Virus record (IMG/VR): IMGVR_UViG_3300032278_000078 | Coordinates: 1 to 30,218 of that record | Reading direction: 5' to 3' (one strand) | DNA length: 30,218 bases | Source of the DNA: a virus | Part shown: in pieces, positions 1 through 30,218 of the stretch | Position numbering within the stretch: position 1 is the first letter of the stretch | How the letters are laid out: each line of letters starts with the position of its first letter | Notes under the pieces: generated by a model | Told to the model about the DNA's origin: nothing | The model's input: the letters and a program-made list of their open reading frames with translations, nothing else | Databases searched by the model: none | Program-made: the position numbers and the translations under genes

Positions 1-282
1 CTACTTACAATACGATAGTGTAATGGCCAAGACTTGTGACGCGAGCTTGCGAGCGTCCACAACAAATTGGCGTGGAACTATGTGGTGTATGTATGTTTTA
101 TGCTACGCCTTCTCCGGGCGCGAGCTGCTAGTGCGTAATTACCAAATTACACGAGACGGAAAGGATGTATTCTTTTTGTACGAAGACTTATGAATACAGA
201 ACGTCCCAGGGATTAATGTTTCATTTGTATGTATATTTACTTAGGAATTAGTTCCAACCGTGGGTGGTATTAAGTACGCGAT
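1..282. other. Non-coding stretch at left edge
   Basis: No convincing gene is seen. The block lies downstream of the last minus-strand gene. It holds a GC-rich hairpin at 38-57 (GACGC/GCGTC arms) and a second at 135-150 (GTAATT/AATTAC), plus one ACTTACA heptamer at 3-9. No T-tract follows either hairpin, so neither is called a terminator. Confidence 0.5.
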
Positions 283-1029
283 TTACTTAATTCCCCATTC
301 ACAAATTGGAAGTTTCCCTTCCTTATGTGGGCACCACTTACAAGTATCTTTACCTGGGTTGGGTGGGAACTCAGTTGCAGTAGTCATAATTACTGCGCGT
401 TGATGAAGTCCAGGGGCAAATACCATAGCTTCATCTCGAGTGTAAGCTTGAATAGTTGTTTCAGATTTATCTAGATACCATAGTTCTGTTTGCACATGTT
501 CCAGCATTGGGTAGCGGAAAAATGTACCTATGGCATAGGTTAAAGCTTGTTGACCATGAGCTATTTCATTACCAAATTTTCTACCAGTTTTATGGTCTAT
601 AACTCTAGCACTGGTTTCAGTTTCATGTACGATTACATCGAGCTTTACCCGGGCCCATGTGTTGTGTTCCATCCAACCTGTAGTTTCCCAATCTAAAGTG
701 AAACCCCATTCTCCTTCTACTTCAACTTTTCCTTCGGCAAATAACTTATGAAGTTCTTCGAATTGGGACGCAAATTTTTTCAACTCTGAAGGCATTTCTT
801 TTAGTTCGCCTTTTACATACTTTTCTGCAAGACCATGAATTCGTGAGCCTCTTTCTGCTGCAGGGCCAGCTTCTTCCCATACTTTCTTTACTTTAGATAT
901 ATAGGTTCTGTAAGGACAAGATTCATATGTTTTTAAACCTGAGTAAGACCAAGCAGGCACTAGCCCTAGTTCATCAGGCTTCTTAAAAGCCTCTTTGATA
1001 TCAGCCCTTTTATCTCCTGTTAGCTTCAT
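283..1029 (-). CDS. Cas4/RecB-type PD-(D/E)XK nuclease with Fe-S cysteines
   Basis: Predicted single-strand DNA exonuclease of the RecB/Cas4/AddB superfamily, 248 aa. Seen: an S-x-L-x-x-Y-x-x-CP start (C38), G-x-x-I-H at about 61-65, E107, the catalytic core LD (D131) and IDHKTG (D145, K147), and Q160-x4-Y165. A C-terminal cysteine set C230, C233 and C243 with C38 makes the four ligands expected for a 4Fe-4S cluster, as in Cas4 and AddB. It is the last gene of the replication operon and its start overlaps the end of the methyltransferase by 20 bases. Likely role in recombination or end processing during phage replication. No cas1 or cas2 lies nearby, so a CRISPR role is not supported. The ribosome binding site is weak. 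Confidence 0.88.
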   Translation of the reverse strand: MKLTGDKRADIKEAFKKPDELGLVPAWSYSGLKTYESCPYRTYISKVKKVWEEAGPAAERGSRIHGLAEKYVKGELKEMPSELKKFASQFEELHKLFAEGKVEVEGEWGFTLDWETTGWMEHNTWARVKLDVIVHETETSARVIDHKTGRKFGNEIAHGQQALTYAIGTFFRYPMLEHVQTELWYLDKSETTIQAYTRDEAMVFAPGLHQRAVIMTTATEFPPNPGKDTCKWCPHKEGKLPICEWGIK

Positions 1030-2035
1030 CTTGTTGGTTTAATATACAGTGTCCTAAAAACTCTGGAATCTGGGGGACTACACTATTCCCTAATTGTCGC
1101 AGTCTGTGTAGTCTGTTGGGTAGCCCATTAACCACTCTACCCACCGAGGATTCAACTGCCCAGAAGACTTGTGCGTATTGGGCAAAGAGTTCGAGCTCTT
1201 GTCTTCCAACGATTTGTTGAGGCTCGTTACTACTTGAGCTGTCAACGTTGGGGTATTCCTCTTGAATTCCGATGGTGCTGCCGTTTCCTTTGCTAGATGT
1301 GTTGTTGGAGTAGTCCACATTTCTCTGATTGCTACTTCCGTTTCCAATCTGCGTTTGGGGTTGCCCGCTACTATTTCCTTCTGGCTGGGGCCATTCGCTG
1401 AACTTACTCTCGGAGTTGGCCATATCATGTTGGTATGTGCTACTTGATCGTTCAAGCTGATTGGTAATCCTTCTTGCAATTTTCTCAGCATTCTCTCCTT
1501 CGATGAAGCTCCTCTGTCTGAGTGCGCATCGGGAGTTCTCCATAGGGTAGGCAATGATCCAGATACGATCTCTTCTGTGTAACCCGCCAAGGGCACTGCA
1601 GGGTATACAATGCCATTCTGCATTATAGCCGACCTCTGCGAGATCTTGTAAGACCAAGGTAAGCCCCTTAGATTTAAGGGCCGATACATTTTCAATAATC
1701 GCCCACTTCGGCCGTACATCTTTGATGAGCCTCGCAAATTCCGACCATAAACCTGATCTTTTTCCGATGATTCCTGCTTGTTTTCCAGCCACGCTAATAT
1801 CTTGGCAAGGAAACCCGCCCGAAATAACTTCGGGTATGAGATTATCTTTTTGTAATTTTTCATAAGTAAGTTCCGTAATATCTTCATATTGTTTTACATT
1901 AGGCCAGTGTTTTGTAAGTACTTTCCTAGCATGTTTATCTATTTCACAAAATGCAATAGTCTCAAAACCTCCAGTTTTTTCTAGTCCATAAGAGAAGCCT
2001 CCTATGCCACTAAACAAATCTAAGACTTTTAGCAT
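1010..2035 (-). CDS. dcm: DNA cytosine-5 methyltransferase
   Basis: Transfers methyl from S-adenosylmethionine to C5 of cytosine, probably shielding phage DNA from host restriction. 341 aa. Motif I DLFSGIGG (D6-G13), motif IV GGFPCQD with catalytic C77, motif VI ENV (115-117), motif VIII RRDR (154-157) and motif X GNSV (316-319) are present in order. The region between VIII and X (about 165-290), where target recognition lies, is Ser/Asn/Gln-rich. No restriction enzyme gene is adjacent, so an orphan enzyme is likely. The target site cannot be read from sequence. A 36-base inverted repeat ends 23 bases before the ATG and no clear Shine-Dalgarno is visible. The +1 frame through the last two thirds of the gene is also open and family-like (see findings). 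Confidence 0.93.
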   Translation of the reverse strand: MLKVLDLFSGIGGFSYGLEKTGGFETIAFCEIDKHARKVLTKHWPNVKQYEDITELTYEKLQKDNLIPEVISGGFPCQDISVAGKQAGIIGKRSGLWSEFARLIKDVRPKWAIIENVSALKSKGLTLVLQDLAEVGYNAEWHCIPCSALGGLHRRDRIWIIAYPMENSRCALRQRSFIEGENAEKIARRITNQLERSSSTYQHDMANSESKFSEWPQPEGNSSGQPQTQIGNGSSNQRNVDYSNNTSSKGNGSTIGIQEEYPNVDSSSSNEPQQIVGRQELELFAQYAQVFWAVESSVGRVVNGLPNRLHRLRQLGNSVVPQIPEFLGHCILNQQDEANRR

Positions 2036-2058
2036 ACTTTTAGTAGTTAAATATTTTG

Positions 2059-2094
2059 ACTTACATAACCACCGGGAACACCGGGTTTGTAAGT
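2059..2094 (-). promoter_or_regulatory. Inverted repeat ahead of dcm start
   Basis: Perfect 7-base arms ACTTACA (2059-2065) and TGTAAGT (2088-2094) lie 22 bases apart, with further pairing inside (AACC/GGTT and CGG/CCG). It sits in the primase-dcm gap with its near edge 23 bases upstream of the dcm ATG. Same arm sequence, spacing and distance to start as the repeat ahead of the polymerase gene at 6632-6667. Operator or 5'-UTR hairpin; function unknown. Confidence 0.6.
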
Positions 2095-2101
2095 AAGTTT
2101 A

Positions 2102-4561
2102 TTAGGCTGTTTGTAAAAGAGATTGGTCATTCGAATCGAAATAATCCTTTATTAATAATTGTTTAACTTCTTCTGTTAATTCCCATGTTATTACAACTCC
2201 TCTTGGGGCTGAAGTTGTTCTGTCGCCACCGATTCTTTTGCGGCTTGGCTTTATATTAAGGCGTGACATCGCTTTTGTAAAGTCTCTTACCGACATTTTA
2301 TTTTTGCTGTCGGTAAGTATGTCGTAAACTATTTTGAAATGTGGCATAGGTATAATAAGTTCTTCACCCGCAGTTGCTATCCAATTTTTTACATACCTTT
2401 GTGCAATTGTTATACCACCCGCATCGAATGCATTTGTAAGTGGTATATCAAGTAGTTCTGTAAAGAAGGGTAAATCTCCAGCTTTTATTGCGGTTGCAAA
2501 CTCTTCTAATACAGACATACTTATTTGACGCATTTCAGCTTTTGCTGTGTTCTCTAATACAGTATGAGCCATACGTTCATTGACTTTAAAAGTCTTTAAT
2601 ACTCCTGCTAGTTTGTACAGTTCAGCCTCCAGATCCTGGAGGTTTGTAAGTAACTCAGGATAGACTTCTTCTAGCTTACGTTCTTGTCGCGGTGCTACAT
2701 TGTAACGTCTGTCGCCTTCCTCTATTTTTACTGCGTCTGCACGATTAGTTAAAAATATAAAATTACAGAAGCTTGGTAATTCAACTTGATTCGCACGCAT
2801 AGCACGAATAGTTAGATTAGGTTCTGTTATTTGATGTTTAAGTTTGTCAGCCATTTTACCTACATTACCTGATGCTCCCATTCTGAATTCATCAACGGCT
2901 AAAAATAAAGCGGTTCTCATATATAAATTGAATTGTTCTTCTATATGTTCTAAGGCTCTCATTGGAACTTGTTGTTCTCCAAATAGAGGTTTAAGAACTT
3001 TATGTATGAACAAACCTTTACCGGTCCCTGGAACGCCTGTAAGTATCCAAGCGGTCATAGCTTTATTTTTATTTTGGTATATATAGGCAAGCCAATTGAT
3101 AAAGTGTTCACATTCAGTGGGAGCCCCACCAAGTATGTGTGAAATAAGTTTATAAATATTAGGTGTTATACCCGCTAAATTAATTGCTGTACCATACTCC
3201 AGATCTTCCTGGGGTGTTTGTGCAGCAAGCATATAGTCTGTATTTCTATACATGTTTACATAGTAAGGTACGTCAGTTAAGTTGATGCCCGTGTCATTGG
3301 AGGGATCGAATACCACACGGGCATCAGGAATAAAGTCAGGCATAGGTCGATTATGAGTTTTCATAAAGCCTTCTAGACTTGTTTTATTAGTGGGAGTGAG
3401 TGGAAATCTATCGTCAAATTGTTGCAGCTTAGTATTAAATAACCCGTTATAATAGGTATCAGTAAAGAAGTCTCTAAGTACTATAGGTCGCAAATTTTTC
3501 TCTTTGCTTATATCCTTTTCAAATTCTTCAAATATCCAACGATAAAATTCGGGATCGGCTTTTTCTATTTCCCATATAGGTTCACCTTTAAAGTTAAACA
3601 TGAAGTGTGGATTAGTTAATAAGAAGTAATAGCCACCGCTATCGCCTTCGTTAACATTACAGTTTACATACGGCTTTGAGATGCGTGAAACTTGTATGTT
3701 CATTTTATCTGGATTGTCTAGGAGCTCTACGAATTCATCGTTTATATTGAGGTTTTGTGTTTTAGCATTCTTTTTAGGTAATCCTATTTCTTTTCTTAGA
3801 TTATTTTTAATTTGTATACCTAAGTTACTCATACGTTCTCGATTAACTTCTTTAACGAGTGGAAATATATCAACAGTTTCTGAATTTCGATTAATCTTTA
3901 CAAATCGTCCACCAGATGCTGGGTCTTGTAAGTCAATAAAATTAGGGGGTGCTATGTATATAAGTTTAGAATTATCAGCTACTGATATATCTATTGGATA
4001 AGAAAGAGATTGTCCATTAGAGGATAGAGTGAGTTGTTCTGCAAATATAGGTGTTTCATAGTTAAGTGATCTAAACCATTCTTTTAAAGCACGAGGATAA
4101 ACAGGTCGAGCAAGCATAAAGAATAAATGCATTGATATAGTATTGCCTTTAAGTCCTAAGCTTGCACTTGCTTGTGCGATGTAACTTACATCTTGAAAGC
4201 AGGCGGGGAGATGGTGTACAAACTGTTTAGCAATGGAGCGGATGTCGTCCGTATCTACAGAGGTGGGAATGTCGGTATTGGGTAAGTGCAAACCATCTAA
4301 ATCAAATACTATATAGTCAGTTGAAGCATTACGGTTTGCCATACCTGCTCTGGGGGAGTTCTTTATTTTTTTCTTTAGTGAGCCTTTATGTAAACAATTG
4401 CCGGCCGCGGCATGTTTTGTAAGTGCATTATAGAATTCATCACATGAAGTTACCTCTTCGTGAAGTGATGTAAAGTTTTTTACTAATGGATAGGGCGTGA
4501 CACCTTTTGGTGAAATTTCCTTTACTAGTTTTTGTTTAGAGCTTAAAAATATAAGTTCCAT
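2102..4561 (-). CDS. Primase-helicase (AEP-like primase plus SF3/D5-type helicase)
   Basis: Bifunctional replication protein, 819 aa, expected to lay RNA primers and unwind the fork. The N-terminal part has an archaeo-eukaryotic primase pattern: FDLDG (D87, D89), a later H145 in SMHLFF, and D191. The C-terminal part has Walker A GVPGTGKG at 509-516, Walker B LFLAVDEF at 552-559 and the sensor strand IFLTN near 602-606, as in phage/plasmid P4-type and poxvirus D5 helicases. AGGAGG precedes the ATG. It lies directly downstream of the CsrA homologue and the DNA polymerase on the same strand, and the three probably share a transcript. The primase part is divergent; the helicase call is firm. Confidence 0.9.
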   Translation of the reverse strand: MELIFLSSKQKLVKEISPKGVTPYPLVKNFTSLHEEVTSCDEFYNALTKHAAAGNCLHKGSLKKKIKNSPRAGMANRNASTDYIVFDLDGLHLPNTDIPTSVDTDDIRSIAKQFVHHLPACFQDVSYIAQASASLGLKGNTISMHLFFMLARPVYPRALKEWFRSLNYETPIFAEQLTLSSNGQSLSYPIDISVADNSKLIYIAPPNFIDLQDPASGGRFVKINRNSETVDIFPLVKEVNRERMSNLGIQIKNNLRKEIGLPKKNAKTQNLNINDEFVELLDNPDKMNIQVSRISKPYVNCNVNEGDSGGYYFLLTNPHFMFNFKGEPIWEIEKADPEFYRWIFEEFEKDISKEKNLRPIVLRDFFTDTYYNGLFNTKLQQFDDRFPLTPTNKTSLEGFMKTHNRPMPDFIPDARVVFDPSNDTGINLTDVPYYVNMYRNTDYMLAAQTPQEDLEYGTAINLAGITPNIYKLISHILGGAPTECEHFINWLAYIYQNKNKAMTAWILTGVPGTGKGLFIHKVLKPLFGEQQVPMRALEHIEEQFNLYMRTALFLAVDEFRMGASGNVGKMADKLKHQITEPNLTIRAMRANQVELPSFCNFIFLTNRADAVKIEEGDRRYNVAPRQERKLEEVYPELLTNLQDLEAELYKLAGVLKTFKVNERMAHTVLENTAKAEMRQISMSVLEEFATAIKAGDLPFFTELLDIPLTNAFDAGGITIAQRYVKNWIATAGEELIIPMPHFKIVYDILTDSKNKMSVRDFTKAMSRLNIKPSRKRIGGDRTTSAPRGVVITWELTEEVKQLLIKDYFDSNDQSLLQTA

Positions 4562-4587
4562 AATTCCCTCCTAGAAATTTAATTATA

Positions 4588-4764
4588 TCATAATTTGTCA
4601 AGGTAGATTTCCTCTCTATCTATCTTGATTATTGGGTCAGCCTCGAAGGCTAACTTGACTTGTTTGGGGCCTAAGCCCGTTATTGTACATACAGCCAGCA
4701 CCGCACCATTGGCGTGTAGCACTACTTTCTCTCCCTTCCTCCTTGTTAATATTAAGTTCTTCAC
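4588..4764 (-). CDS. csrA: CsrA/RsmA-like RNA-binding regulator
   Basis: 58 aa if started at the internal GTG at 4764, which has GGAG seven bases upstream and gives the usual CsrA length and N-terminus (MKNLILTRR). The longer frame starts at another GTG at 4782 without a Shine-Dalgarno. Family marks: LILTRR (residues 4-9), the K-G-E turn, a V-x-L-A-F strand and a C-terminal REEIY with R50, the RNA-contacting arginine of CsrA (R44 in E. coli). CsrA dimers bind GGA in hairpin loops of mRNAs and usually block translation or change stability. Here it sits between DNA polymerase and primase, so a role in retuning host or phage mRNAs early in infection is inferred. Candidate RNA targets carrying CAGGGATG hairpins lie at 17515-17561. 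Confidence 0.85.
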   Translation of the reverse strand: MKNLILTRRKGEKVVLHANGAVLAVCTITGLGPKQVKLAFEADPIIKIDREEIYLDKL

Positions 4765-4799
4765 GTCCTTGCTCCAGTGCACTGTGTATGTGTGTAGTA

Positions 4800-6608
4800 T
4801 TATTTAGAGTAAGCTTTATCATAACTGCCTTCTGCATCTAAGGGAAGGTCTTTACACCAGTCGGGGGGAGTTTTCATAACCTCTAATATTTTATCCATGT
4901 GTACATTACAATTATCTTCAGGGCCTATAAGTATAACTTCATCATGTACTGTTAACACCACGTCAAACAGATCTGTTTTTTGTAACGTAAGCATTTGGTC
5001 GGTTAACACAATTCTTGCAAGTGCTTGGACTATGTTCTCACATAACTTAGGGCCATATAATCGTTCTGATCTTTTATAAGACACATACATAAATTGTCCG
5101 TCCCGGGGGCTGTATGTAAGCATAGGATATTTAAGAGCCATGCCATTGGGTAATGACAATTGATGAAGGCCAACAGTCAATGGTCCATAAATAGTTCCTG
5201 CTTGACTTTGGTTTAACATGTTATATAACAGTTGTTTACACTGAGCCCAGAGGGCTGGAACGTTTGTATAGTAACTTCGATATTGATGAACAATTGTTGT
5301 TGCTGCTGATTCACTTACATCTACAGATGGTGATCCAGTCGAAAGTGTGTACTTAAATTTATTAGAACCCATGCCATACCCGAGACCAAGTACGGCAGTT
5401 TTACCTACATAACGTTCAAGTTTATCTGCTTTTGTAATTTCTCTACCATATATTTGAGTGGCAAATTCACTATATACATCACGTTTATCTTTAAAACTTT
5501 GAAGTAAATAAGGTTCATTCGCCAACCAAGCTAATACTCTAACTTCTATGTTAGATAAGTCGGCTACATATAAGAGTTTTCCGCTGGGTGCTTGTATAGC
5601 ACGTCTTAATTCACTGCTCCGGGGGAGATTTTGTAAATTAAGTTTTTCTGTTCCACCAAATCTACCAGTATGTGCTGCGTAATACTTTAGGGGCGCGGAA
5701 AATGTACCATTTTTATTTATTGCTTGAATAAACCTTTCGGCTCTGGTTTCTTCGATTCGGCTCTTCACAGCTGTTCGACCGTCCCAGATGTGTTTGTACT
5801 GTGGATAAGCATTGCACATTTGTATGTATGCCGAATCAGTTTTACCAAGAGCCGGTATCATTTTACCTGTTCGTGGAGATTTTTTAGTTGGTAGTACAAT
5901 CTCCAGCTCGTCATCAATGTATTGTGCAAATTTTTGATTAGAACTAAGCACATCTTTATCTATTCCTGAGTTCTTTACAGCAAGGGCCCCAGACTCTTTG
6001 TATTTGTCACGATGTTGTTTACATGCTTCAACATCTAAAATCAATTTAGGTTCAACATACATTCGAGTGGTAAGATCAATTAAATCTAATTCTTTTTTGG
6101 GAAAATTTTTGCACAAATTTATCCAGGCTGCATATGTAAGGTCAACATCTTGAATACAGTACTTACCTATTTCGTCTTCCAGATCTGGTGTAAGATCACG
6201 TATGCCTTTAGCGTTAACTAATTCAGTACCTTTTCTCATAGAAATATCATTCGGCCATAGTCTTTCAGCCAATGCTTTTAAACTTGCACTTTGTGACGGG
6301 TACATACCACGGCTCATTGAAGCTGTGTCGTAATAATAACCTACATTTTGTATCCCATAACGCTGTGAAAGTATGTAAGCGTCAAATAGTGTGTTGTGAC
6401 ATACAAGGGCTGTCTCATCCCAGTTGTAAATGTTAAATTCAGATTCTATTTCGTCAGGTTTTAACCATACTGTGTCGTCATCTTCTACTTTTAGTCCTAC
6501 TCCCCATACTTTGAAATCATCATGATTTACATAAGAGGGGGTGGTTAGTTTTGTTAATGAATAATTGACATCATAATATGTTTCAAAATCCAATGTTATT
6601 GTTAGCAT
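4800..6608 (-). CDS. polA: DNA polymerase, family A, with 3'-5' exonuclease
   Basis: Replicative polymerase, 602 aa, without a 5'-3' exonuclease domain, as in T7-like and marine podovirus polymerases. Proofreading domain: Exo I DFE (D7, E9), Exo II N72-x3-D76, Exo III Y150-x3-D154. Polymerase domain: motif A DLSNIEVR (D350), motif B K403-TAV-L407-GLGYG, motif C HDE (555-557). The residue matching E. coli F762 is leucine (L407), a variant associated in virioplankton surveys with slower, high-fidelity synthesis and proposed temperate growth. AAGGAG lies seven bases before the ATG, and an inverted repeat lies 23 bases upstream of it. Downstream neighbours are the CsrA homologue and primase-helicase. 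Confidence 0.95.
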   Translation of the reverse strand: MLTITLDFETYYDVNYSLTKLTTPSYVNHDDFKVWGVGLKVEDDDTVWLKPDEIESEFNIYNWDETALVCHNTLFDAYILSQRYGIQNVGYYYDTASMSRGMYPSQSASLKALAERLWPNDISMRKGTELVNAKGIRDLTPDLEDEIGKYCIQDVDLTYAAWINLCKNFPKKELDLIDLTTRMYVEPKLILDVEACKQHRDKYKESGALAVKNSGIDKDVLSSNQKFAQYIDDELEIVLPTKKSPRTGKMIPALGKTDSAYIQMCNAYPQYKHIWDGRTAVKSRIEETRAERFIQAINKNGTFSAPLKYYAAHTGRFGGTEKLNLQNLPRSSELRRAIQAPSGKLLYVADLSNIEVRVLAWLANEPYLLQSFKDKRDVYSEFATQIYGREITKADKLERYVGKTAVLGLGYGMGSNKFKYTLSTGSPSVDVSESAATTIVHQYRSYYTNVPALWAQCKQLLYNMLNQSQAGTIYGPLTVGLHQLSLPNGMALKYPMLTYSPRDGQFMYVSYKRSERLYGPKLCENIVQALARIVLTDQMLTLQKTDLFDVVLTVHDEVILIGPEDNCNVHMDKILEVMKTPPDWCKDLPLDAEGSYDKAYSK

Positions 6609-6631
6609 ATATACTCCTTGATTATGCGTTT

Positions 6632-6667
6632 ACTTACAACCGTACCAGGGGCTCTGAGTGTGTAAGT
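6632..6667 (-). promoter_or_regulatory. Inverted repeat ahead of polA start
   Basis: ACTTACA (6632-6638) and TGTAAGT (6661-6667) are separated by 22 bases, and the near edge is 23 bases before the polA ATG. Arms, spacing and distance match the element ahead of dcm. The centre pairs more weakly here (CAG/CTG). It touches the stop codon of the 29-aa upstream ORF. Either a protein-binding palindrome or a leader hairpin. Confidence 0.6.
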
Positions 6668-6756
6668 TAATTATATTGCATCACACCTGAAAGATCTTCA
6701 GGGTGTTTTTGTAATTCATTTTTTGCACAAATTTGCAACCATAGGTTCATGTTCAT
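6667..6756 (-). CDS. 29-aa peptide, unknown function
   Basis: A 29-aa frame (MNMNLWLQIC start) whose ATG overlaps the stop of the preceding gene as ATGA. GAGGGAAG just upstream is a good Shine-Dalgarno. Its stop touches the inverted repeat before polA. A hairpin (CACCC-TGAA/TTCA-GGTG, about 6683-6705) lies inside it, so it could also be a short leader peptide rather than a functional protein. No family recognised. Confidence 0.5.
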   Translation of the reverse strand: MNMNLWLQICAKNELQKHPEDLSGVMQYN

Positions 6757-7001
6757 TCTTCCCTCTGCTCCGGGGGAGCTTTTCTCCTTAGAAAACGGTC
6801 GATGATCGTTTGTTTGGGTAGGTTTTTATATATTGTCCAACTTTTTCCACCTTCTTTATTTTCTAAATAATGCACATCTCCATTGTTATATTTAGTTTCA
6901 ATAATTCCATCGTTAGCATGAATATATTTAACACCTTTTGCCCATTCTTCTGCTTCTAAAGCTATTCTGGTTTCTTCAACTAAGTCTTTGAATTCGGTCA
7001 T
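6753..7001 (-). CDS. Small protein, unknown function (82 aa)
   Basis: Not recognised. Charged, soluble, Glu/Lys-rich, with no membrane segment. Middle part has alternating beta-type pattern (TKYNNGDVHYLEN); the basic C-terminus ends in PPEQREE. The start overlaps the preceding stop by four bases (ATGA), so it is translated in a chain with its neighbours. The GC-rich 14-base repeat CTCCCCCGGAGCAG falls at its 3' end and sets the residues PPEQ. Confidence 0.75.
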   Translation of the reverse strand: MTEFKDLVEETRIALEAEEWAKGVKYIHANDGIIETKYNNGDVHYLENKEGGKSWTIYKNLPKQTIIDRFLRRKAPPEQREE

Positions 7002-7291
7002 GGTTCTTGTCCCATTTTATATTTATAATTTTCTTGCATCCAATTTTTAACTATGCTGTCTATACCAAAATTAAGTTTTAAATCTAAACGATGTATAAAA
7101 GGATGGAGAACAGAAATGAGGAGATCAACATAAAGTTGCTCCTCATCGACTGTATAAGCTGTCTTTAATTTAGCGTCTAATAATTTTTGTTTATAAAGCT
7201 GTGGATATACTGAAAGTAATTCTTCAGCAGCCAGTAAATAGGGAAAGAGAACTTCTTCATCTTCCATTGCTGCTTGTTTAACTTTTCCCAT
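6998..7291 (-). CDS. Small protein, unknown function (97 aa)
   Basis: Not recognised. Mostly helical and Leu-rich (LLAAEELLSVYPQLYK and LLISVLHPFIHRLD) without a clear membrane span. GAGGAA precedes the ATG, the start overlaps the upstream gene by 14 bases, and the end overlaps the downstream gene by four. Part of the tightly coupled series of small minus-strand genes between polA and the VWA gene. Confidence 0.78.
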   Translation of the reverse strand: MGKVKQAAMEDEEVLFPYLLAAEELLSVYPQLYKQKLLDAKLKTAYTVDEEQLYVDLLISVLHPFIHRLDLKLNFGIDSIVKNWMQENYKYKMGQEP

Positions 7292-7535
7292 TTTTATTCC
7301 TCAAGTCTAATAAATGTAATTCTTCGGCAATTTTATAACTAGACCATTGTTCTTTTCTGCCATTTAACACAATGCTTTTACCTTCAGTTGATTTCATTAA
7401 TTCTATCGTTTTTGAAAAGGTACTGGCAAAACAAACTGTAGAGCACATGACTACCTCCATTGGAGTTTCAGGTGGTTTTCTCCATTTACCTTCTAGAGAA
7501 TAGAAAATATCCTCAATTTTCTTTTTTTCGGTCAA
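7278..7535 (-). CDS. Small protein, unknown function (85 aa), TTG start
   Basis: Not recognised. The start is TTG at 7535, chosen because AGGAGG lies eight bases upstream and no ATG is available before residue 20. Contains MEVVMCSTVCFASTF, a mildly hydrophobic stretch too short and polar to call a membrane segment. It overlaps the next gene by 14 bases. Confidence 0.7.
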   Translation of the reverse strand: MTEKKKIEDIFYSLEGKWRKPPETPMEVVMCSTVCFASTFSKTIELMKSTEGKSIVLNGRKEQWSSYKIAEELHLLDLRNKNGKS

Positions 7536-7553
7536 TTTTAAATCCTCCTAGAT

Positions 7554-7955
7554 TTACCATGAACATTCATAGAATACTTTTTTACCTTCTTCTAACCATT
7601 TTAGTGCTTTTTCACAAAAATCCAAATCTTGTTCTTTGTATTCTTTAGCAGAGTCATCTTGAAATTGATGTCCATAAAAGAATCCACCTTCAGATTCAGG
7701 CAAACTATTATCTTCAATGAGTTTTTTTAGGTCGAGAATGTGTTTTTCTTCAAGATATAGTTTTGTACCAAAATTGAAGACTTCATCACCATACTCTGTG
7801 TAGAATAAGTCTTCCATAAATTTTTGTAATTTTGCATGTTTACGCCAATCAAATTCTACTATTTCGACATATTCAGGTTCATTTACAATTTTTGTATGTA
7901 GTATTTCTTCTTTAGTTGGTTCATTTAACCAACCACCATATTGATCTAGTCCCAT
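7554..7955 (-). CDS. MGLDQY/WRKH small phage protein, unknown function
   Basis: 133 aa. It matches from memory a small family common in marine myoviruses and podoviruses: N-terminal MGLDQY, a WRKHAKLQKFME block (about 37-48), an FNFG segment, a GGFFYG turn and a C-terminal F-Y-x-x-S-W. Homologues are sometimes labelled phosphoglycerate kinase, but nothing of that enzyme (about 390 aa, nucleotide loop) is here. Function unknown. GGAG precedes the ATG, which overlaps the previous stop as TAATG. Confidence 0.82.
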   Translation of the reverse strand: MGLDQYGGWLNEPTKEEILHTKIVNEPEYVEIVEFDWRKHAKLQKFMEDLFYTEYGDEVFNFGTKLYLEEKHILDLKKLIEDNSLPESEGGFFYGHQFQDDSAKEYKEQDLDFCEKALKWLEEGKKVFYECSW

Positions 7956-8254
7956 TAGTGTATCTCCGGTTCGTCCATATCTTTAATTAGTTGTACCCAT
8001 TGTTCTTGTAAATTAAGACCAGTTGCTATATCAACATCTTTAAGAATTTCTTCTGTAGGAATTTCTAGGACTCGTCCATAAGCTTTAGCACAAGCAACTA
8101 AAGTATTTTTAAATATTTCAAATTCATCACTATTAGTTTCATGATTTTCAGAGACCCATGTTGTATTAAAAGAATCATGGCCTTTACTGGTTATAATTTT
8201 AAGATCATTAAGTCTTTGGTGATAAAGTTTTGTGACTTCGTATTTATCTAGCAT
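7955..8254 (-). CDS. Small protein, unknown function (99 aa)
   Basis: Not recognised. Predicted soluble and helical, with an acidic tail (KDMDEPEIH). AAGGAG precedes the ATG, and the stop overlaps the next start as TAATG, which links its translation to the MGLDQY protein. Nothing suggests an enzyme. Confidence 0.78.
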   Translation of the reverse strand: MLDKYEVTKLYHQRLNDLKIITSKGHDSFNTTWVSENHETNSDEFEIFKNTLVACAKAYGRVLEIPTEEILKDVDIATGLNLQEQWVQLIKDMDEPEIH

Positions 8255-8267
8255 AATTTACTCCTTA

Positions 8268-8591
8268 TTAGCAATCTGGATCGTAATCCAACCACTCATC
8301 TTGTTCAGTAGGTTGGTGTTCATCATAATCTTCATCGTTAGGTGGTATAACTCTTAAGTTAGCACGGCTTGTTGTTTTACCGTCTATTTTTGTTTGTCGG
8401 TATTCGAATGGATCATTAAATGGTAATACTTCAGCAATAATATTTATACCTTTGTAAGTTTCATATATCCAATCTTCTCCTTGTTTTTGAGTATCAAATA
8501 TACCGAAACTAGTGATTTGTTCTATATGGGTATCTTCATCACCAATTTTAATTAATGCTATCCATCTACTGCACTCCGTGTTTTGACTCAT
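8268..8591 (-). CDS. Small acidic protein, unknown function (107 aa)
   Basis: Start chosen at the ATG at 8591, which has GAGGAAG five bases upstream; a GTG four codons earlier (8603) has no such site. The C-terminal 30 residues are very acidic (DEDYDEHQPTEQDEW), a feature of DNA-mimic or protein-interaction tails, but no family is recognised. It overlaps the upstream gene by 26 bases. Confidence 0.72.
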   Translation of the reverse strand: MSQNTECSRWIALIKIGDEDTHIEQITSFGIFDTQKQGEDWIYETYKGINIIAEVLPFNDPFEYRQTKIDGKTTSRANLRVIPPNDEDYDEHQPTEQDEWLDYDPDC

Positions 8592-8796
8592 ATTCTTCCT
8601 CACATTTTTTTGCTAAAGTTTTGGCTACAGTGACAGCTGTATCAATATCTCTAGCGGTTATTATTTCTTCTTTGACTTTTATATTAAGTTCTGTATCAGT
8701 TACGATGGCTTTCCATTTTTTTGGGTACTTTGGATTTCTTGATTCTTTAGTAAATCCTACTGTTCCTTTAAAACGGCTATTCATTTTCTTTCTCAT
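8566..8796 (-). CDS. Small basic protein, unknown function (76 aa)
   Basis: Lys-rich protein. The pattern GTVGFTKESRNPKYPKKWKAIVTD followed by a helix ending KKCEEEYESKHG suggests a small beta-sheet plus helix fold. Two starts are possible: ATG at 8796 or ATG at 8784 (72 aa), the latter overlapping the stop of the upstream 39-aa gene more tightly. No family recognised. Confidence 0.68.
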   Translation of the reverse strand: MRKKMNSRFKGTVGFTKESRNPKYPKKWKAIVTDTELNIKVKEEIITARDIDTAVTVAKTLAKKCEEEYESKHGVQ

Positions 8797-8896
8797 CTAA
8801 TAACTCTTGTATTTCTTCTTCTAGACGCATCCAATCCATTGCACCACGGGTTGCTGCTTGTTCTTGTCTCAATGATTCTATAGTTCTTTTTTTCAT
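8777..8896 (-). CDS. 39-aa peptide, unknown function
   Basis: A 39-aa frame (MKKRTIESLR start) whose ATG overlaps the stop of the VWA gene as ATGA, while its end overlaps the next gene by up to 20 bases. The sequence is an amphipathic, Glu-rich helix (LEEEIQELLDEKENE) that could form a coiled coil. It fills what would otherwise be a gap in the coupled gene chain. Confidence 0.6.
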   Translation of the reverse strand: MKKRTIESLRQEQAATRGAMDWMRLEEEIQELLDEKENE

Positions 8897-10047
8897 ACCT
8901 GAATCCTTGTTACTTCACCGAATGGTACTTCTACATCGTCTGTTGTTGCTATCCATAAGACAGGATATGGTGGCTTTTCCCCCCAATCACTTGGATATAA
9001 GTCAGTTAAATAGACACAGGCTTTTGGATTTAGGTTTTCCTCTTCTATATACTCCCATACAGGAGCGAAATCTGTGCCACCTCTACCTTTAAACTCTACT
9101 TTTAATGGTAAATTTTCTCTTGTATAAGTGTCATGCTGATTTATTTCAGTGTCACACTGTAAGAAATGTATGTTTTCAGGATCCATTGAAGCTAGTATTG
9201 CACTAGTTTCTGAAGCGAATATTTGTAATTCATCATCTGATATGGAGCCTGATGTATCTACTGCTACTACAATAGATTCTAATCTTTCGCTGTAAAGACT
9301 AGGTAGATACATGTCTCTACCTATAAACCTTCTATTAGGTTTCATCCAGCTATAATCATTTTTGGCTGTATTAGTTAAGAATTTAGCAAGCACAGCTTTC
9401 CAATTAACTTTTGGTTTTATTATTTCATCTATTACCTTAGATAAACCGCCAGGCAATTTACCAGCTACTCTAGCTGCTTCATATGCTTGGTTGATGTCGA
9501 TAGTCCATTTTTGTTCTATAGTGCTTGCGGGTTTATCACCATCTTTTCCATCTTGTATACCACCACAACCACCAGGATCATCAGGTAATTGATCCCATTT
9601 ACCACCAGTGCCTCCACCACCTTCACCAAAGTCAATATCTATAAATATTTCTTCGGGGTCTGGTAACAGGTTATAGACATGCTCTGTAGTCATGTCTTTA
9701 TATTTTTCATCTACTAATGCTCCTTCTGGTAAGTGCATGTGGCAATCAAATACAAGATTGTTATTTATTACATAGTCACCAGCAACATTCCATTTTTTAG
9801 CGTGTCTTTGTTCTCTACGAGTCATATGCATATAAACTATGTGCATTATTTCATGAGCAATAAATCCTACTTGTTGTTGATTACTTAATTTCTCAAACCA
9901 TTTAGGGTTATAGCCCAATACTTTTCCATTTGTATATCCAGTTGGAAATCTGGTATCTTCTTTTGGTATTAGCTTTAGTGCTAAAGTTCCAAAGAAAGGG
10001 TTGTCTAATAATAGCCTAGACCTAGCTTTACTAAATAAATTAGCCAC
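8893..10047 (-). CDS. VWA-domain protein with HExxH metallopeptidase domain (DUF2201-like)
   Basis: 384 aa from a GTG at 10047, chosen because GGAGG lies six bases upstream; an open frame continues to 10185 but lacks a start signal. N-terminal half: zinc-peptidase motif HEIMH (65-69) followed by GDYVINNN. Then a Gly/Asp-rich linker. C-terminal half: von Willebrand A domain with a complete MIDAS, DTSGS (264-268), T325 in GGTD and D349 in LTDL. This order is that of the putative metallopeptidase/VWA-like pair known as DUF2201. Partner of the MoxR-type ATPase at the head of the same operon. MoxR-VWA pairs generally act as chaperones for metal insertion or complex remodelling; the phage role is unknown. 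Confidence 0.9.
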   Translation of the reverse strand: MANLFSKARSRLLLDNPFFGTLALKLIPKEDTRFPTGYTNGKVLGYNPKWFEKLSNQQQVGFIAHEIMHIVYMHMTRREQRHAKKWNVAGDYVINNNLVFDCHMHLPEGALVDEKYKDMTTEHVYNLLPDPEEIFIDIDFGEGGGGTGGKWDQLPDDPGGCGGIQDGKDGDKPASTIEQKWTIDINQAYEAARVAGKLPGGLSKVIDEIIKPKVNWKAVLAKFLTNTAKNDYSWMKPNRRFIGRDMYLPSLYSERLESIVVAVDTSGSISDDELQIFASETSAILASMDPENIHFLQCDTEINQHDTYTRENLPLKVEFKGRGGTDFAPVWEYIEEENLNPKACVYLTDLYPSDWGEKPPYPVLWIATTDDVEVPFGEVTRIQV

Positions 10048-10261
10048 GGTTATCCTCCAGTATTTTAAAATCTTTAAGTTGTGTAATTTTATCCCAAGTT
10101 GCTTTTGTGATACGTTTTGCATTTTTATGTGATTTAGCAGACTCACGAATACGCACCCATTTTCGCCCAATGTGTAATACATCAAAGCGTCTATTACCTC
10201 CAGGAATACCTTTTATTTGGTTAAAGTGGGCAAATTCCACTTTTAATAATATTTTATTCAT
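10040..10261 (-). CDS. Small basic protein, unknown function (73 aa)
   Basis: 73 aa, rich in Lys and Arg (KWVRIRESAKSHKNAKRITK), beta-strand-rich N-terminus. Start overlaps the preceding stop as ATGA, and its end overlaps the VWA start by eight bases and supplies that gene's Shine-Dalgarno. Could bind nucleic acid by charge; no family recognised. Confidence 0.75.
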   Translation of the reverse strand: MNKILLKVEFAHFNQIKGIPGGNRRFDVLHIGRKWVRIRESAKSHKNAKRITKATWDKITQLKDFKILEDNRG

Positions 10262-11049
10262 ATTTTCCCTTTTAATTTTTGGTCGAGATAGGCTTCTTTA
10301 TGGAATTCACTTCTTTCCCATTGAGCATCTGTTGGATGGAACCCTTCTCTTTTTACAGTACCTATAACTGTATATTCTTGGTCATATCTCCAACCATTTG
10401 CATAGTCCTCTGATTCTGTTTTTATTTGAGTTCTAATTTCAATAGCATTAGGTATTACGTGATGCCAAATTTGATTGTATTTTTGATTTGCCCATACAAA
10501 GTGAGCTAATTTTGTAAGTCCTGCCCACACATTAGTTACATCTAAATTTTGTTTTTCTAAGTCTCTTAGACTATCTATAAAGTCAAAGTTTATATCTTGA
10601 GTTAATTGTGTAGTGTTATCAAAAGCACCTAGTATAAAGATTACAATTTTAGTATCTTGAACTTCAAAATCTCTTTTTTGGGCATAATTTTTAATTATGT
10701 CTCTAACTTTAATGAGGTCTCCAGTAGAGAAAGGATTCCACATGTATTTATAGTAAGTCCAGCCAGGTACAAAATAATCATCTATAAAATCTATTAATAG
10801 TTTCTTATTTTTGCGTTCTGATAACAGTTCTTCTTTAAATATTTGTTTTTTAGCTGTTTTTGCCCATTCATTTTGTTTGTCTTGCACTACATCATATCTA
10901 AGTCGCCAATCATCAAGTTCCTTTTTGGCTTTTAGCTCTTCATCTGTAGGATTATCTCCTAGCCAACACCATTCAGGTTCTGGCTCTTTATCTAAAAATT
11001 GTTTTATGGGGCTATCTGGATGAGTTCTTAATCTTTCGTACATGTGCAT
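10258..11049 (-). CDS. Protein of unknown function in MoxR-VWA operon (263 aa)
   Basis: Not recognised. 263 aa, soluble, Trp/Tyr-rich (18 or so aromatic residues), with segments FVPGWTYYKYMWNPFSTGDL and WANQKYNQIWHHVIPNAIEI. GGAG precedes the ATG, which shares TAATG with the upstream stop. Its place between the ATPase and the VWA protein makes it a candidate substrate or adaptor of that pair. That is inference from position only. Confidence 0.8.
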   Translation of the reverse strand: MHMYERLRTHPDSPIKQFLDKEPEPEWCWLGDNPTDEELKAKKELDDWRLRYDVVQDKQNEWAKTAKKQIFKEELLSERKNKKLLIDFIDDYFVPGWTYYKYMWNPFSTGDLIKVRDIIKNYAQKRDFEVQDTKIVIFILGAFDNTTQLTQDINFDFIDSLRDLEKQNLDVTNVWAGLTKLAHFVWANQKYNQIWHHVIPNAIEIRTQIKTESEDYANGWRYDQEYTVIGTVKREGFHPTDAQWERSEFHKEAYLDQKLKGKI

Positions 11050-11690
11050 TAGTCATCTCCTAATAATGAATTGGTTAAAATTACTGAATTAAGTTCAGTT
11101 TCATTAAGTTCAATTTCAGCTCGTTGTTCATCTTGCTTTTTTCTACGCTTAACTTTTTCATGCACTCTTTGCATTGCCCAATTGTCAGTAATTAACTTTT
11201 CAAGTGCAGGCCATGCCTTAAGTGCTTGATTTAATGTATGAAAATTTTCTAAATTATCAGCAACTAAATTTGTATATTCATGTTTTTTGTTGCCTATATC
11301 CTCATTAAAATTAAGAATCTTTCTTATTTCTTTAGCTTCAGGAGAGTTAGCTTTAAGATTAAGTCTAGCAGCAGAGCTACCATAACCAGAGCTACCAGGT
11401 ACTTCTCTTTCTGCACTCATAGGTATATTTAAATGGTCAGATATTTCTCCACCTTTTGTTTCTATACCTATATCTAGGTCTGAGGTTTTTGTGAATCCAA
11501 AATAACCTTTAATATTAGCTTCTTTTTTAAGCTTTTTTATTTTAGGTGTAAGAGGGGCGATATATTTATTATAAATTTTATCGCCTAATTCTAAAGAGAA
11601 TTCTTGTTTAGGATTAACCTTTTTGAATTGTCTCCTAGCTTCACTTCTTATATCTGCTTTGAGTCGATCACTCATTCTTACTGTAGCCAT
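11049..11690 (-). CDS. Protein of unknown function in MoxR-VWA operon (213 aa)
   Basis: Not recognised with certainty. 213 aa, strongly basic in the N-terminal third and in a late helix (VHEKVKRRKKQDEQR). The opening pattern MSDRLKADIRSEARRQF, then a segment with IYNKYIAPL, recalls small phage proteins I have seen near MoxR/VWA pairs, but I cannot name the family. TAATG overlap on both sides. The end is acidic and Asn/Glu-rich. Confidence 0.78.
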   Translation of the reverse strand: MATVRMSDRLKADIRSEARRQFKKVNPKQEFSLELGDKIYNKYIAPLTPKIKKLKKEANIKGYFGFTKTSDLDIGIETKGGEISDHLNIPMSAEREVPGSSGYGSSAARLNLKANSPEAKEIRKILNFNEDIGNKKHEYTNLVADNLENFHTLNQALKAWPALEKLITDNWAMQRVHEKVKRRKKQDEQRAEIELNETELNSVILTNSLLGDD

Positions 11691-11959
11691 TATTTAGTCC
11701 TCCATACTCTAAATTCATTTTCACTTAATTTACGATGAGAAGTTTTTCTACCATGGCGAATAAAATAAGAATGTATAGCCAGTGTTTTCTTAAGAGTATC
11801 AACAACAACAGAGTCTCCTACTTCCATATGGTCTCTAAGTTGTTTGAAAGCACTTGATCCTCCATGTCTTTGGTCAGGCATAGAGATTCCCTTCTCTATT
11901 TTATAAGTTTTTGGGTATTCTTCTTTAATTACCCAATCAGGTAGTTCTTTTTTAGCCAT
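11690..11959 (-). CDS. Small protein, DUF7303-like
   Basis: 89 aa. The order EKGISMPDQR (about 22-31), a VGDSVVVDT strand, RHGRK and a closing FRVWRTK resembles a small phage/plasmid family of unknown function (DUF7303 from memory) with a conserved G-D-S strand and a C-terminal R-V-W-R. Start overlaps the MoxR stop by one base with GGAG upstream. Translation coupled to the MoxR gene. Confidence 0.75.
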   Translation of the reverse strand: MAKKELPDWVIKEEYPKTYKIEKGISMPDQRHGGSSAFKQLRDHMEVGDSVVVDTLKKTLAIHSYFIRHGRKTSHRKLSENEFRVWRTK

Positions 11960-12993
11960 CAGATTATCTCCGCTGCATTTTTAGTTAACCATTGAGTATA
12001 TGCGTTACTTTTGGTTAAACTTTTGTTTCTAGAAAGAGCGTCACGCATTAACACTACTTGAAATTCAGGGGGCATTCGCTGTGCGTATGTACAGACTTTG
12101 TCAAAGTTTTTATCTGTTGACTTAGCTGCTAATGCACCTGCTATGGCGTACATGATTGCAGGTTCATCTTTTGGAATTTTTGCTGCATTAGGTTGTCTAA
12201 TAAGAGCGTCAATATCAGGCATTTTGTCCCTATTTTCTTTAAAAGTAACAAATTCTCCTGCTGGCCCTTGCCCTATTAATGATGCAACACCACTAAAAAA
12301 CCTTTCATCTTCTGAATTATCATTGAATTGAAGCTTTTTATTTAGGATTTCCCAACTTCTAGGAGTTGGAAATGCAGTATTACTTGAATCAAAGTTAAAC
12401 AATAGATTAGGTCTGAATCTTATAAATGAAGTTATAAGGTCTGTTATATTGTTTTGGGCTGCCCAATCACACCAATCATCTAAATTTACGTCCAATTGAT
12501 ATTGGGCAAATCTATTTTTCATGGGTGAAGTTAGGTCATATACAGCTGCAAGATCAGATAACCTGTTTCCTGCACCAATACATACCCAGCCTTCAGGTAA
12601 TGTGTAATCTCCAACTTTGCCATCAAGCACAAGTTGAAGGAAAGCATTTTGGGTAGCTTGAGGAGCAGTAGTTAACTCATCTAGAAAGAATATACCTTCT
12701 GGAGAGTCTCTATGCTCATATGGAAACACACTAGGCGGTGCCCAGTATGTCATGTGTGTTCCTTCAATTGCTTCATGGAAAGGGATTCCACGCACATCGA
12801 CAGGATCGAAGAGGTTAGAACGAAAATCCATTAATGCTCTATTTAATTGAGCTGCAATGGATTGTACTATTTGTGATTTACCTACACCAGGTGGGCCCCA
12901 TATAAATGTAGATATGTTTGCACGCACATTATCTATGAGCTCAGGGACAATATCTCTGGGTCTAATTGGTGGGATGTTCATTTCATTGGCCAT
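11959..12993 (-). CDS. MoxR-type AAA+ ATPase
   Basis: 344 aa AAA+ ATPase of the MoxR/AAA_5 type. Walker A GPPGVGKS (33-40), Walker B IFFLDE (101-106, D105/E106), sensor 1 N143 in GAGNRLSD, and a likely arginine finger in SPMKNRF. AGGAG precedes the ATG. It opens a six-gene run that ends with the VWA/metallopeptidase protein, the usual partner of MoxR ATPases. Known pairs include RavA-ViaA in bacteria and a MoxR/VWA pair in Acidianus two-tailed virus. Such ATPases remodel protein complexes; here the substrate could be a host enzyme, a phage replication complex or a virion part. Confidence 0.92.
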   Translation of the reverse strand: MANEMNIPPIRPRDIVPELIDNVRANISTFIWGPPGVGKSQIVQSIAAQLNRALMDFRSNLFDPVDVRGIPFHEAIEGTHMTYWAPPSVFPYEHRDSPEGIFFLDELTTAPQATQNAFLQLVLDGKVGDYTLPEGWVCIGAGNRLSDLAAVYDLTSPMKNRFAQYQLDVNLDDWCDWAAQNNITDLITSFIRFRPNLLFNFDSSNTAFPTPRSWEILNKKLQFNDNSEDERFFSGVASLIGQGPAGEFVTFKENRDKMPDIDALIRQPNAAKIPKDEPAIMYAIAGALAAKSTDKNFDKVCTYAQRMPPEFQVVLMRDALSRNKSLTKSNAYTQWLTKNAAEII

Positions 12994-13096
12994 AATTTAC
13001 TCCTATGTTGGCTATTAAAAATTACATTAAAAATTTCATCGTAGGGTATTTTACTTACAGTGTGCGTCAACTAGTGTCGCAGCATGTAAGCCGAGC

Positions 13097-13458
13097 GGAG
13101 TACAAGCTCGAATGGGGAACTTGCACTCCTATTCATGAGGAGATTCATGAAATTCAGTTGGAGTGCAGGCAGTCATAACGAGAAGGTTATTTTTTAAAAA
13201 CCTGCACTCCTATTCCACCTTGATTCCATGGTGAAATTTAGTCGTATGTATAGCTCTAGGTGACTTGCTAGTCTAAAGCCATACATACTTAATAAGTCGG
13301 AGTGCTATTACTGGACGTCTTTTTATCAGTTTGGCACTCCTGTTCATAGATAACTGTACGTATAACGATTGCAACTGTTTCGTCTCAATTCCTATGAAGT
13401 TTAGTCGGGATGCAGGCCTATTATTAATTATTGATGTTATTAAAAAATCCTGCACCCC
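13097..13458 (-). ncRNA. Tandem array of related hairpins, candidate structured RNA
   Basis: Minus-strand order from 13458: stem GGGGTGCAGG/CCTGCATCCC (32-base loop); TTCATAG/CTATGAA; GGAGTGC/GCACTCC (28-base loop); a 12-bp stem at 13288-13244; TTTCACC/GGTGGAA; GGAGTGCAGG/CCTGCACTCC (31-base loop); TTCATGA/TCATGAA; GGAGTGCAAG/CTTGTACTCC (13-base loop). Linkers recur: GACTAAA after an outer stem, TA or CA before one. Four stems are imperfect, and each imperfection is A-C on the plus strand but G-U on the minus strand, so the acting molecule is probably minus-strand RNA. Because the outer arms share sequence, alternative pairings are possible. Function unknown. Confidence 0.65.
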
Positions 13459-13465
13459 TAAATAG

Positions 13466-13539
13466 GTGTCCCAGTTCTTAATAGAGTTCTATCTTTATGG
13501 CAGGCCACTATTAAGATGTACGGACTAGGGACTGAACCC
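13466..13539 (-). ncRNA. Repeated element, copy A
   Basis: Shares three blocks in the same order with copy B: plus-strand GTGTCCCA (13466-13473), CACTATTAA (13506-13514) and TACGGA-C/T-TAGGGACTGAA (13519-13539). On the minus strand the last block folds as GGAC-GGG/CCC-GTCC, enclosed by GGCAGG/CCTGCC (13499-13504 and 13549-13554). Candidate RNA structure or promoter region for what lies below it. Confidence 0.5.
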
Positions 13540-13622
13540 GTCCTTCATCCTGCCTTATAATTGTGGTGCTTCCAATGAACCTCCAGCACCTGGAGTTTAC
13601 CAACCCTTAATGTCATTGGTCA

Positions 13623-13892
13623 CTATACGTTGAATATACTATTGAGTTCCTTAGTAATTTCACGAGTTATGATTTTCTTAATGGCTTCTGCAGATCTAGA
13701 TTGAGGACGTTTTATTGTTTTTCCTGCATCTGTATCTGTATCAGTCCATTGGATACCGTCTTGAAAAGTTTCTCCAACTTCTCTGACGAGCACATCTGTA
13801 AGGTCTTTAACAACCTTTTTTGAGTGCTGTTTGGCACATTTGTGCACAGCTTTCGCTATTTCTCGGTTAAGAGTGTTATATGGTTTTGACAT
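13623..13892 (-). CDS. Small basic protein, unknown function (89 aa)
   Basis: 89 aa, Lys/Thr-rich and helical, with a polar centre (WTDTDTDAGKTIKRPQSRSA). No family recognised. AAGGAAAT precedes the ATG. It stands alone between two folded non-coding regions, downstream of terminator T1, so it needs its own promoter between about 13893 and 14030, where element copy B lies. Confidence 0.75.
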   Translation of the reverse strand: MSKPYNTLNREIAKAVHKCAKQHSKKVVKDLTDVLVREVGETFQDGIQWTDTDTDAGKTIKRPQSRSAEAIKKIITREITKELNSIFNV

Positions 13893-13915
13893 ATTAATTT
13901 CCTTTTATTATTAAA

Positions 13916-14009
13916 GTGTCCCATTAATTTAATAGTTAACATAGGGTGGAACTCACCCTACTAACCACACTATTAAATCTTGTTAGTCTACGGATTAGGG
14001 ACTGAAACC
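13916..14009 (-). ncRNA. Repeated element, copy B
   Basis: Second copy of the three-block element: GTGTCCCA (13916-13923), CACTATTAA (13968-13976) and TACGGATTAGGGACTGAAACC-type block (13989-14009; two differences from copy A). Between the first two blocks lies a nested stem TTAATAG/CTATTAA with AGGGTG/CACCCT inside. It starts 20 bases below terminator T1 and ends 24 bases before the ATG of the 89-aa gene, so it covers that gene's promoter or leader. Confidence 0.5.
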
Positions 14010-14029
14010 ATATTTTTCGCAGTTAGCAT

Positions 14030-14063
14030 AAAAAAAGCCCAACCGGGAGTTATCCGATTGGGC
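14030..14063 (-). terminator. Intrinsic terminator T1
   Basis: Minus-strand stem GCCCAA-t-CGG / CCG-g-TTGGGC (one G-U pair) followed by seven T. It ends the transcript of the 245-aa gene after about 370 bases of untranslated sequence. Confidence 0.88.
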
Positions 14064-14347
14064 TAATTTAGACAGAACTCTTACAATCCACTATTTTTAA
14101 AGTTTTCGTTCGGTCGGGAAGGTGTCGTCCTTGGTATCGCTCTTATTAAATTACGATATCACTATATCTTCAATCTCATCTTTTAAATAAGATTGATCTT
14201 CAGATATCCACTACAACGACCAATGTTTAATAAAAACGTTCTAGCTCTTCTGTCCCGGCTAGAATTTAGGCCAGGTGCATACGAGGCACTGGTCTCGCTT
14301 ACTTTCAATTAGTGTTAAGTCGAGTAAGTAAGCAACTCTCTTAACAT

Positions 14348-14361
14348 CTGCTCCGGGGGAG
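14348..14361 (-). repeat. 14-base GC-rich repeat, intergenic copy
   Basis: Minus-strand CTCCCCCGGAGCAG. Exact copies lie at 5614-5627 (inside polA) and 6765-6778 (end of the 82-aa gene), with a one-mismatch copy at 4345-4358 (inside the primase gene). All four have the same orientation. CTCC/GGAG can pair around CCC. Confidence 0.7.
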
Positions 14362-14367
14362 TTCTAA

Positions 14368-14429
14368 ATATAGCTCGTATTTTTAAAACCTAGGTTCTAA
14401 AGAATACACGTAGGTAACACGAGCTATAT
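14368..14429 (-). ncRNA. Long 3'-UTR hairpin
   Basis: Perfect 11-bp arms ATATAGCTCGT (14368-14378) and ACGAGCTATAT (14419-14429), extended inward by a pair that is G-U only on the minus strand and two A-T pairs, with CCTA/TAGG further in. It begins seven bases after the stop of the 245-aa gene and has no T-tract, so it is not a terminator by itself; it could protect the 3' end or bind a protein. Confidence 0.6.
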
Positions 14430-14436
14430 AAAAGAT

Positions 14437-15174
14437 TTAAGCGGAATCAGCTACAGATTGTGTGAACTCTGAACTGGCTTTTTGCATTACTTTACCAGCC
14501 GTAGGTTCTTTATGCTGACTAGTGTGCCATGCGGCTAATCTAGTCAATCTAGCTTCAACAGCTTGTTGAACTCTTTTCCTATCCAATGAGAACTTACCAG
14601 GTAAGCCAAAGTCAGGAAAGAGATCCGAAGTTGCTTCGCGAAGAAGTCTTGCCTTATATCCAAGGTCAATCATTTTCTCTTCTCTTTGAATCAACCAGTC
14701 AGGCATTGCTTTTTCAGTGCCTACTGTTTGAGAGGAATTTACGTAGTCATATACACAACTAATAAATTCACCCCAGGTAGTAGTACACTCACGAAGCATT
14801 TGAATACCAGTTGTTGGTGCGTCAGCAACTAACAGTGGTATTCTACCCGCAACGACAGTTTTCACGTCTTTGTTGAATTTTGTAGCCTTACCTTTAGCAA
14901 CTACAGACTCAGCTTTGTCATCAAAGACAAGCATTATGTTTGCAATTGCAGAAGGGTTAGGTTCAAGTGCGTCATCATCATTTACACGATAATCACGATA
15001 GAGATAAGTAGGGTATAAAGTCCCTCTATTTTGAGGTTCTCTAGCTTCAGCACCTTCAGGATCCGCAAGCGTATCATCTAAGATATCATCTTGTGAAGTC
15101 TCTTCTTGTGGTAGAAGTTCTACCGTCTCTAGTTCCGATGGGTCAAATAACTCATCATTTTTGCTTTTTGCCAT
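14437..15174 (-). CDS. Protein of unknown function (245 aa)
   Basis: 245 aa, not recognised. The first 50 residues are acidic and probably disordered (DPSELETVELLPQEETSQDD); the middle has beta-strand character (IANIMLVFDDKAESVVAKG); the last 80 residues are helical and basic. AGGAG precedes the ATG. It is the only gene between motif E1 (64 bases upstream) and terminator T1, with a long folded 3' UTR, so it appears to form its own transcription unit. The modular acidic and basic layout could suit a DNA-binding accessory protein, but this is a guess. Confidence 0.82.
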   Translation of the reverse strand: MAKSKNDELFDPSELETVELLPQEETSQDDILDDTLADPEGAEAREPQNRGTLYPTYLYRDYRVNDDDALEPNPSAIANIMLVFDDKAESVVAKGKATKFNKDVKTVVAGRIPLLVADAPTTGIQMLRECTTTWGEFISCVYDYVNSSQTVGTEKAMPDWLIQREEKMIDLGYKARLLREATSDLFPDFGLPGKFSLDRKRVQQAVEARLTRLAAWHTSQHKEPTAGKVMQKASSEFTQSVADSA

Positions 15175-15237
15175 AATATTCTCCTATGTTATAGCATTAA
15201 AATTAAGTAAATCTTCCATAATCTACAATCAAAAAAC

Positions 15238-15269
15238 CCGTCCCCTGAAAAATGCACCAGCATTTTTCA
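15238..15269 (-). promoter_or_regulatory. Hairpin-plus-tail motif E1
   Basis: Minus strand: stem TGAAAAATGC/GCATTTTTCA with loop TGGT, then tail TCAGGGGACGG. Lies 64 bases before the start of the 245-aa gene. Shares loop TGGY and tail TCAG-NN-GACGG with E2 and E3. Promoter or conserved leader element. Confidence 0.6.
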
Positions 15270-15281
15270 AAGAATAATGGT

Positions 15282-15355
15282 GGAGTGCAGATAACGCCAT
15301 ATTTTTACAGTATTTAGTCTGCACTCCTATTCATATGTGTTTAACTCCATATGAA
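15282..15355 (-). ncRNA. Isolated copy of hairpin-array module
   Basis: Minus strand: TTCATATG/CATATGAA hairpin (10-base loop), TA linker, then GGAGTGCAG/CTGCACTCC with a 28-base loop. Same order, linker and arm sequence as the array at 13097-13458, 1.8 kb away. The loop sequences differ. Confidence 0.62.
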
Positions 15356-15436
15356 ATTCTTTTATATACTAGCCCAAGATATTATAAGTATATAAGAGAC
15401 ACCCTATTTTCATCGTAAGGTTATAATCTACTTGGC

Positions 15437-15491
15437 AAAAAAATAGCCCAAGCACCTGTACTTATTCAGCCAGCGTACTTGAGCTTTTTTT
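15437..15491 (-). terminator. Intrinsic terminator T2, possibly bidirectional
   Basis: Minus-strand stem AGCTCAAG/CTTGGGCT (one T-G pair) followed by TATTTTTTT. The other side carries seven T on the plus strand, so it may also stop plus-strand transcription. It follows the last gene of the six-gene operon 15493-16889 after one base. Confidence 0.85.
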
Positions 15492-15492
15492 A

Positions 15493-15756
15493 CTACTTTA
15501 CAAGTAGGAGACTAATTCCATTGACAACTCCACTAATCTTGTTTTCAAGAAACTCTTCCATATCTTGAGAGTCTGGTTTACCCTCATAGAACTCATGTTC
15601 AAGTGTTCCTTCTTTGTGGGCCACAAGTTGTGAGCTCCAATCTGCACCAGCAAGTCTTAACGCTTTGTAAGCTTCTTTGTCAAACTTTTTGGTGAAGGGG
15701 CTATGTCTTATTAGTTTTAGACTTTTAACACGATCGAGTAAGATTTTTATATCCAT
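15493..15756 (-). CDS. Small protein, unknown function (87 aa)
   Basis: 87 aa, no family recognised. Basic N-terminal half (LIRHSPFTKKFDKEAYKALR), acidic middle, hydrophobic C-terminus (VVNGISLLLVK). AAGGAGG precedes the ATG. Last gene of the small-gene operon and directly followed by terminator T2. Confidence 0.78.
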   Translation of the reverse strand: MDIKILLDRVKSLKLIRHSPFTKKFDKEAYKALRLAGADWSSQLVAHKEGTLEHEFYEGKPDSQDMEEFLENKISGVVNGISLLLVK

Positions 15757-15765
15757 ACTTCCTCC

Positions 15766-15915
15766 TTATATTTTATTATTATTAATTAGGTAATCAGCTT
15801 CATGTTTGAGCTTCTTAACTTCTTTTAGGCTCATTTCGCCTATTTGGTACACAGTCCATAGGTTGGCGATAAACCAACCTAGAACTAAACCTATGATGAA
15901 GGTTAATATACTCAT
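15766..15915 (-). CDS. 49-aa single-span membrane protein
   Basis: One membrane segment at residues 3-25 (ILTFIIGLVLGWFIANLW part), then a polar, Lys-rich tail of 24 residues. The ATG overlaps the previous stop as ATGA and a strong AAGGAGG site follows its stop. Small size and single span recall phage inner-membrane accessory proteins; no lysis partner is seen, so a holin role is not claimed. Confidence 0.72.
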   Translation of the reverse strand: MSILTFIIGLVLGWFIANLWTVYQIGEMSLKEVKKLKHEADYLINNNKI

Positions 15916-16316
15916 GATAGCCACCAATCCTGACTGCATTCTTTCTTACGAAAGTTGAGTATGTCTTTACGCTCCTTGTCAGTCGCTCCACATTCTATGC
16001 TTCCACCCCAGCATATACAGTCTCCGTCAACTCTATGAGCAAAGTAAGCTTTATCACTATCTGTGAAAGCCCTGTATTTAAAATAATCAGGGTATTTCTT
16101 ACTAGGAGGTGTTTCTTCTACTCCCTCAGTATGTAGCGTTACATCTGTTCTGAGCAATATACCTAGTGCTTCCCATGTATGGGGCTTTATAGTTTGTGTT
16201 AAGCCCAACTTATATATATATAAGTTAGTTAGCTCATTTGGTTCACTATTAAGTAATATACTTCTCATGGCTCTGTTGAGCCTTCTAGTGAGGTTATCTA
16301 GTTTATTTATACTCAT
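15912..16316 (-). CDS. Protein of unknown function (134 aa)
   Basis: Start taken at the ATG at 16316, with GGAGGAAG directly upstream and ATGA overlap with the previous stop; an earlier in-frame ATG at 16343 has no such support. N-terminal helix is basic (LTRRLNRAMRS). C-terminal half has CICWGGSIECG and a late Cys, three cysteines in all besides one in the tail, possibly a metal site. No family recognised. Confidence 0.75.
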   Translation of the reverse strand: MSINKLDNLTRRLNRAMRSILLNSEPNELTNLYIYKLGLTQTIKPHTWEALGILLRTDVTLHTEGVEETPPSKKYPDYFKYRAFTDSDKAYFAHRVDGDCICWGGSIECGATDKERKDILNFRKKECSQDWWLS

Positions 16317-16495
16317 GCTTCCTCCAGTATGCATTGTCTGCATTTAGGTGTTTCTACTGTTGGATAAGTATCTTCATACATTACTGGATGCTTGCATTGC
16401 ATGCAAAGTAATCTAAATCCTTCGCAAAGAGCATATTCAAAGTCGAATTGGTACCTCATAGCTGTTGCAAGTGGTTTGAAATTTATACCTTTCAT
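16313..16495 (-). CDS. Small zinc-ribbon protein (60 aa)
   Basis: 60 aa with two CxxC knuckles, CMQC (31-34) and CRQC (52-55), 17 residues apart, a typical zinc-ribbon arrangement. Preceded by a helix-prone N-terminus. ATGA overlaps at both ends. Likely binds nucleic acid or a protein partner; no specific family named. Confidence 0.75.
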   Translation of the reverse strand: MKGINFKPLATAMRYQFDFEYALCEGFRLLCMQCKHPVMYEDTYPTVETPKCRQCILEEA

Positions 16496-16653
16496 TTCAC
16501 ACCTCTCTTAGCTTTTTGGTAGACAGCTCTACCACAATTAGGATCTAAGATTCTAGTGTGATTGCCATTTCTGTGCTCTATACGATTATAGGCAACTGTT
16601 AGCATGTCGAAGCCGTTGGCTCTCATCATGCGTCTTAGTTTTTTAGCTTTCAT
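16492..16653 (-). CDS. 53-aa basic protein
   Basis: Starts MKAKKLRRMM with GGAGG seven bases upstream; strongly basic at both ends (KAKRGVK tail). ATGA overlap at each end confirms its place in the coupled chain. May bind nucleic acid by charge; no family recognised. Confidence 0.72.
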   Translation of the reverse strand: MKAKKLRRMMRANGFDMLTVAYNRIEHRNGNHTRILDPNCGRAVYQKAKRGVK

Positions 16654-16889
16654 TGCAATCCTCCTATTTCATCATCAGATTCAGCGTCTAATGGGCCACC
16701 GAAAGCGTCTTCCCATTCTTCTAGAGTTATGCCAGTCATTAGGAATTCTCTATCTGTACTAGATAGATTTGGGCATATTTCTTGAATCAAGCCTGTGTCA
16801 GAGGTTAAATCTCTAGCTTGTTGGTCAGTTATTGGGACTTCTTTTGTGTGCTCAGTCCCAGTGAGCAACGATATTCTCCTTATCAACAT
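16650..16889 (-). CDS. Small conserved protein, unknown function (79 aa)
   Basis: 79 aa. It matches from memory a small protein family common on plasmids and phages: basic start with a LTG turn, E-V-P-I-T-x-x-Q, LIQEICPNLS, then DREFLMTGIT-x-EEW. Function unknown in all cases I recall. First gene of the six-gene operon, with AGGAG upstream and motif E2 61 bases before its ATG. Confidence 0.85.
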   Translation of the reverse strand: MLIRRISLLTGTEHTKEVPITDQQARDLTSDTGLIQEICPNLSSTDREFLMTGITLEEWEDAFGGPLDAESDDEIGGLQ

Positions 16890-16949
16890 GTTTTTCTCCT
16901 ATTTTGTTGGTTAAAGTAGAGAGGATATATGGTCATATCCTCATAAATA

Positions 16950-16982
16950 CCGTCTGCTGATATGCGCGCCAGCGCATATCGT
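16950..16982 (-). promoter_or_regulatory. Hairpin-plus-tail motif E2
   Basis: Minus strand: perfect 9-bp stem GATATGCGC/GCGCATATC with loop TGGC, then TCAGCAGACGG. It lies 61 bases before the 79-aa gene that opens the six-gene operon. A second hairpin (GAGGATAT/ATATCCTC, 16921-16942) lies between it and the gene. Confidence 0.6.
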
Positions 16983-16991
16983 TCGATGTTG

Positions 16992-17330
16992 GTGGTACAC
17001 AGTGGTACACATTAAGCTATTGAATATATTGAAGAAGTTGCTGTACAGCGTGTTTTGTGTACCACTAACGATTTAGGCGTGGTGGTACACACTAAGTCAT
17101 TGATTTTGTGGGGTATTTCAGACGTAATTGGGCTTGTGTACCATGTGTACCGTCTAATATTCATATTCATACATTCTATGATAAATATCTATGGTCGATG
17201 GTCTATGGTTAAACAGCGAAATTAGCTGGTACACGTGGTACACGTGGTACACATTATGAAATGTCCTTTTAAATCAACAGCTTAGGTGTGTACCACGTCC
17301 GTGGCGATTGCCGGTGTGTACCGGTACACA
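16992..17330. repeat. GTGGTACACA iteron cluster, candidate origin
   Basis: Twelve copies of GTGGTACACA or close variants in 339 bases. Direct: 16992, 17002, 17082, 17226, 17235, 17244. Inverted: 17056, 17135, 17144, 17287. The last two form a perfect 16-bp palindrome, TGTGTACCGGTACACA (17315-17330). Copies at 17226-17253 are tandem with a 9-base period. An AT-rich stretch lies inside. The layout is that of an iteron origin bound by an initiator, or of a multi-site operator. No iteron-type initiator gene is recognised in the window. Confidence 0.7.
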
Positions 17331-17337
17331 GGGGTCT

Positions 17338-17376
17338 CTTGGACGGATGCCCTTTTTTACAGAAAAGGGGTCCAAG
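17338..17376. repeat. Interrupted hairpin beside iterons
   Basis: CTTGGAC/GTCCAAG outer arms and CCCTTTT/AAAAGGG inner arms, with a five-base GGATG bulge on one side. No T-tract of terminator type. May be part of the candidate origin. Confidence 0.5.
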
Positions 17377-17403
17377 TACGCTGTACAGTCCACATCGCTA
17401 ACG

Positions 17404-17453
17404 CGATGATAGTAGTAAATCAGCTCGCACACCTCGCTGATGATAGTAGTAAT
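17404..17453. repeat. Direct repeat GATGATAGTAGTAA, two copies
   Basis: Exact 14-base copies at about 17404 and 17439, 35 bases apart, each next to a small hairpin (CATCGC/GCGATG and ATCAGC/GCTGAT). GCACACC occurs several times in the next 70 bases. Likely part of the same origin or regulatory block. Confidence 0.55.
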
Positions 17454-17514
17454 AGCACACCGCACACCTAACGATGTCACCCGCACACCGCACACGAGGG
17501 AGGAGCCAGGTGTT

Positions 17515-17561
17515 CAGCCAGGGATGGCTGCTTTCAGATGTATTAGCCAGGGATGGCTAAT
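17515..17561 (+). ncRNA. Twin CAGGGATG hairpins, candidate CsrA-binding sites
   Basis: Two perfect hairpins with the same AGCCA-GGGA-TGGCT core: CAGCCA/TGGCTG (17515-17530) and TTAGCCA/TGGCTAA (17543-17560). Each presents CAGGGATG with GGA in the loop on the plus strand, matching the CARGGAUG core known for CsrA sites. Whether this strand is transcribed here is not shown by the sequence. Confidence 0.45.
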
Positions 17562-17604
17562 GCCTTTCAAGTGGTGTCCCCCCGGTGTTATCGGCTTAGT
17601 ATAA

Positions 17605-17639
17605 AAAAAGCCCTGAGAGTAGTTGATACTCCCAAGGCT
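17605..17639 (-). terminator. Intrinsic terminator T3
   Basis: Minus-strand stem of 13 pairs, AGCCTTGGGAGTA/TACTCTCAGGGCT with two G-U pairs, five-base loop, then seven T. It closes the two-gene unit 17654-18317. Confidence 0.88.
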
Positions 17640-17653
17640 AATTTCAGTCTAGA

Positions 17654-17986
17654 TTAAGACTCTTGTTGAGGTGAGACCTCGGCTCTTTTAGCTCTTAATT
17701 GCTTAAGTTCTATGTCCATGAATGCTAGTTCTTCGTCATAGTTCACTCCCTCTTGGGGTTTATGATCTCTGAGAAGTCTTACAGCGTCCATTTTTAGCTC
17801 TAAAGTCTCTATTTGATCGTCTAAGTCTCCTACTCTTAGTTGATCTAAGCGGTTAGCAGTTAGCTGAAGTTCAGCATATCTTTTTTGTAGATAAGCTAGT
17901 CCATCTTTAGCGGTTAAGATACCCTGAGCCAGAAGTGTTGTAAGTACTCCTAGCTCTGCTTTTACATCTCTTTTGGAATCAACCAT
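17654..17986 (-). CDS. Small coiled-coil protein, unknown function (110 aa)
   Basis: Start at the ATG at 17986 with GGAG nine bases upstream; a TTG one codon earlier is possible. Long helices with heptad-like leucines (LDDQIETLELKMDAVRLL and FMDIELKQLRAKRA) suggest a coiled coil. No family recognised. It overlaps the preceding gene by eight bases and is followed by T3. Confidence 0.8.
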   Translation of the reverse strand: MVDSKRDVKAELGVLTTLLAQGILTAKDGLAYLQKRYAELQLTANRLDQLRVGDLDDQIETLELKMDAVRLLRDHKPQEGVNYDEELAFMDIELKQLRAKRAEVSPQQES

Positions 17987-18317
17987 CAAAGATATCTCCG
18001 GGCTCTGAAGCGACTTTCTTCGTAGATGTAGCCTTTTTCTTAGTAGGCTTGAATTTATCTTGAAGGAAGTGGACTGTATCCATGGGAACTTGAGTGTTGA
18101 CCCATCTTAGTCCTGATTCTTCTCTTTTATCTATAATCTGTACTCTCTTATTCTCTAAGGGAATAGGTAGATCATATCTGTCATTGATAGAACCATCTCC
18201 GTTTTGGTATCCAACACCGATTTTAAGCAGAGAGGATTTGGTTTCTCCCGTTTCTTTATCGATGTAGTGTCCCATGCTTACGCATATATCATAAATAACT
18301 TTTTGGAAAGCTGCCAT
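17979..18317 (-). CDS. Small protein, unknown function (112 aa)
   Basis: 112 aa. N-terminal two thirds have beta-strand pattern (LLKIGVGYQNGDGSIN, then RVQIIDKREES); the tail is Lys/Thr-rich (TKKKATSTKK) and ends acidic. A small beta-barrel with a charged tail could suit a single-strand DNA-binding protein, but no family is recognised. AGAGG precedes the ATG. First gene of the unit below motif E3 and the first minus-strand gene at the divergent junction. Confidence 0.78.
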   Translation of the reverse strand: MAAFQKVIYDICVSMGHYIDKETGETKSSLLKIGVGYQNGDGSINDRYDLPIPLENKRVQIIDKREESGLRWVNTQVPMDTVHFLQDKFKPTKKKATSTKKVASEPGDIFDG

Positions 18318-18584
18318 GATATTTACCTCTAGGCTGTGTTAGATTTAAGAGAAGAAGAAGGACCAGCCATAAAATCTATCTTAATCTCATATGTTCCGTC
18401 CCCTGAAATACACGCCAGTGGATTTTCCCTAAATCGAAAACAAGGTTCCAATGGTCGGATTCGGAACGAGCTGCTCAGGAGATGAAAAAGGGGGGACACC
18501 ACTTGTGGTGGCAACACTACAAACACTGTGTGAGTGATATATTTAAAAATTTTCAAATAATTTTTTTTATGATATGGTTTTGGC
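18318..18584. other. Divergent junction between the two arms
   Basis: 267 bases without a gene. Holds E3 (minus), one arm of the 16-base inverted repeat, and an AT-rich run at 18538-18575 just before the first plus-strand gene. The promoter of the right arm should lie here, but no clear -35/-10 pair is seen. Confidence 0.6.
18396..18427 (-). promoter_or_regulatory. Hairpin-plus-tail motif E3
   Basis: Minus strand: imperfect stem GAAA-T-CAC with a bulge and one mismatch, loop TGGC, then TCAGGGGACGG, identical to the E1 tail. 79 bases before the 112-aa gene. Confidence 0.55.
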
Positions 18585-19061
18585 ATGGGGACAAGGACCT
18601 GTGCTGATTGTAAAAAGGAATTACCTCTAGAAGAGTTTGAAGTTCTCAAGGGGAAATGGAAAAGATCCATTTGCAAAAAGTGCAGAACAGTAGAGCAAAA
18701 CAAAAATAGGAGTAAAACACCTAAATCTTATTTATCTCACCTGCATGCTCAGTTGAAGTACTCTAGAAATCAGAAAAATCCAGATATGGAATGGGCCATC
18801 GACCCTGGACATTTGGTAGTGATATGGGAACAACAAAAAGGGCGTTGTGCCCTTAGCGGTCATTACATGACACACATTAAGGATGGAAGTGGTGTACACG
18901 ACTTTAATGTTTCTATAGACAGAATTAACCCAAACTTACACTACATACCTGGGAACATTCAACTTGTGTGTCATCGGGCAAATATAATGAAACATAACCT
19001 AACTCAGGACATGTTTTGGCACTGGTGTAAGAATATAGTTACTACTATGGATGATATTTGA
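18585..19061 (+). CDS. HNH endonuclease
   Basis: 158 aa. N-terminal zinc finger with CADC (6-9) and CKKC (30-33). C-terminal HNH core: CALSG (C88), VSIDRINP (D112), PGNIQLVCHRAN (N124, C129, H130, N133). Nicking or cutting endonuclease. HNH genes next to terminase are known to assist DNA packaging in several phages, though a homing endonuclease is an alternative since the gene leads the right arm and has no visible Shine-Dalgarno. Its end overlaps the next ORF by 11 bases. Confidence 0.88.
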   Translation: MGTRTCADCKKELPLEEFEVLKGKWKRSICKKCRTVEQNKNRSKTPKSYLSHLHAQLKYSRNQKNPDMEWAIDPGHLVVIWEQQKGRCALSGHYMTHIKDGSGVHDFNVSIDRINPNLHYIPGNIQLVCHRANIMKHNLTQDMFWHWCKNIVTTMDDI

Positions 19062-19281
19062 TACCATTATGGAGATGAAAGAAGGAATCTTGCGTTCGGT
19101 TCAGAAGAAGCTTATAGCAGACATATCCAATTACGATACGAACCTAGAAATTTTATTAACTAAAAGTGTCGGTATAGGGGAACACTCTGATATAACATCT
19201 GAAGTGGAACAGTGGATAAAGAAAATCGGTGAGGCTAAGGAGGCCGTATCCGTTATTGACGAAAAACTTAATTCGGAATAA
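19051..19281 (+). CDS. Small helical protein, unknown function (76 aa)
   Basis: 76 aa, two helices with heptad-like spacing, Glu/Lys-rich, no cysteine. Start is uncertain: ATG at 19051 overlaps the HNH end, with later ATGs at 19069 and 19075; none has a strong ribosome binding site. It sits directly before the small terminase, three bases from its ATG, and may be a packaging accessory. Confidence 0.7.
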   Translation: MIFDTIMEMKEGILRSVQKKLIADISNYDTNLEILLTKSVGIGEHSDITSEVEQWIKKIGEAKEAVSVIDEKLNSE

Positions 19282-19283
19282 TT

Positions 19284-19760
19284 ATGTCGGATTCTGAGAG
19301 GGCTGAACTTCAGTCACACTACCCTTATATGGGGTTAAATTTAAACGAACTTAGCGTTCAAGAAGAACGGTTAATATTGTATCACCTCAAAGGTATGACT
19401 AAAGCTGCCGCTGGACGCGCAGCTGGGTATCTAAACATAGAGCATGTCTACGACATATTTAAAAAACCAAAAATTATTCAGGCGGTTAATTACCTACGTG
19501 AAGAAAGCAGGCGCGAGTTTAACTTTGATAAGGGGACTGCTACCTCAATGTATCTCGAAGCCCATCGAAAGTCAGCTAATGCTACGGAAGAAAAAAATAT
19601 CATTGATTCAATGTGCAAGCTCCATGGTCTATTTGCTCCAGAGAATCCTACCCAAATAAATATAATTAATGGCGAGGTGGAGAAGCTTGAGAACCTATCA
19701 GATGAGGAGCTGTTAAAAATAGCTGGGGATGATGTTGCGTACTTGGAGCCAGCCAGATGA
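19284..19760 (+). CDS. terS: Terminase small subunit (probable)
   Basis: 158 aa. N-terminal helix-turn-helix pattern (LKGMTKAAAGRAAGYLNIEHVYDIFKK region, about 35-60) of the kind found in phage small terminases, followed by helices that would form the ring (ATSMYLEAHRKSAN and NIIDSMCKLHGLF) and an acidic C-terminus that typically contacts the large subunit. It should recognise phage DNA and start packaging. Supported by position two genes before terL. No strong Shine-Dalgarno. Confidence 0.85.
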   Translation: MSDSERAELQSHYPYMGLNLNELSVQEERLILYHLKGMTKAAAGRAAGYLNIEHVYDIFKKPKIIQAVNYLREESRREFNFDKGTATSMYLEAHRKSANATEEKNIIDSMCKLHGLFAPENPTQINIINGEVEKLENLSDEELLKIAGDDVAYLEPAR

Positions 19761-19769
19761 GTTTAAAAC

Positions 19770-19883
19770 ATGATAAAAAAGATAAAAAAGATAATAAACC
19801 AATCATTTCCAATACATTACATATTTTGGGCACTGTTAACTATATTGATATGCCTACTATATGGAGTTATTAAATTAGTGTAA
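19770..19883 (+). CDS. 37-aa membrane protein
   Basis: Positively charged start (MIKKIKKIINQ) followed by one membrane span (about 18-36, FWALLTILICLLYGVI). Its stop overlaps the next ATG as TAATG. A second frame in the same DNA (19757-19873, 38 aa, ATGA-linked to terS) is hydrophilic and low in complexity; the membrane frame is preferred because of its clear physical pattern and coupling to the next gene. Function unknown. Confidence 0.6.
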   Translation: MIKKIKKIINQSFPIHYIFWALLTILICLLYGVIKLV

Positions 19884-21004
19884 TGAGTTTAGGTGAAGTT
19901 GATCAATCATTGATGAGTCTTAGGGATAATATTGATAACCCACCGCCTTTCCAAGCGCGAATTGAGGACCCTTATTTGTTCGGACATATATTTGATGAGG
20001 AGACTGGATCTGTAAAGACACATAGGATGGCTCAGATGGATAATTACGCTTTCCCTATGATTCAGTTTCAAAGATCAGGCCCAGATATTGGGACTTTAAA
20101 AGATTTTGGTGATGATAAATTTGGAGCTTGGGAGGCGGCTAAGAAAGCAGGGAACTATAAAAAATTTGATACAATTCCAGAAGCAGAAGCATATGCGGCA
20201 GGTGGTTACAAAACTCCAGAGCTTGAGCACTACGGTAAAGTAGAATCAAAACATGCTAGAACTGGTAATAAACAAGAGCTTTGGCCAGAATATCATTTTG
20301 AACCTGGACTAGGGGAAGTAGCTCCTATAATTGAGTTTGGTTATGGGTTAGGTAAAGTAGCAGTCAAGGCAGCAGTCAATGCAGCAAGTAGAACTAAAAT
20401 GTATTCTGATCAAATTGTGGATAGATTTACTAAAAGTAAAACACCTAAAAAGACATATCATGGTGGGGAAGCAAATGTAAACCCATTAAAAGCTACTTAT
20501 GACCGTGCTAAAGAAGGCCAAAAAATAGACAATATAATACCTTATCGGGTTTTTGGTGATGAAGGAGGCGAACAAGTGGTAAAAGAATTAGGTAAGATTG
20601 GGTATAGCCCCTTTCAATCAGCTCTTTATACTGGTACAAAAGATGTAGCAGTAGCATATGGGCGTGGGCCTAATAAAAGTGTATATGAGATAGATATTTC
20701 GTCAGTTAAAAAAATATTTGACACTAATAAACCCTCAAAGTTTATAAAAGGGAAACTAGATAAGGAAATAAAAATAGCTGAAAAATCAAAAGATGGTTGG
20801 CGAGCAGCAGACCTTCGTACGTTACGAGAAGAAAAATACCTGTCACATCTTACAGAGTCACAAAGACAGTTTTTAGAAAAATATGGGTATCAGGCGGTTA
20901 AAACTATAGAACAGCACCACGTGGGTAAGGGTCTGGTAACGGATAGTCCAGCAATCCTTCTTCTCAGACCCGAGAAATATAAGATTAAAGAATTATTACC
21001 ATGA
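19883..21004 (+). CDS. Virion-associated protein with possible ADP-ribosyltransferase-like domain
   Basis: 373 aa. N-terminal region (about 40-110) has the order AFPMIQ, a variable loop, then KKFDTIPEAEAYAAGG, a small domain I associate with podovirus structural or injected proteins. C-terminal region has YHGG (192-195), then SALYTGTKDVAVAYG (246-260) and VYEIDIS (267-273), which resembles the H-Y pattern of ADP-ribosyltransferase folds (YHG turn, Y-T-x-x-x-x-V-A-x-x-Y helix, V-Y-E-x-x-I strand). The third catalytic residue is not clear. It lies between terS and terL, overlapping both neighbours. If the fold is right, an injected toxin-like enzyme is possible; otherwise a packaging or head protein. 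Confidence 0.6.
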   Translation: MSLGEVDQSLMSLRDNIDNPPPFQARIEDPYLFGHIFDEETGSVKTHRMAQMDNYAFPMIQFQRSGPDIGTLKDFGDDKFGAWEAAKKAGNYKKFDTIPEAEAYAAGGYKTPELEHYGKVESKHARTGNKQELWPEYHFEPGLGEVAPIIEFGYGLGKVAVKAAVNAASRTKMYSDQIVDRFTKSKTPKKTYHGGEANVNPLKATYDRAKEGQKIDNIIPYRVFGDEGGEQVVKELGKIGYSPFQSALYTGTKDVAVAYGRGPNKSVYEIDISSVKKIFDTNKPSKFIKGKLDKEIKIAEKSKDGWRAADLRTLREEKYLSHLTESQRQFLEKYGYQAVKTIEQHHVGKGLVTDSPAILLLRPEKYKIKELLP

Positions 21005-22653
21005 GTGCAATCCCTAATATAGAATGCCCACGTTGTAAGAAATTACATCCTCAGACTCTATTCTCACAGGAACATGGGCTATGTGTATATTGTCGAGCCG
21101 ATGACGCTGAAAAGATTGACCCGATCCCTGATCAAGTTGAACAAGGAGAAGATCCAAAGGAAGAAGGCGCATCATTAAAGGCACAAAAAGAATTAGCCAA
21201 ACGTATACTTTCACGTAAAAGACTGCTCCCTTTTGTAGAGCGTTTTACACCGGATTATCAAGCTGGCTGGGTTCACAAAGATATTTGCAAACGGCTTGAA
21301 CAGTTTAGCCAAGATGTAGTTGATCGTAAATCTCCTAGATTAATGTTGTTTATGCCACCAAGGCATGGAAAATCAACATTGGCTAGTATTACGTTCCCCG
21401 CCTGGCACTTGGGCAGAAACCCAAAACACGAGTTTATAAGTTGTTCTTATTCTGGATCTTTAGCGATGTCTTTCAGTAGAAAGGTCCGTCACTTACTGCG
21501 TGAACCATTATATAAGACTGTGTTCTCTGATTCAAGATTGGACCCACATTCGCAGTCAGTTGAAGCATGGTTGACTACCAAAGGTGGTGGTTATGTATCA
21601 GCTGGTGTTGGTGGTGGTATTACGGGTAAGGGAGCTCACGTTCTGGTAATAGATGACCCAGTAAAAAACCGTGAAGATGCAGAATCAGATTTCAATAGGG
21701 ATAATGTTTGGGACTGGTATACATCCACAGCTTATACACGTCTTGCTCCTGGTGGTGGCATACTTATTATTTTAACGAGATGGCATGATGATGATTTAGC
21801 TGGTCGTCTATTAAGAAACGCAGCCGATGGTGGTGATGAATGGGAAGTAGTCAAATATCCAGCGGTAGCGGAAGCTGCTGAAAATTTCAGGGAGATAGGT
21901 GAACCTTTACATCCAGAGAGATATAATTTAGAGGCACTAACCAAAATACAAAGGGCCATCGGCCCTCGAGATTGGTCAGCGTTATACCAACAGAACCCAG
22001 TATCAGATGAAGGAGATTATTTCACCAGGGATATGATTCGTTATTATGAACCTGACGATATAGACCTTGGTAGGATGAAATTTTACTGTGCATGGGACTT
22101 GGCCATTGGTCAAAGAGATAGAAACGATTATACTGTTGGGATTGTCGTGGGGGTGGATGAATATGATTGTATATATGTAATTGACCTTGTTCGTGGGAAA
22201 TTTGATGGTTTTGATATAGTTGAACGCATTTTAGACTTGTATCAACAGTGGAGACCAAGCATAATTGGTATTGAGAAAGGTCACATAGAAATGGCCCTTG
22301 GTCCATTCTTGGAAAAGAGGGTAAGAGAGCGTAAACTATACGAGGCCTATTTCAAAGATTTAAAGCCGGGAAGGCGAGATAAAGAAGCAAGAGCGAGGGC
22401 GATACAAGGTAGAATGCAGCAAGGGATGGTTAAGATTCCGAAAGATGAAATTTGGACCGGTCCACTGGTTGCGGAATTATTACGTTTTCCTAATGGAGTA
22501 CACGATGACCAAGTTGATGCTTTGGCATGGGTTGGATTAATGATGGCTGAGTTTGGTACTTATATTGAACCAGTTGTACATGTTCCGTCTTGGAGAGATA
22601 AATTAAGACACCTCGTAAAAGGTGAGAAAGATAAAACAGCAATGAGAGCATAA
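21001..22653 (+). CDS. terL: Terminase large subunit with N-terminal zinc ribbon
   Basis: 550 aa packaging motor. Walker A PPRHGKST (119-126), Walker B VLVIDD (214-219), coupling segment ILTRWHDDD (about 257-265), and RNase H-like nuclease acids D366 in CAWDLAIG, E in IIGIEKG, and the late HDDQVDAL. Family resembles the Terminase_6C group. An N-terminal extension carries CPRC (9-12) and CVYC (28-31), a zinc ribbon not usual in large terminases. Start overlaps the previous gene as ATGA and the end overlaps portal as TAATG. Confidence 0.95.
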   Translation: MSAIPNIECPRCKKLHPQTLFSQEHGLCVYCRADDAEKIDPIPDQVEQGEDPKEEGASLKAQKELAKRILSRKRLLPFVERFTPDYQAGWVHKDICKRLEQFSQDVVDRKSPRLMLFMPPRHGKSTLASITFPAWHLGRNPKHEFISCSYSGSLAMSFSRKVRHLLREPLYKTVFSDSRLDPHSQSVEAWLTTKGGGYVSAGVGGGITGKGAHVLVIDDPVKNREDAESDFNRDNVWDWYTSTAYTRLAPGGGILIILTRWHDDDLAGRLLRNAADGGDEWEVVKYPAVAEAAENFREIGEPLHPERYNLEALTKIQRAIGPRDWSALYQQNPVSDEGDYFTRDMIRYYEPDDIDLGRMKFYCAWDLAIGQRDRNDYTVGIVVGVDEYDCIYVIDLVRGKFDGFDIVERILDLYQQWRPSIIGIEKGHIEMALGPFLEKRVRERKLYEAYFKDLKPGRRDKEARARAIQGRMQQGMVKIPKDEIWTGPLVAELLRFPNGVHDDQVDALAWVGLMMAEFGTYIEPVVHVPSWRDKLRHLVKGEKDKTAMRA

Positions 22654-24767
22654 TGCCAGATCCTAGATATAGTAAAAAACAGAAAAAACTGAGCGGGGAA
22701 GAAGAGGGGCGTATTTCCAAAAATAATTGGGAACGTTATAAAAGGGCCAGGGACAATGGTCATATAGATTATGTCGAGATGGCTAAACGCTGTGATGCTT
22801 TTTATCGGGGGGATCAGTGGGATCAAGCAGATATTGCAGCTTTAGATGAAGAAGGCAGACCTGCACTTACAATTAATACAATACTTCCGACTGTAAATAC
22901 TGTAATAGGTGAACAGTCTACGAGAAGAATGGATATTTCATTTAAGCCTAGAAGAAATACCAATGAAGAAACGGCAGTTGTTCTTAATAAATTATTTAAG
23001 CAAATTGGTGATAATAATAAATTAGATTGGACAGAGAGCCAGGTATTTACGGACGGATTAATTCAGGACCGTGGGTATTTTGATGTACGCATGGACTTTA
23101 GTGACCATTTGGAAGGAGAGGTAAGAATAAAAGCTGAAGATCCATTAGATATATTAATAGACCCTGACGCAAAAGAATGGGACCCAAAAACGTGGGACGA
23201 AGTATTTAAGACCCGTTGGATGACAACGGATGAAATTGAAGAACTGTATGGGCAGAAAAAAGCAGATAAGTTAAGAGTGATAGCGGAGAACGGATCAAGT
23301 TATGGAATGGACTCTATTGAATATGAAGAACAGAGATATGGAGATACAAATGCTAATTTGGAATATTCAGGCTCAACATCTCCAAATATTCCAGAAGAAG
23401 TTGGAGCAGTTAGAGCAATAAGGGTTATTGAACGACAACATCGTAAGCTTATGAACTGTCAATTCTTTGTTGATGATTTTACAGGGGATATGAGAGAAGT
23501 TCCTTATGGTTGGTCAAAACAAAAGAGGAATAAATTTGCAAGTGACTATGGATTAAGTGTAATTGAAAAACTAGTTAAAAAGGTTAAGTGGACAGTAACC
23601 GCTGATAAAGTGGTACTTCATGATGATTGGTCTCCTTATTCTGATTTTACTATTGTGCCTTATTTCCCTTATTGGCGAAGAGGTAAACCATTTGGTATGG
23701 TGAGAAATTTACTCTCACCTCAAGAACAACTTAATAAAATTTCCTCTCAAGAGCTACACATAGTAAACACCACTGCTAATAGTGGGTGGATGGTGGAGTC
23801 TGGGTCGTTAGTGGGTATGACTGCAGATGACTTAGAGGAACATGGGGCTGAGACAGGGTTAGTTCTCGAGTATAATCGTGGCTCCGCCCTCCCTGCCAAA
23901 ATTCCATCCAATACAATCCCCACTGGTTTAGATCGTATAGCTATGAAAGCTTCATTTAATATAAAAGAGATAAGTGGTATTGGTGATTCTATGTTAGGCA
24001 CTGATAAACCAGAAGTATCAGGAGTAGCAATAAGAGCTAAACAGGAACGGGGGGCTTTGATGATTCAGGTTCCATTAGATAATCTGACTAAGACAAGACA
24101 ATATCTAGCAGAAAATGTATTAGGTTTAATACAAAATTTTTATACTGAAGAGCGGGTTATTCAGGTTACAAATGAAGAAGACCCAATGAAACCACGTGAA
24201 CCAATGATGGTTAATCAGATGACCCCTGAAGGCATAGTTGTTAATGACTTAACAATTGGTGAGTACGATGTAATTGTAAGTACTGCACCAGCTAGGGACA
24301 ATTTTGATGATATTCAGTTTGCACAGGCACTAGAACTAAAACAAATGGGGGTTCCCATACCTGATGATGTTATTATAGAATACTCGAACTTACAGAGGAA
24401 AAATGAACTTGCAAGACGTATAAGGGTAATGACTGGACAAGAACCACCAACCGAAGAAGAAGCAGCAATTATGCAATTCCAAGCAGAAGCACAAATTAGG
24501 CAAATACAATTAACGATAGCTCAATTAGAAGCTGAAGTTATGAGAACTCAATCTGAAGCCCAACTTAATACAGCTAAAGCACAGGATATATCTCAAATAG
24601 ATCCACAAATACAGATAGCTAAATTACAGGCTGAGTTACAGATGAAGAGAGAAGAATTAGCATTACGTCAAAACCTATCTGCTGATACGAATGATATGAG
24701 AAGGGGGCAGACGGAAACGCAAGCTGCTGTTAAAATGGCAACAGCTGCAATAACTAGCAATAAATAG
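22653..24767 (+). CDS. Portal protein, P22-type
   Basis: 704 aa, the usual size of P22-type portals. The opening pattern, a helix of RYKRARDN type, then FYRGDQWD and RPALTINTILPTVNTVIGEQ, is typical of that family; the C-terminal 130 residues form Gln/Glu-rich helices (barrel). Twelve copies should form the ring at the capsid vertex through which DNA enters, docked by terL. Directly between terL and the scaffold-like gene, as expected. Confidence 0.9.
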   Translation: MPDPRYSKKQKKLSGEEEGRISKNNWERYKRARDNGHIDYVEMAKRCDAFYRGDQWDQADIAALDEEGRPALTINTILPTVNTVIGEQSTRRMDISFKPRRNTNEETAVVLNKLFKQIGDNNKLDWTESQVFTDGLIQDRGYFDVRMDFSDHLEGEVRIKAEDPLDILIDPDAKEWDPKTWDEVFKTRWMTTDEIEELYGQKKADKLRVIAENGSSYGMDSIEYEEQRYGDTNANLEYSGSTSPNIPEEVGAVRAIRVIERQHRKLMNCQFFVDDFTGDMREVPYGWSKQKRNKFASDYGLSVIEKLVKKVKWTVTADKVVLHDDWSPYSDFTIVPYFPYWRRGKPFGMVRNLLSPQEQLNKISSQELHIVNTTANSGWMVESGSLVGMTADDLEEHGAETGLVLEYNRGSALPAKIPSNTIPTGLDRIAMKASFNIKEISGIGDSMLGTDKPEVSGVAIRAKQERGALMIQVPLDNLTKTRQYLAENVLGLIQNFYTEERVIQVTNEEDPMKPREPMMVNQMTPEGIVVNDLTIGEYDVIVSTAPARDNFDDIQFAQALELKQMGVPIPDDVIIEYSNLQRKNELARRIRVMTGQEPPTEEEAAIMQFQAEAQIRQIQLTIAQLEAEVMRTQSEAQLNTAKAQDISQIDPQIQIAKLQAELQMKREELALRQNLSADTNDMRRGQTETQAAVKMATAAITSNK

Positions 24768-24776
24768 GAGTAAATT

Positions 24777-25847
24777 ATGGCAAGAGCAAAAGCAAAAACA
24801 AAGGCACCTCAAGAAGAGGCAGGCCTATTAGATGTTACCTTTGATGGTATACCTGGGGCAGACAAGCTGACGGAAAAAGATGCCGCCCCGTTTGTAGAGG
24901 ATTTAAGTTTTGATTTAGATTTAGAGGGTAACCCCAAGGAGGAGGAGAGTGAAGAAAGTCAGGAAGAACCAACAGAGCAGGCAAAAAGTGACGAACCAGA
25001 GGAAGAGGCGCCAGCAGAAAGTGATGACTCGCCAGAAGATGGTGATAAAGGAGGCGAACAAGTTGAGGAGCCAGTCGAGGAGACAGCTACTGCAGAATTT
25101 GATGAGCAGTCAGGGGATGAAGTAGAAGAGAAGAAAAAATCTCCTATGGTTCCTAAATCTAGGTTGGATGAGGTTTTAGCAAAACAAAAAGCTTTACAGA
25201 AACAATTAAATGAGCAAATGGCTAAAGAAGCAGAAGTACAAGCAGAAGCACCCAAGTATGAGTTTGATACTAAAGAAGCTGAATATCAGCAACTAGTTCT
25301 TGATGGGGAGTCTGAAAAAGCTACAGCTTTAAGAACTGAGATAAGGAATGCTGAAAGAGAGCAAACTATGTTTGAAGTTCAGCAGAAGATGGGTCAGACA
25401 GTTCAGCAAAGTCAGGAAGCTATACAGTTACAAACTACAGCTCAGTTAATACAAGAACAATACCCTATTCTTGACGAAAACAGTCAGGATTATAATAAGG
25501 AAATGGCAGATGAAGTAATTGATCTTCGTGATGCTTTTATAGTGCAAGGGTATCAAGCATCAGATGCTCTGACTAAAGCAACTAAATATGTTGTAGCGGG
25601 AAATGAACCAATAGTAGAGGCAACAACCCCTTTACCTAAAAAAGGTAATGGGGAGATTGCACAAAAGAAAAAGAAAGCTGCAGTACAAAAAAAGATAGAA
25701 GCATCTGAATCTCAGCCACCTGATCTTAAGGGTCAAGGCAATGCAGAGCGGGGAGAAGGAACACTTGATGTGAATGCTTTATCAGAAGATGAGTTTAATG
25801 CTTTACCAGAGGAAACTTTACGCAGATTGCGTGGTGACTTTGGATAA
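24777..25847 (+). CDS. Scaffolding-like protein
   Basis: 356 aa, no sequence family named. First 120 residues are very acidic and disordered (EEEAPAESDDSPEDGDKGGE), the middle is a long Gln/Glu/Lys coiled coil (about 120-220), and the C-terminal part is basic then ends with a helical LSEDEFNALPEETLRRL segment. This layout and the position between portal and capsid genes fit a head scaffold, which guides capsid assembly and leaves before packaging. AGGAG precedes the ATG. Confidence 0.82.
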   Translation: MARAKAKTKAPQEEAGLLDVTFDGIPGADKLTEKDAAPFVEDLSFDLDLEGNPKEEESEESQEEPTEQAKSDEPEEEAPAESDDSPEDGDKGGEQVEEPVEETATAEFDEQSGDEVEEKKKSPMVPKSRLDEVLAKQKALQKQLNEQMAKEAEVQAEAPKYEFDTKEAEYQQLVLDGESEKATALRTEIRNAEREQTMFEVQQKMGQTVQQSQEAIQLQTTAQLIQEQYPILDENSQDYNKEMADEVIDLRDAFIVQGYQASDALTKATKYVVAGNEPIVEATTPLPKKGNGEIAQKKKKAAVQKKIEASESQPPDLKGQGNAERGEGTLDVNALSEDEFNALPEETLRRLRGDFG

Positions 25848-26063
25848 AGAGTCATATATCATATAAGAATTCGTAAGCTAGAACGATATCTAGCCCTGGT
25901 CGTTAAGGTAAACAAACGCTTTCGTCTATCATGACGTAAATCTGGTCGAGGTCGCTTTCGTTAAAGTCGCGAAGTCGTTTCCTCACGATACGAGGTACAC
26001 GGGTTGGTTTGTCACCCCAATAAGTTGGCAGGTTAAATAGTAACGTAATATAGGAGAAGCCAA
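25848..26063 (+). promoter_or_regulatory. Leader region ahead of capsid gene
   Basis: 216 bases without a gene. Repeats CGCTTTCGT (two copies) and CTGGTCG (two copies), short inverted repeats (CTAGAAC/GATATCTAG type, GAGG/CCTC), one GAGGTACACGG resembling the iteron, then AGGAG before the capsid ATG. Its G+C content is higher than that of its neighbours. Probably carries a promoter or a 5' structure that raises capsid expression. Confidence 0.5.
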
Positions 26064-27212
26064 ATGGCTAATACTAATTTCGCGTCACTGACCTCCGAAC
26101 AATTAACGGCTTGGTCACGTGACTTTTGGCGCGTTGCTCGTAACATGTCGTTTATCAACCAATTCGCTGGTTCTGGATCTAATGCAATGGTCCAGAGAGT
26201 TAGTGAACTCACTAAGTCAGACAAGGGAGCTAGAGCAGTATTGACTCTACTTGCTGATATGACTGGTGATGGTGTGACTGGAGACAACACACTGGAAGGT
26301 AACGAAGAATCGTTACGTGCGTACGACATAGTGATCCAACTAGATCAATTGAGATTTGCGAATAGACTCGCAGGTCGTCTAGCGGATCAAAAATCAGTTG
26401 TTACTTTTCGTGAGCATTCTAGAGATGCACTTGCTTATGCAATTGCCGATAGAATTGACCAATTAGCGTTTTTAACGCTTTCTGGTGTTGCTTACACGCA
26501 AAAGAACAATGGTGCGTTAAGACCGGTTTATACTTCAGGTCAAAACTTAGGTGATCTTGCTTTTAATAGCGATATCACAGCTCCAACTTCTAATAGACAT
26601 AGAAGGTGGGATGCAACTAATGGTTTGGTTGCTGGAGATGTCACAGCTACTGTAGCTGCTGATAAACTGGCCTATAACACAATTGTGGACCTAAAAGCCT
26701 ACGCTAAAGATAACTACATCCGTGGTATCCGGAGCGCAGGTAACGAAGAGAGTTTTCATCTTTTCGTAACTCCACAAGTTATGGCTGATATTAAACTAGA
26801 CTCTGATTTCTTGGCTAACGTCAGGAATGCCGGAGTAAGAGGACCTAGCAACAGTTTGTTTGCTGGATCTTCTAGTTTGATGGTCGATGGTGTATTTATT
26901 CACGAGTTCAGACACGTGTTTAATACTTCTGGCGCAACAACTGGAACCTCAAGTAATGCGGGTGCTGCTGGATACAAGTGGGGAGCTGACGCTGACGTCA
27001 ATGGCTCTGCTTGCTTATTCTGTGGAGCACAATCACTTGCGATGGCTGATATCGGGTTACCTGAAATGGTTGAAGATAACTTCGACTATGGTAACCAAAA
27101 TGGTATCTCTATTGGCAAGATATTTGGATTGAAGAAACCAAAATTCAATTCCGATATAAATAGTGCCGTAGAGGACTTTGGTGTAATTAGACTTGATGTT
27201 GCTTACGCATAA
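26064..27212 (+). CDS. Major capsid protein, N4-gp56-like
   Basis: 382 aa. N-terminal FINQFAGSGSNAMVQRVSEL, then LLADMTGDGVTGDNTLEGNEESLRAYD with the G-D-x-x-LEGNEE signature, and QLRFANRLAGRLADQ; these match the N4-gp56-type capsid family (HK97 fold). The second half has RHVFNTSG and VEDNFDYGNQNGISIGKIFGLKK. AGGAG precedes the ATG. Codons are more GC-rich than in surrounding genes, which fits a highly expressed product. Own leader upstream and a terminator-like hairpin downstream. Confidence 0.92.
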   Translation: MANTNFASLTSEQLTAWSRDFWRVARNMSFINQFAGSGSNAMVQRVSELTKSDKGARAVLTLLADMTGDGVTGDNTLEGNEESLRAYDIVIQLDQLRFANRLAGRLADQKSVVTFREHSRDALAYAIADRIDQLAFLTLSGVAYTQKNNGALRPVYTSGQNLGDLAFNSDITAPTSNRHRRWDATNGLVAGDVTATVAADKLAYNTIVDLKAYAKDNYIRGIRSAGNEESFHLFVTPQVMADIKLDSDFLANVRNAGVRGPSNSLFAGSSSLMVDGVFIHEFRHVFNTSGATTGTSSNAGAAGYKWGADADVNGSACLFCGAQSLAMADIGLPEMVEDNFDYGNQNGISIGKIFGLKKPKFNSDINSAVEDFGVIRLDVAYA

Positions 27213-27227
27213 TCCAGTCTTAATTGA

Positions 27228-27268
27228 AGTGGTGGCCATCTTTATGGTGGCCCCTCTTCTTTTTTTAA
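27228..27268 (+). terminator. Possible terminator after capsid gene
   Basis: GGCC-AT/AT-GG-bulge-CC hairpin (27231-27254) followed by CTTCTTTTTTT. The stem is imperfect, so it may be a partial stop that sets capsid level above that of downstream genes. Confidence 0.5.
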
Positions 27269-27281
27269 TTTAGGAGTAATT

Positions 27282-27707
27282 ATGAAAATAGTTTCAGATT
27301 CAGATATGTATATATCTACAACTTGGGGAGCTTCCATATGGTTATATGCTGGTGAGCCAAAAGAGTTAGGAGATGACATCTCATTAGTGGCTCTTCAACA
27401 AGGTGCTAAGGAAGTAAAAGAAGGGGTTTCAGTTTCTGAAAGCCCAACTATTCTTGCATCTGAGATAGGGGTTATTGATGAGGGAGAAGTGGAGGATGCT
27501 ATTGTTATTGATATCAATGACAATAGAGATAGAGAAGATAAATTGAAAGCAGCTTTACAACAGGTATTAGACGAGGGTTCCCCTAGTGATTTCACTACTG
27601 ATGGGCTACCTAAGCAATCTGTTATTAAAGGTGTATTTGGGGAACAAATTAGCTCAGATGAAAGAGATGAAATTTGGGCTGAAATAATAGTAGGTGAAGA
27701 GGGTTAA
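27282..27707 (+). CDS. Head-associated protein, unknown function (141 aa)
   Basis: 141 aa. Beta-type N-terminus (residues 1-30), an acidic middle (about 60-80), and a C-terminal small domain with SDFTTDGLPKQSVIKGVFGEQISSDERDEIW, a pattern I recall from proteins just downstream of capsid genes in podoviruses. Possible capsid decoration or head-completion role. AGGAG precedes the ATG; TAATG-type overlap with the next gene. Confidence 0.75.
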   Translation: MKIVSDSDMYISTTWGASIWLYAGEPKELGDDISLVALQQGAKEVKEGVSVSESPTILASEIGVIDEGEVEDAIVIDINDNRDREDKLKAALQQVLDEGSPSDFTTDGLPKQSVIKGVFGEQISSDERDEIWAEIIVGEEG

Positions 27708-28396
27708 TGGCATCAGTAACAACTGGAACAAATTTATTAGCACGTATTGAGGCTACATTACAGGACACAGCGAATGTGCGGTGGACTGAAGCTGAACTAT
27801 TAAATTACATTAATGATGCTCAACGTGAGATAACTAATATAAAGCCCGATGCTACTGCTACTCATTCCAATGTGCAATTAGTTACTGGTACTAAACAGGC
27901 TATACCTACTGATGGATTAAGGCTTATTAGTGTAGTGCGTAATATGTCTAGTACTGTTAATGCTGCTACTGGTGGTCGGGCTATTAGATTGGTAGCTTGG
28001 GATATTTTAGATACACAAGACCCAGATTGGCATAATCCTACTGTAGCAGGTGACGCAACTCATGGGGCAATTCCAAAGCATTATTTATTTGATGAGAATG
28101 ACCCTTTGAATTTTTATGTGTACCCTGGGGTAGCTGGTAATGCTTATGTAGAACTTGTGTATTCGCAAAGACCAACAGATTTATCAGCTGCAAGTAGTAC
28201 TATAGGAATTCCAGATAATTATTCTAATGCTATTATAGATTATTGTTTATTTAGAGCCTTTACTAAGGATGCTGAATTTGCTGGTAATGGAGCGAGAGCT
28301 GGTGTTCATTACCAAATGTTTGCGGTAAGTGTCCAAGGCAAAGCTCAAATAGACGCTTTTATTAAACCCGATATACAGATAGTGAGTAATGGCTAG
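27707..28396 (+). CDS. Head-tail adaptor protein (DUF6682-like)
   Basis: 229 aa. Family pattern: W-x-E-A-E-L-L-N-Y-I-N-D-A-Q-R-E-I, PDATAT, G-T-K-Q-A-I-P-T-D-G, VVRN, ILDTQDPDW, then YLFDENDPLNFYVYPG and VELVYSQRP. From memory this is the adaptor-like family DUF6682 found after capsid genes in podoviruses. Likely forms the ring below the portal. Overlaps the next gene by eight bases. Confidence 0.82.
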   Translation: MASVTTGTNLLARIEATLQDTANVRWTEAELLNYINDAQREITNIKPDATATHSNVQLVTGTKQAIPTDGLRLISVVRNMSSTVNAATGGRAIRLVAWDILDTQDPDWHNPTVAGDATHGAIPKHYLFDENDPLNFYVYPGVAGNAYVELVYSQRPTDLSAASSTIGIPDNYSNAIIDYCLFRAFTKDAEFAGNGARAGVHYQMFAVSVQGKAQIDAFIKPDIQIVSNG

Positions 28397-29075
28397 TTTT
28401 GAATCATTTATGAAAGATGTATTACCCTATGTACCTGGGTGTCCAGATACTGTTGTAGAGAATGCTTTACGTTCTTCTACTATAGAGCTTTGTGAAAAAG
28501 CTGCGGTATATACAAAGGAGTTAGACCCTATAACCACTGTAGCTGGTATTTATGAGTATGAGTTTGGGCAGCCTACGGGTACTAAGGTGGACAAGATAAT
28601 TTGGGGAATTTATGATGGTAAAGACCTAGAAGCAATAACCCCAAGGATGCTTGAGAGTAGGAAGCCTAAGTGGAGGGAAAGTAATAATACTTCCACGCCT
28701 GAGTATTTTTTACAGCAATCACCTGATTTGTTTTGGTTGATACCTGTGCCAGATACTACTAAAGCTAGTGGTATTATTATGAATGTATCATTAAAGCCCT
28801 CTCGTAGTTCTAATAATATATTGACCCAGGTAGCGGATGATTACAGAGATGGAATTATTTTTGGAGCCTTGTGGAGATTATTGAGGATGCCACAGAGGGA
28901 TTGGTCTGACCCACAGGCGGCAATGGATTATGCTGGGCTATTTGGGCAAACAGTACAAGACGCAGAGATAAAAGCTAGGAGAGCCGATATTGGAGTAGGG
29001 AGGAAAGTTACATATTCTGGTGTAGGTGTACCTCCTAGTAGAAGATATCGGAGGTATGGATCGGAGAAGGGATAG
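28389..29075 (+). CDS. Tail/connector protein (probable)
   Basis: 228 aa. Opens with a helix (FESFMKDVLPYVPGCPD) and VENALRSSTIELCEKA, then YEYEF, FWLIPVPDTT and a late helical part with AALF-type spacing (IIFGALWRLLRMPQRDWSDP), similar to phage connector or tail-completion proteins that follow the adaptor. Ends basic (PSRRYRRYG). No start signal other than translational coupling. Confidence 0.72.
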   Translation: MASFESFMKDVLPYVPGCPDTVVENALRSSTIELCEKAAVYTKELDPITTVAGIYEYEFGQPTGTKVDKIIWGIYDGKDLEAITPRMLESRKPKWRESNNTSTPEYFLQQSPDLFWLIPVPDTTKASGIIMNVSLKPSRSSNNILTQVADDYRDGIIFGALWRLLRMPQRDWSDPQAAMDYAGLFGQTVQDAEIKARRADIGVGRKVTYSGVGVPPSRRYRRYGSEKG

Positions 29076-29498
29076 ATGTCTGTGGTATTGTCAAAAATAG
29101 CTGAAGACGATTTGCAATTTGTTTATGAAGATATAGAGGAGAAGTTAAGATACATAATTAAGAAAAGTTATTCGGACTGGGTGCCAGCAGACATATATGT
29201 GGCCTTAAAGAATAAAGAAGCTGATTTATATATTGGATACGAAAAAGATAAAAATGTGGGATTTCTCATTACCAGTACACAGCAGAACCATGGGGGTGGA
29301 CCCACTCTATATGTGTGGGCAGCTTACCAAGACCCTAAGTGTGACTATTCGAAAGATGGGTTTGATTTGTTGGATAGGCTTGCAAATCAGTTACATGCAG
29401 ATAATATTGAGTTTCAAACGAGTAGAAAGGGATGGAGCAAGGTTGCTCCAAAGTATGGATATAAATTAACCAGTTATGTATATAAGAAAGAGATATGA
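29076..29498 (+). CDS. GNAT-like protein
   Basis: 140 aa. Weak N-acetyltransferase fold: strand VALKNKEADLYIGYEKDKNVGFLIT, a central strand with LYVWAAY (near 77-83), a helix GFDLLDRLANQLHAD, then strand IEFQTS and a closing KVAPKYGYKLTSYVY, as in the GNAT end pattern. The acetyl-CoA loop (R/Q-x-x-G-x-G/A) is not seen, so activity is doubtful. T7 internal virion protein A has a comparable size and position. Confidence 0.65.
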   Translation: MSVVLSKIAEDDLQFVYEDIEEKLRYIIKKSYSDWVPADIYVALKNKEADLYIGYEKDKNVGFLITSTQQNHGGGPTLYVWAAYQDPKCDYSKDGFDLLDRLANQLHADNIEFQTSRKGWSKVAPKYGYKLTSYVYKKEI

Positions 29499-30007
29499 GT
29501 AGTAAACCAAAAAGACAAGACTATGCGGCAAGTAAGGCCGAAAAGACACAAGCGGGTGTTGCTTTAGCTGAATACAATAGGTTCAAAAAAACCTATGATC
29601 CAGTATTAAAAGAGTGGAGAGATGAGGCTAAAAGAGATTATGCCCCGATGTTACGGGGTAGAGCTGGTGCAGATGTAGCACAAGCTACCACTGGACAAAT
29701 GCCTGGGTTATCAGCAGTTGAAAGTGTTAGTGGAGCTGCTGATAGGGCAAGCCTTGGTACTTCTGCTATGTTACAGGGTACTCTCCAAGCCAAAGATATA
29801 AGTACAAATATGGCTTCAGATGTATTAGCTGCTTCTCGTGGGCAACAAGCCCAGACTATGAGTGGATTAAGTGTGGCTGCAAGGCTTGGTGCTAAAGGAG
29901 TTATAGAGGAGAGCCGAAATAGAATGATGGTTAGTGGTGCACAAATGGGTGCTCTCGGTGAGATGGTTGGGACTTATGGCGCAATGAAACTTTACGGGAA
30001 GACCTAA
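29495..30007 (+). CDS. Internal-virion-like protein (170 aa)
   Basis: 170 aa, Ala/Gly/Gln/Met-rich, helical, with an Arg/Lys-rich start (KPKRQDYAASKAEKTQ). The low-complexity helical pattern (SGAADRASLGTSAMLQG and AARLGAKGVIEES) resembles small ejection proteins of podoviruses such as T7 gp14. ATGA overlap with the upstream gene. Confidence 0.65.
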   Translation: MSSKPKRQDYAASKAEKTQAGVALAEYNRFKKTYDPVLKEWRDEAKRDYAPMLRGRAGADVAQATTGQMPGLSAVESVSGAADRASLGTSAMLQGTLQAKDISTNMASDVLAASRGQQAQTMSGLSVAARLGAKGVIEESRNRMMVSGAQMGALGEMVGTYGAMKLYGKT

Positions 30008-30010
30008 GCA

Positions 30011-30218
30011 ATGCCAATACCATCAGGATTTAACCCAACGGCCCACAGTGGTTCTATTGGTGGACGAGACATTGGTGGAGTAACTGAGCCAGGTAACCCT
30101 GGTGCACCTCCTGGGTATTCAGAGAATTATCTTATACCTAATGTATCAAACCCTGAAACAGCCTATGCTGGTATAACTAAGCGAGAGTATCTTGATTGGA
30201 TGAAAAATTTTAGTACCT
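30011..30218 (+). CDS. Start of a virion protein, cut by window edge
   Basis: 69 complete codons are visible from the ATG at 30011, three bases after the previous stop; the frame runs off the right edge. Gly/Pro-rich start (MPIPSGFNPTAHSGSIGG), then TKREYLDWMKNF. Probably the next internal or tail protein. Confidence 0.7.
   Translation, partial: MPIPSGFNPTAHSGSIGGRDIGGVTEPGNPGAPPGYSENYLIPNVSNPETAYAGITKREYLDWMKNFST

Follow-up and report, generated by a model that had tools for sequence, protein, structure and literature searches.

A run of palindromes directly before the moxR gene of a tailed phage raises the question of what kind of element it forms, i.e. on which strand it acts, whether it acts as RNA or as DNA, and whether its sequence or its shape is retained in evolution. 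The window analysed here, i.e. the whole stretch of 30,218 nucleotides, is a 30.2-kb virus record of a tailed phage encoding portal, major head and Terminase_6 proteins as well as a family A DNA polymerase, a DUF5906 primase and a MoxR/DUF2201-VWA pair. As judged from its sequence and those of its relatives, the element at 13097-13458 is a real, lineage-specific structured array of the minus strand with a new layout.

Layout and genomic setting of the array

Read on the minus strand, eight consecutive local stem-loops are present in the order O1, I1, O2, H4, I2, O3, I3 and O4, in which the O stems are of the GGAGUGC-type, the I stems have the form UUCA..UGAA and H4 is a 16-pair GUAUGUAU stem. 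Together with a fold energy far below that of shuffles on this strand, this bears out the tandem hairpin array with four outer stems (O1-O4) that a first-pass annotation had described. O1 (GGGGUGCAGG/CCUGCAUCCC, 13407-13458) contains one G-U pair and is joined by the linker GACUAAAC (13399-13406) to I1 (UUCAUAG..CUAUGAA, 13343-13398), which has a long loop, followed by O2 (GGAGUGC/GCACUCC, 13299-13340), the linker GACUUAUUAA (13289-13298) and H4 (13244-13288), the latter containing two G-U pairs and having AAGUAUGUA/UACAUAC in common with units of the relative G001. The linker GACUAA (13238-13243) leads to I2 (AUUUCACC/GGUGGAAU, 13212-13237; one U-G pair) and to the perfect stem of O3 (GGAGUGCAGG/CCUGCACUCC, 13160-13210), and the linker AACUGAAU (13152-13159) to I3 (UUCAUGA/UCAUGAA, 13132-13151) and O4 (GGAGUGCAAGUUC/GAGCUUGUACUCC, 13097-13129; two G-U pairs). 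The recurring linker forms are GACUAAA (twice), GACUUAUUAA and AACUGAA, with UA or CA preceding the O stems. GGAGUGC is repeated within the window and in this sense conserved in sequence, which a recent duplication would explain.

Both genes flanking the array are encoded on the minus strand, moxR for a MoxR-like AAA+ ATPase (11959-12993) being downstream and an 89-aa ORF (13623-13892) being located on the other flank. The next conserved gene upstream codes for a 245-aa protein (14437-15174, minus strand), with a strong terminator (14036-14064) between this gene and moxR. The earlier assignment of the array to the leader of the MoxR-VWA operon is right with regard to position, but a conserved promoter-like motif (CCCTACGATG, 13037-13046, minus strand) sits between the array and moxR. 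This motif, CCYTRCGATG, has a second site in the window in the leader upstream of the 245-aa gene (15411-15420, minus strand) and is found in 12 leaders across six records, often directly 3' of a terminator, suggesting a possible promoter element. The motif comes first in the 245-aa leader, whereas at moxR the hairpins come first; as the motif follows the array there, the array may form the 3' part of the preceding transcript. No intrinsic terminator, i.e. a GC-rich stem with a U-run, qualifies at O2-O4, the only call being a weak overlapping one at 13468-13453, and since the O stems have no U-run at their 3' side they are not intrinsic terminators.

Folding and strand bias

The minus strand (376 nt) folds with -129.3 kcal/mol compared to -80.6 kcal/mol for shuffled sequences (z -8.1, 0/100), while the fold of the plus strand is weaker (z -4.2). 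The leader contains five strong stems versus 1.5 expected and a maximum of 4 in 40 shuffles. Pair probabilities are about 1 for O1-O4, H4 and I3, and I1 and I2 are formed in the predicted fold of the array. Alternative folds between neighbours, proposed earlier on account of shared arms, can be drawn, but pairing between the arms of different O stems has a probability of about 0, so that switching between neighbours is unsupported at equilibrium.

The array contains six G-U pairs on the minus strand (13280/13252, 13276/13256, 13234/13215, 13124/13102, 13119/13107 and 13455/13410), no A-C pair on the minus strand and no G-U pair on the plus strand. The first-pass annotation had correctly recognised the wobbles as G-U on the minus strand but counted only four, and paired 13102 with 13125 instead of 13124. 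Across the leaders and intergenic stretches of the clade, an unbiased stem search in six related phages yields 36 G-U pairs in sense and 7 in antisense orientation, compared to about 1:1 in shuffled sequences; without terminator stems the numbers are 24:7, corresponding to a one-sided binomial of about 0.002 as calculated by hand and uncorrected for kinship among the phages. These biases (6:0 and 36:7) and the compensation in paralogous and homologous stems described below support the annotated minus-strand structured RNA. The G-U bias supports a function as single minus strand, for which RNA would be the simplest reading; a single strand of DNA could yield an identical G-T bias.

A DNA element, whose palindromes would serve replication, recombination or packaging as cruciforms or single-stranded hairpins, fits this bias toward one strand, and DNA folding also beats shuffles (z -6.4). 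We consider it improbable, because the stems are always intergenic, strand-consistent with transcription and present at two leaders instead of one locus, and because a likely iteron region, conserved in sequence, resides elsewhere (17.0-17.3 kb). That region (16993-17295) consists of direct and inverted GTGTACCA repeats, possibly replication iterons, the sequence of which is kept in sister and related phages, in contrast to the array in the same phages.

A second module copy and the sister phages

The module extends beyond the array, as a second leader also carries a copy, an observation going beyond the first-pass annotation. Upstream of the 245-aa gene, the leader of this genome at 15282-15355 again consists of a UUCA..UGAA stem, UA and a GGAGUGC stem, comprising I5 (UUCAUAUG/CAUAUGAA, 15330-15355) and O5 (GGAGUGCAGA/UCUGCACUCC, 15282-15327), both on the minus strand. 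I and O stems are about 2 nt apart in modules M1-M3 and M5, and the loops are unrelated among modules.

Two short contigs, 3300006789_007225 and 3300008050_001792, represent sister phages with an 81-83% identical 245-aa protein and, in 3300008050_001792, a 91% identical terminase. Of the module they retain O5 alone, in which pair 2 is G-U and the loop is unrelated, while I5 is missing, its gain or loss being a clean indel. A further hairpin of this leader (GAAAAAUGC/GCAUUUUUC, 15246-15269, minus strand) reads GAAUCGUGC/GCACGAUUC in the sister phages, resulting in three compensatory pairs between window and sisters. Contig 3300006789_007225 terminates at TTATTTAGGAGTGCA, where its own O1 begins, and because contigs frequently break at repeats, the array is probably also present in this phage; the array itself is contained in one contig, in addition to the O1 start in this breaking contig.

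In an alignment of the O arms including the sister copy (six rows, O2 being short above seven pairs; arms cut by hand and the register chosen, not found), 95% of the cells are paired compared to at most 65% in slid registers. Three pairs of the O stems carry double changes; the arms change from A-U to G-C at column 3, from G-C to A-U at columns 9 and 10 and three times from G-C to G-U. We regard such patterns as good, if indirect, evidence of selection on pairing in the array.

That one genome carries the I-UA-O module in two leaders, the stem sequence and the 2-nt spacing being constant, would be expected from a sequence-specific RNA operator. In this case the I-O double hairpin would be bound by a protein of phage or host origin that co-regulates moxR and the 245-aa gene, the array offering several cooperative sites. 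Such an operator is unlikely, given that the sister phages have O5 without I5, that relatives with 74-88% identical MoxR are devoid of such stems and that the loops are unrelated. Mimicry of a ribosome-binding site by AUAGGAGU was also considered and rejected, since this sequence, despite a match of 8 nt to the moxR site, is absent from O1 and from the sister O5.

By its two-hairpin layout, put RNA is the nearest described kind, an analogy stopping short of established membership: HK022 put consists of two adjacent stem-loops near a phage promoter within about 70 nt (PMC9378689), and the module shares with it two stem-loops and a very short linker (I-O about 2 nt). In put-like processive antitermination the two stem-loops near the promoter would modify RNA polymerase, put itself acting on the zinc-binding domain of this enzyme, resulting in read-through of downstream terminators. 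In the 245-aa leader, the promoter-like motif is followed by a pair of stem-loops that lie within about 60-100 nt and are separated by 2 nt, the size and two-stem layout being as in put (PMC9378689), and the strong terminator at 14036-14064 lies between the 245-aa gene and moxR. The freely variable loops, in contrast to the particular bulges and bases needed by put, the several tandem copies and the placement of the moxR array after the terminator make this mechanism very improbable.

Turnover of stem-loops among wider relatives

Four relatives (MoxR 74-88% identical) carry long stem-loop units of unrelated sequence in the same place before moxR. The linkers at the ends of these units, such as CACCAGUUUCC, CACUAAUUUGU or CACUAGUUCCC, show a resemblance to GACUAAAUUUC and AACUGAAUUUC of the window that is suggestive only. 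One unit present in G001 and G002 is almost the same inside, while its outer stem differs by compensatory transitions, and in the outer stem of five U units 8/13 pairs are changed on both sides (0/500 shuffles). Inside the U units of the relatives an ACGACC..GAUAC motif is kept, and for these units at least this is a sign of specific recognition. The hairpin UGCG..CGCA adjoining moxR (13063-13081, minus strand) is common to the window, G001-G004 and even L353, a distant phage (43% identity of the 245-aa homologue), supporting homology of the locus despite the turnover of its hairpins. In relatives with 46-51% identical MoxR, intergenic regions are mostly short and long leaders mostly absent.

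Two further observations concern repeats in this clade. L211 (1554-2355), L003 (4269-5000), L004 (4601-5000) and L005 (upstream of 5001) contain a repeated unit with a long variable outer stem and an inner GACACGACC..GAUACNGU motif, several of which are followed by ACCA-type linkers; among the matches listed, this unit is confined to this phage clade. L353 has a different repeat array (GGCAGTTTAGGT, 4196-4467) before its moxR segment, the fold of which is no better than chance.

Units being gained, lost, duplicated and swapped whole is also the behaviour of selfish or neutral palindromic repeats, either REP/BIME-like or PeSL cassettes, which would be kept as recombination joints and not for an RNA function, and PeSLs are known in T4-like phages (PMC4503421). 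However, selection on pairing is implied by the compensatory changes and by the bias of G-U pairs toward the sense strand, the scans of viral and genome collections revealed no copies elsewhere, and a RAYT (Y1 transposase, PF01797) was absent from the four phage records searched, which are possibly incomplete, with controls being positive. This renders neutral palindromes decidedly unlikely.

PeSLs, i.e. promoter-early stem-loop cassettes of T4-like phages and, by the title of ref. 37 in PMC4503421, promoter-terminator composites, are by analogy the nearest described kind in modularity. Both are modular stem-loops of phage leaders beside a promoter, a putative one in the present phage, gained or lost among close relatives, whereas the stems of the array have no U-run, occur up to eight in tandem and show compensation; the order of promoter-like motif, a putative promoter, followed by stem-loop holds at 15420-15282 and is reversed at the moxR array. 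REP/BIME elements are tandem intergenic palindromes between co-directional genes, some having an mRNA-stabilising effect. The array shares this tandem arrangement between co-directional genes but is not dispersed through the genome, as only two loci exist in the window versus many dispersed near-identical copies, and its stems differ between close relatives. GOLLD and ROOL are large structured non-coding RNAs found in phages, from which the array differs by consisting of local stem-loops only, without an Rfam match and without long-range architecture.

Searches for related arrays and known families

No other occurrence of the array itself was found in 2.9 million viral contigs, and no description of such an array was found in the open literature searched. 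In line with the annotation, which knew of no described RNA family with this layout, no family fits: Rfam 15 gives 0 matches at or above the gathering threshold for the window and the loci of five relatives, the best sub-threshold match in the region reaching 23.7 bits versus 58. Scans of viral and genome collections for the I-O module pattern returned only matches judged to be chance, i.e. in one phage gene of six near-identical contigs, in one membrane-protein-like reading frame and one each in four unrelated genomes. A looser scan for GGAGTGC hairpins revealed no array outside the window among the matches listed. With ACGACC..GAUAC, the matches listed with pairing outer stems beside the motif belong to the same phage clade; the remaining ones listed look like chance in GC-rich DNA. 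No tRNA genes were found, i.e. the array is not a tRNA array, and a CRISPR array was dismissed, the repeats being stem arms with irregular spacing.

A proposed role in the phage transcript

The sequences show that the stems are real, form preferentially on the minus strand, accept G-U pairs on it and are retained by compensation while loops and whole stems change, and that units were duplicated, moved into another leader, and gained or lost whole. As the presence and position of the stem-loops outlast stem and loop sequence, the folded shape probably does the work in cis. We favour, with a probability of roughly 0.4, an array of stem-loops in phage mRNA that acts in cis, tolerates sequence change, is gained and lost module by module, and probably protects, punctuates or regulates the transcript. 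According to this model, the array would be part of a phage mRNA transcribed from the minus strand, with eight independent stem-loops directly upstream of moxR, and the folded block would protect the polycistronic mRNA from nucleases of the host and punctuate it, thereby setting level and processing of the moxR segment. The array would act neither as base-pairing guide nor as a single sequence-specific binding site, and the shared ACYAR-type linkers might, as a guess, be exposed processing points. In T4 and its relatives, phage mRNA is heavily attacked by RNases and regulated via leader structures (PMC3014915).

A bolder and rather unlikely reading is a new kind of phage RNA locus, i.e. a fixed-place cassette array whose whole units are swapped between related phages and whose architecture of stem-loops and ACYAR-type linkers would be inherited although almost the entire sequence is replaced, possibly under an arms race against a nuclease or an RNA-binding defence of the host. 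If true, phages would be able to preserve a non-coding RNA locus through its shape and position despite sequence turnover, so that ordinary homology searches would miss it, and the array would be a small test case for the host pressure behind such turnover, be it nucleases, antitermination or defence systems.

Neighbouring structured elements

Further structures were observed on the minus strand around the array. Two copies of a structured element UUCAGUCCCUARUCCGUA..UUAAUAG..CUAUUAA..GGGACAC are located 5' of the array (13466-13537) and 5' of the 89-aa ORF (13916-14006). At 14297-14365, 3' of the 245-aa gene and before the terminator at 14036-14064, AGAACUCCCCCGGAGC is followed by an H-type pseudoknot conserved in six phages, a candidate for a new RNA family, with 100% of the cells paired and 8/15 pairs double-changed in a hand-cut, arms-only alignment (A10). 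A second H-type pseudoknot at 13563-13620 (CCAAUGA..GGUGCU..UCAUUGG..AGCACC) is common to L217, G003 and G002, with 6/17 pairs double-changed and all cells paired.
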